A DNA stretch of 64,000 nucleotides from [Lactobacillus] rogosae (GTDB lineage: Bacteria > Bacillota > Clostridia > Lachnospirales > Lachnospiraceae): the NCBI GenBank assembly GCA_900112995.1, contig FONU01000007.1:1-64000 (forward strand), written 5' to 3'. Position 1 is the first letter of the stretch, and the number at the start of each line of letters is the position of its first letter. The notes under the pieces were generated by a model that was not told the origin of the DNA, searched no databases, and worked only from the letters and a program-made list of their open reading frames with translations. A program made the translations under genes and the position numbers. Positions 1 through 64,000 of this stretch are shown here, one piece after another.

Positions 1-297
1 ATATTTGCGAACCCATTGATATAACATAGAATCACGAATTCCTGCGTGAATTGCGACTGATTTGTTGGATTCTCCGGAAATCACTCTAGCAACAAGTTCC
101 AATTTTTCTTCAGGGGACCATTTTTTATAAGATCCTTTTGGCTTTAGTGCATCGGGCCCTTGAGCATCTTCAAGATGCATCCAATCATTTAAGTAATGGA
201 TAAAACGTTCTCTGGAAATACCTTTAGGAATGTCTGGAACAATCCCTTGGCGATACATCTCTACACATTTCCTTTTAAATTCATAACTATATCGCAT
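1..297 (-). CDS. IS3-family transposase OrfA (helix-turn-helix), partial
   Basis: This reading frame starts at an ATG on the minus strand (295-297) and runs off the left edge after 99 codons. The start MRYSYEFKRKCVEMYRQG and the later segment KKWSPEEKLELVARVISGES, followed by KSVAIHAGI and LYQWVRKY, are typical of the HTH_Tnp_1 / IS3-IS150 OrfA family. OrfA binds the IS ends and is normally fused to the DDE integrase OrfB by a programmed -1 frameshift. A strong ribosome-binding site (GGAGGG) lies upstream of the ATG. No disruption is visible in the part seen, so the element may be intact. Confidence 0.8.
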   Translation of the reverse strand, partial: MRYSYEFKRKCVEMYRQGIVPDIPKGISRERFIHYLNDWMHLEDAQGPDALKPKGSYKKWSPEEKLELVARVISGESNKSVAIHAGIRDSMLYQWVRKY

Positions 298-351
298 AAA
301 AATACCCTCCTTACTGGTTTGTCCAGTAAAGAGGGTACATATCAGTGTACA
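1..351 (-). mobile_element. IS3-family insertion sequence, 5' end only
   Basis: The left edge of the window cuts through an insertion sequence read on the minus strand. Its outer end is probably near position 351, where the minus strand begins TGTACACTGATATG. Ends of the form TGT/ACA are typical of the IS3 family. A short hairpin (TTACTGG...CCAGTAA) lies between this end and the orfA start. The other end, orfB and the target-site duplication are outside the window, so boundaries and completeness cannot be checked. Confidence 0.7.
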
Positions 352-369
352 GGCTCTTTTTATTCTGCC

Positions 370-423
370 CATTATAAAGAAGAACCTATAGCCAAATCGT
401 GCTATAGGTTCTTCTTTATAATG
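370..423. terminator. Bidirectional terminator hairpin between aroQ and the IS
   Basis: A perfect inverted repeat has arms 370-392 and 401-423 (23 bp each) and an 8-nt loop. The GC-containing core GAACCTATAGC / GCTATAGGTTC is flanked by A-rich DNA on one side and TTCTTTAT on the other, so it can end transcripts from either direction. It begins 12 bp past the aroQ stop codon. Confidence 0.75.
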
Positions 424-434
424 ATTATCATCTA

Positions 435-878
435 TTAATTACTCTTCGTCATATCTGTTAATGCTTCCATCGCATACAGATAACCTCTAAGTCCAAGTCC
501 TACAACCTGTCCCTGACATACTGGAACTGTAACAGATGTATGTCTGAATTCTTCTCTTGTATGAACATTGGATATATGTACTTCTATCTTCGGTATTGCA
601 GCTATCGAAGCAAGTGCATCTCTTACTGCATAGCTGTAATGTGTAAATGCCCCCGGATTAATTACAATACCATCAACATCATTGTAATAAGCTTCCTGAA
701 GCTTATCTATAATTGCACCCTCATGGTTGCTCTGGAATACCTCAACTTTAACATTAAGTTCCTCTGCTTTCTTGTTAATCATATCAACAAGCGTGTCATA
801 ATTATCATTGCCATATATTCCTTTTTCTCTTATTCCAAGGAAATTAATATTAGGTCCGTTAATAACAAGTATCTTCAT
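435..878 (-). CDS. aroQ: 3-dehydroquinate dehydratase, type II
   Basis: Cytosolic enzyme of the shikimate pathway; it dehydrates 3-dehydroquinate to 3-dehydroshikimate. At 147 aa it has the normal length of the small dodecameric type II enzyme. The N-terminal VINGPNINFLG and the following IYG carry the expected catalytic Tyr region. NPGAFTHYSYAVRDAL holds the substrate-binding Asn, and EVHISNVHTREEFRH holds the catalytic His region. It is the last gene of aroE-aroK-aroQ on the minus strand, only 2 bp after aroK, so the three are almost certainly co-transcribed. The large hairpin at 370-423 is the likely operon terminator. Confidence 0.95.
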   Translation of the reverse strand: MKILVINGPNINFLGIREKGIYGNDNYDTLVDMINKKAEELNVKVEVFQSNHEGAIIDKLQEAYYNDVDGIVINPGAFTHYSYAVRDALASIAAIPKIEVHISNVHTREEFRHTSVTVPVCQGQVVGLGLRGYLYAMEALTDMTKSN

Positions 879-880
879 TG

Positions 881-1396
881 CTAATCCTCCATATTCTTAA
901 TGATTGCTGTATACATCTGTTCAAATGACATCTTCTGCGTATCAACTATCATATCAGCCGCATCCAGATATATATCTTCTCTCTGCTCCATAAGGTTATG
1001 TATCTTCTCGTGAAGCCCACCGCCCTGTAATAATGGACGTTTGGTGTCCTTACTCAACCTTTTGCAGAGTTCCTCCTCAGAAGCTTTAAGATATACTACT
1101 GTTCCAAGCTTTCTTAAAAGCTCCCTATTGACCTCTCTTAACACAAGTCCGCCACCAACAGATATGACGCAGTTATCAAGAGTATCTGATAACTCTTTTA
1201 CCGTCTCTGTCTCCATATCCCTGAAAGCTTCCTCTCCCTTCTTTGCAAAGATTTCGCTTATTGTTGTATTCTGCTTTTTCTCGATATACTCATCTGTATC
1301 ATAGAACTTTCTATCGTGTCGTCTTGAAACCCAGCGGCCAAATGTCGTCTTTCCACTTCCCATAAATCCAATAAGTACAATATTATTCAATTCCAA
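881..1396 (-). CDS. aroK: Shikimate kinase
   Basis: ATP-dependent phosphorylation of shikimate to shikimate 3-phosphate. The 171-aa product has a Walker A loop GFMGSGKTT near residue 10, a DTDEYIE segment that binds shikimate/Mg, a GGG loop near residue 80 and a lid sequence DTKRPLLQGG. Length and motifs match the single-domain AroK/AroL family. The gene begins inside the 3' end of aroE (14-bp overlap), which implies translational coupling. Nothing unusual is seen. Confidence 0.95.
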   Translation of the reverse strand: MELNNIVLIGFMGSGKTTFGRWVSRRHDRKFYDTDEYIEKKQNTTISEIFAKKGEEAFRDMETETVKELSDTLDNCVISVGGGLVLREVNRELLRKLGTVVYLKASEEELCKRLSKDTKRPLLQGGGLHEKIHNLMEQREDIYLDAADMIVDTQKMSFEQMYTAIIKNMED

Positions 1397-2255
1397 GTTC
1401 CTCTTTCATCTTATTATACACTTTATCCGCCTGTTCTTTTGTGACACTTACATCATTCCATAACTCATACGCCGCAACCCCTTGGTATAAAAGCATTTTT
1501 AAACCGTTGCAGGCTGGCTTTCCGGAATTTTTACACATTTTCATAAAACGTGTTTCACTAGGATTATATATAATATCAACTCCGACTTTTACCTTCTTAT
1601 AAAATGCTTCATCATCAATTACAACATCATCCACATTAGGATAAAGTCCAACGCTTGTGGTCTGTATCACAACGTAATCATCAGCTTCCAGCTTATCATA
1701 CTCACTTATAAGCATAGGCTTGATACATTCTTTACCGAAATAATCATTAACTGCTTTGGCTATATCGTAAGCCTTTTCCTTAGTCCTGTTAAGCACATAT
1801 ATTTCTTTAGCACCGCTCTTTGCACATAAAAATGCTATTGCTCTTGCCGCTCCGCCTGCACCAAGAATTACACAACGGCTGCCTAAAAGCACAACTCCCT
1901 CGTCTATAAGTTCTCTTTCAAGTCCCAATATATCTGTATTATAGCCTTTATAGCCCTTATCTGTTCTTACAAGCGTATTAACAGCTCCTATAGCTTTAGC
2001 AAGCGGATCAATATCCACAAGTGACTCCATAACAGCCTGCTTGTGTGGAACTGTTACATTAAGTCCTAATATGTTAAGTGCATAAGCTCCATTTACTGCT
2101 GTGACAACATCACCCTTTTCAACCTTGAAGGTTGTATACACCATATTCATATCCATAAGCTGTGCAAGGCTGTTATGTATCACCGGGGAAATTGAATGTC
2201 CCACCGGATTACCTATAAGACCGCACACTCTTGTTGTACCATTAATATCTATCAT
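1383..2255 (-). CDS. aroE: Shikimate dehydrogenase (NADP+)
   Basis: Reduces 3-dehydroshikimate to shikimate with NADPH. The 290-aa product has the substrate-binding GNPVGHSISPVIHN near residue 16, the catalytic Lys in NVTVPHK, the Asp in GYNTDILG and the nucleotide-binding loop GAGGAARA near residue 130. It is the first gene of the aroEKQ operon. The roughly 110-bp AT-rich space upstream separates it from the YqeG gene and should hold the promoter, although I could not single out a convincing -35/-10 pair. A GGAAG ribosome-binding site precedes the ATG. Confidence 0.95.
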   Translation of the reverse strand: MIDINGTTRVCGLIGNPVGHSISPVIHNSLAQLMDMNMVYTTFKVEKGDVVTAVNGAYALNILGLNVTVPHKQAVMESLVDIDPLAKAIGAVNTLVRTDKGYKGYNTDILGLERELIDEGVVLLGSRCVILGAGGAARAIAFLCAKSGAKEIYVLNRTKEKAYDIAKAVNDYFGKECIKPMLISEYDKLEADDYVVIQTTSVGLYPNVDDVVIDDEAFYKKVKVGVDIIYNPSETRFMKMCKNSGKPACNGLKMLLYQGVAAYELWNDVSVTKEQADKVYNKMKEELGIE

Positions 2256-2364
2256 TAAAATCTTACTTCCTTTCTTATGAGCTTATATCTAAAGTACAGA
2301 TAAATTCATATATTATGAAATCACAATAAATATATATCTTGAAATTATATTAAACCTATATGTA

Positions 2365-2886
2365 TTAGAAACCTGCTTTTCCGCCTTCTCTTTTAATATG
2401 CTTCTTATAAAAATGCAGAACTATCCATTCAAGCCTTCTTTTTAGAATTATCTGTATTTCCTCGTGCTTGTCTATCGGCTTTACAAGAACAGACTTAATT
2501 CCTGCCCTGTTAGCACCCCACACATCTGTGAACAACTGATCCCCCACAAAATATGTGTCAGACTTATCAGTATTCATATACTCCATAGCTTTAACATAAT
2601 TCTTAGGAGATGGCTTTCCTGCCTTGCTTACATATAATGAACCAACCTCATCTGCAAGCGGCTTAACCCTGTATTCTTTATTATTGGATATTATGCAGGT
2701 ATTATATCCCATAGCCTTTAAATCACCAAACAGCTTCTTTGCACGCTCAGTAACTGGTGCTCCGTGTTCAACAAGCGTGTTGTCAACATCAAATATAATT
2801 CCCCTGTAGCCTTTATCATAAAGTCCCTTGTAATCTATATCGTATGCAGAGTCTATATACATATCCGGATAAAACCTTTTAAACAT
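2365..2886 (-). CDS. YqeG-family HAD phosphatase
   Basis: This 173-aa protein belongs to the HAD-superfamily subclass IIIA group represented by Bacillus YqeG. Visible motifs are DVDNTL (nucleophile Asp, residue ~33), SNN (motif II), the Lys in KAGKPSP (motif III) and GDQLFTDVWG (motif IV). In Bacilli yqeG sits upstream of yqeH and aroE, so its position next to aroE here is conserved context. The physiological substrate is not established for the family. All catalytic residues are present, so it should be an active Mg-dependent phosphatase. Confidence 0.85.
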   Translation of the reverse strand: MFKRFYPDMYIDSAYDIDYKGLYDKGYRGIIFDVDNTLVEHGAPVTERAKKLFGDLKAMGYNTCIISNNKEYRVKPLADEVGSLYVSKAGKPSPKNYVKAMEYMNTDKSDTYFVGDQLFTDVWGANRAGIKSVLVKPIDKHEEIQIILKRRLEWIVLHFYKKHIKREGGKAGF

Positions 2887-2953
2887 CTGTAATTACTACC
2901 TTTCTTATCAGCCTTTCTGCTGTTCTTAAGCATTTGTTACTTTTAAGTATCTA

Positions 2954-3403
2954 CTACTTTTTAAGTATTTTCTTGATTTCGTCCATAAATGTATTAACAT
3001 CCTTAAACTCCCTGTATACAGAAGCAAATCTTACATATGCAACTTCATCTAAATCCTTTAACTTATCCATAACAATAGAACCTATCGTTGTTGTAGGTAT
3101 CTCTTTCTCCTCCATATTAAATATCTGTCCCTCAATGTCATCTACCATATCATTAATCTGTTTCATTGATATCGGACGCTTATGGCACGACCTGACTATT
3201 CCAGCCACTATCTTTTCCCTGTCATAAGGTTCTCTGTTATTATCTTTCTTCACAACTATAAGAGGAAGTGTCTCTACTTTCTCGTATGTGGTAAAACGCT
3301 TTCCACATTCATCACACTGACGGCGTCTTCTTATAGAGCTGTCATCTGTAGGTCTTGAATCTATTACTCTTGTATTCTCTTTTCCGCAATATGGGCACTT
3401 CAT
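2954..3403 (-). CDS. nrdR: Transcriptional repressor NrdR
   Basis: NrdR senses (d)ATP through an ATP-cone domain and represses ribonucleotide reductase genes by binding NrdR boxes. The 149-aa product begins [10 protein letters not shown] and has a four-Cys zinc ribbon (C3, C6, C30, C33) that binds DNA, followed by the ATP-cone domain (about residues 45-135; [20 protein letters not shown]). Length and architecture are those of the family. No nrd genes are in the window. A stop codon and about 67 bp separate it from the downstream YqeG gene. Confidence 0.95.
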
Positions 3404-3730
3404 TCACAAACCTCCCCTAAATACAATAAACTACTAGAATTATAGCCCACTGGTGCTGTTATGTCAAAATATCTATAAAATATTCCATAAACACACTATA
3501 GCACTAATTAATAATCAATCTATATTACAGTCAAAAGCCTTTCTGACTGTAAAGACATACAATAATAATACCATATACAATACACATAACATAAAATATC
3601 AGGGCTGCCGCACCAAATATAATCTATAATATAAAGACATTATCAACCTGTTATTATCTTCCTATTATAAATTCTACTTTGTGCGACAGCCCTTTATTTA
3701 TTTATTATTTTATTAATACTTGCTATGCTG
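3404..3730. other. Intergenic region with two inverted repeats between sigG and nrdR
   Basis: This 327-bp AT-rich stretch lies between sigG and nrdR on the minus strand. It contains a small hairpin at 3527-3550 (ACAGTCA...TGACTGT) and a long-range inverted repeat. The arms of the latter are 3602-3617 and 3678-3692 (GGGCTGCCGCAC pairing with GTGCGACAGCCC). They enclose a 60-nt AT-rich loop that includes TTCCTATTATAAA, a motif found after several terminators in this window. On the plus strand the second arm runs into TTTATTTATTTATTATTTT. Either may end sigG transcription. No coding sequence is apparent. Confidence 0.5.
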
Positions 3731-4507
3731 TTAAGACATATGCTTCTTCATATTCTTAAGAGCACATTTTTCAAGCCTGCTTACCTGTGCCTGTGATATT
3801 CCAATCTCTTCGGCTATCTCCATCTGTGTCTTATATTCATAAAAACGCTTTCTTATTATCTGCTGTTCACGCCCGCTTAACTTTGCAAAGGCAGAGTCCA
3901 ATGCCAGATGTGTAACCCAGTTCTCTTCCCCATCTGCTTTATCTTTAATCTGGTCTATGACATATAATGTATCCCCGCCTTCATTAAATACCGGTTCATA
4001 CAGTGAAACAGTTGGGGATACAGCCTCAAGTGCTATAACAATATCCTCCTTAGATGCTCCTATCTCACTTGCAATCTCCGATATTGTCGGTTCCTTCTGC
4101 CTGCTCTTTAATAGCTGTTCTTTTGTATAAAGTGCCTTATAAGCCATATCCTTTAATGAACGGCTTACTCTTATTGCACTGTTATCACGAAGATACCTCT
4201 TAATCTCCCCAGTAATCATTGGAACTGCATAGGTTGAGAACTGCACGCCCTGCGATACATCAAAATTGTCTATTGATTTTATAAGACCTATACAGCCAAT
4301 CTGGAATAAATCATCCACATTTTCATTACTGTTAGAAAATCTGCCAACAATGCTTAATACCAGACGGAGATTACCTTTAATAAATCTCTCTCTTGCTGTC
4401 TGGTCACCAGCCTTTATCTTTAATAAAAGCTCTTTCTTCTCCTTCGCACTAAGCAGAGGCAGCTCCTGCGTATTAACACCACATATCGTAACTTTTACAC
4501 CAGCCAT
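3731..4507 (-). CDS. sigG: Sporulation sigma factor SigG
   Basis: RNA polymerase sigma factor of the sigma70 group that directs late forespore transcription in endospore formers. The 258-aa product has region 2 (GNLRLVLSIVGRFSN, then DDLFQIGCIGLIKSIDNFD and FSTYAVPMITGEIKRYLRD), region 3 and region 4 with a helix-turn-helix (YKTQMEIAEEIGISQAQVSR). The start MAGVKVTICGVNTQELPLL is characteristic of SigG and separates it from SigF. No spoIIA/spoIIGA genes adjoin it. Its presence implies at least a remnant sporulation programme. Confidence 0.9.
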   Translation of the reverse strand: MAGVKVTICGVNTQELPLLSAKEKKELLLKIKAGDQTARERFIKGNLRLVLSIVGRFSNSNENVDDLFQIGCIGLIKSIDNFDVSQGVQFSTYAVPMITGEIKRYLRDNSAIRVSRSLKDMAYKALYTKEQLLKSRQKEPTISEIASEIGASKEDIVIALEAVSPTVSLYEPVFNEGGDTLYVIDQIKDKADGEENWVTHLALDSAFAKLSGREQQIIRKRFYEYKTQMEIAEEIGISQAQVSRLEKCALKNMKKHMS

Positions 4508-4646
4508 TAACCTTTCCTCCTAAAGACATTGCGAACATTTATCTTTAGTGGAAAGGCATACATTTAAGTTCGCTTATATTACAAGCATTACCACATAAAT
4601 GTACTTTTATACTGTTGTGAACTGGCAATTATATACATATTTAATA

Positions 4647-5330
4647 TTAATCATCTCTTCTTGTAAGAAGAACAAGTCTTAAAAGCTGAAGAATAGATGT
4701 AAGAAGTGCCGCTACATATGTTAATGCTGCTGCTGTAAGCACCTTTCTTGCACCGGTAAGTTCACTTGACTCAAGCATATTACGTTCTCTTAAGGTTCTT
4801 AATGCTCTTGCGGAAGCATCAAATTCAACCGGGAGAGTAAGAAGCTGGAATACTACAACAAGTGAGAAAAGCACTACTCCAAGCTGCATAAGTCCTGTAG
4901 CTCCAAGGAATAAACCTAAAAGAATTATTGGCCATGAAAGAGCTGAACCAATATTAGCTATCGGTATTACAGCTGCTCTTATCTTAATTGGAAAATATTC
5001 TTCGTCATACTGCATAGCATGTCCACACTCATGGGCGGCCACGCCTATAGCTGCTACTGATGTTGAATTGTATACAGAATCTGATAATCTAAGAACTCCT
5101 TCCTTTGGTGAATAATGGTCTGTAAGATTACCGCTTACTCTCTCAATTCTTACATTAGTAATTCCTGCCGCTCTTAATATTTCCTGTGCTGCCATAGCAC
5201 CTGTAAGCCCTGAACGGCTGTTATACTTATCATATCTGTTAAATGTCGATTTAACATTCATAGATGCTATAAGACTTATTATTGCACCTATAATAACGAG
5301 TATATATGTTGCATCATAGAAATAATACAT
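4647..5330 (-). CDS. YugP-family membrane zinc metallopeptidase
   Basis: A 227-aa integral membrane protein with an N-terminal membrane segment (about residues 7-25), the zinc-binding motif HECGH (residues 100-104) and two or three further membrane segments near residues 122-165 and 200-222. This architecture matches the Bacillus YugP / neutral zinc metallopeptidase 2 family. Substrates are not known. It faces the 5' side of sigG but has its own upstream region. Confidence is high for the family and low for any physiological role. Confidence 0.85.
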   Translation of the reverse strand: MYYFYDATYILVIIGAIISLIASMNVKSTFNRYDKYNSRSGLTGAMAAQEILRAAGITNVRIERVSGNLTDHYSPKEGVLRLSDSVYNSTSVAAIGVAAHECGHAMQYDEEYFPIKIRAAVIPIANIGSALSWPIILLGLFLGATGLMQLGVVLFSLVVVFQLLTLPVEFDASARALRTLRERNMLESSELTGARKVLTAAALTYVAALLTSILQLLRLVLLTRRDD

Positions 5331-5510
5331 ATATTTTCCTCCATCGAATTATCAATTTTATTATTTAATATGATAGCCTATGCCAATCTGTGTGTCAAAC
5401 CCATAACACATTTGTTCATTAATATTTCATTATTATACCTGTTATATGCACTTTCCCCTTTAAAAATACATATTTTATATTAAGTATAATTATATAAAAT
5501 GAGGTGTTGT

Positions 5511-5765
5511 ATGAAGATATTTGAACTAAAAAACAAGCAGGTTATCAACGAAGAGGACTGCTGTATTATAGGCTGTGTTATTGATATTGACTTTGACCCT
5601 AAAAATGGCTGTATCAATTCTATAATAATTCCTGGTCCTGGACGGCTTTGCGGCTTCTTTGGACGTGAATTTGTGTATGTCATACCTTTCAGATGTATCA
5701 AATCTATTGGGCGTGACATTATCCTTGTCAATGTCTGCCTTGATAAACATAAAGAAAAATGCTAA
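5511..5765 (+). CDS. YlmC/YmxH-family PRC-barrel protein
   Basis: A small protein of 84 aa (MKIFELKNKQVINEEDC...). It resembles the YlmC/YmxH family, which has a PRC-barrel-like fold and is often annotated as sporulation-related. The segments IGCVIDIDFDPKNG, IIIPGPGRLCGFFG and YVIPFRCIKSIGRDIILV fit that family. I chose the ATG at 5511, not the in-frame ATG at 5499, because GAGGTG sits just upstream of 5511. TATAAT occurs at 5485-5490. It may act in the same programme as sigG, but no function is proven for the family. Confidence 0.75.
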   Translation: MKIFELKNKQVINEEDCCIIGCVIDIDFDPKNGCINSIIIPGPGRLCGFFGREFVYVIPFRCIKSIGRDIILVNVCLDKHKEKC

Positions 5766-5843
5766 TATATACATATAATTTAGTGAGTACACGGTTATTT
5801 AACTTATCTTGACTATACGTTATATTTTGATTGGAGGTTACTT

Positions 5844-6893
5844 ATGAACGATAGATATGTGGCTTATGCAGGTACTTATACCCACGAAAGCAGCAAAGGT
5901 ATTCATATATATGATATGGACGTTGAAAAGGGACGAATAACTGAAAGATGTGAGGTTACAATTGATAATCCCTCATATATAACATTATCTTCTAATAAGA
6001 AGTATTTATACGCAATATGTGATCAGGGTATTTCTTCATTTGCTATTACTGAAGATGGTTCTCTTGAACTTATGAATGTTGCTTCTATCAACGGAATGAG
6101 AGGCTGTCATATTTCTGTAACTAAGGATAACCGTTTTCTTGTTATTTCCGGCTATCACGATGGCAAGATTACTGTAATGCATATTAATGCTGATGGTTCT
6201 TTAGGTGATATAGCTGATGAGGTATTTCATAAGGGTCTTGGAAGCGTTGCTGAACGTAATTTCAGACCCCATATAAGTCATACCTGCTTTACACCTGATG
6301 AAGAACTTTTATGTGTATGTGATCTTGGAATTGACCAGATTAAGCTTTATGAATTCAACCATACAACTGGAAAGCTCAAGCTTTTTGATATTATACGTTC
6401 ACAGCTTGAATCTGCTCCAAGAAAGATGATATTCTCAGAAGATGGACGATTCGCTTATGTTGTATGTGAATTAAAGAATTATATTAACGTATATTCTTAT
6501 GATGCTTCTTCTGATAAGAACAGATTTGAGATGATTCAGAATATATTCACTGTAAGACGCGACCATAAGTCTAACAGTGCAGCTTCAGACATATGCCTTA
6601 CTAATTCAGGCAATAACTTAATCTGCTCTAATGCCGGTGATAACACTGCTACAATATATTCTGTGGACAAGACTACAGGAAAGATAATTACACTTAACTC
6701 ACTTCCTGTAAGTGGTGATTATCCTAAGTACATATGCCTTTTTCCTGATGACAAGCACCTTTTATCCATGAATAATGAAGGCAACTCAATAACAATATTT
6801 ACTGTAGACTATACCAAAGGACTTATTGTTATGAATGGCAAAGAACTTAAAATATCACGTCCTAACAATATGGTTATTAAAAAGTTAGATTAA
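5844..6893 (+). CDS. Lactonase-family beta-propeller protein (possible 6-phosphogluconolactonase)
   Basis: The 349-aa product belongs to the seven-bladed beta-propeller lactonase family (Pfam Lactonase, relatives of E. coli Pgl and muconate cycloisomerases). Typical signatures are the N-terminal YVAYAGTYTHESSKGIHIYD and repeated blade motifs such as FTPDEELLCVCDLGIDQI and FSEDGRFAYVVCELKN. No signal peptide is present, so it is cytosolic. In a Lachnospiraceae it may hydrolyse 6-phosphogluconolactone, but members of this fold vary in function and no pentose-phosphate genes adjoin it. An ATG with GGAGG upstream defines the start. It converges on trpS with a shared terminator. Confidence 0.8.
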   Translation: MNDRYVAYAGTYTHESSKGIHIYDMDVEKGRITERCEVTIDNPSYITLSSNKKYLYAICDQGISSFAITEDGSLELMNVASINGMRGCHISVTKDNRFLVISGYHDGKITVMHINADGSLGDIADEVFHKGLGSVAERNFRPHISHTCFTPDEELLCVCDLGIDQIKLYEFNHTTGKLKLFDIIRSQLESAPRKMIFSEDGRFAYVVCELKNYINVYSYDASSDKNRFEMIQNIFTVRRDHKSNSAASDICLTNSGNNLICSNAGDNTATIYSVDKTTGKIITLNSLPVSGDYPKYICLFPDDKHLLSMNNEGNSITIFTVDYTKGLIVMNGKELKISRPNNMVIKKLD

Positions 6894-6939
6894 TTGATAA
6901 AGGATCGGCCATAAATCCAGACCAAGCCTTTATCAAAGC

Positions 6940-7002
6940 AAAAGGCACTGTGCTATATGCATTCTCATCCTGAATACATATATGGCACAGTGCCTTTTTA
7001 TT
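6940..7002. terminator. Bidirectional terminator between the lactonase gene and trpS
   Basis: An inverted repeat with arms AAAGGCACTGTGC (6941-6953) and GCACAGTGCCTTT (6985-6997) is extended inward by the complementary TATATGCATTC / GAATACATATA. It is followed by TTTTTATTAT on the plus strand and preceded by A residues, so it can terminate both convergent genes. It abuts the trpS stop codon. A second small repeat (GATAAAGG...CCTTTATC, 6896-6934) lies just before it. Confidence 0.85.
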
Positions 7003-8086
7003 ATCCGCTGTACTTTTCTGACTGTGCATTTATAAGCTGAACATCATCAAAGTAATTAATCTTCATAGCAGCCTTAACTTCGCTTAATGTCTGTTCTGCT
7101 ACCTCATAAGCATTCTTAGTTCCCTGTTTAAGTATCTCGTATACATAAGGAATATCCTTCTCATATTCGTGTCTTCTATTTCTGATTGGCTCTAATTCCT
7201 TGTTAAGAACATTTAAAAGGAACTTCTTAACCTTAACATCACCAAGTCCACCTCTCTTATAGTGGTCTTTTAATTCATCAAGGTTATTATACTCTGGTAA
7301 GAATAATCCAAAGTCTTCTTCCTTACTGAATGCATCAAGATATGTAAATACAGTATTACCTTCTATCTTACCAGGATCCGATACCTTAATATGATCTGGA
7401 TCTGTATACATACTCATAACCTTTTTCTTAACATCTTCTTCTGTATCAGAAAGATATATGCAGTTACCAAGCGACTTACTCATCTTAGCTTTGCCATCTG
7501 TACCTGGAAGTCTTAAACATACTTTATTATCCGGAAGAAGTATCTGTGGTTCTACCAATGTATCTCCATATACTGAATTGAACTTTCTTACAATCTCTCT
7601 TGTCTGTTCAATCATCGGCTCCTGATCCTCACCTGCCGGAACTGTTGTAGCCTTAAATGCTGTTATATCAGCGGCCTGGCTTATTGGATAGCAGAAAAAT
7701 CCAACCGGTATGCTCGCTTCAAAGTTACGCATCTGGATCTCTGACTTAACTGTTGGGTTTCTCTGAAGTCTTGAAACTGTAACAAGATTCATATAATAAA
7801 ATGTAAGCTCTGTAAGCTGTGAAATCTGTGACTGAATAAATATATCAGACTTAGCTGGGTCTAAACCGACTGAAAGATAATCAAGTGCAACCTCTATTAT
7901 GTTCTGGCGTACCTTCTCAGGATTATCAGCATTATCTGTAAGTGCCTGAGCATCTGCTATCATAATAAATATCTTATCGTATTCACCTGAATTCTGTAAT
8001 TCTACTCTTCTCTTTAATGAACCAACATAATGACCAACATGAAGCTTTCCTGTTGGACGGTCACCTGTTAATATTATCTTAGACAT
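7001..8086 (-). CDS. trpS: Tryptophanyl-tRNA synthetase
   Basis: Class I aminoacyl-tRNA synthetase that charges tRNA-Trp. The 361-aa product starts [23 protein letters not shown], where HVGH is the HIGH-type motif, and it has KMSKS (near residue 200) with the preceding PGTDGKA. It fits the longer clostridial/bacterial TrpS type. No T-box leader fits into the 162-bp divergent region, because the promoter leaves only a short untranslated leader. It shares this region with pyrB. Confidence 0.95.
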
Positions 8087-8138
8087 ATTGCTCCTCCATT
8101 CTTATGCAACGCATCTATGCATATCACAAATATTCATA

Positions 8139-8196
8139 ATTTTATCACATTTTTTTTAAAATAACAATTGAGAATTAATCTAATTAATAGTAATAT
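8139..8196. promoter_or_regulatory. Back-to-back promoters of trpS and pyrB
   Basis: On the minus strand TTGTTA (8162-8167), a 17-bp spacer and TAAAAT (8139-8144) form a sigma-A promoter for trpS. On the plus strand TTGAGA (8168-8173), a 17-bp spacer and TAATAT (8191-8196) form one for pyrB. The two -35 boxes touch each other without a gap, so the two polymerases cannot easily bind at once. The call rests on hexamer and spacer match only. Confidence 0.6.
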
Positions 8197-8248
8197 ATAT
8201 AACAGAGTGCCAAGAGCACAATAATATATACTTGTGGAGGAACAATTA

Positions 8249-9169
8249 ATGAAACATTTACTTAGTCCACTAGACTTAAGTGTCACAGAACTTGAAGATT
8301 TACTTAATCTTGCAAGAGACATTTCTAAAGATCCTAAAAAATACAGCCATGTATGTGATGGTAAAAAGTTAGCAACTTTATTTTATGAACCTAGTACAAG
8401 AACCCGTCTTAGTTTTGAAGCAGCAATGCTCAATCTTGGAGGGTCTGTATTAGGTTTTTCTTCTGCTAACTCAAGTTCAGCATCAAAGGGCGAAAGCGTG
8501 GCTGATACTATACGGGTAATTTCCTGCTATGCAGACATATGTGCTATGCGCCACCCAAAAGAAGGTGCTCCTATGGTTGCAGCAAGCAAGTCTTCTATAC
8601 CTGTAATCAATGCAGGTGATGGCGGACACCAGCACCCAACACAGACACTTACAGATCTTATGACTATAAGGGAACTCCGCGGTTCTCTTGACAACTTTAC
8701 AATAGGCCTTTGTGGTGACCTTAAGTTCGGAAGAACTGTTCATTCACTTATCAATTCACTCGTAAGATATAAAAATGTCAAATTCGTGCTTATATCTCCT
8801 AAGGAATTAAGAATACCTGATTATATAAGAGATGATGTATTAAAAGCCAACCAGGCTGAATTCATTGAAATGGAAAACCTAGAAGATGCTATGCCTGAGC
8901 TTAACATATTATATATGACAAGAGTACAGCGTGAAAGATTCTTCTCAGAAGATGAATACCTCAGAATGAAAGATTTCTATATACTTGATAAGTCAAAAAT
9001 GGCTCTTGCAAAAGAGGATATGTATGTTCTCCACCCACTTCCTCGTGTTAATGAAATATCAGTAGATATAGATGATGACCCAAGAGCTGCTTACTTTAAA
9101 CAGGTACAATTCGGTGTATATGTAAGAATGGCTCTTATTATGACACTTCTTGGTCTTAATAACAAGTAA
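8249..9169 (+). CDS. pyrB: Aspartate carbamoyltransferase, catalytic subunit
   Basis: Condenses carbamoyl phosphate and aspartate to carbamoyl aspartate, the first committed step of pyrimidine synthesis. The 306-aa form shows the carbamoyl-phosphate loop [13 protein letters not shown], the HPTQTLTDL segment, and [10 protein letters not shown] near the C terminus. The ATG at 8249 is chosen because GGAGG at 8236-8240 sits at proper spacing; an upstream in-frame GTG (8234) would overlap that site. The regulatory subunit gene follows 16 bp later. The pair should form the allosteric PyrB6-PyrI6-type enzyme. Confidence 0.95.
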
Positions 9170-9185
9170 ATATAGGAGGGTAATT

Positions 9186-9614
9186 ATGTTAAATGTAGGA
9201 CAACTTAATGAAGGCTTTGTACTAGACCATATTGAAGCCGGCAAATCAATGATGATATATAATAACCTTGGTCTTGGCGAACTCGACTGTCAGGTTGCTA
9301 TTATCAAGAATGCAAGAAGCAGTAAAATGGGAAGAAAGGATATTATCAAGATTGAGGGCGGACTTGACCTTGTTGATTTAGATGTATTAGGATTTATCGA
9401 TCATAATATCACTGTTAATATTATTAAAGACGGACAAATAGTAGATAAGAAATCACTTTCATTACCAAAGCAGATTACTAATGTTATCAAATGTAAGAAT
9501 CCTAGATGTATTACTTCTATTGAACAGGGTCTTGACCATGTATTTGTTCTTTCTGACCCTGTTAAGCAGGTATACAGATGTAAATACTGTGAAGAGAAAT
9601 ATACTGGTAAATAA
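9186..9614 (+). CDS. pyrI: Aspartate carbamoyltransferase, regulatory subunit
   Basis: The 142-aa regulatory chain binds nucleotide effectors (ATP/CTP) through its N-terminal domain and docks onto PyrB through a C-terminal zinc domain. Four cysteines, CKNPRC and later CKYC, form the zinc site at the C terminus. The start MLNVGQLNEGFVLDHIEAGK fits the family. The ATG at 9186 has AGGAGGG immediately upstream; the longer in-frame ATG at 9150 lies inside pyrB and has no such site. pyrI is the last resident gene before the foreign segment. Confidence 0.93.
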   Translation: MLNVGQLNEGFVLDHIEAGKSMMIYNNLGLGELDCQVAIIKNARSSKMGRKDIIKIEGGLDLVDLDVLGFIDHNITVNIIKDGQIVDKKSLSLPKQITNVIKCKNPRCITSIEQGLDHVFVLSDPVKQVYRCKYCEEKYTGK

Positions 9615-9689
9615 TATCCCCCAATACAACATTCGTACAGCTTTATTATATAAGCTTGAAGTTCTAATGTAATCTTCTGATTATATAGT

Positions 9690-9740
9690 AAAAAGGGGAT
9701 GTGAAAAAACTCGATTGAGTTTTTTCGCATCTCCCTTTTT
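9690..9740 (+). terminator. Terminator hairpin after pyrI, left copy of a duplicated hairpin
   Basis: The hairpin has an arm GGGGATGTGAAAAAACTC, loop GATT and a matching arm with one bulge and one G.U-type difference, followed by TTTTT. It is near-identical to the hairpin at 12068-12114. A smaller AGCTT/AAGCT hairpin lies between it and the pyrI stop codon. Confidence 0.8.
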
Positions 9741-9841
9741 GTACCTGTTGTGTATAAATGACTGAAATCATGCGCAAAGAAAGCACACTTCCCCTACCCC
9801 ATAGAAATTCTTTTTTTGAATCTATGCGGCAGTTCTGTTTC

Positions 9842-10135
9842 TCATCTTTTTTTCTGATGTTTATATAGATTGTGGCCTATCGCCACAAGTAAAACTTCCA
9901 GTTTGACTGAATGAATACCTCTTCGGACAATTCTCTTGTACCAACGGTCGTTTTTTATAATTCCGAAAGTCAAGTGTTCATAATGACGCTGTTCTTTGGA
10001 TTTTCGCTTTCCACTTCCGTAAACAAATGTACTTGTATCCAGTTCCCATAAAAGTACTAGCTGCTCAACGATTTCATTCAGATAATCCGGTACATACTTA
10101 GTTACCAGTGAACCAATGGTATTTAGATAATGCAA
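9842..10135 (-). pseudogene. IS1182/DDE-type transposase remnant (C-terminal part)
   Basis: A 97-codon frame on the minus strand. Its second half (EQRHYEHLTFGIIKNDRWYK then RGIHSVKLEVLLVAIGHNLY) resembles the C-terminal end of IS1182-like/ISL3-like DDE transposases, which end in a conserved Glu-containing segment and an 'HNL.K' tail. Such transposases are normally 400-550 aa, so most of the protein, including two of the three catalytic acids, is missing. No continuation is visible upstream in any minus-strand frame. An inverted repeat (CATAGA...TCTATG, about 9811-9837) follows its stop codon. Confidence 0.6.
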
Positions 10136-10220
10136 ACAATACTTGATGAAATTCCATGTTAAACGATGCTGTAGGCTTCAAACATAGTTGAAAGATTTAA
10201 TTATTTAAAGTTTTTGACTT

Positions 10221-10266
10221 TAACCCTTAAAAGTACTTGCGTTTAAGGGTTAATATGGGCTATACT
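10221..10266 (+). promoter_or_regulatory. Promoter with overlapping palindromic operator upstream of the symporter gene
   Basis: A perfect 11-bp inverted repeat, TAACCCTTAAA (10221-10231) and TTTAAGGGTTA (10242-10252), spaced by 10 bp, overlaps a candidate -35 TTGCGT (10237-10242). TATACT (10261-10266) follows at 18-bp spacing. The overlap suggests control by a dimeric DNA-binding protein not encoded here. In the leader, TCCGGGA (10280-10286) and TCCCGGA (10321-10327) can pair. Confidence 0.5.
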
Positions 10267-10356
10267 ATTATGGAATTTGTCCGGGAATCAGGCTGTTGTA
10301 GATGACGTGAGCAGCATGTATCCCGGATGTTGTGAGTATGGAAGAGGGTTTAAAGT

Positions 10357-11745
10357 ATGATAGTTACTCTGATTGAGAAAGTATATAGTTTTCTGTGGGG
10401 AGATCTGGTGCAGATTCCACTGCCGGGCGGCAGCACTCTGGGGATTTCGCTTCTGATTATATTACTGATTCCTACAGGAATTTATTTTACGGTTCGGACG
10501 CGTTTTCTGCCGATTCGCCTGTTCCCGGATATGGTGCAGGCACTGGTTGAGAAGAAACAAGAAAAAAACAGTCTGTCTTCATTTCAGACACTGATCGTTT
10601 CGACGGCAACCCGTGTCGGTATGGGAAATCTGGTCGGTGTTGTTGCGGCAATTTCGGCAGGCGGCGCCGGTGCGGTTTTCTGGATGTGGGTGACGGCAAT
10701 TATCGGTTCATCAACAGCTTTTATTGAAGCGACACTGGCACAGCTTTATAAAGAAAAAGATCCGCTGTACGGAGGTTACCGCGGCGGTCCGGCGTATTAT
10801 ATTCATGCATATGTAGAAGAAAAACAAAAGAAAAAGAGAAACAAAGTGGTGATTTCTGTGTTGTTTGCAATCTCCGGTCTGATCTGCTGGTGCGGTATCA
10901 GTCAAGTGATCAGCAATTCTGTTGTTTCTTCATTTAAAAATGCATTTTCCATTCCGCCGATCTATATGACGGTAGTACTTGTTGCTGTGGCTGCTGTGAT
11001 AGTGCTTCGTAAAGATGCGACAGTTAAGATCCTGGATATGGTAGTGCCGGTCATGGCGGTATGCTATTTTGCAATCACGATTCTGATCATTGTGACGAAT
11101 CTTGGAAGTTTACCGGGTGTTTTTGCAAGAATTTTTGAGGAAGCATTTGGATTCCGACAGGCAGCAGCCGGCGGTTTTGGCGCAGTCCTAATGAATGGAA
11201 TCAAACGTGGACTGTTTTCGAATGAAGCAGGTTCCGGATCTGCTCCGTGTGCGGCAGCAGCGGCAGAATGTGACCAGCCGGTCAAAGCCGGATTGGTACA
11301 GGCGCTCGGGGTATTTGTGGATACGATCGTGATCTGCAGCTGTACAGCATTTATCATGCTGCTTGCGCCGGAAGAAAAAGTTACAGGACTTTCCGGAATG
11401 GATCTTCTGCAGACAGCAATGGAACATCATCTTGGCCGTTTTGGTGTGATCTTTATTGCGGCGACGCTGTTTTTATTCAGTTTTTCGACGTTTCTGGGCA
11501 TCCTTTTTTATGCGAGATGCAATGTTGCATATCTTTTCGGAGATAACTGGGCTTCACAGACTGCATACAAAGTACTGGCACTTGTGATGCTGTTCATCGG
11601 CGGCCTTGCAGCATATACATTTGTGTGGGATCTTGGTGATGTTGGAATCGGACTGATGACGATCTTTAATATCATCATTCTTTACCCACAGGGTGAGAAG
11701 GCTCTGAAAGAACTGAAAGAATACGAAAAAGAAAAAAGAAAATGA
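10357..11745 (+). CDS. Sodium:amino-acid (alanine/glycine/glutamine) symporter, AGCS family
   Basis: A 462-aa polytopic membrane protein of the AGCS/AlsT family that couples Na+ influx to uptake of a small neutral amino acid. Family signatures are present: ATRVGMGNLVGVVAAI near residue 85, and FSNEAGSGSAPCAAAAA near residue 290. About ten hydrophobic segments are visible. Substrate (Ala, Gly or Gln) cannot be told from sequence. Codon use is strongly biased to CTG/CCG/GGC, unlike neighbouring genes, which suggests transfer from a higher-GC Clostridium relative. The promoter with palindrome lies about 90 bp upstream. Its TGA overlaps the next ATG. Confidence 0.9.
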   Translation: MIVTLIEKVYSFLWGDLVQIPLPGGSTLGISLLIILLIPTGIYFTVRTRFLPIRLFPDMVQALVEKKQEKNSLSSFQTLIVSTATRVGMGNLVGVVAAISAGGAGAVFWMWVTAIIGSSTAFIEATLAQLYKEKDPLYGGYRGGPAYYIHAYVEEKQKKKRNKVVISVLFAISGLICWCGISQVISNSVVSSFKNAFSIPPIYMTVVLVAVAAVIVLRKDATVKILDMVVPVMAVCYFAITILIIVTNLGSLPGVFARIFEEAFGFRQAAAGGFGAVLMNGIKRGLFSNEAGSGSAPCAAAAAECDQPVKAGLVQALGVFVDTIVICSCTAFIMLLAPEEKVTGLSGMDLLQTAMEHHLGRFGVIFIAATLFLFSFSTFLGILFYARCNVAYLFGDNWASQTAYKVLALVMLFIGGLAAYTFVWDLGDVGIGLMTIFNIIILYPQGEKALKELKEYEKEKRK

Positions 11746-12077
11746 AAAACACAAAGAGAAAGCATTTGAAACTATGTCTGTTGTTATTGTTTATGGTTTT
11801 GGGATGTTTTGCGATAACCAATGTCAGGACGACAACGGTGCAGGCATCATCGCGGACGTTCAAATCAAATGGCAGAACCTATATGGAAAAGCATAATGAC
11901 AATACACTTAATACGGTATTGTATCAAAAAGTTTCCGGACGTTACAAACAGGTTGCGAAATCGTCAACATATCTCATCTACAGATTTTCTTATGGAAAGA
12001 AATTGTATTTTTCAAGTGCTGACGATGAAACTTCTGATATACCAGGGGTAATTTTCGAACATTTTTTGGGGATGTGA
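11742..12077 (+). CDS. Small secreted protein, C terminus probably replaced
   Basis: A 111-aa product whose start overlaps the symporter stop by 4 bp (ATGA). The N terminus (KHLKLCLLLLFMVLGCFAI, later VQAS) is a signal peptide; the Cys in VLGC might be a lipobox, but hydrophobic residues follow it, so ordinary cleavage after VQAS seems likelier. The mature part (FKSNGRTYMEK, VLYQKVSGRYKQVAKSS, YGKKLYFSSADD) is polar and repeat-like, as in clostridial surface proteins. The last codons lie inside the terminator arm at 12068. This indicates a 3' truncation at the recombination junction, so the gene is probably broken. Confidence 0.5.
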   Translation: MKNTKRKHLKLCLLLLFMVLGCFAITNVRTTTVQASSRTFKSNGRTYMEKHNDNTLNTVLYQKVSGRYKQVAKSSTYLIYRFSYGKKLYFSSADDETSDIPGVIFEHFLGM

Positions 12078-12114
12078 AAAAACTCAATCGAGTTTTTTCA
12101 CATCCCCTTTTTTT
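12068..12114 (+). terminator. Terminator hairpin, right copy of the duplicated hairpin
   Basis: Arms GGGGATGTGAAAAAACTC (12068-12085) and its exact complement (12090-12107) pair over 18 bp with loop AATC, followed by seven T residues. It shares the arm sequence with 9690-9740 but is a perfect hairpin, so it may be the less eroded copy. Confidence 0.85.
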
Positions 12115-12138
12115 ATTTCATATATACCATATAATCAA

Positions 12139-12161
12139 CAGGTTGTATACACTACAACCTG
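12139..12161 (-). terminator. Possible terminator of the DUF4012 gene
   Basis: A 9-bp inverted repeat CAGGTTGTA / TACAACCTG with a 5-nt loop lies 45 bp past the DUF4012 stop codon. On the minus strand it is followed by TTGATTATAT, a weak T-tract. Support is modest. Confidence 0.4.
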
Positions 12162-12205
12162 CCTTCATAACACTTTCTAAAATATTCAATACTTACTGAC
12201 TTGTT

Positions 12206-14248
12206 TTATCTGTATGCCTGTAATGTAGGTGTTGTGCGAATCTTAAGTGGTGTATCAACGCCTTCTGCTGTTGTTACTGTATACTTTATTACCTGTGGTG
12301 AACCTGCTTCTACTACAAGATCAACATTATAACCAACCTCAAGATTATCATACTCATCAGTTGTTATCTTAAGGCCATTATTAGTCTCAAAGTTACCTAT
12401 AGTACCACCTGCTGGTGCGAATAAATGAACAAATCCTCTTATTCCACCATCGAATCCACCAAGAATATAGCCACCTGCTCTTGTTATATTGCTTCTTTTA
12501 ATTGTATTAGTTAATGTCACAGTAATATCATAGCTTCTTGTTCCATCTGTATTAATAACAGGCTCACTCATCTCTGTATCAATATTTAAGAACCAGCCTA
12601 ATTTACAAGGCTCATATAAGCTGAAGAATACTCCTGCTTCTGGATTAGCCGGGTCATCATTAAGATTCCCTGAACAGCCTGCATCCTTAGCATACTGCTC
12701 TTCCTGCTCATCTACGAACCAGAGCATAATTGTGTTCTCTTCAACACCTTCATTAAACATATCTACATATTCATTAATTCTCTTAAAATCAAAGCCTGAT
12801 ACCAATACTGCCATTGCCTGCTTGGCTGTCTCTGCAAAAAGACCATCAACATATTCATTAGCTTCATTATAATCAACATTAGTGCCTCTGTCACTAAGAT
12901 ATTTATAATAAAGCTCATACTGTAATACTGATACGGCATTATCACCATTAAGCTCTGTTCCATCAGGAAGTGTAATTGGTCCTGATATTCTAAGAACCTT
13001 CTGTATAATAGTCGGTGTAAGTGAGAGCACACCATCAACGCTCTCACCGTGCTTAGCTTCATAAGCCAAAGCCCATATCTGAGCAGCTCTTTCAAAATCA
13101 GGGTTAAAACTTGCATCTCTTGAATAGATTAACGTATCATTGAATATCTTTAATTCTTTTCTTGTAACATTAGCTTCATCTGGTGGGTATGTTGCCAATA
13201 CATCATTAACAGGATTAAAATCTCCAATTGACATTACACCATCTTCAACCCTTATTGTTCCGATTGAACCTGGGAAACCACCTGCAGCTCTTATCTCTGC
13301 TGTATTCTGTGCAGCAAGAAGATATACCTTATCACTTCCATCGCCGATAAATGCTTTCATTAATGGAATGTAATCTTCATAATCTGTGTACATACTCATA
13401 AGTGATGTTATCTTATCACTATAAGAAGATATCATTGTTCCCATACTTCCCGGAAGTTCAACCTTGTTCATCTTAGCAGTCATATTATTAACCACTGGCT
13501 GTATCTGCTCTAAAAGATCAAGATAGGCATTAATTGTTGTTACACTAAAACCATCACCTACTTTAAGACCTGACATAGGGTATTCTGATATTGTTGCTAC
13601 TGCCGGCTTTATAATATCATCTGATGCATCTTCAACAAGTCCTATAAGTGTATCTACTGACTTAACATACTTTCCTGCAACCGGAATGTGGCTTGCCATC
13701 TTCCACAATGGGCTTGATAATGTCTTGCTTATCTTATAAGTTGTATTGTCAAGCTTTAATACTGCTGTATTAGCTGCCTCAGCATCCTGGGCTTTTACAG
13801 CTCCAAGCATATCATTCATCTCTGTCTTTAATTCATTAGCATTCTTTAACATTCCCTTGGCATCAGATAAGCCTTTAACACCCATAATTCCTATAATAAC
13901 AACAACCGCAGCTACTATTGAAACAATTGTTATAGTACGTTTCTTTTTCTGCTGTTTTGTTAATCTCTTCTTACCACTGTGGCTGTGATGTTCCCCACTG
14001 CTATGGTGGCTGTGATGTTCCCCACTGCTATGGTGGCTGTGGTGTCCTTCACTACTATTGCTGCTGTGATGTTCTGAATTATTGTTACTGCCCTCTCTTA
14101 CATTGTGACGGCTGTTATTGTTAGCTGTATTACTGCCAGTATGCTGGACATTGCTTCTTCTATGACCACTGTTCTGGCTGCTTTTATTATCCACAGTGTT
14201 CTCACTGTTTAAGTTCTCATTGTTATCTTTATAATCATTATTGTTCAT
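12206..14248 (-). CDS. DUF4012 membrane protein with His/Ser-rich cytoplasmic tail
   Basis: About 680 aa from the ATG at 14248. A longer GTG start (14293) would fall inside the terminator stem that ends the rnpB-side transcript, so it is rejected. Order: Asn/Ser/His-rich low-complexity region (to residue ~95, with 9-residue repeats GEHHSHHSS), a basic stop-transfer cluster (KKRLTKQQKKKR), one membrane segment (TITIVSIVAAVVVIIGIMGV), then a large extracellular part. AAQNTAEIRAAGGFPGSIGT is the hallmark of DUF4012, a domain found in Gram-positive cell-surface proteins. Its function is unknown. The His-rich tail might bind metal, but this is inference. Confidence 0.75.
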   Translation of the reverse strand: MNNNDYKDNNENLNSENTVDNKSSQNSGHRRSNVQHTGSNTANNNSRHNVREGSNNNSEHHSSNSSEGHHSHHSSGEHHSHHSSGEHHSHSGKKRLTKQQKKKRTITIVSIVAAVVVIIGIMGVKGLSDAKGMLKNANELKTEMNDMLGAVKAQDAEAANTAVLKLDNTTYKISKTLSSPLWKMASHIPVAGKYVKSVDTLIGLVEDASDDIIKPAVATISEYPMSGLKVGDGFSVTTINAYLDLLEQIQPVVNNMTAKMNKVELPGSMGTMISSYSDKITSLMSMYTDYEDYIPLMKAFIGDGSDKVYLLAAQNTAEIRAAGGFPGSIGTIRVEDGVMSIGDFNPVNDVLATYPPDEANVTRKELKIFNDTLIYSRDASFNPDFERAAQIWALAYEAKHGESVDGVLSLTPTIIQKVLRISGPITLPDGTELNGDNAVSVLQYELYYKYLSDRGTNVDYNEANEYVDGLFAETAKQAMAVLVSGFDFKRINEYVDMFNEGVEENTIMLWFVDEQEEQYAKDAGCSGNLNDDPANPEAGVFFSLYEPCKLGWFLNIDTEMSEPVINTDGTRSYDITVTLTNTIKRSNITRAGGYILGGFDGGIRGFVHLFAPAGGTIGNFETNNGLKITTDEYDNLEVGYNVDLVVEAGSPQVIKYTVTTAEGVDTPLKIRTTPTLQAYR
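13981..14061. repeat. 27-bp tandem repeat inside the DUF4012 gene
   Basis: Three consecutive 27-bp units (13981-14007, 14008-14034, 14035-14061) encode the residues GEHHSHHSS and variants. The first two units are identical and the third is diverged. Being in frame, the copy number can change without breaking the gene. Confidence 0.8.
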
Positions 14249-14415
14249 TACTATCCATCCATTTCCTATTATAAAAAAGAATGTGCTAAGCACATTCTCG
14301 CGACGAGTGCTGTCGCTTGCGACAAACTACAGCTTCACGCGAGTGCGCATAACTGGCACATAGTGCCTTTTATTTAATAGGAAATTATATTGGAATTTCC
14401 TATTAAATAAAAAAA
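14249..14415. repeat. Intergenic hairpin cluster with three copies of a post-terminator motif
   Basis: Between rnpB and the DUF4012 gene lie three copies of the motif TTCCTATTA(A/T)A(T)AAAA: 14261-14278, 14368-14386 (opposite orientation) and 14394-14415. The last two form an inverted repeat around ATATTGG. Short GC-rich hairpins lie between them (GGCAC/GTGCC, GTCGC/GCGAC). A terminator hairpin AGAATGTGC-TAA-GCACATTCT at 14278-14298 reads into a T-run on the minus strand. No gene is seen here. Confidence 0.6.
14272..14298 (-). terminator. Terminator just upstream of the DUF4012 start
   Basis: On the minus strand AGAATGTGC, loop TTA, GCACATTCT form a 9-bp stem followed by TTTTTTAT. It would stop read-through from rnpB before the DUF4012 gene, whose ATG is only 25 bp further. 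Confidence 0.75.
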
Positions 14416-14803
14416 TATGAGCAGTACTATAAGCCGGGTTATGTCCAGCCAGGCTTTGACCTGACTACTGATGATCATCTATCTAGACCTGCTGTTACCA
14501 GCAGGCTCAAGCAACCTACCTAAAAGCACGACGGGCAGCCGTATCGCTTTATATTTGGTCTTGCTTCGAATGGGGTTTACATAGCCAGTATTGTTACCAA
14601 TACCACGGTAGTCTCTTACACTGCCTTTCCACCCTTACCAATAAGCTCAACACTAAGTGTTAAGCACTGGCGGTATATTTCTGTTGCACTAGCCTTGGAG
14701 TCACCTCCACCGGACGTTATCCGGCATCCTGCCCTGCGAAGCCCGGACTTTCCTCACCTGCGGTCTTTCGACACTTGCAGCCGCGATCATCTGTACTACT
14801 CAC
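14416..14803 (-). ncRNA. rnpB: RNase P RNA
   Basis: Catalytic RNA of RNase P, which matures tRNA 5' ends. On the minus strand the conserved GAGGAAAGTCCGGGC lies near the 5' end, followed by GGTGGAGGTGACTCC and ACAGAAA further on. The ends pair to make helix P1: GAGTAGTAC near 14801 with GTACTGCTC near 14419. A run of T residues follows (14415-14408). The length of about 390 nt is normal. Exact ends are estimated from P1 pairing. It lies just downstream of queA. Confidence 0.93.
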
Positions 14804-14851
14804 ATTTATTAGTATTATTAAGTTAATTGTAACTTTGTAAACATCTAACGC

Positions 14852-15883
14852 CTACTTAATGAACATAGCATCCCCAAAACTAAAGAATCTGTAACGTTCT
14901 TTTACTGCAACTTCATAAGCATTAAGAACATTTTCTCTTCCTGCAAGTGCTGACACAAGCATTACAAGAGTTGATTCTGGGAGATGGAAATTAGTTATAA
15001 GACAATCTATTGCCTTAAACTTATAACCTGGATATATAAATATTTCTGTCCAGCCACTCTTAACTGGTATATGTCCATTTTCATCAGCTACTGATTCAAG
15101 AGTTCTTGTGCTTGTAGTTCCTACAGCTATAACTCTTCCACCATTAGCCTTGGTATTATTAATTATATCTGCTGCTTCTTTATCAACCTGATAGAATTCT
15201 GAGTGCATATGATGATCAAGTATATTCTCAACCTTAACTGGTCTGAATGTTCCAAGACCTACGTGAAGAGTAACTCTTGCAATCTTCACTCCCATATCTT
15301 CTATCTGTTTAAGCAGTTCTTTTGTAAAATGTAGTCCTGCCGTAGGTGCTGCTGCTGAACCCTCGTGCTTGGCATATACTGTCTGATAGCGGTTCTTATC
15401 TTCAAGCTTATGTGTGATATATGGTGGAAGCGGCATCTGTCCTAGTTCATCAAGAATTTCCTCAAATATGCCATCATAACTAAACTGTATAAGTCTGTTA
15501 CCTTCCTCAACTATATCAATAATCTCACCTGTAAGCTTTCCGCCACCAAATACTATCCTTGCACCAACCTTGCATTTCTTTCCTGGCTTAACAAGGACTT
15601 CCCACGTATCCTGTCTGTCTTCGAGTCTTTTTAACAAAAGCACTTCAATGGCAGCACCTGTTCCTTCTTTCTCACCGATAAGTCTTGCAGGTATAACCTT
15701 AGTATCATTAATTACAAGGCAGTCACCCGGCTTAAGATATTCTGTTATATCCCTAAATATCTTGTGTTCTATAGCTCCTGTGTTCTTATCAAGAACCATC
15801 AATCTGGAGCTTGAACGGTCTGACAGAGGGTCTTGTGCTATAAGTTCCTCTGGCAGATCATAATAAAAATCATGTAAATCCAT
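14852..15883 (-). CDS. queA: S-adenosylmethionine:tRNA ribosyltransferase-isomerase
   Basis: Transfers and isomerises the ribosyl moiety of SAM to 7-aminomethyl-7-deazaguanine in tRNA, making epoxyqueuosine. The 343-aa product has the N-terminal [16 protein letters not shown], the core [23 protein letters not shown] and IFIYPGYKF with [12 protein letters not shown]. These are all hallmarks of QueA. The gene follows pheT by 36 bp and precedes rnpB; tgt and queG are not in the window. The start ATG is clear and nothing is missing. Confidence 0.96.
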
Positions 15884-15919
15884 AATAATCCTCTATTCAG
15901 ATTGTGCACTCTATATTCA

Positions 15920-18346
15920 CTACATACGAAGTTCGATTCCATTATCACTTAAGTCTTTATATATCTTCTCCATTACTGGTGTGATATCCTTATCCTCAAG
16001 TGTTCTGTCCTTAGCTCTAAAAGATATTGAATATGCTACTGACTTGTAGCCCTCTTTAATCTGGGCACCTTCATATATATCAAATAACTTGTAACTCTCA
16101 AGTATGCTTCCGCCGCGTTTCTCGATTATCTTCTCAATCTTTCCTACAAGAACTGACTTAGGCATAACCATACTTATATCCCTTGTAACTGCTGGGAACT
16201 TGGCAATACCCTCAAACTTTCTGTCAAAGCTTGCCATCTTAGTTACAATTGAAAGGTCAATAACAACAATATATGTTCTGTCGCCTAATGAATAAGTATC
16301 TGCTACATCTGGATGTAATTCACCCATATAGCCAATCTTTGTTCCATCATAGATAATCTCTGCCTGACGTCCTGGGTGAAGGAATGTAATTCCTGCCTCT
16401 GGATTGTATTCCGGCTTAACTCTCATTCCAATTCTTTCAAGGAATTCTTCAACTACACCCTTCATCTGGAAGAAATCAACATCTCCAAATGCTCCAAGCG
16501 TGAACATAACTCTCTCATCTGGAAGCTCGTTAACATCATCTGCTGCAAGATATACCTTTGCAAGCTCATATAACTTAACATTCTTATTACGTCTGTTATA
16601 GTTAGTTGATAATGATGTAAGCATACCATTAACAGGAAGTGTTCTCATTATTGAGAAATCTTCTCCTAATGGATTAGAGATAACCACTGTCTTTCTGTAT
16701 TCTGAGTCGGCCGCAAGCTTAAGCTTATCAAATACCTTAGGGCTTTCAAATGAATATGTCATAGCCTGTGAGAATCCACAGAACTGTGCAACTTCACCTG
16801 CTACATCTTCAATACTTCTCTCAAATGGTATCTTACCCATTGTTGTAGAACCCTTTGGAAGTGTTGTAGGAATATTATCATATCCGAAGAATCTTGCTAC
16901 TTCCTCTGCAATATCTGCATCTCTGTTAAGATCCTGTCTAAATGTAGGAATAATAAGCTCATTAGAAGCTTCATCATATTCTACTTCAAGTCTCTTGAAA
17001 TATGAAAGCATATCTTCCTTTGATACATTTGTTCCAAGAAGTGCATTATACTTATCTGGTTCAAATGATATTCTCTTCTTAGATACCGGCTCATCATATA
17101 TATCAACAACACCGCCAACTACTTCACCTGCACCTAACTGTTCTATAAGGTCACAGGCCCTGTTCATAGCTTCAAGTGCAAGCTCTGGATCTAAGCCCTT
17201 CTCAAACTTACCAGAAGCATCTGTTCTTAAACCAATCTTCTTAGTTGACTTTCTTATATTAGTTCCATCAAATGTTGCAGCTTCAAAAAGCATTGTCTTA
17301 ACATCATCTGTTATCATTGAGTTCTCACCACCCATAATACCAGCAAGACCAATAGCCTTTTCTCCATCACATATAAGAAGTGCTTCTGAATCAAGTGTTC
17401 TTTCCTGTCCATCAAGTGTAACGAACTTCTCATTCTCAGCAGCAGTTCTTACAATAATCTTCTTATCAGCGATTGTATCATAATCATAAGCGTGCATTGG
17501 CTGACCATATTCTATCATAACATAGTTAGTAATATCTACTATGTTATTAATAGGTCTGATGCCTGCTGTCATAAGTCTGTGCTGCATCCACTTTGGTGAT
17601 GGAGCAAGCTTTATATTCTTAACAACTCTTGCTGTATATCTCTTGCAAAGCTGCTTAGCTGCTACTTCAATCTTAATATAGTCATTAACATCTTCGCTAT
17701 TGCCTGTAGCATTAACAACTGGAGGATTGAATGGCTTTCTGAATGTAGCTGCTGCCTCTCTTGCGATACCAAGGATACTATAGCAGTCTACACGGTTGTT
17801 AGTAATCTCATATTCAAATACTGTATCATCAAGTCCAAGATATTCTACAGCACTCTCTCCTACTTTGGCATCATCACCAAATATATAAATACCATTTTCT
17901 GCTGCATCTGGATAGAATTCTCTTGATGAACCAAGTTCTTCAATTGAACACATCATTCCATAAGACTCAACGCCTCTTAACTTGCCTTTTTTAATCTTAA
18001 TTCCATCTTCTGGAAGTGGACTTCCATCGTGTCCGCCAGCCACACGTCCGCCGTCAAGAACAACTGGAACTTTCTGTCCACTTGTTCCTGGTTCAATATT
18101 AGGAGCACCTGTAACTATCTGAACAGTTTCATTTCCTACATTCACCTGACATACTACAAGCTTGTCTGCATCTGGATGTCTTTCTACTGAAACAATCTGT
18201 CCTACAACAATTTTATCCAGATTTTTATCAAGCTCATTAAAACATTCTACCTTAGTACCTGAAAGAGTCATAGCATCTCTGAATTCCTGATTTGTACACT
18301 CTAAACCTGGAACAAGGTCCTTTATCCATTTAATAGATGTATCCAT
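15920..18346 (-). CDS. pheT: Phenylalanyl-tRNA synthetase beta subunit
   Basis: Large subunit of the alpha2-beta2 PheRS. The 808-aa product has the N-terminal MDTSIKWIKDLVPGLE, a tRNA-binding OB-fold (about residues 40-155; VGQIVSVERHPDADKLVVC), B3/4 and B5 domains (ITNRVDCYSILGIAREAAA-type editing region, VARFFGYDNIP), the catalytic-like domain, and the C-terminal ferredoxin-like anticodon-binding domain (FPAVTRDISMVM). Length is normal. It follows pheS by 23 bp and is co-transcribed with it. No defects seen. Confidence 0.97.
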   Translation of the reverse strand: MDTSIKWIKDLVPGLECTNQEFRDAMTLSGTKVECFNELDKNLDKIVVGQIVSVERHPDADKLVVCQVNVGNETVQIVTGAPNIEPGTSGQKVPVVLDGGRVAGGHDGSPLPEDGIKIKKGKLRGVESYGMMCSIEELGSSREFYPDAAENGIYIFGDDAKVGESAVEYLGLDDTVFEYEITNNRVDCYSILGIAREAAATFRKPFNPPVVNATGNSEDVNDYIKIEVAAKQLCKRYTARVVKNIKLAPSPKWMQHRLMTAGIRPINNIVDITNYVMIEYGQPMHAYDYDTIADKKIIVRTAAENEKFVTLDGQERTLDSEALLICDGEKAIGLAGIMGGENSMITDDVKTMLFEAATFDGTNIRKSTKKIGLRTDASGKFEKGLDPELALEAMNRACDLIEQLGAGEVVGGVVDIYDEPVSKKRISFEPDKYNALLGTNVSKEDMLSYFKRLEVEYDEASNELIIPTFRQDLNRDADIAEEVARFFGYDNIPTTLPKGSTTMGKIPFERSIEDVAGEVAQFCGFSQAMTYSFESPKVFDKLKLAADSEYRKTVVISNPLGEDFSIMRTLPVNGMLTSLSTNYNRRNKNVKLYELAKVYLAADDVNELPDERVMFTLGAFGDVDFFQMKGVVEEFLERIGMRVKPEYNPEAGITFLHPGRQAEIIYDGTKIGYMGELHPDVADTYSLGDRTYIVVIDLSIVTKMASFDRKFEGIAKFPAVTRDISMVMPKSVLVGKIEKIIEKRGGSILESYKLFDIYEGAQIKEGYKSVAYSISFRAKDRTLEDKDITPVMEKIYKDLSDNGIELRM

Positions 18347-18369
18347 ACTTATCCTCCACTTATTATTAA

Positions 18370-19389
18370 TTAGAACTGCTTTAAGAATCTTGTATCATTC
18401 TCGTATAACAATCTCATATCATCGATTTCGTATTTAAGAAGGGCAACTCTTTCAAGACCTACGCCAAACGCAAAACCTGTATATTTATCTTTATCAATTC
18501 CGCACATTTCAAATACATGTGGGTGAACCATTCCGCAGCCAAGTATTTCAATCCAGCCCTCACCCTTACAAAAACGGCATCCCTTGCCGCCACATTTAAA
18601 GCAGCTTACATCCATCTCGGCACTAGGCTCTGTGAACGGGAAATGATGTGGTCTGAACTTAACCTTAGTATCTTCACCGAATAACTCCTTAGCGAATTCT
18701 GCAAGTGTTCCCTTAAGGTCAGCAAATGTTATGTTCTCATCAATTACAAGACCTTCAACCTGATGGAAGCAAGGTGAATGGGTTGCATCAACTTCATCTG
18801 CTCTGTATACACGTCCAGGTGAAATCATTCTTATTGGAAGTCTGCCTTTTTCCATAACTCTTGCCTGAACAGGTGATGTCTGTGTTCTAAGAACAACTTT
18901 ATCATTGATATAGAATGTATCCTGTTCATCTTTTGCTGGATGGTTAGCTGGAATATTAAGTGCCTCAAAGTTGTAATAATCATATTCTACCTCTGGACCT
19001 TCTACAACTTCGTATCCCATTCCTATAAATATCTTTTCTATTTCTTCACGCGCAAGCATATTAGGATGTTTATGTCCAAGTTCAGCTTTCTTGGCTGGAA
19101 GTGTTACATCAATTACCTCTGCCTTCATCTGAAGCTCTCTCTTCTTGGCAGCAAGCTCTTTCTTGGCAGCCTCTAATACTTCTTCAATTGCCTGTCTTGT
19201 TTCGTTGACAATCTGTCCAACCTTAGGTCTGTCCTCAGGAGCTACCTCCTTCATACCCTTTAAAACTTCAGTAAGCTCGCCTTTTTTACCAAGAAAAGCA
19301 ACTCTGATATCATTTAACTTATCAAGAGAATCTGTTGCCTTTATCTGTGACAACGCATTTTCTTTGATTGCATCAAGTCTTTCTTTCAT
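18370..19389 (-). CDS. pheS: Phenylalanyl-tRNA synthetase alpha subunit
   Basis: Catalytic class II subunit of PheRS. The 339-aa product starts with a coiled-coil tRNA-binding arm (residues 1-90), then class II motifs: [20 protein letters not shown], motif 2 with [20 protein letters not shown], and motif 3 with [18 protein letters not shown]. It also has the Cys-rich insertion [17 protein letters not shown] found in many Firmicutes. A sigma-A-like promoter (19450-19477) lies in the 96-bp gap after the upstream gene. No T-box leader fits there. GGAGG precedes the ATG. Confidence 0.97.
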
Positions 19390-19449
19390 CTTATCCTCCT
19401 TCTTGCGCTATTTACACATTGTTAATCATTTCGCAAAAAACCACTCTCA

Positions 19450-19477
19450 ATTGTAACACAATGCTCATATTTCGCAA
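19450..19477 (-). promoter_or_regulatory. Promoter of pheST
   Basis: On the minus strand TTGCGA (19472-19477) and TACAAT (19450-19455) are separated by 16 bp and give a leader of about 55 nt before pheS. The site lies between the stop codon of the four-gene cluster (19486) and pheS, so pheS-pheT-queA can be expressed independently of that cluster. Confidence 0.55.
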
Positions 19478-19485
19478 GTATTATT

Positions 19486-20973
19486 TTAATTATTCTTATG
19501 TCTTTTCTCATAAATCTCAAGAACCTGCATAGCTTCCTTGGCATGCACCTTATTCTTTTTAGTCACATTTTTAATATTATTTCTTGCATCTTCTATTCTT
19601 GATTCATTATATTCTATCTGTTCTCTTAACTTCTGGCGTCTTATGGAAAGATTATGTCTTACCTCTACCATTTCTTTAGGATTAAGTATCGCCTTAACTT
19701 GTCCTATCCATATATGTGTATCAATTACACCAAGCTGTCTTAATATATCTGTAAGCTCCGCTTCTGCCTCATTAAGATTACTTGTTATCTCAAGTATTTT
19801 ACGCTGTTCATCTTTCATCTCAACATATGCCTGAAACTTCTGCTCAAGCTCAAATGCACTCTTTACCGCATATTTGCTATATTCATATTCAAGCACATTT
19901 ACAGCATTTACATACTTTATCTTGTACTTATTAAGAAGTGCTGTTGCTTTATTAAGCTTTACCTCTGTCACATACACTTTTCGTTCTGTTGATTTAAGAT
20001 AAGCAAACAGACCAAGCGAAAGCGTAAGTGCAAGTATTACAACTGTTATGAACATTCCAATGTGTTCATCATCTGGTGAAGCCGCTGATATAAGAAGAAA
20101 TATAACAAACACCCCTACAAGAAGTGCCAGCATAAGTACTGAATACTTCTTAATTCTAAGCTGTTTTTTCACAAGGTCATTTGCCTCTATACGATACATT
20201 GACCTCTCACCCTTAATCATTCTTACATTCTTTAATACTGTATTGTAATCTTCTTCATCGTGCCTCAGCTTTACAAGTGCCTCTGGAAAATCTTCCTCAT
20301 AAGATTCCATCATACGGTACACTTTGTTGGAAAGCTTGTTCTCCGGTGATTTAAAAATACGCCTGTCAACCGACAGATTATCAACACGGTCTGCCGCATA
20401 CATAAGCTTAAGCTTTATATTTTCCGGTGCATTCTCGATTCTTTGTATATCCTCATAATAATCAGTTACACTGTCATATTCTACCTTGGCATTTTCTATA
20501 TATCTTGAAGCTTCCTCCATAATATCACACTGGCTTTTAACAAAGCTCCCAACCTCTGAGCCTGTAAATCCTGCCGTGTCAACCTCTTCAAGATTATCCT
20601 GCGTATTATTGACCGCTCCGCCAAGATTAACCTTATCAACTGTTCTTATAAGCGTCTGTGCCTGTATACTGTTAAGCAGGTGGTCATATTTTTCTTCTTC
20701 CTTTAACACATCTGCCTGCTGTTTCTTAGTCTTTTCTGTCAGCCCTCTGAATTCATCAGCAGATGCATCACTGCCAGCCGTCTTATATAATTCTTCTTCC
20801 AGATCATCATTATGATTACTGCCAGTATACGAACCCACCTGATAGCTGTGTATCATATCATTAATAGAACGTTTATTTCTAAATCCATTCTCATCTTCAT
20901 ACACAAGCTCCTCAAGGTCTTTTAAATCCTCATCACTGTCATAATTATTTTTTAAGAATTTGAATAATCCCAC
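19486..20973 (-). CDS. Coiled-coil membrane protein of unknown function
   Basis: I recognise no named family. The 495-aa product starts at a GTG (20973, MGLFKFLKNNYDSDED), with GAGGTGAT as ribosome-binding site; that site includes the TGA of the preceding gene. Order: acidic N-terminal region (to ~95), helical/coiled-coil region (~95-275), two adjacent membrane segments (about 278-298 and 305-327; VLMLALLVGVFVIFLLISAA, then FITVVILALTLSLGLFAYL), and a long second coiled coil (to the end). The membrane hairpin puts both coiled coils on the same side, probably the cytoplasm. It is the last of four coupled genes and may anchor the others. Confidence 0.6.
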   Translation of the reverse strand: MGLFKFLKNNYDSDEDLKDLEELVYEDENGFRNKRSINDMIHSYQVGSYTGSNHNDDLEEELYKTAGSDASADEFRGLTEKTKKQQADVLKEEEKYDHLLNSIQAQTLIRTVDKVNLGGAVNNTQDNLEEVDTAGFTGSEVGSFVKSQCDIMEEASRYIENAKVEYDSVTDYYEDIQRIENAPENIKLKLMYAADRVDNLSVDRRIFKSPENKLSNKVYRMMESYEEDFPEALVKLRHDEEDYNTVLKNVRMIKGERSMYRIEANDLVKKQLRIKKYSVLMLALLVGVFVIFLLISAASPDDEHIGMFITVVILALTLSLGLFAYLKSTERKVYVTEVKLNKATALLNKYKIKYVNAVNVLEYEYSKYAVKSAFELEQKFQAYVEMKDEQRKILEITSNLNEAEAELTDILRQLGVIDTHIWIGQVKAILNPKEMVEVRHNLSIRRQKLREQIEYNESRIEDARNNIKNVTKKNKVHAKEAMQVLEIYEKRHKNN

Positions 20974-20981
20974 TTGTCTTA

Positions 20982-21803
20982 TCACCTCGCAGTATATTTA
21001 TAATAATCCTGTTTCCAATTGGTAAGAATATCATCTAATACTTTATGATACCCTGCCACATCTCCTGCATTTTTATACTTCTCTGTGTCATTAAGCTTTC
21101 TAATCTCGTCCTGATACGCAGCATTATCCATAAGCTGTTCTATCTTTCTTCTTATGATATACTCCTCCTCTGGCACATCTTCATTAATAACACTTCCGTC
21201 TTTATCCATAAACCACTTTGCCGCAAGGTAACACTTGTATGAATTCTTATGCTGTCCTATCTCATATGCTTTCATAAAGCTGTATGAAGCCTCATTATAT
21301 AAGAACATTCTTGCAAGTGCAACACCCATATTATGGTACACACCTGCTAAGAACGCTGCCGGGGCAGCATTGCTGTATTCATCTATAATCTGCTTATAAC
21401 AGTCAACCGCCTTATAGAAGCACTCATTAGAAAGAAAACTGTCCCCTCTTAATCCAAGTCTTTCATAAGCATTCTGATTATCAAGCGTATTCAGTATTTC
21501 GCTTATCTTTTCAATCTGTTCCAAAGAATAATAATCAACTGATTTAAGTATTGTGACAAGCATACTTGCCAACAGCTCATTATTACTTTTCATTATGGTT
21601 AATCTCTGGGCAAGTGCTGTATTTCCCACTTCATCCCTAAGAAATGTTATAAGCTCATCATTGATAAAATCATTAGTAAGTATATATATATTATTGTAAA
21701 TATAATAACACAGTTCTTCTTCTGTATACAATCTGATACCTGACTGCATTATATATAAAGGATTGTCTGCAACCTTCCCCCTGCACAAAATCATTGCACT
21801 CAT
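20982..21803 (-). CDS. TPR-like helical protein of unknown function
   Basis: The 273-aa product is predicted to be all helical with no membrane segment. Residues ~115-200 read as TPR-type repeats (FYKAVDCYKQIIDEYSN, FLAGVYHNMGVALARMFLYN, EASYSFMKAYEIGQH). The N-terminal ~100 residues form another helical region containing Tyr-rich segments (YTEEELCYYIYNNIYILT). The ATG overlaps the end of the upstream gene (ATGA at 21800-21803) and its TGA lies in the ribosome-binding site of the next gene, so translation of all three is coupled. A TPR protein beside an Hsp70-like protein suggests a co-chaperone-like role; that is inference. Confidence 0.65.
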   Translation of the reverse strand: MSAMILCRGKVADNPLYIMQSGIRLYTEEELCYYIYNNIYILTNDFINDELITFLRDEVGNTALAQRLTIMKSNNELLASMLVTILKSVDYYSLEQIEKISEILNTLDNQNAYERLGLRGDSFLSNECFYKAVDCYKQIIDEYSNAAPAAFLAGVYHNMGVALARMFLYNEASYSFMKAYEIGQHKNSYKCYLAAKWFMDKDGSVINEDVPEEEYIIRRKIEQLMDNAAYQDEIRKLNDTEKYKNAGDVAGYHKVLDDILTNWKQDYYKYTAR

Positions 21804-22864
21804 ACATCTGCCTCACTTAAATCCAGTTCTTCAACTATAACACTATCCGATGCCTGATATATCTCACCAAAACCAAGGTCTTTTACTGTAACAATACATT
21901 TATCCTGTGAAGATGCCTTTACATTCATTGATATTCTTGTTGTCTTTCCTTCCCTGTAAGGAATAGAGCTTATATCAACCTGCTTTTCTATATATTTTCC
22001 GTCCGGCCATATAATCTGGAAATTTATAACCGACACATCTTCAATAATAAAATCAATTGTTCTTTCTGCCATATACCAGTTAGTTCCCATTTTGACAATT
22101 CTAAACTTCATAGGACGTCCGTGTTCTGATATATCCGTTTCAATATCAGCTTTTATCCTGCCATCTGTAAGAAGGCACACATTACCAAATACCTGTGGAG
22201 ATATATACTCCAACGCTGCAAAGCACGCACCTCTTACATATAAATTCTGCCCAACAAATGCTTTTCTTCCTGCAACTAATACTTTGGTGAATTCATCTGG
22301 AAGCCTGTCCACATCAAATCCCATACCTGTAAGATATACACTTGAAGCCCTGTGCTTCTTAAAATATTCTGTCATATACAAGGTAACGGAATGTGAAGCC
22401 TTTTCTATTGTACTTCCTTCAGGCTGGCTTAATGTATGCTCCTGTAATATGTACTGCATATCACCAATCTTATTGCAGTACAATCTGTATACATCAATTC
22501 CCGAAGCATTGTAATCCATAAGCACTGTACCATTCTGATAAAGTTCCTTCTTCTGGCTGTACGCATAATATGCAAAGCTTTCTATTCTGCTTATTATCTG
22601 GTACTGCTCATTTGCAACACCTGCATTGTACAGCTCCTCCTTTACAATCTCCAGTGTATCTTTGGTAAAATCAGGAACAACAACACATATAGAAGCTACA
22701 CTGCTGGCATTTTTCTTATTAATAACAGCTTTTATATTCTCTGATAAAGTTTTGTCTTTTTCGGTATCTGCTGCCACTGGTGCTTTTAACTCACTGTCAT
22801 ACACACACATCTGTATATTATCCTCAAGCAGCTCCACTCCTATTATCAAATCTGTATCGTTCAT
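21800..22864 (-). CDS. Hsp70/actin-like protein (DUF5716-like)
   Basis: The product is 354 aa from the ATG at 22864, which has GGAG at good spacing; an in-frame ATG four codons upstream lacks one. The N-terminal ~215 residues show an actin/Hsp70 ATPase pattern: LIIGVELLEDNIQMCVYDSE (phosphate-1 position), GTVLMDYNASGIDVYRLYC (phosphate-2 position) and SVYLTGMGFD followed by VRGACFAALEY (adenosine-motif position). The C-terminal part (~220-345) looks beta-rich, like an Hsp70 substrate-binding domain. Key Asp/Gly residues for ATP binding are only partly conserved, so ATPase activity is uncertain. I relate it to the DUF5716 family from memory. Confidence 0.6.
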   Translation of the reverse strand: MNDTDLIIGVELLEDNIQMCVYDSELKAPVAADTEKDKTLSENIKAVINKKNASSVASICVVVPDFTKDTLEIVKEELYNAGVANEQYQIISRIESFAYYAYSQKKELYQNGTVLMDYNASGIDVYRLYCNKIGDMQYILQEHTLSQPEGSTIEKASHSVTLYMTEYFKKHRASSVYLTGMGFDVDRLPDEFTKVLVAGRKAFVGQNLYVRGACFAALEYISPQVFGNVCLLTDGRIKADIETDISEHGRPMKFRIVKMGTNWYMAERTIDFIIEDVSVINFQIIWPDGKYIEKQVDISSIPYREGKTTRISMNVKASSQDKCIVTVKDLGFGEIYQASDSVIVEELDLSEADV

Positions 22865-22895
22865 AACTATCTCCATTCTTAGCAGGAATTTAGTC

Positions 22896-25800
22896 TTACT
22901 GCCTCATATTCTCTGGTACAAACAACTGCTTTGTCACATAATCTTCTACTGCATAGCTTTCCATAAGCTTCTTTAATGTAACCATATCCCTTAGCTCCTC
23001 GCTTGCAAGACATTCATTAATTGCATCAAATCTGCCCTTATTATCTCCATCATTAAGGTTATCGTACAATATGTTATATTCCTTCGTATTAGTGTCTGTT
23101 CCAATTGTATAATTATATATAACCTTGTCGTTATAGAACAATGAAAGTCTGTATGTAAATACTCCGCAGTTATCACATTTCATAACTGCACTTGCATATT
23201 CTTTAGCATCATTAACTTTATAATTAATGACAACTTTATTATCAGGATTGCCATAATACTCAATCACTGTAACACCACATGCATTATACGGTATATTAAG
23301 AACACCATTAAAACGTTTATAATAATCATAGATTATCTCTTTTGCACATAATTCATCAAGAATCTTCTGTGCTGTGTCTTTAATATCTGGTTTATTCAAT
23401 TCTTTTATATTCTCTGATACTTTTTTAAGCCACGCAGCAAGGCATATTACAGGAATACCAATCTTATCTTTGTAACATTCTTTTACAACCGTAAATGTTA
23501 TGTCACTTACATTTTTTCCTTTAATAAAATATAAAAATGAATTATAAGCTATATATGCTTTGGCTATCAGCTGTGATGCACCTTTATTATAATAATCTGT
23601 AAATACCTGTGTAAGCTTATCATAATAATCTTTATCCTGAGTAAACATATACTGTGAGATAACCCTCTCAGAAAGATTTTTAATATTTACGCCAAAATCA
23701 GATGCACTCTTCCACAACCTGTACATATCCTTGTCTGAACCATTATAATTATCAACCATATATTCAAGTACCAGCTCATTATACAGATGATTCCTGAACA
23801 CATATTCACACAATATATCTTTATAGCTTTCCTTATTAACCGAAGCAGTAAGCTCGTGTACTATGAACTTAAACATCTTGCCTGCTGGAACTATTGTATA
23901 GCCGTAGCGTTCCATAAGTTCCCTTGCCTCATAATACATTCCGTACTCCAAAAGTATTTCAATAAGCCCCTGTGCCGTATTGATATCAAGACCATCTTTA
24001 ATAAGGTCACTGTACTCATCATTAAAGGTTTCACCTTCATAATATTCTTTATAATATTCAATAAGCCACGAATTAATAAGTTGTCGGTATTCGTATGTAA
24101 CTCCTTTAACCATCGCCGCTTTCTTATATATAGATGGTGTATCCGCATTATATATATGCTTCTTTCTGCAATAATCTGCTCTGAATAAAGCTATATATGG
24201 CTCTTCAATGTCATATTCATCTAACAATGTTATATCCAGTGGTTCTTCTAATATCTTTTCTATCTCATAATTGACAGTGTTTCTTCTTATAACTCCGTCC
24301 GTACAGATAAATGCCATAGAACAGTTAGAGATATAAAGCGGAATATATATATCATTGCCTGTCATCTCATATATTGCAGGCTCTTTCATATAGCCGCATT
24401 TTACTATAACAGCTTTTACTTTACTGCAATCAGCAGTTACACGATACATAAATCTTAACTTAACCGCATATTCTGCTGTTTCATTATTGATAAGCTGTGG
24501 CTTTAAAAATTGTCTGTAAAGATACATAAGGTCATTATTGATACAGCCGGCCTTTAACTGCTCATAAAGATACAGTTCTATCATCTGCTCGTACGAATCA
24601 TATATATCCTTATAGAATGCTTTATTATAGACAACATTGGCATATAAGAAGGACTTCCATTCATAATTAATACCTGAATCATATGTAAAATACAAAAGGA
24701 CAATTCTTGGAATTCTCACCTTTATATCTTTCTTTATGCTTGCCATATAGAACTCATATAATCTTGTTATTCTTATGCCTCTAAGAACCGCTTTCTCATA
24801 AAATGGAAATGCTTCCTCACCAGCTATTCCTTCCCTTACCATATGTGATATTAATACTTCTAATATGTCATCTTCTTCATATATTGTATAAAGTTTTTTT
24901 AATATCTCTATATTATCTTTATTAGTAATTCTTTCATTGGCAATTACAGCCGCTGCCTGCTTTGCAAGCTTTTCTGTAATCATATTGTACTTTATACCAA
25001 ATGCTATCACCTGAATCTCAAATCTGTTAAACAGCCTTAACAGCTCTGGCTGTGCATTATATATATTAAGTGCCTCTAAATACATAACCGGGCTTATACA
25101 GCCATCATTAAAGCAATCCTTTATTCTTATAAGCTTAATGCTCTTGTTATTCTCAGACTGTCCGTCTATATAGAATAATATCCACAAAAGCACCCAGCTG
25201 TCATATCCGTGTTCATAACACTCTGTAACTATCTGGGCTACATCTGATGTATATCCTGCATCTTTTCTTTCAAGCGTGCTTACATAAAGGTAAAGACTGT
25301 ATAACTCAATATGATTATCAACATCGCTTAATACCCTGTCCTTAATGTTCTCAAGAATTCTGCTTCCATTGTAATCATCACCTGATATAAAATTAACACC
25401 AGCCTGCAATACGTCAAATATTATGTCCGATTTCTTCAATCCACGAACTCTGTCAAGAATTTTATTAGTGTTAATAACCCATTCCTGCTTGGTTATGCGT
25501 TTCATTCTGAACTGGAGATATTCTGCTGTAAGCCTGCTCTTTGCAGTTCTTATCTCTCTGTGTTCATCAAAGCCGCTGTCATTAACAATCTCTTTTCCAT
25601 TTATTGTAATCTCTATTACTTCCTGATGACTGTAAGAGCTTATTATAATATACGCATAGTTATTGCCTGCATGAAGAAGCTTATCATCTATTATATAATC
25701 CAGCTCATATACATCACCTATGAAATCATCAGAAGTTATTATTCCTCTTTTCATCTTAATAAATGGTGCTTCACACTGTACGTCAAGCTTTATATAGCCC

Positions 25801-26453
25801 CAGCCGTTCTTTTCTATAATTATGCTGTCCTTTTCGTTAGCACCATCTATATTATAATCTCTTATATTATTATCAACACTGAAAGTAAGAGCAGACTTTT
25901 TCTTAATTGCTATTAAGAACTCCTCCATTGACTCATATACATTTTCTCTGTCATACAGGACATCGTAAAGATTATTTAATACATCATCACCCTGTAAGAA
26001 TATTTTTTTGAATTTATCGGATCTGTATAAGCTTACTGCTTCTTCTTTATTAACCTGCACAAGATTAGTAAAATGGAACAGGTTATCCGCTTTTCCAAGG
26101 CTTGTATCTACTGTTTCTTTAACTGCTGTAAAGCTGTATAATACCTCTTTCTCTCCAGCATTAGTAACAAGCGTGAACTCTCCTTCTATGCTGTCCCCCT
26201 CTGAAAGTCCCCTTGCATCTATAACGTATTTAATATCACTGTCTTTTCCCGCAAATGACGGTGTAAGCACTGTCACCTTGGCATTATCAGAGTATACTAC
26301 CCCCTTAATTACATCTTGCGCCTGTATATGAAATTCTGCATTATGTATTGTGTCACAGATAACATCTTCTATAATAACATCATCAGGTTGTATTATATCT
26401 GGAATGTCATATCTGAACTTTCCTCTTGAAAGTCTGTTAATATACTCTCTCAT
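22896..26453 (-). CDS. Giant alpha-solenoid protein (DUF5717-like)
   Basis: The 1185-aa protein starts MREYINRLSRGKFRYDIPD. Residues ~10-110 look like an immunoglobulin/BACON-type beta domain. Residues ~215-300 are a second beta-rich domain (GWGYIKLDVQCEAPFIKMKR). Residues ~310-1000 are dense helices rich in Tyr, Leu and Ile, read as an alpha-solenoid. The last ~180 residues return to beta structure. No signal peptide or membrane segment is seen, so it is probably cytosolic. The start is 5 bp after the rarA stop. I relate it to DUF5717, known mainly from Lachnospiraceae, function unknown. Codon use resembles its neighbours. Confidence 0.65.
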   Translation of the reverse strand: MREYINRLSRGKFRYDIPDIIQPDDVIIEDVICDTIHNAEFHIQAQDVIKGVVYSDNAKVTVLTPSFAGKDSDIKYVIDARGLSEGDSIEGEFTLVTNAGEKEVLYSFTAVKETVDTSLGKADNLFHFTNLVQVNKEEAVSLYRSDKFKKIFLQGDDVLNNLYDVLYDRENVYESMEEFLIAIKKKSALTFSVDNNIRDYNIDGANEKDSIIIEKNGWGYIKLDVQCEAPFIKMKRGIITSDDFIGDVYELDYIIDDKLLHAGNNYAYIIISSYSHQEVIEITINGKEIVNDSGFDEHREIRTAKSRLTAEYLQFRMKRITKQEWVINTNKILDRVRGLKKSDIIFDVLQAGVNFISGDDYNGSRILENIKDRVLSDVDNHIELYSLYLYVSTLERKDAGYTSDVAQIVTECYEHGYDSWVLLWILFYIDGQSENNKSIKLIRIKDCFNDGCISPVMYLEALNIYNAQPELLRLFNRFEIQVIAFGIKYNMITEKLAKQAAAVIANERITNKDNIEILKKLYTIYEEDDILEVLISHMVREGIAGEEAFPFYEKAVLRGIRITRLYEFYMASIKKDIKVRIPRIVLLYFTYDSGINYEWKSFLYANVVYNKAFYKDIYDSYEQMIELYLYEQLKAGCINNDLMYLYRQFLKPQLINNETAEYAVKLRFMYRVTADCSKVKAVIVKCGYMKEPAIYEMTGNDIYIPLYISNCSMAFICTDGVIRRNTVNYEIEKILEEPLDITLLDEYDIEEPYIALFRADYCRKKHIYNADTPSIYKKAAMVKGVTYEYRQLINSWLIEYYKEYYEGETFNDEYSDLIKDGLDINTAQGLIEILLEYGMYYEARELMERYGYTIVPAGKMFKFIVHELTASVNKESYKDILCEYVFRNHLYNELVLEYMVDNYNGSDKDMYRLWKSASDFGVNIKNLSERVISQYMFTQDKDYYDKLTQVFTDYYNKGASQLIAKAYIAYNSFLYFIKGKNVSDITFTVVKECYKDKIGIPVICLAAWLKKVSENIKELNKPDIKDTAQKILDELCAKEIIYDYYKRFNGVLNIPYNACGVTVIEYYGNPDNKVVINYKVNDAKEYASAVMKCDNCGVFTYRLSLFYNDKVIYNYTIGTDTNTKEYNILYDNLNDGDNKGRFDAINECLASEELRDMVTLKKLMESYAVEDYVTKQLFVPENMRQ

Positions 26454-26458
26454 CAGTT

Positions 26459-27781
26459 CTACGTCTCCGAATTAATCTTTTTTAAATGTGTCTTTATCTG
26501 CTTCTCATAGCCATTATCTGTTGGTTCATAGAACTTTACGTCCTCAAGTCCATCAGGTAAATACTGTTGCTTCACATAGTGGTTAGGATAATCGTGTGCA
26601 TATTTATAACCTATGCCGTGTCCTAACTTTGAAGCACTCTTATAATGTGCATCCTGCAAATGTGCCGGCACAGGTGCTGTCTTGGTTGTCTTAACAAGTT
26701 CCATAGCCTTGTCAACTGCCATATAACAAGAGTTGCTCTTAGGTGCACAGGCAACATATAACGCCGCCTGTGAAAGAATTATCCTTGCCTCCGGCATACC
26801 TATCCTCTCAACTGCAAGTGCTGCATTCGTAGCAACAACTAATGCGTAAGGGTCTGCATTGCCTACATCTTCACTTGCACATATCATTATTCTTCTTGCA
26901 ATAAACTTTATATCTTCACCTGCATATAACATCTTTGCCAGATAATAACTTACTGCATCAGGGTCAGACCCCCTCATACTTTTAATAAATGCTGATATGG
27001 TATCATAATGATTATCACCCGTCTTATCATATCGGACAGCCCTTTTTTGTATACACTGTTCTGCTGTCTTTAAATCTATATGTATAAGTCCGTCATCTGA
27101 CCTGTCAGTTGTAAGTATTCCAAGTTCTATCGCATTAAGTGCACTTCTTGCATCGCCATTTGCTATATCAGCAAGAAACTCCAAAGCCTCATCATCTATG
27201 TCAGCCTTGTAGCTTCCCATACCTCTTTCTTTATCGTATACAGCTCTCTTTAGTATCTCTTTGATATCTTCCTTTGACAATGGCTTTAACTCAAATATTA
27301 TAGACCTTGAAATCAAGGCTCCATTAACCTCAAAATATGGATTTTCTGTTGTTGCACCAACAAGCACAATAGTTCCGTCTTCCACGAATGGCAGAAGATA
27401 ATCCTGCTGCCCCTTATTAAACCTATGTATCTCATCTACAAAAAGTATTGTCTTCTTACCATACATTCCAAGATTATTTTTCGCCCTCTCTACAACATCT
27501 TCCATCTCTTTCTTGCCTGCTACTGTAGCATTAATCTGACAGAAATCCGCACTTGTCGTATTGGCAATAACCTTGGCTAATGTAGTCTTTCCAGTTCCAG
27601 GAGGTCCATAAAATATAATAGAGCTTAATTTATCCGCCTTTATAGCCCTGTATAAAAGCTTATCCTTACCAACAATATGCTGTTGTCCTACAACTTCTTC
27701 CAAAGTTCTTGGTCTTAATCTCATCGCAAGAGGAGAATCATTCTCCTGATTAGTCTTTCGCATATAATCAAATAAATCCAT
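26459..27781 (-). CDS. rarA: Replication-associated recombination protein A (AAA+ ATPase)
   Basis: A clamp-loader-like AAA+ ATPase that acts at stalled replication forks (RarA/MgsA/WRNIP1 family). The 440-aa product has Walker A GPPGTGKTT (residues 59-67), Walker B ILFVDEIHRF, sensor 1 GATTENP and the C-terminal tetramerisation domain (DPDAVSYYLAKMLYAGED, ASEDVGNADP, CAPKSNSCYMAVDKA). Full length and intact. It is followed within 5 bp by the DUF5717-like gene, so that cluster may be transcribed from the rarA promoter. Upstream, a 77-bp gap separates it from dacF. Confidence 0.95.
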   Translation of the reverse strand: MDLFDYMRKTNQENDSPLAMRLRPRTLEEVVGQQHIVGKDKLLYRAIKADKLSSIIFYGPPGTGKTTLAKVIANTTSADFCQINATVAGKKEMEDVVERAKNNLGMYGKKTILFVDEIHRFNKGQQDYLLPFVEDGTIVLVGATTENPYFEVNGALISRSIIFELKPLSKEDIKEILKRAVYDKERGMGSYKADIDDEALEFLADIANGDARSALNAIELGILTTDRSDDGLIHIDLKTAEQCIQKRAVRYDKTGDNHYDTISAFIKSMRGSDPDAVSYYLAKMLYAGEDIKFIARRIMICASEDVGNADPYALVVATNAALAVERIGMPEARIILSQAALYVACAPKSNSCYMAVDKAMELVKTTKTAPVPAHLQDAHYKSASKLGHGIGYKYAHDYPNHYVKQQYLPDGLEDVKFYEPTDNGYEKQIKTHLKKINSET

Positions 27782-27858
27782 AATTGTGTCCTTGTGATTC
27801 CCTTAATGAATATTATTTAATAATATAGCATATTATACGGCAAATGGCACTACTTTAA

Positions 27859-29097
27859 TTAAAGTAAGCTTTTAAATATTTTCTTAACCGTGTCCATAAA
27901 GCCTGCTGTATCAACATTTTCGCAGCTTATTATCTTAACACTTCCAATATAAGCCTCATTGTAATAATATTTAATAACGCCTACCTCATCACCCTCTTTT
28001 AATGGAGCTTTAATATTATCATTAATTATGCACTCCCGTCTTATATCATCATTGTTATATTTATTAATGAACATATATGAATAGTCTTTTTCCTTTGTTA
28101 TCTTAATCTTATCCTGCCTGCCCGATGAGATTTTAATGCTCTCTGTATCAAGCGGTTCTTCATCTTTATATATACTGCACACACTAAAACCATAATTAAG
28201 AAGCGTTATCGCATCACTGAATCGTATCTTGCTTGTCGGTGCCGCCATAACAACTGCTATAAGATCTATTCCGTCTTTATTGGCTGTTCCTGAAAGGCAG
28301 CAGCCTGCCTTGCTCGTTGAACCTGTCTTTAAGCCTGTGGCATAGGCATACTGTTTCATAAGCTTATTAGTATTGGTAAGCACGAAATCCTTCTCGCCTT
28401 TTCTTGTAATGTGTGTTATGCTCTCCATCCATATACTGCTGAATTCTTTTATCTGTGGGTGGTTATTAATAAGCTCCCGGCTCATAACCGCTACATCTCT
28501 CGCACTTGATGTATGTCCGTCTACATCAAGTCCACAGCAGTTAATAAAATGTGTGTTGCTCATTCCTAGTTCACGGGCTTTCTCATTCATTTTATCGACA
28601 AATACATTCTCTGCCCCGCTTATGTGTTCTGCCATTGCAACACAGGCATCATTAGCACTTGCCACCGCTATACACTTAATCATAGTCCTGACACTCTGTA
28701 TCTCTCCCGGCTCAAGGAACACCTGGCTTCCGCCCATTGAAGCCGCATATTCCGACACAGTTACCGGGTCTTCCATATTAATGCTTCCGTCCTCTATTGC
28801 CTCAAATATAAGTATAAGCGTCATTATCTTTGTTATGCTTGCAGGTGCAAGAACTGTATCGGCATCCTTTTCATATATTACCTGTCCTGTCGCCGCCTCC
28901 ATAAGTATCGCAGAAGGTGTATCTATGTCTGGTCCTGATACTTCCTCTGCACAGCAAAAAACAGGTACAATAACAGCCGTAGTAATTAACATAATTATGG
29001 CTGTTATTATACCTGTAATTCTTTTTATATGTCCTGTTCTGTCCTTATGTCCTGCTTTATCTGAATATTCTGCTAACACTTTCATATATCCGGACAT
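27859..29097 (-). CDS. D-alanyl-D-alanine carboxypeptidase (low-molecular-weight PBP)
   Basis: Serine D,D-carboxypeptidase (DacF/PBP5 type, peptidase S11) that trims the terminal D-Ala from peptidoglycan stem peptides. The 412-aa product has an N-terminal signal/anchor (residues 27-47), SxxK as SITK (87-90), SAN (147-149) and KTGS (257-260). A C-terminal PBP5-like beta domain follows (residues ~310-400). The start ATG is supported by GAGG eight bases upstream. A weakly amphipathic C terminus (VKKIFKSLL) fits the membrane-associating tail of this family. Acts outside the cell membrane. Confidence 0.9.
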   Translation of the reverse strand: MSGYMKVLAEYSDKAGHKDRTGHIKRITGIITAIIMLITTAVIVPVFCCAEEVSGPDIDTPSAILMEAATGQVIYEKDADTVLAPASITKIMTLILIFEAIEDGSINMEDPVTVSEYAASMGGSQVFLEPGEIQSVRTMIKCIAVASANDACVAMAEHISGAENVFVDKMNEKARELGMSNTHFINCCGLDVDGHTSSARDVAVMSRELINNHPQIKEFSSIWMESITHITRKGEKDFVLTNTNKLMKQYAYATGLKTGSTSKAGCCLSGTANKDGIDLIAVVMAAPTSKIRFSDAITLLNYGFSVCSIYKDEEPLDTESIKISSGRQDKIKITKEKDYSYMFINKYNNDDIRRECIINDNIKAPLKEGDEVGVIKYYYNEAYIGSVKIISCENVDTAGFMDTVKKIFKSLL

Positions 29098-29207
29098 AAT
29101 AATAACCTCTTATAACATTTGTTATTATATATGTCCTTATATACCCTATTATACCTTAAAGTCTTAGAATAATGCTGTAATATCTGTTCCATTAATATAC
29201 AATTGTT

Positions 29208-31016
29208 TTAATGTGTTCCAATCCACAGCCTGTCCACTGTTCCTATCTGGCTCTTTGAACCACCCTTTAAATCGCAAGAATATAATGTCTTATCAGAACC
29301 ATAATAATACAATCTCTTTCTGTAAAGACTTGTATCAGATGTATTAACTGTATCTGTAACATTTCCCATAAGCACTTTCTTAGCTGATGGTGTCTTTAAA
29401 TAATACTGTCCGTCATTATCTATATAAGTAATAGACTCTTTTGTATTATTAATAAGCGATAAGCTTCCGTCCTTCACATTCTCTGCAATAACAGTCTTAT
29501 CACCCTTTAATGCATTGATAAGCTTTGCCTCTGAATTAATGTATACAAGTTCACCCGATGCTTTTAAGAATACTATGTTCTGCATATTTCCTATGCTGCC
29601 AAGTTCTTTCTTATCTGACACCATTCCATCTTTATACTTTGCATATGACACTTTTTTATTACCTACCCAGTATATGTAATCATTCTTACTATCAATAATA
29701 TATGTCATATTAGCACCATCAATGCCATCAAGCTGCTGTGCCAAGCCATTCTTAACACTAACAATATAATTATTGTCCTGTGAATTATATATATATTCAT
29801 CAGCCTTGTCAGATGTATTCAGATGTCCTGCACCTTTAGTATACACGCCATCTGTATCACTTAATGGATATATATTATCCACATTATCTGCCACATATGT
29901 CTGCTTCTTATTGCTATAATTGTACTGATATAATCTGTTATCACTATCAAGTATTATAATTGTATCGCTGTCACTGTATACATATGCCTGCGTAAGACTG
30001 GCTTCTATTGTATCAGTCTTTCCTATAAGACTTCCTGAACTTTTATCATTGGTAATCTCTGCCATAGACAGCTTAAGTCCACCTGTCTTTCCTGTGTCAT
30101 TGATAGTTTCTGTTTCTTTGTAAATAATTGTGCCTTTATCTGAAATATAATATATCTCGTGTGCATATATATTATTTACAACTTCCACACTTCCATCCTG
30201 TGACCATACATATAATGAATATAGCTCATCTTCATCATTATACACATCTGCCGCATAATACTTTCCATCCGGACTTGCAGCACTTGAAACCACACTGTCC
30301 TTAGATATATTTTCCGGCCATTCCGGTGTATAAAATGTAACTTCATCAAGACCAAATAATGCATCCTTAACATCACATATATACTGGCTTTCAAGTGAAG
30401 ATACATCATATATGCGGCTTCCATCACTCATATATATATATGAATTCTTCCTTAACAAAACAGCCATAATTAATGAAATAGCAGCTATCGCCACTATAAC
30501 TATGGCGACAGCTACTCCTGCTTTCTTATATGAATGTTTTGTCTGTGGTCTTATCCTGCTATCCATCTTAATATTATTATCTGCCTTAACATTATTATCC
30601 GTCTTAGCATTATTATTTTTTCTGGTCTTAGCCTTTTCCTGCTGGGCTTTTCCTTTAGCTTTACTGGCAAGCTTTTCACTTCCAGCCTTTAACTTATCAG
30701 CCACATCATTAAAATCAACTTTAGTTATATCAAAGACACCTTCATCATAATTCTTTACCTTATTCGAACGCTTCTTTGCACGCTTTCCCTGCTGTATTGT
30801 CTTGCCATCTTTATCAGATTGTTCTGATTCACCAGACAAAACATTGCAAGCTTCTTCTGCACTGTCTAAGACCTTCTGTATCTCTTTTCTTGCCAGGCTT
30901 TCTTCATATGCTTTACGTCTAGCCATATAGTCACTGCTGTTAATCTTAATTACAGGTCCATTACATCTGGGACACTCATTGCCCTCATATTCTGTTCCAC
31001 ATTTAACACATTTCAT
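29208..31016 (-). CDS. Zinc-ribbon single-pass membrane protein with beta-propeller-like exterior
   Basis: The 602-aa protein begins with a four-Cys zinc ribbon (C3, C6, C15, C18; MKCVKCGTEYEG...CPRC). A Lys-rich, Asn-rich linker follows (to ~165), with an imperfect repeat (KTDNNVKADNNIKMD), then one membrane segment (~166-188; AGVAVAIVIVAIAAISLIM). The ~400 outside residues contain many YxxDxDG/ISDKGTIIYKE-like strands, consistent with a beta-propeller (DUF5050-like). No enzyme motif is seen. Cytosolic zinc ribbon plus outside sensor-like domain suggests signalling or scaffolding, which is inference. It follows glyS by 15 bp and is probably co-transcribed. Confidence 0.6.
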   Translation of the reverse strand: MKCVKCGTEYEGNECPRCNGPVIKINSSDYMARRKAYEESLARKEIQKVLDSAEEACNVLSGESEQSDKDGKTIQQGKRAKKRSNKVKNYDEGVFDITKVDFNDVADKLKAGSEKLASKAKGKAQQEKAKTRKNNNAKTDNNVKADNNIKMDSRIRPQTKHSYKKAGVAVAIVIVAIAAISLIMAVLLRKNSYIYMSDGSRIYDVSSLESQYICDVKDALFGLDEVTFYTPEWPENISKDSVVSSAASPDGKYYAADVYNDEDELYSLYVWSQDGSVEVVNNIYAHEIYYISDKGTIIYKETETINDTGKTGGLKLSMAEITNDKSSGSLIGKTDTIEASLTQAYVYSDSDTIIILDSDNRLYQYNYSNKKQTYVADNVDNIYPLSDTDGVYTKGAGHLNTSDKADEYIYNSQDNNYIVSVKNGLAQQLDGIDGANMTYIIDSKNDYIYWVGNKKVSYAKYKDGMVSDKKELGSIGNMQNIVFLKASGELVYINSEAKLINALKGDKTVIAENVKDGSLSLINNTKESITYIDNDGQYYLKTPSAKKVLMGNVTDTVNTSDTSLYRKRLYYYGSDKTLYSCDLKGGSKSQIGTVDRLWIGTH

Positions 31017-31031
31017 AAATTAATACCTATA

Positions 31032-32420
31032 TTAAAATGTAAACTTGTCTTCAAAATATGCCTTAAGATCAGAAATCTTTACTCTTTCCTGCTGCATAGT
31101 ATCTCTATCTCTTACTGTTACAGCATTATCTTCTTCTGACTCAAAGTCATATGTTATGCAGAATGGAGTACCAATCTCATCCTGTCTTCTGTATCTCTTA
31201 CCGATATTACCTCTGTCATCAAATTCACAGTTGTAATACTTAGAAAGTTCTGCATATACCTTCTCTGCACCTTCATTAAGCTTCTTAGAAAGTGGAAGGA
31301 TACCAACCTTGACTGGTGCTAATGCTGGATGGAAATGAAGAACTGTTCTTACATCTCCTCCTTCAAGTTCTTCCTCATCATAAGCTGCACAGAGGAATGC
31401 AAGTGTCACTCTGTCCGCACCAAGTGATGGTTCAATAACATATGGAATATACTTTTCCTTAGCTTCGTCATCAAAGTATGACATATCCTCGCCAGATACT
31501 GTCTGGTGCTGTGTAAGGTCATAATCTGTTCTGTCAGCAATACCCCATAATTCACCCCAGCCAAATGGGAATAAGAACTCGATATCTGTTGTTCCCTTAG
31601 AATAGAAGCAGAGTTCTTCTGGTGAATGATCTCTTGCTCTCATCTCATCTTCCTTGATACCAAGTGCCTTAAGCCAGTCTATGCAGTACTGTCTCCAGTA
31701 ATTGAACCATTCAAGGTCTGTTCCAGGCTTGCAGAAGAACTCTAATTCCATCTGCTCGAATTCCCTTGTTCTGAATGTAAAATTACCAGGTGTAATCTCG
31801 TTACGGAATGACTTACCGATCTGTCCAATACCAAATGGCACTTTCTTTCTTGATGTTCTCTGTACATTTTTAAAGTTAACAAATATACCCTGAGCTGTTT
31901 CTGGTCTTAAGTATACTGTATTCTTAGCATCTTCAGTTACACCCTGAAATGTCTTGAACATAAGGTTGAACTGTCTTATATCTGTAAAGTTGTGCTTGCC
32001 ACAAGTTGGGCAGCATATATTCTTCTCATCAATAAAGTTCTTCATCTGTTCCTGTGACCATGCATCAACTGAACCTTCTATCTCATAGTTATTCTCATCT
32101 GCCCAGTCTTCAATAAGCTTATCAGCTCTGAATCTTTCGTGGCAGTCTTTACAATCCATAAGAGGATCAGAGAAACCGCCAAGATGTCCTGAAGCAACCC
32201 AAGTCTGTGGATTCATAAGTATTGCACAGTCAACACCTACATTGTATGGGCTTTCCTGTACGAACTTCTGCCACCAGGCCTTCTTAACGTTATTCTTAAG
32301 CTCAACACCAAGGTTACCATAATCCCATGTATTAGCAAGTCCACCATAGATTTCTGAACCCGGATACACGAATCCTCTTGCCTTTGCTAAAGCTACTATC
32401 TTTTCCATTGTCTTTTCCAT
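31032..32420 (-). CDS. glyS: Glycyl-tRNA synthetase (dimeric, eukaryote-like type)
   Basis: Charges tRNA-Gly. The 462-aa product is the single-chain alpha2 class II enzyme, not the alpha/beta tetramer. Motifs: [20 protein letters not shown] near the N terminus, motif 2 [20 protein letters not shown], and motif 3 [20 protein letters not shown], followed by the C-terminal anticodon domain. Start ATG at 32420 has AGGAGG nine bases upstream. The symbol is used here for the one-gene form (often glyQS). The 150-bp upstream region is too short for a normal T-box, and no T-box sequence is seen. Confidence 0.95.
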
Positions 32421-32570
32421 ATCAATAATCCTCCTAAAGATACAGATGCCATCTATTGATAAGGTGATAATGTACTTAACACATATACACCATAATATTT
32501 CGCATCTTCACAATAATCTTTTTAATTCTATAACATTCCTTGTATAATTTCAACTGTGAATATCGTGTAA

Positions 32571-33176
32571 TTATGACTCCCATGGACGTATTCTATAAGA
32601 AGCACCTATCTTATCGCATATTATCCGGCACTGTGCTTCTTCCTCGTGTGATATAGTTGTGTCAACCGTTGTCATAACAACATTAAGCCCATTTGCTACG
32701 CATTTCTTCGCAAAATCTATCATCTCATCAAATGTCTTATCACCGAATTTACTTCTTACAAGCTTGTTATACTCATCCTTATCAGGATTGTTAAGACTTA
32801 TTGATACAGTATCTATAAGACCGGCCATTTCTTTTGTTATATCTCTTTCATTGATAAGGTTGCCTGCTCCATTAGTATTGATTCTGATTGGCTTATTATT
32901 GTAAGTCTTTTTAATAAATGCTGCTACCTCTCTTACCTTATCCCAGCTTTCTGTAGGCTCACCAAAACCACAGAATACTACTTCACCAAAATCATCAAGA
33001 TTCCATTTGGCGAATTCATCTATAACTTCACTTACAAGAGGTTCTCTTTCAAGCCATAATCTGTCCGACTCGCCAATTCTATCCATAGTCTGTCTAAGAC
33101 AAAATGTACAGGCAAATGGACATTTATTAGTCATATTAACATAAAGATTATTATGTACTTTATATAATATCTCCAT
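32571..33176 (-). CDS. Radical SAM protein, TatD-associated type
   Basis: A compact 201-aa radical SAM protein starting MEILYKVHNNLYVNMTNKCP. The cluster motif CPFACTFC (C-x3-C-x2-C) binds the 4Fe-4S cluster that cleaves SAM. FCGFGEPTESWDKV is the GGE-like/SAM-contacting region, and INTNGAGNLI and DTVSISLN are further barrel strands. The length and sequence fit the short family often linked to TatD nucleases in Firmicutes. No TatD gene is near here. Substrate unknown. It ends 150 bp before glyS with a possible glyS promoter in between. Confidence 0.8.
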   Translation of the reverse strand: MEILYKVHNNLYVNMTNKCPFACTFCLRQTMDRIGESDRLWLEREPLVSEVIDEFAKWNLDDFGEVVFCGFGEPTESWDKVREVAAFIKKTYNNKPIRINTNGAGNLINERDITKEMAGLIDTVSISLNNPDKDEYNKLVRSKFGDKTFDEMIDFAKKCVANGLNVVMTTVDTTISHEEEAQCRIICDKIGASYRIRPWES

Positions 33177-33288
33177 AATTGTTCTCTCTTTCTTTTATTA
33201 AATCATCTAACATTAACATTCTTCTAATTATCTCTCATTATTATCAGACGTCTTAAATATCAAAATATTTTAATATCTTATCCATTAA

Positions 33289-34116
33289 TCATCTTAATGT
33301 TGTAAGCAGCTCCTCAAAGCACACTCCGTCAGTAACTGGTATCTCTAATTCTATTGATTTCATTATGCATTTCTTTATGAACTGTGAAGCCTTTCTTACT
33401 GATTCGTGGAAATTAACTTTATTAACTGCATCTGCTGCAATTATCGCCGTAAATATATCACCGGTTCCAGACCTCTGTGTTCCAACCTTAGTTGTCTTAA
33501 TCTCATATCCGCCACAGCCGTCCTCATAACAATAGTTAGCAATATATGTACCTCTGACAATTCCTGTTATAACTATCTTTGAAGGTCCCATATCTGATAA
33601 CTGCTTAGCGATTATCTCAAGCTCTTCATTACCGTACTCTGCATTATATTCCCTGCCTGTTAATATACAGGCTTCTGTAAGATTAGGTGTAAGAATATTG
33701 GCATAACTTACAAGCTTTTTCATCTCTTCGCAGGTTTCTTTAGTATATGTAGCATACAAATTACCGTAATCACCCATAACAGGGTCAACAACAACTATAT
33801 TATCAGGTGTCTTAAATATGTCAAAGAAATATCTGACTATCTCAATCTGTTTATGAGAACCTAGAAAACCTGTACATATTCCATCGAATTTAAGATTAAG
33901 CTTCTCCCACTCCTTTATATAAGCCGGCATACTTTCTGTAAAGTCTTCAAAATAAAAGCTTTCAAAACCTGTATGATTAGACAATATTGATGTTGGCAGT
34001 GGGCAACACTGCACTTTAAGAGCTGATATAATCGGAAGCTCTACAGCTATAGAACATCTTCCAAAACCTGAGTAATCATTAATAGCTGCTATCTTTTTCT
34101 GGTTATTGTGACTCAT
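33289..34116 (-). CDS. Pyridoxal/pyridoxamine kinase
   Basis: Ribokinase-family enzyme that phosphorylates B6 vitamers to make PLP/PNP. The 275-aa product has KIAAINDYSGFGRCSI at the N terminus, LSNHTGF (substrate site), VVVDPVMGDYG, TPNLTEACILTG and the C-terminal anion-hole motif TQRSGTGDIFTAIIAA with catalytic Asp. This resembles PdxY/PdxK types common in Firmicutes and Lachnospiraceae; ThiD-type specificity is unlikely given the N-terminal sequence. It stands alone, with about 93 bp before recO upstream. Confidence 0.85.
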   Translation of the reverse strand: MSHNNQKKIAAINDYSGFGRCSIAVELPIISALKVQCCPLPTSILSNHTGFESFYFEDFTESMPAYIKEWEKLNLKFDGICTGFLGSHKQIEIVRYFFDIFKTPDNIVVVDPVMGDYGNLYATYTKETCEEMKKLVSYANILTPNLTEACILTGREYNAEYGNEELEIIAKQLSDMGPSKIVITGIVRGTYIANYCYEDGCGGYEIKTTKVGTQRSGTGDIFTAIIAADAVNKVNFHESVRKASQFIKKCIMKSIELEIPVTDGVCFEELLTTLR

Positions 34117-34209
34117 AAATCTTCCTTCCTATCCTGTATTTAACTTTAATCAGTAATGTCTTAACCAATATATTATTAAAATTAATATCTTCTTAAAACC
34201 TATATACTC

Positions 34210-34950
34210 TTAACCAATATCAAGCATTTCTTTGGATTTGAAATGTTTATCAAATGTGATAAATTCTATTCTATTCACCACCTTTTTAAGTTCATTTAGC
34301 ACATCAGCTTTTACAACGAAGTTAAACAGCTTTGTAAGTGGTGCTGTAATAATATACTGTAATGTATACAAGGTTGAAGATTGAAGCACTATTCCGTCAC
34401 CAGACGAGGCAGCACACTCCACGCAGTACATTCCATTTTCCTTATATGAATATAACTGTAACTCCTTCTCACTTCCGCAGCCTGCACAGCTAAAGAAATC
34501 CGGACACTCTCCATTAACGGCTATCAGCCGTATCTCATATATATATCTTACAAGTTCATTGGGTAATGATTTATTAACCAGTGCCTTAAATGCAACATAT
34601 AAAAGATTAATCATATCTGCGGCATCAAGATTTTCCCTGCCATAATATTCTGCCAGCTCCGCAAAATAATATCCGTACAGCACACCATCAAGATCGCTTA
34701 CAAGCTCTTCAAAATAATTCGTAACATTGGCTTTCTGTATTGTGTAAGAGTCCCTGCCCCTGTACACCTCGAATGTTCCAAATATAAATGGTCTTGTAAC
34801 TCCTATAAGGTGGCTGTTAGGACGTCTTGCTCCTTTGGCAAATGCCGCTATCTTACCAAGCTCCCTGCTGAGTATGACAACACGTCTGTCATAATCTCCA
34901 ACAGGCATACTCGACAATATAAATCCTGTGACAGAAACTACATCAGCCAC
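34210..34950 (-). CDS. recO: DNA repair protein RecO
   Basis: Loads RecA onto SSB-coated DNA in the RecFOR pathway. The 246-aa product has an N-terminal OB fold (VTGFILSSMPVGDYDRRVVI, then GRIAAFAKGARRPNS-like residues) and a C-terminal helical domain with a four-Cys zinc site (CPDFFSCAGCGSEKE and MYCVECA). Length is normal. The gene starts 15 bp after era, and era-recO coupling is common in Firmicutes. The ATG (MADVVSV) is clear. Confidence 0.93.
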   Translation of the reverse strand: MADVVSVTGFILSSMPVGDYDRRVVILSRELGKIAAFAKGARRPNSHLIGVTRPFIFGTFEVYRGRDSYTIQKANVTNYFEELVSDLDGVLYGYYFAELAEYYGRENLDAADMINLLYVAFKALVNKSLPNELVRYIYEIRLIAVNGECPDFFSCAGCGSEKELQLYSYKENGMYCVECAASSGDGIVLQSSTLYTLQYIITAPLTKLFNFVVKADVLNELKKVVNRIEFITFDKHFKSKEMLDIG

Positions 34951-34965
34951 CCTGCCACCTCCGGA

Positions 34966-35943
34966 TTAATTCTGTGTCTTGTTATCTTTCTTATCATAGC
35001 CAAAATTCTTTATAAGAATGTCGCTGTCTCTCCATTCCTTCTTAACCTTCACCCAGAGTTTAAGATTAACCTTGTTGCCAAGTTGCTTTTCTATCTCATA
35101 CCTGGCATTAGTTCCTATCTTTTTAAGCATTTCACCACCCTTGCCGATGATAATACCCTTATGTGAATCTCTTTCACATATTATTGTTGCATCTATATCT
35201 GTAATCTTGCCTTTAGATGACTTTCTGTCTTTAAATGTATCTATAACAACAGCTATTCCGTGTGGAATTTCTTCATTGAGGGCATGAAGTGCTTTCTCTC
35301 TTATAAGCTCTGCAACAATCTGTCTTAATGGCTGGTCTGTAACAGTATCTTCATCATAGAACATAGGTCCGTAAGTAAGATATTTGAATATTGTTGTTAC
35401 AAGGTCATCAACATTACTGCCATTTCTTGCTGATACTGGAATTATCTCATCAAATTCAAGCTCTTTATTGTAGCAGTCGATTACAGGAAGTATCTCCTCT
35501 TTCTTTACTGTATCAACCTTGTTGATTACTAATATCTTAGGTGCATTTACCTTTTTTAACTTCTCTATAATATGCTGCTCACCTGCTCCGATATACGTTG
35601 TTGGTTCTACTATAAAGCACACAACATCAACTTCATTAATAGTCTTCTCAGCAGCTCCTACCATATATTCACCAAGCTTATTCTTAGCCTTATGGATACC
35701 CGGCGTATCAACAAATACAATCTGTCCTCTCTCATCTGTATACACTGTCTGTATCCTGTTTCTTGTTGTCTGTGGCTTATTAGATGTTATCGCAATCTTC
35801 TGCCCTATAATATTATTCATAAGTGTAGACTTGCCAACATTAGGTCTTCCAATAAATGTTACAAATCCCGATTTCACATTGTCGTTGCCAGAAGCAGCAC
35901 CGCCGCTTATTCCACTGGCTTTAAGCATTTCATCTAAATTCAT
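34966..35943 (-). CDS. era: GTPase Era
   Basis: Essential GTPase for 30S ribosome assembly that binds 16S rRNA. The 325-aa product has G1 GRPNVGKST, G2 around TTRNRIQ, G3 DTPGIHK, G4 NKVD, and a C-terminal KH domain (ICERDSHKGIIIGKGGEMLKKIG, split across the domain). About 15 extra N-terminal residues (GISGGAASGNDNV) precede the G domain, which makes it slightly longer than typical Era (~300 aa). It precedes recO and follows the M16C peptidase gene by 28 bp on the same strand. Confidence 0.95.
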   Translation of the reverse strand: MNLDEMLKASGISGGAASGNDNVKSGFVTFIGRPNVGKSTLMNNIIGQKIAITSNKPQTTRNRIQTVYTDERGQIVFVDTPGIHKAKNKLGEYMVGAAEKTINEVDVVCFIVEPTTYIGAGEQHIIEKLKKVNAPKILVINKVDTVKKEEILPVIDCYNKELEFDEIIPVSARNGSNVDDLVTTIFKYLTYGPMFYDEDTVTDQPLRQIVAELIREKALHALNEEIPHGIAVVIDTFKDRKSSKGKITDIDATIICERDSHKGIIIGKGGEMLKKIGTNARYEIEKQLGNKVNLKLWVKVKKEWRDSDILIKNFGYDKKDNKTQN

Positions 35944-35971
35944 CGTATTCTCCTTATATATCCAATATCAT

Positions 35972-38947
35972 TTATCCGATAAGAGGCTTTATTTCATCAA
36001 ATAAATCTGCTGCCTCATTAATCTGCTTCTGGTTACCTACTACGCATAAATAATTCTGCCCAACTGCTGATTCTATAAGTGGAGCAAGTTCTCTTATACT
36101 CTCAACTGTCGCATCAAGAACTTCTTCCCTGTCTTTTCTTAACATATCTTCTGTGCAATTGCACATATAATGTGTAAATGACCTGCTGCCAATAGCTGAT
36201 GGTGTAAGAGGTGCATCTATCTCTCCAATGGTTCCTATTATGAACTTAACCATATCTCTTCTGCTGACATTAAAATTCCTTATATAATCAGCCGCACCCT
36301 CGTATATATCGTTAGTCTTTTCAAGATTAGGATCCCTGTAAGATACCATATAGAAATCACCATTTCTTGATGAACCACTCATGCAGCCGTAAGCTCCACC
36401 TTTAACCCTTACATTAATCCAGAGATAATCATAAGAGAATATAACCTTTAACACTTTAAGTGCTCCTGTATACTTATATCCGTCTTTTACGAAATTACCA
36501 CATCTTGCAACATACTGTACCTGTGATGCTGATGTGTATCCAGTCTTTACATTAACCGGTATAAAGCTTCTTACTGCTGTATTATAATGTTCATCTTTGA
36601 TATTACAGCTCTTGGCTGACAATGCCTTGACAAAGCAGTCATAACCCTCATCGTCTGCTGTAAGGCTTACTATAACATTATCCTTATTGAATATATATCC
36701 AACAAGCTTATTAAGCTTATCCACTATCTGTGTCTTATTCTGCTCAAATTCTTCATCAAGCTTCTTAATGAACTCATAATATTTGTAACCCCTTAATATA
36801 TCTGAGTAATAAGCCGACTCTGAGAACTGTGCACAGCACTCTAACATAGCAATTGAATGACCCTGCCCCATAAGAGAAGCTTCTAGTCTTGATTTAATTC
36901 TTGCAATTATCTCCTTTAATCTCTTATAGTCATCAAATCTGGTATTATACATAATCTCTTCCATCATACCAAGAACAAATGGAACTTTCTCATATAATGC
37001 CTTACTCTTAACCTCATATACAATTGTATTCTTACTAAAATCAACCTTATCGCTATATAGAGCTGTTCCTGTTGCAAGACCACCGCAGTTAATATTAATC
37101 TCGTTAGTAAGCTCTGGATAAGTATAATTCTTAGTATCCATAAGACTTAATGTTGAGCCTAACAAGCCCATATATGGTATAAGTTCATCTGGAACACACT
37201 TAGTGTCAAATGACATATTAATATATGCAATCTTATTAGTAAATATATTATGGTGTACTATCTTAATTCCATCAACACTCTTAACATCATTATAATCCTT
37301 AGCAGGCTCTCTTTTAATGTCTGACAGCTCAAGCATTGGTATCTTTTCAAGATCTTCCTGACTTGATGGAGTATCCTGATATTCCTTTAATTCCTTTGTC
37401 TTTTTAACAAGCTCTTTTAATTCATCATTAGTTAATGTACTCTTATACTCTGCAAGCTTGTCCGCTTCTTTCTGTTCCTTTTCCTTCTCAAGCCCATACT
37501 CTGGAACAAGGCTTATAATTGACTTGTGATTGTTATCAAGAAGATACTCTTTTATAAGCTTCTCGAAATAGCCATTTCTGGCGTCTTTCTTTAACTCATC
37601 AAATGTATCTCCCGCCTCTATATGGATAAATGGCTTTGTTTCATCATATAACCAGCTATCCATCATAGTAAGATAATACATAAGTCCCTTTGGATATGGA
37701 CCATAATCTGCTTCTCTGTATTTGAATTCGTAATAATTAATTCCAGCTTCTATTGTTCTTTCATTAATTCCGTCCTTAACAAGCTTTTCTAATGTGTCAT
37801 TGATAACTGATACAAATCTGTCCTGCTCCTTAGAATTAGAATTCTTGGCAACTATTGAATATACAGGCTGGTAAAGTGATGTCTCATAACTTGAATATAC
37901 ATCAGTGCTTATACCTGCATCTAAAAGTGCCTGCTTAACAGGTGCTCCCGGTGTCATAACAAGTGCATAATCAAGTATCTGGAATGCAAGATAAAGCTTG
38001 GCATCAACAGAAGTTCCAATAACTGCATTATATGAAAGATAAGTATTATCCTCTAATGACTCATCTTCTGTTATGGCATAAGGCTTTGTTTCATATACAG
38101 GCTTGTCAAATGCTGCCTGTCTTTCTATATTGGCATGAATATCAACATCTGATACATCAAAGTCTGATAGATATTCCCTGTCAAGATATTCAAGTCTTTC
38201 ATTAACGTCCATATCGCCATAGATATATATATAGCTGTTAGATGGGTGATAATATTCCTCGTGGTACTTAAGGAAATCTTCATACTTAAGTGTAGGTATA
38301 ACCTCAGGGTCACCGCCCGATTCATTCTTGTATACAGTATCTGGGAATAATGATACAAATGTATATCTTGAAAGCACGTCATCTGGTGATGAAAATGCCC
38401 CCTTCATCTCATTAAATACAACGCCATTATACTTGATATCATCATCTGCATTATCAAGTTCATAATGCCAGCCTTCCTGCATAAATATCTCTGGCTTTTC
38501 ATACATTGCAGGATAGAACACTGCATCCATATATACATCCATAATATTCTTAAAGTCAGTATCATTACAGCTTGCCACTGGATATACTGTCTTGTCTGGA
38601 TAAGTCATAGCATTAAGAAATGTATTAAGTGAACCCTTGCACAATTCAACAAATGGATCTTTAACAGGATATTTTCTTGAACCACACAATGTTGAATGTT
38701 CAATTATATGCTGCATTCCTGTATCGTTAAAAGGTGGTGTCTTAAAACCTATTGAAAATACCTTATTATTATCATCATTAGATATAACGACAACCCTCGC
38801 TCCTGATTTCTTATGTCTTAATATAATACCTGCTGAATTAAGATCTTTTAATTCTTCTTCAAGGACAATATCATATCTTGCATTACTGCCACTTATTATG
38901 TCTGATTTATTCAATTCTTCTATCTTCTTTTTAACGTCAAAACTCAT
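35972..38947 (-). CDS. M16C-family zinc metallopeptidase (PreP/Cym1-like)
   Basis: The 991-aa protein is an insulinase-family peptidase of the presequence-protease type. The inverted zinc motif HIIEH (residues 80-84) is present, with the Glu about 75 residues later supplied by the NEMKGAFSSPDDVL region, as in the M16C family. Four homologous domains form a closed chamber; the second half (from ~560) is inactive but has the Arg/Tyr region (RVKGGAYGCMSG). No signal peptide is seen, so it is cytosolic and likely degrades peptides. It is the first gene of an era-recO-containing run, with the 308-bp AT-rich region upstream. Confidence 0.9.
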   Translation of the reverse strand: MSFDVKKKIEELNKSDIISGSNARYDIVLEEELKDLNSAGIILRHKKSGARVVVISNDDNNKVFSIGFKTPPFNDTGMQHIIEHSTLCGSRKYPVKDPFVELCKGSLNTFLNAMTYPDKTVYPVASCNDTDFKNIMDVYMDAVFYPAMYEKPEIFMQEGWHYELDNADDDIKYNGVVFNEMKGAFSSPDDVLSRYTFVSLFPDTVYKNESGGDPEVIPTLKYEDFLKYHEEYYHPSNSYIYIYGDMDVNERLEYLDREYLSDFDVSDVDIHANIERQAAFDKPVYETKPYAITEDESLEDNTYLSYNAVIGTSVDAKLYLAFQILDYALVMTPGAPVKQALLDAGISTDVYSSYETSLYQPVYSIVAKNSNSKEQDRFVSVINDTLEKLVKDGINERTIEAGINYYEFKYREADYGPYPKGLMYYLTMMDSWLYDETKPFIHIEAGDTFDELKKDARNGYFEKLIKEYLLDNNHKSIISLVPEYGLEKEKEQKEADKLAEYKSTLTNDELKELVKKTKELKEYQDTPSSQEDLEKIPMLELSDIKREPAKDYNDVKSVDGIKIVHHNIFTNKIAYINMSFDTKCVPDELIPYMGLLGSTLSLMDTKNYTYPELTNEININCGGLATGTALYSDKVDFSKNTIVYEVKSKALYEKVPFVLGMMEEIMYNTRFDDYKRLKEIIARIKSRLEASLMGQGHSIAMLECCAQFSESAYYSDILRGYKYYEFIKKLDEEFEQNKTQIVDKLNKLVGYIFNKDNVIVSLTADDEGYDCFVKALSAKSCNIKDEHYNTAVRSFIPVNVKTGYTSASQVQYVARCGNFVKDGYKYTGALKVLKVIFSYDYLWINVRVKGGAYGCMSGSSRNGDFYMVSYRDPNLEKTNDIYEGAADYIRNFNVSRRDMVKFIIGTIGEIDAPLTPSAIGSRSFTHYMCNCTEDMLRKDREEVLDATVESIRELAPLIESAVGQNYLCVVGNQKQINEAADLFDEIKPLIG

Positions 38948-39255
38948 CTCATAACCTCATCTAATCAATAAAATCAATATTCTTATATATTGTACCATAC
39001 CTTGCCAATATTGTAATCTATTTATATAATTTTTATAACCAGCAATTATTTATAACTTGATAAAATCTTATGGCATAATTTTCATTTTTAAAATACTTGC
39101 CAAATACCAAGTTTATTGTATAATTAATTGTTTGCATATAAACATATTATAATATAAGCTGTCCCACTTATTCTTTAACATATATTATATGCAGCTAAAT
39201 TACAAATTATATTTAATGCACTATGCGAAAGCGTTAGTGCTGGAATGGAGGTTAT
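38948..39255. promoter_or_regulatory. Divergent intergenic region with a promoter and a leader hairpin
   Basis: This 308-bp AT-rich gap separates the divergent M16C peptidase and reductase genes. On the plus strand TTGCCA (39097-39102), a 16-bp spacer and TATAAT (39119-39124) form a good promoter, giving a leader of about 125 nt. Just before the ribosome-binding site, GCACTATGC-GAAA-GCGTTAGTGC (39218-39240) folds into a hairpin closed by a GNRA tetraloop. The minus-strand promoter was not identified. Confidence 0.55.
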
Positions 39256-40095
39256 ATGGAAAAAATATGGATTACCGGTGCCAAAGGCCACGTTGGTACT
39301 GCACTTTCTGCTCTCTTAGACTGCCGTGAGTATGAAATATTCCCTACTGATGTTGACGAAGTCGATGTTACAGACCTTGAAGCTGTCAACAATTATGCAA
39401 GAGTTAATCGTCCTGATATCATTATCAACTGCGTTGGTTACAGTGATGTTGCAGGCTGCGAAACTAATCCTGACAAAGCATTTGCGGTAAATGCTGTAGG
39501 AACACGAAACCTTGCTGTTATGGCACAGTCTATCGGTGCAAAGCTAATTCACATATCTACAGATGATATATTCTCTGGTACAGAGGATCATTCTTATAAT
39601 GAATTTGATACACCTAATCCTAGAAATATATATGGTAAAAGTAAGCTTGCCGGCGAAGCTTATATACAGTCTTTCTGTTCGCGTTATGTGATACTAAGAA
39701 GCAGCTGGGTATATGGAATAGGACAGGATTTCCTTAACACTGTACTTTCAGCAGTTAAAGATCCTTCTGTAAATGAACTCACTGTATCTGAATATGAATA
39801 TGCGTGTCCTACAAGCGCTTCTGAGCTAGCCAGAATTATTGAATATTTCATTAAAAATGAGTGTCTTGGAATATACCATGCTGTATGTCAGGGCTCTTGC
39901 AGCCGTCTTGAATATGCCAGGACTATTCTTGAATATGCCAATGCAACAGACAAGTTAAAACTTGTTCCTGCCAACAATAATAAACCAGTATATTCAGTTC
40001 TTGATAATATGATGTTAAGACTTGAACACATTGAACAGCCTAAGAACTGGAAAGATGCGCTTAAAGAATATATTAATTTATCAGGAGGCTGCTAA
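39256..40095 (+). CDS. RmlD-like NAD(P)-dependent reductase (sugar-nucleotide type)
   Basis: The 279-aa extended short-chain dehydrogenase resembles dTDP-4-dehydrorhamnose reductase. GAKGHVG (residues 8-14) is the NAD(P)-binding GxxGxxG motif, STDDIFSG carries the catalytic Thr/Ser region, and YGKSK is the YxxxK motif. YRADNLLH-type substrate residues are partly conserved (RSSWVYG). No rml genes adjoin it, so it may act on another sugar or be a stand-alone reductase. GGAGG precedes the ATG. It is followed after 3 bp by the symporter gene, so the two are co-transcribed. Confidence 0.75.
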   Translation: MEKIWITGAKGHVGTALSALLDCREYEIFPTDVDEVDVTDLEAVNNYARVNRPDIIINCVGYSDVAGCETNPDKAFAVNAVGTRNLAVMAQSIGAKLIHISTDDIFSGTEDHSYNEFDTPNPRNIYGKSKLAGEAYIQSFCSRYVILRSSWVYGIGQDFLNTVLSAVKDPSVNELTVSEYEYACPTSASELARIIEYFIKNECLGIYHAVCQGSCSRLEYARTILEYANATDKLKLVPANNNKPVYSVLDNMMLRLEHIEQPKNWKDALKEYINLSGGC

Positions 40096-40098
40096 AGA

Positions 40099-41391
40099 AT
40101 GGAAAAATCTTTAAAAAACACAAAAAAGCCTATGGGGCTTTCTACTAAGATATTCATAGCACTTATAGCCGGTGCAATAAGTGGTGTTTTAATCCACTAT
40201 TTTATGCCAGCAGGCTATATCCGTGATTCAGTTATCGTTGAGGGTGTCCTCTATGTAATTGGACAAGGTTTTATCCGCCTTATGCAGATGCTTGTAGTTC
40301 CACTTGTATTCTGCTCACTTATATGCGGAAGTATGGCTATCGGTGATACTAAGACACTTGGTAAAGTAGGTATTAAAACTATTCTTTTCTATCTTCTTAC
40401 TACTGCTGTTGCTGTATCAGTTGCATTATCAGTTGCTATGCTCATCAATCCTGGTATTGGCGTTACAATTGAAAATGTATCTACAAGCAGTGTAACTATC
40501 ACTGAGAAACAACCACTTACACAAACACTTCTTAACATAATACCTAAGAATCCTGTTGAATCACTTGCAACTGCTGATATGCTTCCAATTATCGTATTTG
40601 CATTATTCGTAGGTATTCTTTTAGCGAAAATGGGTAATAAGGCATCAACTGTAGCTAACTTTTTCAGTCAGTTCAATGACCTTATGATGGAAATGACTAT
40701 GGCAGTTATGAAGGCAGCTCCTATCGGTGTATTCTGCCTTATCGCAAGAACATTTGCTAATATTGGTTTTGACGCATTTGTTCCAATGCTTAAATATATG
40801 GGCTGCGTAATACTCGCACTTGCTATCCAGTGCTTCGTAGTATACCAGTTACTTTTATTTCTCTTTACAAGACTTAATCCATTTAAGTTCCTAAAGAAGT
40901 TCTTCCCAGTTATGAACTTCGCATTTACAACAGCTACATCAAATGCAACAATTCCGCTTTCAATCAACACACTTGATAAAAAGCTTGGTGTAAGCAAGAA
41001 AATATCATCTTTCACAATACCACTTGGTGCTACCGTTAATATGGATGGTACATCAATTATGCAGGGTGTTGCTGTAATATTCGTAGCACAGATATTTGGA
41101 ATTACACTTTCTCCATCTGACCTTGTTACAGTAATTATAACAGCTACACTTGCTTCAATCGGAACAAGTGGTGTGCCATCTGTAGGTCTTATAACACTTG
41201 CAATGGTATTCCAGAGCGTAGGTGTTCCAACAGAAGGTATCGCACTTATTATGGGTATTGACCGAATTCTTGATATGTTAAGAACAGCCGTTAATATCAC
41301 TGGTGATGCTGTATGTACAACTATCGTTGCTAATCAGGAAGGCCTTGTCAATAAAGAAACCTTTAATTCTGATGTTACTGTAGATAACTAA
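40099..41391 (+). CDS. Dicarboxylate/amino acid:cation symporter (DAACS)
   Basis: A 430-aa membrane transporter of the GltP/DctA/SstT type. Visible hallmarks are the re-entrant loop 1 Ser-rich TTATSNATIPLS (written in part), NMDGTSIMQGVAVIF in TM7, ASIGTSGVPSVGLI in re-entrant loop 2, and MGIDRILDMLRTAVNITGD in TM8. The Asp/Asn residues that bind Na+/H+ and the Arg that sets acidic-substrate preference are present. It probably imports glutamate, aspartate or a C4-dicarboxylate, or serine/threonine if SstT-like; the substrate cannot be fixed from sequence. It sits 3 bp after the reductase gene. Confidence 0.9.
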   Translation: MEKSLKNTKKPMGLSTKIFIALIAGAISGVLIHYFMPAGYIRDSVIVEGVLYVIGQGFIRLMQMLVVPLVFCSLICGSMAIGDTKTLGKVGIKTILFYLLTTAVAVSVALSVAMLINPGIGVTIENVSTSSVTITEKQPLTQTLLNIIPKNPVESLATADMLPIIVFALFVGILLAKMGNKASTVANFFSQFNDLMMEMTMAVMKAAPIGVFCLIARTFANIGFDAFVPMLKYMGCVILALAIQCFVVYQLLLFLFTRLNPFKFLKKFFPVMNFAFTTATSNATIPLSINTLDKKLGVSKKISSFTIPLGATVNMDGTSIMQGVAVIFVAQIFGITLSPSDLVTVIITATLASIGTSGVPSVGLITLAMVFQSVGVPTEGIALIMGIDRILDMLRTAVNITGDAVCTTIVANQEGLVNKETFNSDVTVDN

Positions 41392-41422
41392 TTATCAATA
41401 AATATTTATTAATATTATGAAC

Positions 41423-41467
41423 AAAAGGGCTTCATATACCTGTCACACAGATATATGAAGCCCTTTT
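41423..41467. terminator. Bidirectional terminator between the DAACS symporter and eda
   Basis: A 16-bp perfect stem AAAAGGGCTTCATATA / TATATGAAGCCCTTTT with a 13-nt loop lies between the convergent genes. A/T runs on both sides let it work in both directions. Confidence 0.9.
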
Positions 41468-41525
41468 AAATAACATTATTCAATTGTCATCTTAGCGATA
41501 ATCTGAATTATGTAGCCTGAACTAA

Positions 41526-42167
41526 TTACTTAGAACGGATTTCCTTAACTAAAGCAACTGCCTCAGCTGTCATATCCTTAATCTTATCGAATTCTCCAGC
41601 CTTGATTAAGTCACCCTTAACCATCCAAGAACCACCACAGCAGAAGATCTTATCGCAAGATAAGAATTCTTCAAGGTTAGATGTATTGATACCACCTGTA
41701 GGCATAATTCTTACTGTTGTGTAAGCTGCACACATAGCCTTAATCATCTTAATTCCGCCTGCTGCTGTAGCTGGGAAGAATTTAACTCTTGTAAGACCTC
41801 TCTTAACTGCCTGAGCAAGTTCAGATGGTGTTACGATACCTGGCATTACAGGAATATTCTTAGAGATACAGTAATCAACGATTTCTGGATCAAAACCTGG
41901 GCTTACGATAACTGAAGCACCAGCTGCTACAGCTCTGTCAACCTGCTCTGTTGTAAGTACTGTACCTGCTGCAAGTACCATATCTGGATATGCTTCGTGC
42001 ATAAGACGGATAGATTCCTCTGCTGCTTCTGTACGGAATGTAACTTCTGCACATGGAAGACCTCCTTCTACTAATGCCTTAGCTAATGGAAGTGCGTCCT
42101 TTGTATCATTCAATACTACTACTGGAATTACTCCAAGTTCTTCAAACTTATCTGCTATATTACTCAT
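41526..42167 (-). CDS. eda: 2-dehydro-3-deoxyphosphogluconate / 4-hydroxy-2-oxoglutarate aldolase
   Basis: Class I aldolase that splits KDPG to pyruvate and glyceraldehyde 3-phosphate. The 213-aa product has catalytic Glu in CAEVTFRTEAA, the GAGTVLT segment, the Schiff-base Lys in RVKFFPA, and the phosphate-binding MPTGGINTSNL. All residues needed are present. In pectin/uronate degraders Eda serves hexuronate catabolism, in line with an L. eligens-like host, but no uxa/kdg genes are adjacent. A good promoter (42223-42251) and a long leader lie upstream, and a shared terminator lies downstream. Confidence 0.93.
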   Translation of the reverse strand: MSNIADKFEELGVIPVVVLNDTKDALPLAKALVEGGLPCAEVTFRTEAAEESIRLMHEAYPDMVLAAGTVLTTEQVDRAVAAGASVIVSPGFDPEIVDYCISKNIPVMPGIVTPSELAQAVKRGLTRVKFFPATAAGGIKMIKAMCAAYTTVRIMPTGGINTSNLEEFLSCDKIFCCGGSWMVKGDLIKAGEFDKIKDMTAEAVALVKEIRSK

Positions 42168-42222
42168 TATAATAATAGCCCCTTTCTTTTAATTATTCGA
42201 CTGATACTTCTCAGTGTCTTTG

Positions 42223-42251
42223 ATTATATCATAATTCTTTAAATACGACAA
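42223..42251 (-). promoter_or_regulatory. Promoter of eda
   Basis: On the minus strand TTGTCG (42246-42251), a 17-bp spacer and TATAAT (42223-42228) match the sigma-A consensus well. The leader before the eda start would be about 45-50 nt, with GAAAGGGG as ribosome-binding site. Confidence 0.7.
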
Positions 42252-42296
42252 TGAAATGATATATTTCGTTTGTATTTTTATAAGAACTTTATGCAT

Positions 42297-43427
42297 TTAT
42301 TTAAAGAAGCCCTTCTTCTTTGGATGTTTGTGTTCCTCTCCTGTAAGTGTCTTATCATATTCCATAAGTGCTTCTTTCTGTTCATTATTAAGCTTTGTAG
42401 GAATATCAACAATAAGTGTAATGTAATGATCTCCTCTTGTCTGAGGATTTCTTAATGTTGGCATACCTTTGCCTCTGAGCCTTACTCTTGTACCTGAAGC
42501 TGTTCCCGGCTTAACTTCATATATAACTTCACCATCAACAGTCTTTACCTTGACTTCTCCGCCAAGAACTGCTGTAGGATAGCTTATTACAACATCTGAG
42601 AAAATGTTATAGCCATCTCTCTCAAATGCTGGATCTGCTGATATCATTACAGCTACTAATAAATCGCCTCTTGGACCGCCATTAGTACCTGGCTCGCCCT
42701 TGCCCTGAATACGGACACACTGTCCATTATCAATACCAGCAGGTATATTAACTTCAATTGTCTTCTTGCTGCTTATATAACCTGTTCCATAGCAGTCTGG
42801 ACACTTTTCTTTAACAATCTTACCTGTTCCGTGACAGTCTGGGCAAGGCTGTACACTTCTCATCATTCCAAGGAATGACTGCTGTGTTACTGTTACCTGT
42901 CCACGTCCGCCACATTTCTTACAAGTTTCAGGACTTGTTCCCGGCTTTGCACCTGTTCCGTGACACTTAGAACATTCGTCCTTAAGTGTTACATCTATCT
43001 TCTTCTTAGTTCCTGTAACTGACTCTGCAAATGTAATTCTTACATTAACCCTTATATCTGCACCACGTCTTGGTCCGTTGCTGTTACGTCTGCTGCTTGA
43101 ACCTCCTCCGAACATGCCACCGAATATATCACCAAATATATCGCCCATATCACCGAAGTCAAAATCAAAGCCGCCACCGCCAGCTCCACCTGCACCGCCT
43201 TCAAATGCTGCGTGTCCGAACTGGTCATACTGTCTTCTCTTATCTGCATCACTAAGAACTGCATATGCTTCTGATGCTTCCTTAAACTTAGCCTCAGCCT
43301 CTTTATCTCCCGGATTCATATCAGGGTGATACTTCTTAGCTAACTGTCTATATGCTCTTTTAATTGCTGCATCATCTGCGTCCTTAGGCACACCAAGGAC
43401 CTCGTAATAATCTCTCTTTTCTGCCAT
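42297..43427 (-). CDS. dnaJ: Chaperone DnaJ
   Basis: Co-chaperone that stimulates DnaK ATPase and delivers substrates. The 376-aa product has the J domain with HPD (residues 35-37, [11 protein letters not shown]), a Gly/Phe-rich linker (~72-115), the zinc domain with four CxxCxGxG repeats ([32 protein letters not shown]) and C-terminal substrate-binding domains. Full-length type I DnaJ. It is the last gene of the hrcA-grpE-dnaK-dnaJ operon, separated from dnaK by ~190 bp containing a long hairpin that may affect processing or expression ratio. Confidence 0.97.
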
Positions 43428-43450
43428 ATAGGTTCCGCCTTTCTATACCC

Positions 43451-43492
43451 GAAAGGAGTCAGGTACCCTGATATGAGTCCTGACTTCCTTTC
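43451..43492 (-). promoter_or_regulatory. Hairpin in the dnaK-dnaJ intercistronic region
   Basis: GAAAGGAGTCAGG (43451-43463) can pair with CCTGACTTCCTTTC (43479-43492) with one bulge, across a 15-nt loop. It lies about 24-65 nt before the dnaJ ATG. It lacks a T-tract, so it is likelier a processing or stability element than a terminator. Confidence 0.5.
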
Positions 43493-43620
43493 TGATTTCA
43501 TCTATAATTGTCAAGTCTTAAGAAGTCTTTATATAACTCCATAATTAATCATTGTTAATTGCATTAACTCTGATATTATAACCTTCAATAATCATAGACC
43601 ACATCATATATATTACTTAA

Positions 43621-45522
<1,902 letters not shown>

Positions 45523-45691
45523 TTATATAGACATACTGTTTAATAATATCAATTCTATTTGTTACAAGTGTGTGTATTGTTCTGATAAGCCCTAAGCCTG
45601 TAAACGACTTCTTTCTATATCACAACTGCCCACATACTTTACTTCTGGTAAAAGCTCATACCATTATACATCAACTAAATATTCTGATGTA

Positions 45692-46333
45692 TTAGTTAGC
45701 AACCTTTACCATACTGTGGCGGATAACCACATCTCTATATGTGTAACCCTTCTCGAACTCTTCAACGATAATATTCTCGCCCTGAGAGTCATCTTCCACA
45801 TGCATAACTGCATTATGAAATTCAGGATTAAACTCTGAACCAACTGCCTCGATTGGCTTAACCTGTAAGTCTTCAAGCATCTTAATTGTCTGCTTGTAAA
45901 CCATATCCATACCTTTGGCAAATGGTGTTTGTAACTCTTCCTCTGTCACTGACTTAAAGCCGCGTTCAAAATTATCTACTATCGGAAGAAGTTTCTTTAC
46001 TACATCCGAAGCTCCCATCTCGAACATTGCTGACTTTTCTTTGTCAGTACGCTTTCTGTAGTTGTCAAACTCAGCCATCTGACGCTTCAAACGATCTTGT
46101 AAATCCTCAATCACAGCGTCCTTCTGGTCCTTTTTATTATTTATATCAACTGTTTCCTCCGCTCCTTGCGCATCACTTGCGTTGTCAGATTTCTCTGCCT
46201 TCACATCTGCGTCAGACGAGCCCTGAGCTTCTACAGTATCAGCGTCTTTATCTGTATCTGATGTAACATCTGTATCATTAATATTAACATCTGCTTCATC
46301 AACATTATTAATGTTATTATCTTTCTTAGACAC
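45692..46333 (-). CDS. grpE: Nucleotide exchange factor GrpE
   Basis: Homodimeric nucleotide exchange factor for DnaK. The 213-aa product has a strongly acidic, Asp/Asn-rich N-terminal tail (residues 1-75), then the long coiled-coil helix (QDRLKRQMAEFDNYRKRTDKEK), the four-helix region (KLLPIVDNFERGF) and the C-terminal beta-wing (EAVGSEFNPEFHNAVMHVED, EEFEKGYTYRDVVIRHSMVKV). The acidic tail is longer than usual but is of low complexity. The gene sits 17 bp after hrcA in the heat-shock operon. Confidence 0.95.
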   Translation of the reverse strand: MSKKDNNINNVDEADVNINDTDVTSDTDKDADTVEAQGSSDADVKAEKSDNASDAQGAEETVDINNKKDQKDAVIEDLQDRLKRQMAEFDNYRKRTDKEKSAMFEMGASDVVKKLLPIVDNFERGFKSVTEEELQTPFAKGMDMVYKQTIKMLEDLQVKPIEAVGSEFNPEFHNAVMHVEDDSQGENIIVEEFEKGYTYRDVVIRHSMVKVAN

Positions 46334-46350
46334 CTTATCTCCTCACCTTT

Positions 46351-47451
46351 CTATGATTTCTTGAATACATCATCCAACTGCGTCCTCATATTCTTCAAGG
46401 TTTCCACAACCTTTTCATAATCCATACGCTTTGGACCAATAATACCAATTGTACCCTTCATTCCATCCTGTAATTCATATGTTGCTGTTACAACGCTACA
46501 GTCTTTCATAGATTCAATCGGTGTTTCATTTCCTATATATACCTGAATACCATTGTTGGAACTACTATCCTGTTCATCAACACTATTGTCATCATCAACA
46601 ACAAGATCTGACAGGCTCTGCTTTTCCTCCAAGGCATATATAAGCTCACTGGCTTTGGTTGAATCACTAAGTTCTGGATACTTGAATATGTTGGTTGCAC
46701 CGCTTGTATATATCTTTAAATCATCTGCGCTGCTTATTGTATCAACAATCGCATCAAGAACTTCTTTGACAAGATTAATATGTTCTCCTGCCTGATTTTC
46801 CATCTTTGAAACAATGCTCAAATTCATCTGTTCAAGAGTAAGCCCTGTAAGTGTTGTATTAATAAGAATGTTAAGCTTTAACAAATTCTCCTGTGACAAA
46901 TCCTCGCTTACTGTTATCACCTTATTCCTTATAAGATTGCCTTCCATAACTATTACGGCTAATATCTTATTGGCTTCAAGCTGTGATAACTGAACGAACT
47001 TAAGCTTATTGCCTGTTACCTTAGGTGTCGTTACCATAGTTGCATAATTAGTATCTTTGGCAAGAACCTTGGCAACATTCTGAAGAAGCTCTTCTACCTT
47101 TTCAACCTTCTCACCTAACATATCCTTCATTGAACTTAATTCCTGTTCTTTAACAGCAACCTCGTTCTCTCTGTTGGTTATGTTCTGTTCTTTCTCAGAC
47201 ATCATATCGTCTACATATAATCTGTAGCCTTTATCTGTAGGAATTCTTCCTGCTGATGTATGTGGCTGAACTATATACCCAAGCTCTTCCAGGTCTGCCA
47301 TCTCATTCCTTATTGTCGCGGAACTAAGCTTCATGTCTGTGAACTTAGATATCGTTCTTGAACCAACTGGCTCGCCTGTTTCTAAGTAGTTCTTAATGAT
47401 TGCTTTAAGTATCTTTACTTTACGCTCATCAAGCTGTTCATCAAGCCCCAT
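46351..47451 (-). CDS. hrcA: Heat-inducible transcription repressor HrcA
   Basis: Represses class I heat-shock genes by binding CIRCE; its activity depends on GroEL. The 366-aa product has an N-terminal winged helix (MKLSSATIRNEMADLEELGY) with HTSAGRIPTDKGYRLYVD just after it, then the GAF-like and insertion domains (GNLIRNKVITVSEDLSQENL). The ATG at 47451 is chosen because AGGAGG lies seven bases upstream; an in-frame codon at 47481 would fall inside CIRCE. A Ser/Asp-rich insertion near residue 290 (VDDDNSVDEQDSSSNN) is less conserved. Confidence 0.95.
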   Translation of the reverse strand: MGLDEQLDERKVKILKAIIKNYLETGEPVGSRTISKFTDMKLSSATIRNEMADLEELGYIVQPHTSAGRIPTDKGYRLYVDDMMSEKEQNITNRENEVAVKEQELSSMKDMLGEKVEKVEELLQNVAKVLAKDTNYATMVTTPKVTGNKLKFVQLSQLEANKILAVIVMEGNLIRNKVITVSEDLSQENLLKLNILINTTLTGLTLEQMNLSIVSKMENQAGEHINLVKEVLDAIVDTISSADDLKIYTSGATNIFKYPELSDSTKASELIYALEEKQSLSDLVVDDDNSVDEQDSSSNNGIQVYIGNETPIESMKDCSVVTATYELQDGMKGTIGIIGPKRMDYEKVVETLKNMRTQLDDVFKKS

Positions 47452-47474
47452 GACATACCTCCTTTTCTTTGTTG

Positions 47475-47501
47475 TTAGCACTCAATAATTAGGAGTGCTA
47501 A
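47475..47501 (-). promoter_or_regulatory. CIRCE operator of the heat-shock operon
   Basis: TTAGCACTC-N9-GAGTGCTAA is a perfect CIRCE inverted repeat. It lies between the promoter and hrcA, 24 bp before the hrcA ATG, so HrcA would repress its own operon including grpE, dnaK and dnaJ. Confidence 0.97.
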
Positions 47502-47514
47502 TATCAACATAATT

Positions 47515-47543
47515 AAGGTATCACTTTGCAAGGGTGATGTCAA
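47515..47543 (-). promoter_or_regulatory. Sigma-A promoter of hrcA-grpE-dnaK-dnaJ
   Basis: On the minus strand TTGACA (47538-47543), a 17-bp spacer and TACCTT (47515-47520) give a transcription start at about 47507, directly ahead of the CIRCE element. Confidence 0.75.
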
Positions 47544-47763
47544 CAATTAATTTAATTTTTTGTATAAATAAATTATAAACTTTATTAAGTGTTTGGAGAA
47601 GGGGGTGGGGCTTCGGGCACTAGAAAGCTGATTGGATATTTCTAAGACTTTCCTTTTGTTGTGGTTATGAGGGACGCAAACGCTCAGACGCAACGTCCTG
47701 TTGCGTATTCGCTCCATCGCACATCCGTGTGCGATAATTCTATCAGAATTTCCTATTACATAA
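47544..47763. other. Intergenic region with small hairpins and a post-terminator motif
   Basis: Between the heat-shock promoter and the thrC terminator lie two compact hairpins, ACGCAAC-GTCCT-GTTGCGT (about 47689-47707) and TCGCACA-TCCG-TGTGCGA (about 47716-47733). The motif CAGAATTTCCTATTACATAA (from 47744) also occurs here; it is shared with 58013-58035 and, in variant form, with 14394-14415. The rest is without visible genes. Confidence 0.5.
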
Positions 47764-47812
47764 AAAACTGCTGTGTAAATCTGGGGCTTTGCCTGATTTA
47801 CACAGCAGTTTT
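47764..47812 (-). terminator. Terminator of thrC
   Basis: A 17-bp stem AAAACTGCTGTGTAAAT (47764-47780) / ATTTACACAGCAGTTTT (47796-47812), followed on the minus strand by TTTTTTATG. It lies 45 bp after the thrC stop codon. Confidence 0.9.
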
Positions 47813-47856
47813 ATTGAGGTTAAAATTATTCTTAATAGAAATTACTTAGGATTAGA

Positions 47857-49344
47857 TTATATTCCTAAGAATTTCTTTACTTCATTGGTCATCTCGCTTA
47901 CTTCACATACTGTGTTGTGGAGGACTGGAGCTGTTCTGATTTCTTCGATAGCGTTAGGAACTTTTACTTTAGCAAGTTCGCTTAACTTATCTACAAGTTC
48001 AAAGTCACCCATTGAAGCATACTTAGGGTCGATTGCTTCCATTACGCTTCTTGTAAACTTGTATGGGCTTGCTGTTGAAGCTATAACTGTCTTAGTTTCG
48101 TCCTTAGTGTCTGCCTTGTACTTGTTATAAACTGTAGCAGCTACTGCTGTATGTGTATCTATAACATATCCACAAGTTTCATATAAATCCTTTATAGTAG
48201 CAGCATCTTCCGCCTCTGTAGCATAGTTGCCATAGAAATCTGAAAGCTGTGCTTTCATATCAGCAGTAATCTCATACTTACCTGTTTCTTTAAGTGAAGC
48301 CATAAGCTCGCTGTTCTTCTCAGCACTGTTGCCTGCTATTCTATAGATAAGTCTTTCAAGGTTGCTTGAGATAAGAATATCCATAGATGGTGATGTTGTA
48401 AGAACGAAATCTCTGTTTCTGTCATACTCACCCGTTGTAAAGAAATCGTATAACACCTTATTCTCATTAGAAGCACATATAAGCTTATTAATAGGAAGTC
48501 CCATATTCTTAGCATAAAATGCAGCAAGGATATTACCAAAGTTACCTGTAGGAACTACTGCATTAATCTTTTCACCTGCCTTGATTTCTCCGTTAGCAAG
48601 AAGTCTTGCATATGCATATACATAGTATACAATCTGTGGAACAAGACGTCCTATATTGATTGAGTTAGCTGATGAGAACTGGAAGCCGGCATTGTTCATA
48701 ACCTTTTCAAGTTCCTTATCACCAAATATATTCTTAACACCTGTCTGTGCATCATCAAAGTTACCCTTAATTCCAATTACGTGAGTATTAGCACCCTTCT
48801 GTGTAACCATCTGCTTTTCCTGAATAGGGCTTACACCGTTCTTAGGATAGAATACAACAATTCTTGTTCCTGGAACATCTGCAAAACCTGCAAGAGCTGC
48901 TTTACCTGTATCTCCTGATGTTGCTGTAAGTATTACTATTTCATTTTTAACATCATTCTTCTTAGCTGATGTTGTAAGTAAGTGTGGTAATATAGATAAA
49001 GCCATATCCTTAAATGCAATAGTTGCACCATGGAATAACTCTAAGAAATATGCACCCTCTGCCTTAACTAATGGTGCAATCTCTTCAGTATCAAACTTAG
49101 AATCATAAGCTTTGTCAATACAGTTCTTTAACTCTTCTTCTGTAAAGTCATCAAGCATAAGCTTCATAACTTCATAAGCAACTTCCTTATAAGACATCTT
49201 TGAAAGTTCTTCTAAGCTCTTATCTAATGAAGGAATAGATTCTGGTACGAATAATCCACCATCTGGAGCAAGTCCCTTTAATATAGCCTGTGAGGCTGTT
49301 ACTCTTACACTATCATCCCTTGTACTTCTGTAAAATAAACTCAT
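47857..49344 (-). CDS. thrC: Threonine synthase
   Basis: PLP-dependent enzyme converting O-phosphohomoserine to threonine. The 495-aa product begins MSLFYRSTRDDSVRVTASQA, and the PLP Lys lies in HGATIAFKDMALSILPHLL (residue ~110). ATSGDTGKAALAGFA binds the phosphate, followed by VPTGNFGNILAAFYAK. The long form and N-terminal sequence match the fungal/E. coli-type ThrC of Clostridia. A promoter and ~150-nt leader lie upstream; a strong terminator follows. thrA/thrB homologues are not in the window. Confidence 0.95.
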   Translation of the reverse strand: MSLFYRSTRDDSVRVTASQAILKGLAPDGGLFVPESIPSLDKSLEELSKMSYKEVAYEVMKLMLDDFTEEELKNCIDKAYDSKFDTEEIAPLVKAEGAYFLELFHGATIAFKDMALSILPHLLTTSAKKNDVKNEIVILTATSGDTGKAALAGFADVPGTRIVVFYPKNGVSPIQEKQMVTQKGANTHVIGIKGNFDDAQTGVKNIFGDKELEKVMNNAGFQFSSANSINIGRLVPQIVYYVYAYARLLANGEIKAGEKINAVVPTGNFGNILAAFYAKNMGLPINKLICASNENKVLYDFFTTGEYDRNRDFVLTTSPSMDILISSNLERLIYRIAGNSAEKNSELMASLKETGKYEITADMKAQLSDFYGNYATEAEDAATIKDLYETCGYVIDTHTAVAATVYNKYKADTKDETKTVIASTASPYKFTRSVMEAIDPKYASMGDFELVDKLSELAKVKVPNAIEEIRTAPVLHNTVCEVSEMTNEVKKFLGI

Positions 49345-49535
49345 CTCTTATTCCACCTTCTTATTTTATTGGGGTGAATCACAGTCAATCTGATGCATAA
49401 CCGTCTCCCACATACATATGTACCTGCCAGAACAACATCTGGTAAATGGAACAGCTTTATCATCACTAACCGGATTCCTGTTAAAAATGCTTTAAACAGA
49501 GACCATTATACAACAGGAATGATACGAAAAACAAT
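49345..49535 (-). promoter_or_regulatory. Promoter and ~150-nt leader of thrC
   Basis: On the minus strand TATAAT (49505-49510) with TTGTTT 18 bp upstream would start transcription near 49498, leaving about 150 nt before the thrC ATG. The leader can form a small hairpin CCAGATGTTGTTCTGG, and a GTGGG...CACCC pairing later on. It contains no T-box sequence and no obvious known riboswitch. AAGGTGG precedes the ATG. Confidence 0.5.
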
Positions 49536-49722
49536 AGGTATATTGAATTATTACTAATTTTATCATATAATTTATAGGATTGATAAATATTAGACAATTT
49601 CCGGCTGACAGTAATATATACAATATTATTAAGATAGCAATGTATTTATTATAAAATCAAATTAACATATCACTAATATATGATAGCATAATAATCAAGA
49701 TACGTTAAAGGAGAACCACAAC

Positions 49723-50550
49723 TTGGCTAAAGGTGTTTACAAGACCAATAAAAAAGACGGCTCTGTATATTACAGGGTTTCAATAACATATAAGAATAAA
49801 CATATAAGTATCGGAAGTTATGATGATGAAAATACAGCCTCACAGGTTTACTGTACTGCTTGCGATATACTTTTTAAGCCTGACATATATTATGTTAATA
49901 TTGACCTTCATACTTCATCATACGCCGAATGTCATATTGATTTTCCTTATTCTAAGTTCATAAGTCTTATTAATTTCCGCGACAATGGCATATATATTAA
50001 GACACCCATATACCTGTGCAACAAGGCATTTTTGTATTTTCTTGAACCCGGGAATACTCTTATATTTTCCATTGATGACCTTTTCTATTATTCGCACCAC
50101 ACAATTATGTGCCGCGGCGGTTATTATTTCGTAAATGATTATGGTATGCAGACAAGCATTTTATCCAGATTTGGAATACGCAGTCATTCCGTTAAAGGAA
50201 AAGATTACATTTTCAGGAATAATGACGAACACGATTTCAGATATGAAAATGTGTGTGTAGTCAATAAATATAATGGCGTGAGCCAGATTGTAAAAAACGG
50301 ACGTATAATGTTCCAGAGCAGAATTCACATTAATGGTGATTTTATAATAGGGACTTATGGGACGGAATATGAGGCAGCTATTGCTTATAATAAGGCAGCT
50401 GATATGCTAGAACCGGTGTTTCCGGTGAGTTATACGAGGAATTATATTGAGGATATATCGCACATTACTTATGCGGCTGCTTATAATAGTGTGAAGATTT
50501 CTAAGAGAGTGATTGAGTATGTTAAGTGGCTGGCGGAGAAAGTGAAATAA
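49723..50550 (+). CDS. Protein with two AP2-like domains and a degenerate HNH-like centre
   Basis: The 275-aa product starts at TTG (49723) with AAAGGAG upstream. Residues ~1-50 (YRVSITYKNKHISIGSYDDE, then NTASQVYCTA) and residues ~200-230 (IGTYGTEYEAAIAYNKAADM) both match the AP2 DNA-binding fold. Between them, FRNNDEHDFRYENVCVVNKY resembles the C-terminal half of an AP2-HNH homing endonuclease core, but the His residues of the metal site are not seen. It may be a domesticated DNA-binding protein derived from such an endonuclease. The inverted hairpin elements at 50632-51366 lie just downstream. No operon partner is seen. Confidence 0.55.
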   Translation: MAKGVYKTNKKDGSVYYRVSITYKNKHISIGSYDDENTASQVYCTACDILFKPDIYYVNIDLHTSSYAECHIDFPYSKFISLINFRDNGIYIKTPIYLCNKAFLYFLEPGNTLIFSIDDLFYYSHHTIMCRGGYYFVNDYGMQTSILSRFGIRSHSVKGKDYIFRNNDEHDFRYENVCVVNKYNGVSQIVKNGRIMFQSRIHINGDFIIGTYGTEYEAAIAYNKAADMLEPVFPVSYTRNYIEDISHITYAAAYNSVKISKRVIEYVKWLAEKVK

Positions 50551-50572
50551 TTGACAATTGGTTGGTTATAAA

Positions 50573-50632
50573 TTCAATTGACAACGGATATCTTTCAATT
50601 GACAACGGATATCTTTTAGTTGACAACGGACG
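50573..50632. repeat. 21-bp tandem repeat (about 2.8 copies)
   Basis: Units 50573-50593 and 50594-50614 are identical (TTCAATTGACAACGGATATC plus T); the third, 50615-50632, is partial and diverged. Each unit contains TTGACA. The array lies between the AP2 gene stop and the first hairpin element. Confidence 0.85.
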
Positions 50633-50774
50633 CGGGCGGAATAGCCAATATATCAACGTCAGGCACGCTCCCGCTACTCTCAAACGCAGCGGATACTAAG
50701 GCGGTAAAGGACACCGCCTAAGTACCGGCGTTTTCAAAGTACCTGACTTTTGATATATTGGCTATTCCGCCCGC
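50632..50774. repeat. Structured inverted-repeat element, copy 1
   Basis: The outer arms 50632-50656 and 50750-50774 are perfect 25-bp complements (starting GCGGGCGGAATAGCC). Inside, CAGG/CCTG continues the helix. A conserved asymmetric loop follows, CACGCTCCCGCTACTCTC on one side and TCAAAGTA on the other. Then AAACGC/GCGTTT pairs, a bulged stem follows, and the tip is GGCGG-TAAAGGACA-CCGCC. The same core occurs in opposite orientation at 51212-51366. I do not recognise this as any named RNA or mobile element. Transcription direction is unknown. Confidence 0.85.
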
Positions 50775-51211
50775 TGGGTGTCTACTCATTTAGGTATGCG
50801 TTTATTTTTTTAATTTACTTAGCCTCACAAGTAATAACCCTCATACCTGAAATTAACATTGCAATTATTTCAACCGCTGTAATTGTATTATATCTGTTAT
50901 CTTTATTTCTATATTTTCTGTATTATAATTTCATTTTATGACCACCTAATCTACACAATCTATATACTGTAAACTATTATTGCCAGCAATTAACTATCCC
51001 CTTCAGCCTAGAATGTCAGAACTCAATCCATACAGAATATATTCTATAATCTATATTCCCACGACTACACCTATACCCGCCCAACATACAATGTGCAACG
51101 GGCTCTTGTCACTAAACTATATGCATCTATCTTATGGGCAAATACATATCATAGGACATACAGATTGCTCTTACCACTAAACAATCTACATCTATCTTCT
51201 GCCAGCACACA
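50775..51211. other. AT-rich spacer between the two hairpin elements
   Basis: No convincing gene is seen. A 63-codon hydrophobic frame (50750-50941) overlaps the arm of element 1 and lacks a ribosome-binding site. An imperfect 35-bp direct repeat is present at 51102-51136 and 51167-51201 (GCTCTT..CACTAAAC...CATCTATCTT). The whole 50632-51366 unit could be one non-autonomous element with the hairpins as its ends. Confidence 0.4.
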
Positions 51212-51366
51212 GAAATACAACGAAATAGCGGCTATATATCGTTAATCAGGTACTTTGAAAACGCCGGTACTTAGGTGCTGTCCTTTAGCACCTTAGTATC
51301 CGCTGCGTTTGAGAGTAGCGGGAGCGTGCCTGATGTTGATATATAGCCGCTATTTTGTTGTATTTC
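51212..51366. repeat. Structured inverted-repeat element, copy 2 (opposite orientation)
   Basis: Outer arms 51212-51240 and 51338-51366 pair over 29 bp with one G.U-type difference; they differ from those of copy 1 apart from AATAGC and ATATATC segments. The core is the reverse complement of copy 1 with few changes. The tip stem is GGTGC/GCACC in place of GGCGG/CCGCC, so two base pairs have changed on both sides while pairing is kept. The loop sequence is the same. Confidence 0.85.
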
Positions 51367-51438
51367 GTCCGTCTGCCACAAAGCTCAATAGAATTAGAAT
51401 TATTGTCCATTAAGCAGCACCGGTGTGTAATGCATTTT

Positions 51439-51924
51439 TTATTTATTATTGATATAATTCACAAGTCCCTCAGCCTTTATGATTTTCTGCATAAATTCTG
51501 GGAATGCCTGTCCCTGGAATGTCTGTCCTGTTGTCTTATCTGTGATAACGCCGCTGTCAAAGTCGATAGCTACATCATCGCCTGCATTGATAGCCTTAGC
51601 TGCTTCTGGACACTCTATAATAGGAAGTCCGATGTTAATTGAATTTCTGTAGAATATTCTCGCAAATGTCTCTGCAATAACACAGCTTACACCTGCTGCC
51701 TTAATAGCTATAGGTGCGTGCTCTCTTGATGAACCACATCCAAAGTTCTTATTAGCAACAATTATGTCGCCTTTATTAACATTTTTCACAAAATCCTTAT
51801 CGATATCTTCCATACAGTGAGTAGCAAGCTCTGCTGGGTCTGAAGAATTAAGATATCTTGCAGGAATAATAACGTCTGTATCTACATTATCGCCGAATTT
51901 AAAAACTCTTCCTTCTGCTTTCAT
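51439..51924 (-). CDS. leuD: 3-isopropylmalate dehydratase small subunit
   Basis: Swivelling domain of isopropylmalate isomerase (leucine synthesis; isomerises 2- to 3-isopropylmalate together with LeuC). The ~161-aa product starts [20 protein letters not shown] at 51924, preceded by GAGGAG; an upstream in-frame GTG has no such site. [24 protein letters not shown] and [12 protein letters not shown] are the family motifs. It follows leuC by about 90 bp. After its stop lies copy 2 of the hairpin element, about 70 bp away, which may act as transcription end. Confidence 0.93.
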
Positions 51925-52015
51925 ATACTCCTCATTTCCTGTGTATTCGTACACATTTATAATTCATAATAATTATGTATCTTCTAAATATATTCAGTGT
52001 GCTGATTACAATATA

Positions 52016-53281
52016 TTATAAACCAAGGTCAGATGGCTGGCTTATCTTGCCTGTAACTGCACTTGCTGCTGCAACAGCAGGGCTTGCAAGATATATTTCT
52101 GAATCAACGTGTCCCATACGTCCAACAAAGTTTCTGTTAGTTGTTGATACACATCTCTCGCCTTCTGCAAGGATACCCATATATCCACCAAGACATGGTC
52201 CGCAGGTTGGTGTGCTGACAACTGCTCCTGCTTTAATAAATGTCTGTACAAGACCTTCTTCTATAGCCTGCATATATATTTTCTGTGTAGCTGGGATAAC
52301 GATTACTCTTAAGCCCTTTGCTACCTTTCTGCCTTCTAATATCTTAGCGGCACATCTTAAATCATCAATACGTCCATTAGTACATGAACCGATAACTACC
52401 TGATCAATCTTGATATCATCTATAGAATCAACTGTGTGTGTATTCTCTGGAAGATGTGGGAATGCTACTGTTGACTTAATTGTGCTAAGGTCAATATCAA
52501 TCACCTGATCGTATTCTGCATCGTCATCTGCTGTATATTCAACAAATGGTCTCTTAGAATGTTCCTTCATATACTCTCTTGCAAGATCATCAACAGGGAA
52601 TATTCCGTTCTTTCCACCTGCCTCTATAGCCATATTGGCAATAGTAAATCTATCATCCATAGTAAGTGTAGATACTCCCGGACCAGCAAATTCCATAGAC
52701 TTATAAAGAGCTCCGTCAACACCTATCATTCCGATAATATGAAGAATCACATCTTTACCGCTTACCCAAGGGTTAAGCTTTCCTGTAAGATTGAACTTAA
52801 TAGCTGATGGTACTTTAAACCAGGCCTTACCTGTTGCCATACCTGCTGCCATATCTGTTGAACCTACACCAGTTGAGAATGCACCAAGTGCACCATATGT
52901 ACATGTATGTGAATCAGCACCGATAATAACATCGCCAGCTACTGTAAGTCCCTGCTCTGGTAAAAGAGCGTGCTCAATACCCATCTGTCCTACTTCAAAG
53001 TAGTTAGTAATATCATGCTTTGCTGCGAATTCTCTTACACATTTGCAGTGCTCTGCTGACTTAATATCCTTATTAGGCACAAAATGATCTGGAACAAGTG
53101 CAATCTTATCCTTATCAAATACTGTCTTAACAGTCATCTTATCCATTTCATGAATGGCAACTGGAGATGTAATATCATTACCAAGTACGAGGTCTAAGTC
53201 CGCCTCAATTAATTGTCCTGCTTTAACTTCAGAAAGACCTGCGTGAGCCGCAAGAATCTTCTGTGTCATTGTCATTCCCAT
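52016..53281 (-). CDS. leuC: 3-isopropylmalate dehydratase large subunit
   Basis: Catalytic 4Fe-4S aconitase-family subunit for leucine synthesis. The 421-aa product is of the LeuC2/HacA-like size. Cluster-binding cysteines lie in [14 protein letters not shown] and in [13 protein letters not shown]. Other motifs are [12 protein letters not shown] and [20 protein letters not shown]. The ATG has GGAGG at seven bases. A TTGCAA-17-TAAAAT promoter lies upstream. A homoaconitase-like or dimethylmalate role is possible for this subfamily, but pairing with leuD and nearby ilv genes favours leucine synthesis. Confidence 0.93.
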
Positions 53282-53341
53282 TATAAATCCTCCTTGTATC
53301 CGCGAAGTATATACTTATATATCCAACGCTTAATCTTATTT

Positions 53342-53370
53342 ATTTTACAGTATATTCCATACATTTGCAA
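53342..53370 (-). promoter_or_regulatory. Promoter of leuCD
   Basis: On the minus strand TTGCAA (53365-53370), a 17-bp spacer and TAAAAT (53342-53347) lie about 60 bp upstream of the leuC ATG. No T-box or attenuator is visible in the short leader. Confidence 0.6.
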
Positions 53371-53479
53371 GATATCTGAATTCTATACGTTTTTATGTTT
53401 TATAAGCATAAAATTTTTACATATTTCATCATATCTGGTACATTTTACACTTTTCATCATAATATATACATTTTATATA

Positions 53480-54535
53480 TTACTTTAACTCATATAAAAA
53501 ATGTATATTATCATCTTTAACAGAAACTTCTGCATATGCACCGCTTATTACAGGCATTGCTGGTGGAAGATGCCCCAGATCTGCATCCATAATTACCGGA
53601 ACATTGTATCTGCCTGCTGTTTTAATAATAGCACTGTACTGGTCAAGTCCCATCATTTCCTGTCCATATACAAGTGGCCTTCCAATTACAAATGCCTTAA
53701 CATTCTCAAACCAGCCAGCATTGTCCATCTGCCACATAGCCCTTCTTATTGAAAATACATTAAGGTCGCAGCTTTCAAGAAACCATATAATGCCATCATC
53801 GCTGTATTTACTATTAAATTCCTTAACTTTGTCGTATTTAGTTCCTAAAAGGTTGACAAGGCAGTCCATACATCCGCCTATAAGCCTGCCTGATGCCTTT
53901 ATATTATTAAAGCTTTCTGAACTATTATCAAGCTTCTTATCTCCTATATAAGCTGTAAGCACCTTTTTCTCAGTAAGGTTATACGCTGGCGTAGGATTGT
54001 CCTCTGTCTTTAAAGACTCCTTTTCCCACATATCATAACCACTTATATTAAGCTTTTCTCCCGTCAGCACGCCGATTGCATCAAGCTGGGAATTATGAAG
54101 CTTGTCTGCACCAAATGCCGCCGCACAAGGTCCATATACGCTTGCAGTATCAGCTATTGTATTAAGCAGAAATGTAAAATTCGTATTGTCTGAATATCCC
54201 ATAAACCACTTAGGTTCTGCTTTAACAATCTTATCCCAGTCAACATAACCAAGAATTTCACACATAAGCTCACCTCCGCCGCATGATATTAATGCATCAG
54301 ACTTGTCAGATGTGTACATATCAGTAAGCTCCTGTCCACAAAGCTCTGGCGTATTGCTTATTCCTATTCCATTTGCCTCATATACATTAGGACCATTAAC
54401 TATTCCATAGCCTAGATTTTTAAATCTCTCCTGTGCCTTTTTAAAACCTGTAATATAAGGCTCCGTTGCACAGCCAAATGATGGTGCAACGAAGCCTATA
54501 TTTCCATTACAGGCAAGAAAATGCGGATACCTCAT
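53480..54535 (-). CDS. S66-family peptidase (LD-carboxypeptidase / MccF-like)
   Basis: The 351-aa product is a cytosolic serine peptidase of the S66 family. IGFVAPSFGCATEPY is the N-terminal strand, ALISCGGGELMCEIL holds the nucleophile Ser, FMGYSDNT is the next conserved block, and the C-terminal part has IWFLESCDLN (Glu) with a late ADLGH carrying the catalytic His. Family members remove D-Ala from tetrapeptide stems or hydrolyse microcin-C-type acyl-AMP. This one resembles the MccF-like branch slightly more, but the substrate is not certain. It lies 15 bp after mecA. Confidence 0.85.
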   Translation of the reverse strand: MRYPHFLACNGNIGFVAPSFGCATEPYITGFKKAQERFKNLGYGIVNGPNVYEANGIGISNTPELCGQELTDMYTSDKSDALISCGGGELMCEILGYVDWDKIVKAEPKWFMGYSDNTNFTFLLNTIADTASVYGPCAAAFGADKLHNSQLDAIGVLTGEKLNISGYDMWEKESLKTEDNPTPAYNLTEKKVLTAYIGDKKLDNSSESFNNIKASGRLIGGCMDCLVNLLGTKYDKVKEFNSKYSDDGIIWFLESCDLNVFSIRRAMWQMDNAGWFENVKAFVIGRPLVYGQEMMGLDQYSAIIKTAGRYNVPVIMDADLGHLPPAMPVISGAYAEVSVKDDNIHFLYELK

Positions 54536-54550
54536 ATTCTTCTCCCTTAA

Positions 54551-55333
54551 TTATAAATACTTCTTAACTTTACTAATCGCGTTGGCTTTTATAACCGCCT
54601 CACAATTCTCCTTAACCCATATAACTCTCTGCTCTTTCTCTGAGTCAAGGCGTGCATACTCGCTTATAACATTACATATTGAGTTATAGCGTTCCCTGGC
54701 ACATCTTCCCTTCTCAAGCACAAGATAATACCGGTTGTCCTTCTTATATATTCCATTGGCAACTCCCCATACCTTAGGGCATACCATACACATATCTTCA
54801 AAGTCCTCAAAGCTGTCAAGAATATATACGCCATAGCCTACAGTCACAACATCACTGACCTTTGGCTTATTATCTTTCGCTTTCTTAGCTTCTTTTATAA
54901 ATTTCTCTGCCTCAGGTATGTCTTTCATCTGGTCAAATATATCCTTCAACTTATCAAATGCAGCGAACTCCGGAGCTTTAAGATCCTCACCGCCATTCTT
55001 TATAACATTACTCTCACTCTTTGACCTGTCACCTAAAGCTTTTGCAGCTCTCTCGCCTGCCTGCTTTAACATATTACCAAAATCTTCCTTTCCTGATGAT
55101 ACAGTAAGAAGGATTGAATGGTCTGGCTGTGGTGCAAGCTGTAATGACATAACGCCGCCACCAAGTTCAACTCCTATATTCTTATGTGCTTCGTCCATAA
55201 TAACTTCCAACAGATTATGTATCTTTTCTGTGTCATTTCTAAAGAAATCATCAAGTGTTATATTATTATATTCAAGATCCTCTTCGTATAACAGGCATTG
55301 AAACTTGTCTTCATTTATCTTCTTAAATTCCAT
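54551..55333 (-). CDS. mecA: MecA-family adaptor protein
   Basis: Adaptor that targets proteins to ClpC/ClpP. The 260-aa product has the N-terminal MEFKKINEDKFQCLLYEEDL with LDDFFRNDTEKIHNLLEVIM, typical of the MecA N-domain. An acidic/Lys linker follows (~100-155), and the C-terminal domain has VYILDSFEDFEDMCMVCPKV and YLVLEKGR. Clostridial MecA proteins have this size. Substrates in this organism are unknown; competence genes are not nearby. It sits between the HemC-like and S66 genes on the same strand. Confidence 0.85.
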   Translation of the reverse strand: MEFKKINEDKFQCLLYEEDLEYNNITLDDFFRNDTEKIHNLLEVIMDEAHKNIGVELGGGVMSLQLAPQPDHSILLTVSSGKEDFGNMLKQAGERAAKALGDRSKSESNVIKNGGEDLKAPEFAAFDKLKDIFDQMKDIPEAEKFIKEAKKAKDNKPKVSDVVTVGYGVYILDSFEDFEDMCMVCPKVWGVANGIYKKDNRYYLVLEKGRCARERYNSICNVISEYARLDSEKEQRVIWVKENCEAVIKANAISKVKKYL

Positions 55334-55401
55334 AAATTACCATTCCCATCTAGTCTATATATAATTCAACATTTTAATAATAACATATCTGTCAATATTA
55401 A

Positions 55402-56358
55402 TCACGCTAATTTATGCAAAATCTGTCTTACAAGTTTATCCATCATTCTCTCAATATATACATCTTCGCCTTTCACCTCACATCGGAAGCTCTTATCACC
55501 CCTGTATATATTGGCTGCAATAACAGCATTTTTACCATTAAATGATACAATCACCTTTGCATCATCTACCATTCCGTAAGACTTAATCCGCCCTATTAAT
55601 GCACTTTCAATATCTATTATCTTTATAGTCTGCTCATCGCTTGCCTTCCCTATAATACTGCATATTTCCTCATCATCAGCAGTAAGTATTGCAGACACTG
55701 CCTCCCCTGTATCCGGTATATATATATTATTCTCCACATAATTATAATCACAGCCTCTTATGTGGTTGAGCCTTAACATTCTTATATTATCGCTTCCTGC
55801 AAATACCCCATCACACTCATTTTCCATAAGCATATCAATGCAGTCCTCTATTGTATCTAAAAGCTGGCAACTGGTATTATCATAAATGTATCTGCACCTT
55901 TTAAGCTTATCGTAATTGTCCGTATAAAGCTTTACTTTATTATCTGTATCAGCACTTCTTCGTTTCTTCTTAGTTATAAGCACAGCCCTTGTGTCCCGCC
56001 TTTTTGTTATTGCACTAAGTGTGACACCTTGTTTTAATATTTCAGACATATCATTAGCAAAAAGTTCATTAAGACCTGTAACTCCCACATCTATATAACC
56101 TGCTGATATTGCATCAGATACAGCTACTGACCACGGCACAACATCATTCATATTACATAATACATTTTCAGGCACCCCTGCTATTCCTGATGTATTAAAA
56201 TGCCTGCCACCGCCTATATCAAACTTAGTAAAGCTCACATCCTTGTGTACCTTTTTAATATGGCTTATGACAAGCTCTGTCTGGGCATTTATTATTTCGT
56301 TATTACATATTCCAACTTTCAGCCTCATTTTACTAATATCTTCTTTCCTTATATCCAT
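55402..56358 (-). CDS. Degenerate HemC (hydroxymethylbilane synthase)-like protein
   Basis: The 318-aa product aligns by eye along the whole HemC family. LKVGICNNEIINAQTELVI matches the N-terminal strand, IDVGVTGLNELFAN the catalytic-loop position, TKRRDTRAVLI the REDPRD position, and DIESALIGRIKSYG the cofactor-Cys helix. Yet the catalytic Lys-Asp (HSLKD) reads GLNEL, the SSLRR arginines are absent, and the dipyrromethane Cys is absent. It therefore cannot work as a normal HemC. It may bind a small ligand with its two-lobed fold. Start may be residue 1 or Met11 (MRLKVG). No other haem genes adjoin it. Confidence 0.55.
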   Translation of the reverse strand: MDIRKEDISKMRLKVGICNNEIINAQTELVISHIKKVHKDVSFTKFDIGGGRHFNTSGIAGVPENVLCNMNDVVPWSVAVSDAISAGYIDVGVTGLNELFANDMSEILKQGVTLSAITKRRDTRAVLITKKKRRSADTDNKVKLYTDNYDKLKRCRYIYDNTSCQLLDTIEDCIDMLMENECDGVFAGSDNIRMLRLNHIRGCDYNYVENNIYIPDTGEAVSAILTADDEEICSIIGKASDEQTIKIIDIESALIGRIKSYGMVDDAKVIVSFNGKNAVIAANIYRGDKSFRCEVKGEDVYIERMMDKLVRQILHKLA

Positions 56359-56447
56359 TTATCTATTAAAAATATCTATTCTAATTAAATGTATCTATTT
56401 AAACGTGCCATTTTGCATCTTTTCTTGAAAGTATGTGCATAATATGT

Positions 56448-56467
56448 TATTTTACCATATGGTAAAA
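56448..56467. promoter_or_regulatory. Palindromic operator overlapping a promoter of the PIG-L gene
   Basis: TTTTACCATATGGTAAAA (56450-56467) is a perfect 18-bp palindrome in the divergent region. It overlaps a candidate -10 (TATTTT, 56448-56453) that lies 17 bp after TTGAAA (56425-56430). This suggests repression by a dimeric regulator not encoded nearby. It could also control the divergent HemC-like gene. Confidence 0.5.
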
Positions 56468-56507
56468 ACAATATAAACATTAAATATATACAGATTGGAG
56501 ATTAATA

Positions 56508-58004
56508 ATGAAACTGCTACTTAAATCTGCTGTCATTGCATTTTCCGCCATCGGAATAGTGTTGTCTTTACACACCATTTCCTATGCGGCAGACAGCAGT
56601 ACTGCTAATATTGCAAATGCACCGGACATCACATCTGGAAATTCTGCCACAACTGACAATGATACAGCACATAATATAGGCATAACCGTATCCGTTAATA
56701 ATAATGGCAGTGTATCTGATTACACTAAGAATTTAACAGACGGCTCATATGACACAACTATTAATCTCGTCCCTAATGCCACAGTAAATGTCAAGGCAGA
56801 TGAGAACATTTATGGGCTTTACATCATATGGAGCAGTGAAGTCACTAATTATACGATTACTTATAACAGCCAGACTGTTAAGTGTGGAGAAAATGGATTT
56901 CTTCACGACTATATGGATATCAAAGACGGAAGCCGTGATATTACAATAAATGTACCAGAGGGTATGCAGATATCAGACATATACGCATATTCCAGGGGAA
57001 ATCTTCCTGACAATGTGCAAAGATGGGAAGCACCTCTGTATGGAATGACAGATATTCTTGTATTCTCAACACACGCTGATGATGAGATATTATTCTTAGG
57101 TGGAGTTCTTACTAACTATGGCGGTGAGCAAAATCTTAATGTACAGATTGCCTATATGTGCGATTTCTTTCTCACTGAACCTGTAAGACAGCACGAGGAA
57201 CTTGATGGTCTGTGGGAATGTGGAATTAAGAATTATCCTGTTAAAGGAACGTTTGAGGACTTATACTCCTTAAGCCTTGAAAAAGCCAAATCACAGTATG
57301 TATATGATGATATTATCTCATATTCAACAGAATGTATAAGAAAGTTCAAACCTTTAGTATGTGTATCACAGGATTTCAATGGTGAATATGGACACGGCGG
57401 ACACCGTATATATGCCGCCGCAATACAGGAAGCATTAGAAGCTTCCAATAACGCTGATATGTATCCCGATTCTGCTTCCAAGTATGGCTTATGGGACGTT
57501 CCAAAGGCCTATTATCATCTTTATGGTGATAATACAATAACTCTTGATGTAGATACACCGCTTTATAAGCTTGGCGGCCGCACTTCTGTACAGGTATTGC
57601 AGGACGCTTTCAAAAAACATGTATCACAGATATCTTATTCATTTAATATGCTTGACAGCGGTTATGCAATAACCTTTAATGGACAATTCGATACACGTTC
57701 ATTCGGACTTTACAGAACTCTTGTCGGCTTGGATACTACTAATAATATGATGGAAAATGTTACACCTTACAAAGAACAGGCTGCTACTAAGACAGACGAA
57801 CCTATAGATGTTGAATTCGGCGTTGACCAAGAAGATACTGCCGATAATGCCGCAAACACCAAGCCTGATATCAAACAATCAGCAGTTACAATAATTGCTA
57901 TTATTATAATCGGAGTTGTTATTATAGCCCAGGCATATAGAACCAAGAATTTATATAAGAAAAAATATGATGAGAACAAGGACGAATTCGAGAATAAGCA
58001 GTAA
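56508..58004 (+). CDS. Membrane-anchored extracellular PIG-L-family deacetylase
   Basis: The 498-aa product has a signal peptide (residues 1-27, cleaved after SYAA), a Thr/Asn-rich segment and a beta-sandwich-like region (~45-160). A PIG-L domain begins at VFSTHADDEILFLGG (~184) where HADDE replaces the usual HPDDE, and the second His region is DFNGEYGHGGHRIYAAA (~285). A C-terminal membrane anchor (AVTIIAIIIIGVVIIAQAY, ~462-482) with a basic tail ends it. PIG-L enzymes remove N-acetyl groups from GlcNAc-type sugars using zinc, so the target may be a cell-wall or capsular glycan. Confidence 0.85.
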   Translation: MKLLLKSAVIAFSAIGIVLSLHTISYAADSSTANIANAPDITSGNSATTDNDTAHNIGITVSVNNNGSVSDYTKNLTDGSYDTTINLVPNATVNVKADENIYGLYIIWSSEVTNYTITYNSQTVKCGENGFLHDYMDIKDGSRDITINVPEGMQISDIYAYSRGNLPDNVQRWEAPLYGMTDILVFSTHADDEILFLGGVLTNYGGEQNLNVQIAYMCDFFLTEPVRQHEELDGLWECGIKNYPVKGTFEDLYSLSLEKAKSQYVYDDIISYSTECIRKFKPLVCVSQDFNGEYGHGGHRIYAAAIQEALEASNNADMYPDSASKYGLWDVPKAYYHLYGDNTITLDVDTPLYKLGGRTSVQVLQDAFKKHVSQISYSFNMLDSGYAITFNGQFDTRSFGLYRTLVGLDTTNNMMENVTPYKEQAATKTDEPIDVEFGVDQEDTADNAANTKPDIKQSAVTIIAIIIIGVVIIAQAYRTKNLYKKKYDENKDEFENKQ

Positions 58005-58012
58005 TAAGCCAT

Positions 58013-58035
58013 CAGAATTCCCTATTACATAAAAA
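58013..58035. repeat. Post-terminator repeat copy
   Basis: CAGAATTCCCTATTACATAA and following A residues. It differs from 47744-47767 by one base in the first 20. It lies between the PIG-L stop codon and the shared terminator. Confidence 0.6.
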
Positions 58036-58072
58036 TACCCCTCCTTACCAATACAGTAAGGAGGGGTTATAT
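58031..58072. terminator. Bidirectional terminator between the PIG-L gene and ilvC
   Basis: An 11-bp stem CCCCTCCTTAC (58038-58048) / GTAAGGAGGGG (58056-58066) with 7-nt loop. T-rich DNA follows on both strands. It serves ilvC (stop 12 bp away) and possibly the PIG-L gene. Confidence 0.88.
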
Positions 58073-58083
58073 TCTGCTTATAA

Positions 58084-59632
<1,549 letters not shown>

Positions 59633-59675
59633 ATCTCTTTCCTCCATACTGCCAATATATGACAGTCATCTAAAA

Positions 59676-60320
59676 TCACACATTATTGTAGCAACTGCCA
59701 GCTTTATTGTCAACAAAAAGCACATTAGCTCTTAATTTTTTTACATCTTCCTCATCGTGTGTGGATATTATCACAATACGATTATTGATATTATTCATTA
59801 TATAATTAATAACATTATCTTTGGTAACTTCATCAAGACCTGCAAATGGCTCGTCCATAATAACTATATCCGATTCAGCCATCACTGCCCTTACAATCTC
59901 AACACGCCTCTTCATGCCACCGCTTAATTCACTACAAGGCTTATCTAGTGCCTCTTTGTCAAGAAGCTTTAAAAGCTCACTCTTTACAGCAAAAGCCACG
60001 TCTTTGGCAGAATTCTTCTTATTCTTCTTTAGCACCATTTTTACATTAATCACTGGTGACAGGTGTTCTATAAGCCTGCAATCCTGAAATACTGCTGAAA
60101 ACCCTGGCTTAACACTTTGTCCATTATCATTAACGAATTCCACTATGCCTTTATCCGTCTTTTCAACTCCCATTATAATATTAAGCAGTGTCGTCTTTCC
60201 AGCACCTGATTGTCCCCTGATACAGATTATCTTAGATGAAGTAAATTCTGCATTAGCATTAGCAAGGACTGTGATGTCATTGTACTTCTTTGATATATCT
60301 GATAATTTTAATGTTTTCAT
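59676..60320 (-). CDS. ABC transporter ATP-binding protein
   Basis: Nucleotide-binding subunit of an importer of the nitrate/taurine/sulfonate class, judging by its permease partner. The 214-aa product has Walker A GQSGAGKTT, Q-loop FQDCRLIEHLSP, signature LSGGMKRR, Walker B IVIMDEPFAGLD and switch His in ISTHDEED. It is shorter than usual (~240-260 aa), lacking part of the C-terminal tail. It follows the permease by 21 bp. Its last ten codons contain a perfect-looking sigma-A promoter for ilvN. Confidence 0.9.
   Translation of the reverse strand: MKTLKLSDISKKYNDITVLANANAEFTSSKIICIRGQSGAGKTTLLNIIMGVEKTDKGIVEFVNDNGQSVKPGFSAVFQDCRLIEHLSPVINVKMVLKKNKKNSAKDVAFAVKSELLKLLDKEALDKPCSELSGGMKRRVEIVRAVMAESDIVIMDEPFAGLDEVTKDNVINYIMNNINNRIVIISTHDEEDVKKLRANVLFVDNKAGSCYNNV
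59685..59713 (-). promoter_or_regulatory. Promoter of ilvN-ilvC within the ABC ATPase 3' end
   Basis: On the minus strand TTGACA (59708-59713), a 17-bp spacer and TACAAT (59685-59690) are in the last codons of the ATPase gene. The leader before the ilvN ATG would be about 45 nt. The match to consensus is strong. Confidence 0.75.
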
Positions 60321-60341
60321 ATTTTTACCAATTTAATAATT

Positions 60342-61103
60342 TTATATATGCTGTATGCACTTATATAGCATCTTCGCAAGCCATATTATACATTTTTCTA
60401 TAACAAGGCTCACCACAATTACAACTATGCTCCACGAGAATAACTCAGCAGATAAAAGATACATTTTGGCATAGTACATCTGCGTACCGATTGTCCCTGT
60501 CACAAGCCCTATTATCTCTGCCGATATTCCAGCTTTAAAGCACATTCCGGCTGCCACCTTTAACTGTGCTGTAATATACGGATATACACCTGTAAGATAT
60601 ACATATCTGAATGTGTTAAATGCAGTCATATCATATACTCTGGCAAGTTCTATCTGCTTGTTATCTGTATTATCAATGCCTTCTTTTACGCCTGTCGTAA
60701 TCATTGGTATTACAACCATTGCACTGATAATAAATGTAACATTTTTAGAACCCCACCACATAAGCACAAGTATTATAAATGCCGCAACCGGAAGGGATTT
60801 CATTAACTGTACGGCAATGCCGAGCCACTCCTTTAAAAAATCAAACCGTGCAGACAATATTCCTGCACATATTCCAATCAGACAGCCAGCAAGCATACCC
60901 GACATAATATGCATAACACTTAAATACAGTATCCCATAGAACTGCCTTGTAACAAGCATACCCGCCAGTGTCCTTAATACAGTAACAGGACTTGCAAGCA
61001 AAAGCTCAAGTCCTGTCATCACACTGGCAATCTGCCATATTATCAGCCACAAAGATACTGCCGCCAGCCTTTTTATAAGCTTATTAATCTTATCCGGCTT
61101 CAT
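60342..61103 (-). CDS. ABC transporter permease (SsuC/TauC/NrtB-like)
   Basis: The 253-aa integral membrane protein has about six membrane segments and the BPD_transp_1 fold: LIIWQIASVMTGLELLLASP at the start and the ATPase-coupling loop near VYLTGVYPYITAQLKVAAGM. It forms a transporter with the next gene. The cognate substrate-binding lipoprotein is not in the window, so the substrate (sulfonate, thiamine precursor, nitrate or other) is unknown. It overlaps the 3' end of the CBS-domain gene by 14 bp. Confidence 0.88.
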   Translation of the reverse strand: MKPDKINKLIKRLAAVSLWLIIWQIASVMTGLELLLASPVTVLRTLAGMLVTRQFYGILYLSVMHIMSGMLAGCLIGICAGILSARFDFLKEWLGIAVQLMKSLPVAAFIILVLMWWGSKNVTFIISAMVVIPMITTGVKEGIDNTDNKQIELARVYDMTAFNTFRYVYLTGVYPYITAQLKVAAGMCFKAGISAEIIGLVTGTIGTQMYYAKMYLLSAELFSWSIVVIVVSLVIEKCIIWLAKMLYKCIQHI

Positions 61104-61989
61104 TACCCTTATCCTTCTTATCAGCTTTACTCACAAGCACCTTCTGAATCATCTTATTGCCAACAGATAATATGCGGAATATATATCCCCCACACTCTGT
61201 TTCAAACTCTTCATTCTCATCAGGAATCTTACCAAGCTTATATATAAGATATCCATTGATAGTATCAATATCTTCACAGTCAAACTTAATATCAAGCTTC
61301 TCTTCAATATCTTCAAGAGGTGTCTGGCCGTCCATCTCGTAACTTCCATCAGAAAGCTGTCTTATCTGCTCCTCTTCCTCGTCATATTCATCAAAAATAT
61401 TACCTACTATCTCTTCAAGTATATCTTCCATTGTAATAATTCCTGTTGTCTGTCCATACTCATCAACAACAACAGCAAAATGATTCTTCTTTGACTGCAT
61501 TTCCTTAAACAATACACTTATGCTTCTTGTCTCTGGAATACAGAATGGGTCAAACATAACCTGATTTTTAACCTGATAAAGCTTCTTATCCTTATCACTG
61601 CCTTTAACGTATACCTTCAGAAGATCTCTGATATGTAATATGCCAATTATGTTATCAATATCATCATCATATACAGGATATCTTGAGTAGCTTTCTTCCA
61701 TCACTATATCAAATGCCTCTTTAACTGTAAGTGAGGCATCAAGTGCTACTATGTTCTTCCTGTGGGTCATAACATCTGATGCCTGCTTCTCGGCAAATTC
61801 AAATATATTGCCAATCATCTCAGCTTCATTCTCAGCTATAACTCCCTGTTCATGGCTTTCATTAACCATATCCATAATTTCTTCTGTTACATCTTCGTCG
61901 CGTTTTCCTTTAGTAAGCTTCTTAAATAAGCCAGAAAACAATCCTTGGTTCCCATCCGCGGGATGACCATCATTCATAGTTATATCCAT
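61090..61989 (-). CDS. CBS-domain protein of the CorC/HlyC family (no DUF21)
   Basis: The 299-aa product contains two CBS domains (about residues 65-195; VMTHRKNIVALDASLTVKEA, then MFDPFCIPETRSISVLF and VVDEYGQTTGIITMEDILEE) and a C-terminal CorC_HlyC domain (FDEYDEEEEQIRQLSDGSYE, then LIYKLGKIP). The DUF21 membrane domain usual in Firmicutes homologues is lacking, so it is probably cytosolic like E. coli CorC. These proteins are linked to Mg/Co homeostasis; the link to the overlapping ABC permease gene is unclear. Start is either 61989 or four codons on. Confidence 0.85.
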   Translation of the reverse strand: MDITMNDGHPADGNQGLFSGLFKKLTKGKRDEDVTEEIMDMVNESHEQGVIAENEAEMIGNIFEFAEKQASDVMTHRKNIVALDASLTVKEAFDIVMEESYSRYPVYDDDIDNIIGILHIRDLLKVYVKGSDKDKKLYQVKNQVMFDPFCIPETRSISVLFKEMQSKKNHFAVVVDEYGQTTGIITMEDILEEIVGNIFDEYDEEEEQIRQLSDGSYEMDGQTPLEDIEEKLDIKFDCEDIDTINGYLIYKLGKIPDENEEFETECGGYIFRILSVGNKMIQKVLVSKADKKDKGNEAG

Positions 61990-62063
61990 TTCCTTTCGTT
62001 ATTTAGATAATTATATTATTATATAATTATTCCCTATAGAATACCATATATTCTATTATATCG

Positions 62064-62420
62064 TCAATCTTGTTTCAGGTTCATCTCAAGACTAACCCTC
62101 AATGCCTTGTCAACCTGATTAATTATCTCATTATCAAGATGACATACTTTATCTTTGAGTCTTTTCTTGTCTATTGTTCTTAACTGTTCCAGCAATATAA
62201 CTGAATCTTTTACGATATCGTAATGACACGCATCAATCTCAACGTGCGTTGGCAGCTTAGCTTTATTCATCTTGGATGTTATAGCTGCACATATAACTGT
62301 CGGACTATGCCTGTTGCCTGTATCATTCTGAATTATAAGAACAGGTCTTATACCTCCCTGTTCAGAACCTACCACAGGTCTTAAATCTGCATAAAATATA
62401 TCCCCACGTTTAATTACCAC
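62064..62420 (-). CDS. MazF/PemK-family endoribonuclease
   Basis: The 118-aa product is a MazF/EndoA (NdoA)-type toxin that cuts mRNA at specific short sequences. [20 protein letters not shown] and [20 protein letters not shown] carry the conserved Arg and Ser/Thr residues of the active site; PTHVEID and [12 protein letters not shown] follow. It starts with GTG (62420) preceded by GGGAG. In Bacillus the antitoxin gene precedes it after alr; here alr is 134 bp upstream and no antitoxin-sized frame lies in the gap. Confidence 0.9.
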
Positions 62421-62554
62421 TTATATCACACTCCCAAAGCATTTACTTAATTGTTTATACTCAAAGTATTGCCAAGGTTTCTGACGTGTATTCAATTATT
62501 TTGCAGGTTTGTTATTTAATAATTTTATGAAAATGCTGTATATTCCACTACTTC

Positions 62555-63739
62555 TTAATCTGTTATTAACTTCCAGTTCTCATGAAAATAATCATGACTT
62601 CCAATATATTGTCCATTAAGATAATAATTTCTTGGAATTCTCTTGCCAAGGTCACACACAAATTCATAATTAAATGTTCCTGCTAAAGCAGCAATCTCTT
62701 CAACTGTAATCTCTGCATCCTTGTCTTTTCCTACTAATGTTACAACATCACCACGATTTACAGGACCTATATCTGTAACATCTACCATCATCTGGTCCAT
62801 ACATACCCTTCCTGTTATAGGAGCTTTCTTACCATTAATAAGCACATATCCCTTTGATGATAATGACCTTGGATATCCATCGCCATATCCCACTGTTACA
62901 GTTGCAAGCACTGTTTCTCTCTTAGTTTCAAATGTTCCGCCGTAACCTATCTTTTCTCCTGCTGGAACTGTCTTTACCATAGCCACATGGCTTTTGAGCT
63001 GTAGTGCTGGTTTCAGTGCTACTGCTGACTTATCCACTTCATCTGATGGATACATTCCATATAAAGCAATTCCAAGTCGCACCATTCCATGATTAGCCTG
63101 TGGCATATCTATAATAGCTGCACTGTTGGATACATGCTTTATCTCAAATGATATACCTTCTTTCTTCAACGCATCGTCAAAAGCATCATACTTTGCAATC
63201 TGTCTTAATGCAGCGGTCTTATCCTTCTCATCAGCAGTTGCAAGATGTGTAAACAGGCCTCTTGCATTGAGTGCCTTTAAATTCTTTATCTTTTTAACTA
63301 TCTCAACACCACTTTCATCTGGCTCAAGACCTATTCTTCTCATTCCGGTATCAACCTTGATATGGCAGAAAGCTACCTTTCCAAGCCTTAAGGCAACATC
63401 ATTAAGTGCCTTGGCTGTCTCATAGTCAAATACTGTTGCATCTATTTCATTCTTAACCAATGCCTCATATTCCTCAGGCTCAACATAGCCTAATATAAGT
63501 ATTGGCTTATTAATTCCATTTTCTCTTAAATTAACAGCTTCATCCAGCGTAGCAACTGCATATCCATATACTAAATCTCTTACTGCCTTGGATACAGCCA
63601 CATCTCCGTGTCCATAGCCATCTGCTTTAACAACTGCAAGTGCCTTTGTTGAAGGTTCTGTCTTGCTCATAAGCTCAATACAATTAGCCCTGATTGCATC
63701 CAGATCTACATCTGCATATACTCTGTAATACTTACTCAT
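62555..63739 (-). CDS. alr: Alanine racemase
   Basis: PLP enzyme supplying D-Ala for peptidoglycan. The 394-aa product has the PLP Lys in ALAVVKADGYGHGDVAVS (residue ~39), the GYVEPEEYEAL and HIKVDTGMRRIGL segments, the catalytic Tyr in MYPSDEVDKS... region and VGYGDGYPRSLS with the Arg/Tyr set. Normal length. Its ATG overlaps the stop of the upstream nicotinamide-repair gene by one base (TAATG), so they are coupled, as in many Firmicutes where alr follows the YjeF/NnrD gene. Confidence 0.95.
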   Translation of the reverse strand: MSKYYRVYADVDLDAIRANCIELMSKTEPSTKALAVVKADGYGHGDVAVSKAVRDLVYGYAVATLDEAVNLRENGINKPILILGYVEPEEYEALVKNEIDATVFDYETAKALNDVALRLGKVAFCHIKVDTGMRRIGLEPDESGVEIVKKIKNLKALNARGLFTHLATADEKDKTAALRQIAKYDAFDDALKKEGISFEIKHVSNSAAIIDMPQANHGMVRLGIALYGMYPSDEVDKSAVALKPALQLKSHVAMVKTVPAGEKIGYGGTFETKRETVLATVTVGYGDGYPRSLSSKGYVLINGKKAPITGRVCMDQMMVDVTDIGPVNRGDVVTLVGKDKDAEITVEEIAALAGTFNYEFVCDLGKRIPRNYYLNGQYIGSHDYFHENWKLITD

Positions 63740-64000
63740 TATTCACCTCTTGCTTTTATAAGCACATTTTTTATATTGTCAATAATATCGCCCGCAACCA
63801 TAGAATACTTACCATTACTTAAGGCAGCTTCATCTCCTGCACAGCCGTGTATATATACGCCAAGTGCTGAAGCTTCAAAAGTAGTAAGTCCCTGTGCCAT
63901 AAGTCCTGTTATTATGCCTGAAAGCACATCTCCCGAACCTCCTGTTGCCATTCCATCATTGCCTGACATATTAATATACACTCTTTCTCCATCAGAAACA
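63739..64000 (-). CDS. nnrD: ADP/ATP-dependent (S)-NAD(P)H-hydrate dehydratase, C-terminal part
   Basis: The 3' end of a gene that continues beyond the right edge. The visible ~86 residues include NDGMATGGSGDVLSGIITGL and GVYIHGCAGDEAAL, the ATP-binding/catalytic core of the YjeF C-terminal carbohydrate-kinase-like domain. This activity repairs hydrated NAD(P)H. Whether an N-terminal epimerase domain (NnrE) is fused cannot be seen. Stop codon overlaps the alr start by one base. Confidence 0.88.
   Translation of the reverse strand, partial: VSDGERVYINMSGNDGMATGGSGDVLSGIITGLMAQGLTTFEASALGVYIHGCAGDEAALSNGKYSMVAGDIIDNIKNVLIKARGE

Follow-up and report, generated by a model that had tools for sequence, protein, structure and literature searches.

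What are the two large inverted hairpins that lie in the genome of [Lactobacillus] rogosae, and how do their outer stems come to differ in sequence and still pair? The window in which they occur, meaning the whole stretch of DNA analyzed here, comprises 64,000 nucleotides of contig FONU01000007.1. A first-pass annotation had pointed to the pair and had offered a noncoding RNA or ribozyme, the folded ends of a mobile unit of ~735 bp, or a recombination site as possible identities.

The two hairpins and their surroundings

As Table 1 shows, each hairpin is directly preceded by ACGGAC, and the two tags face outwards; neither the tag nor membership in a family had been part of the annotation. The self-folding was as described, with outer stems of 25 bp (100% paired) in copy 1 and 29 bp (97% paired) in copy 2, and the near-identical cores in opposite orientation are evident as an inverted match of 111 nt at 92% identity. 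Both sides of a stem had been said to change together where the copies differ, and this is what we see: the tip stem of copy 2 is GGTGC/GCACC vs GGCGG/CCGCC in copy 1, and the outer arms are unlike in letters yet pair. The suggested fold check also favors structure: all 200 dinucleotide shuffles fold less well than copy 1 (z = -11.35 on one strand and -12.94 on the other), and likewise less well than copy 2 in the core orientation (z = -11.29). Further repeats lie close by. A 21-bp tandem repeat (TTGACAACGGA), present three times at 50573-50630, runs into the tag of hairpin 1, so that the tag region is nearly triplicated, and the spacer holds two direct repeats of 35 nt (51102-51136 and 51167-51201; 83% identical, 65 bp apart). 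An Rfam search of the window returned a TwoAYGGAY RNA (47620-47778) and bacterial RNase P RNA (14414-14802), both on the minus strand.

Table 1. Parts of the two hairpins, in window coordinates
Feature	Position	Strand	Basis
One-sided tag ACGGAC, base of hairpin 1	50626..50631	+	Read in sequence
Hairpin copy 1, 143 nt	50632..50774	+	Genome's best covariance-model match, 117.1 bits
5' outer arm, copy 1	50632..50656	+	Pairs with 50750-50774, 25/25 bp
3' outer arm, copy 1	50750..50774	+	Pairs with 5' outer arm
Covariance-model part of copy 1 (inner arm, core, tip)	50650..50755	+	Model match
Core mini-hairpin, copy 1; complementary strand reads GC-GGGA-GC (GNRA-like)	50667..50674	-	Family pattern; coordinates from sequence
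Tip stem-loop GGCGG-TAAAGGACA-CCGCC	50700..50718	+	Variable but paired across family (helix 6)
Spacer separating the hairpins, 437 bp	50775..51211	.	Coordinates
Hairpin copy 2, 155 nt, opposite orientation	51212..51366	-	Inverted match, fold
Covariance-model part of copy 2	51237..51342	-	115.5 bits
Mini-hairpin, copy 2; GC-GGGA-GC on strand complementary to core	51318..51325	+	Family pattern; coordinates from sequence
Tag ACGGAC of copy 2 (GTCCGT on +)	51367..51372	-	Read in sequence

The hairpins are placed between an open reading frame at 49723-50550 (+) and another at 51439-51954 (-), which we take to be leuD. The former encodes 275 aa without a Pfam match above the cut-off and is AP2-like by eye only. 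In 5 of 10 fetched relatives (L130, L132-L134 and L138), the AP2-like gene is followed by close homologues of what are presumably leuD and leuC, and none of these five has a model match; the sole match among the 10 is in L136, on the upstream side of the AP2-like gene. The annotation had proposed a search for an insertion-free orthologous locus, and none could be defined among the 10 relatives, in which the nearest intergenic sequence is too different. Neither an empty site nor terminal repeats nor a target duplication is assignable for the window copies. In L130 (genome G006; leuC 97.9% identical), the interval between the AP2-like gene and leuD carries a different palindrome, GGAGCTGC/GCAGCTCC, which is not the element.

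Spread, fold and arms of the family

BLAST finds five copies in the source genome. A covariance model (R1) built on a 13-copy alignment, in which 20 of 35 pairs have double changes, raises this to 25 copies and matches 16 of 22 genomes of the genus, both at E 1e-3. Applied family-wide at E 1e-4 to nine candidates per genome, R1 matches 153 of 397 Lachnospiraceae genomes and 134 of 334 genera. With more candidates scored, a second model (R2) matches 19 of 40 genomes of the family and reveals high copy numbers: in G036 all 97 candidates that were scored are positive, and G057, G045 and G031 have 77, 45 and 34 positives, respectively. A class-wide sample gave matches in 11 of 391 genomes, all of them Lachnospiraceae. 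A pattern scan of named genomes, which had the core motif built into the pattern, listed at least 80 rows, among which 69 titles were placed in the Lachnospiraceae by reading; Mediterraneibacter, Blautia, Acetatifactor, Oribacterium sinus, Lacrimispora, Butyribacter intestini and others are presumed members of that family. Five metagenome bins of one series carry labels of other taxa, namely Gastranaerophilales, Muribaculaceae or Muribaculum (L198, L209, L220, L242 and L254); their model matches are real, and the labels or the bins may be wrong. Within the samples searched, the family is restricted to Lachnospiraceae. In genome G350, copies at L120-L122, L124 and L125 adjoin another repeat, TGTCATTCTGAGCGAAGCGAAGAATCTT or near variants of it.

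The claim that no named RNA has this core held up. The element has no Rfam match at the gathering level, and the best match below it (E 0.047, 21.6 bits vs a cut-off of 52) is chance-like. No description of the family was found in the open-licence literature (including PMC8040213, PMC8632094 and PMC12306157), although a motif list may hold an unnamed entry for it.

The paired changes noted between the two window copies are general. Across 81 distinct copies, in an alignment that was fitted to the model and leans towards it, 91.1% of cells pair, changes on both sides occur in 33 of 35 pairs, and 711 cells are double changes, whereas shuffling yields 206 +- 14 of them and sliding 94-149. Among the letters conserved best are CACGCTYNCGCT, CG.A.CGG and TAAG..CCG.CG, and identical core letters recur across many genera. 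The core is asymmetric, and its loops have not been repaired to a perfect palindrome. Read on the complementary strand, the mini-hairpin has the pattern GC-GNRA-GC, with G in 80/81, R in 81/81 and A in 80/81 copies, while the N position is occupied by A (45), C (21), G (14) or T (1). The tip stem has several paired alleles in G036.

The separation of a constant core from variable arms is clearest in G036, where we compared the 42 usable of 48 fetched copies; these were the top 48 of at least 97 by score, which favors similar cores. Between copies, the core blocks are 93.7 and 96.1% identical and the arms 52.8 and 56.8%, with no correlation between arm and core identity (r = -0.06). Nevertheless, each arm pairs with its own partner: ungapped pairing is 75.2% for a copy's own arms and 52.8% across copies, gapped pairing is 87.5 vs 64.9%, and own-arm pairing exceeds the mean cross value in 42/42 copies. 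In the G057 burst, the arms hardly vary. A new random arm at each move is ruled out, since arms are shared among the recent copies of G012 and of G057, and it is also contradicted by the weak arm consensus in G036.

The outer limit of the arm is mostly marked by the tag where one is present, which is in fewer than half of the copies. Of 112 copies, 43 have GGACG on the 5' side and 3 have it on the 3' side; CGTC is confined to the opposite end of the hairpin, where it reads on the complementary strand. Among 40 copies with GGAC 14-30 nt from the model, pairing reaches the base directly after the tag in 30, and arm length, measured outside the modelled part, is 14-19 nt in 35. Beyond the tag, pairing falls to 31.5%.

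Copies also tend to occur as inverted twins. A set of fetched loci gave 26 '+-', 4 '-+' and no same-strand neighbours, but it includes pairs fetched twice (L053/L067 and L024/L079), several orthologous loci, and loci partly picked for closely spaced hits. Because this sample is uneven, we recounted on the genus-wide match list, and among the matches listed there, counted by eye, neighbours less than 700 bp apart are 14 '+-', 4 '-+' and 0 same-strand. The four '-+' neighbours are 621-665 bp apart and lie between the twins of arrays, three of these four cases being orthologous. A further set contains nine '+-' pairs and one '++' pair (L338, in G057). Twin units recur whole, in both orientations in G321 and as a unit of 415 bp (98% identity) at two places in G057.

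Movement, conservation and the working strand

Near-identical copies at different sites point to recent bursts in some genomes. G012 holds six near-identical copies with common TAGGCGTTTGCGAAAC-type ends, several of them flanked by direct repeats of ~9-12 bp as judged by eye; GGGGCTGTCGCA-type and TAAACTGTAGTTTAAAGGAAT-type ends occur among other copies. Under a strict rule, 6 of 98 copies, with L006 as a doubtful case among the six, have both terminal repeats and a target duplication, vs a mean of 0.3 and a maximum of 1 in the control. The element has no gene inside. Of the identities first proposed, a mobile DNA unit fits best. The stretch of ~735 bp consists of two hairpins separated by 437 bp; the pair may be mobile as one unit, as convergent twins elsewhere are.

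Shorter elements with the same ends, of ~20 to 140 bp and some of them core-less, are also present in G012 (L322, L324, L326, L327, L329, L330 and L333). In L322 and L329, an identical internal deletion with the same junction takes out the core. Either the core-less version moved or the deletion arose twice, and if it moved, it did so without needing the core. No full-length partner was present among the 13 stretches fetched after an end-pattern search in G012. One truncated copy (L103, 4687-4790, minus strand) has a tip stem that runs into TTTTTT and may now serve as a terminator.

No linked enzyme was found for the element, and the fetched stretches contain no recurrent neighbour gene, considering open reading frames from 90 codons upward and flanks that mostly span 1.5 kb. 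The AP2-like gene was rejected as a partner, as 21 of the 22 genomes of the genus have exactly one copy of it, and the six that lack the element are all among these 21. The Y1 transposase (PF01797) was likewise rejected; it is present in 8 of 16 element-bearing genomes of the genus and in 5 of the 6 that lack the element. Blastn of copy 1 against phage and plasmid records gave no match at E 1e-3, although this search could miss copies that have diverged.

Selection on structure had been called likely from the paired differences alone. That paired changes are general stood; covariation by itself is no proof of selection here, because template switching between the arms yields the same pattern. 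We compared nine orthologous sets at three loci (23 species comparisons, which are not independent). Substitutions reach 23.5% in the flanks and 22.6% in the tip, vs 10.1% in the arms and 6.1% in the core. Relative to fourfold sites of the neighbour genes, the core is slow at locus one (11/625 vs 24.3%) and at locus two (34/404 vs 21.9%), but not clearly slower at the third (40/369, or 10.8%, vs 12.4%). At paired sites there are 76 double changes vs 481 one-sided ones, so over short times most paired-site changes are uncompensated.

A helix that works as RNA is expected to show more G.U than A.C on its working strand. The expected excess is clear in a tRNA control (37 G.U vs 4 A.C; 46 distinct genus tRNAs with a standard T loop, of 91 predicted). 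The arms show none: in an alignment of 114 copies made without regard to wobble, there are 132 G.T vs 133 A.C, and in the tag-bounded arms of 41 copies, 17 vs 17, with 603 of 661 pairs Watson-Crick. Transversion-type and transition-type swaps are equally frequent (16091 vs 16231 over all sequence pairs). Unpaired positions beyond the tag have 233 G.T vs 119 A.C, so base composition alone can tilt such a count. On the written strand, the core has 107 G.T vs 41 A.C, but three core pairs hold 78 of the former and 4 of the latter, leaving 29 vs 37. Consensus folding favors the complementary strand (-31.2 vs -24.2), and in their own predicted folds the complementary strand has 197 G.U vs 43 A.C and the written strand 104 vs 57, counts that lean towards wobble pairs since the folds were picked with wobble allowed.

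Orientation to genes is free as well. Of the 91 copies that were classified, 52 have tandem genes on either side (28 in the direction of the genes and 24 against it), 24 have convergent genes and 15 divergent ones; 4 further copies are inside open reading frames of at least 100 codons. Element-free gene pairs nearby are 109 tandem, 20 convergent and 18 divergent. The arms without wobble preference and the lack of orientation bias suggest that the palindrome is kept at the DNA level. These results make the annotation's RNA or ribozyme less likely; with the GNRA-like loop and the G.U excess of the complementary strand, the core may have a role as RNA.

A probable mobile DNA palindrome and its alternatives

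By computation, the family, its copy number, the arm pairing, the tag, the mostly convergent twins and some target duplications are established. On balance, we favor a non-autonomous, REP/REPIN- and MITE-like palindromic mobile DNA repeat of Lachnospiraceae, which would be recognized by its tag, core and pairing and whose arms would be re-paired by template switching and selection. Its unit comprises the one-sided tag ((G)ACGGAC in the window's genus), a variable pairing arm, the asymmetric core and a variable paired tip. For the mechanism, we infer that an enzyme acting in trans would recognize the folded single strand or a cruciform by tag, core and helix rather than by the letters of the arms. 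Since the terminal repeats differ, the enzymes would differ between lineages, with separate enzymes serving separate lineages. Arm pairing would be upheld by re-copying one arm from the other through template switching, and also because copies that do not fold stop spreading. PMC8794818 describes template switching as able to create and mend hairpins. A stronger version, which we offer only tentatively, is a shape-addressed repeat, in which the enzyme reads tag, core and pairing while the arm letters are rewritten, arm from arm, over time. If this is true, about a hundred hairpins in one genome would share a common core and carry individually different self-complementary arms.

An alternative is an ordinary MITE relic under no structural selection, in which covariation comes only from template-switch repair of a long palindrome (hairpins being known to arise and be mended in this way; PMC8794818) and core similarity from recency or gene conversion. 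The core-less copies of L322 and L329 fit such a relic if they moved rather than lost the core twice, as do the uncorrelated arm and core identities in G036 and the unconstrained core at one of three loci. It accounts poorly, however, for identical core letters over many genera, for asymmetric core loops that were never turned into a perfect palindrome, for pairing that ends at a conserved tag, and for the slow core at two loci, and we regard it as rather unlikely. Those same two loci, with core divergence below that of fourfold sites, count towards a structured RNA (a small RNA, or an mRNA processing or termination element) read mainly from the core-complementary strand, with spread by transposition secondary. 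The GNRA pattern and the better fold of that strand, with its G.U excess, point the same way. Yet that excess comes from a fold chosen with wobble allowed, the third-locus core is not slower than fourfold sites, there is no Rfam match and no orientation bias, and the arms have no wobble preference on either strand, a preference that is clear in tRNAs. We regard a structured RNA as unlikely.

The recombination site of the annotation would correspond to an attC-like folded site, used by an integrase on a single strand, and a folded, strand-asymmetric palindrome with free arm letters is what such a site would look like. In attC sites, however, the outer boxes are conserved and the centre is variable, the reverse of a conserved core with variable arms, and an attC-like site is further disfavored by the lack of a recurrent neighbour gene within the flanks given above. 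We consider it very improbable.

The element shares features with several known repeats. REP/REPIN sequences (PMC3733652) carry a GTAG or CGTC tag, measure 20-40 bp, often form inverted dimers and have variable stems. The element is likewise a dispersed, tagged palindrome with variable stems and a preference for inverted dimers, but its tag is (G)ACGGAC on the 5' side rather than GTAG or CGTC, its window hairpins are 143 and 155 nt long vs 20-40, it has a conserved asymmetric core, it is seen, in the samples searched, only in Lachnospiraceae, and in an enzyme comparison covering PF01797 it has no link to a Y1 (RAYT) transposase. Like MITEs, it is short and gene-free and has had recent bursts, and terminal inverted repeats with target duplications, clear in G012, are found for few copies under the strict rule; unlike MITEs, a single folded core sits under several unlike terminal repeats, and the arms vary but pair. 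In size and fold it resembles, by description alone, bcr1 of Bacillus cereus, a dispersed repeat of ~155 bp with a predicted fold. Among the candidates of PMC11109978, the comparison covers MRSC-65-2, which is described there as a multi-copy hairpin with strong covariation and inconsistent orientation, found in diverse phyla and carrying a UYCCGG repeat. The element shares multiple copies, covariation and inconsistent orientation with it; the spread over diverse phyla and the UYCCGG repeat are features of MRSC-65-2.

These observations describe a common repeat, for which we found no description, in a major gut-bacterial family. They also carry a caution: strong covariation is commonly read as proving a functional RNA, yet it can stem from a DNA palindrome, and the wobble comparison is a simple first test between the two. 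Finally, in genomes such as G036, with many copies of one core and different paired arms, template switching from arm to arm could be measured directly.
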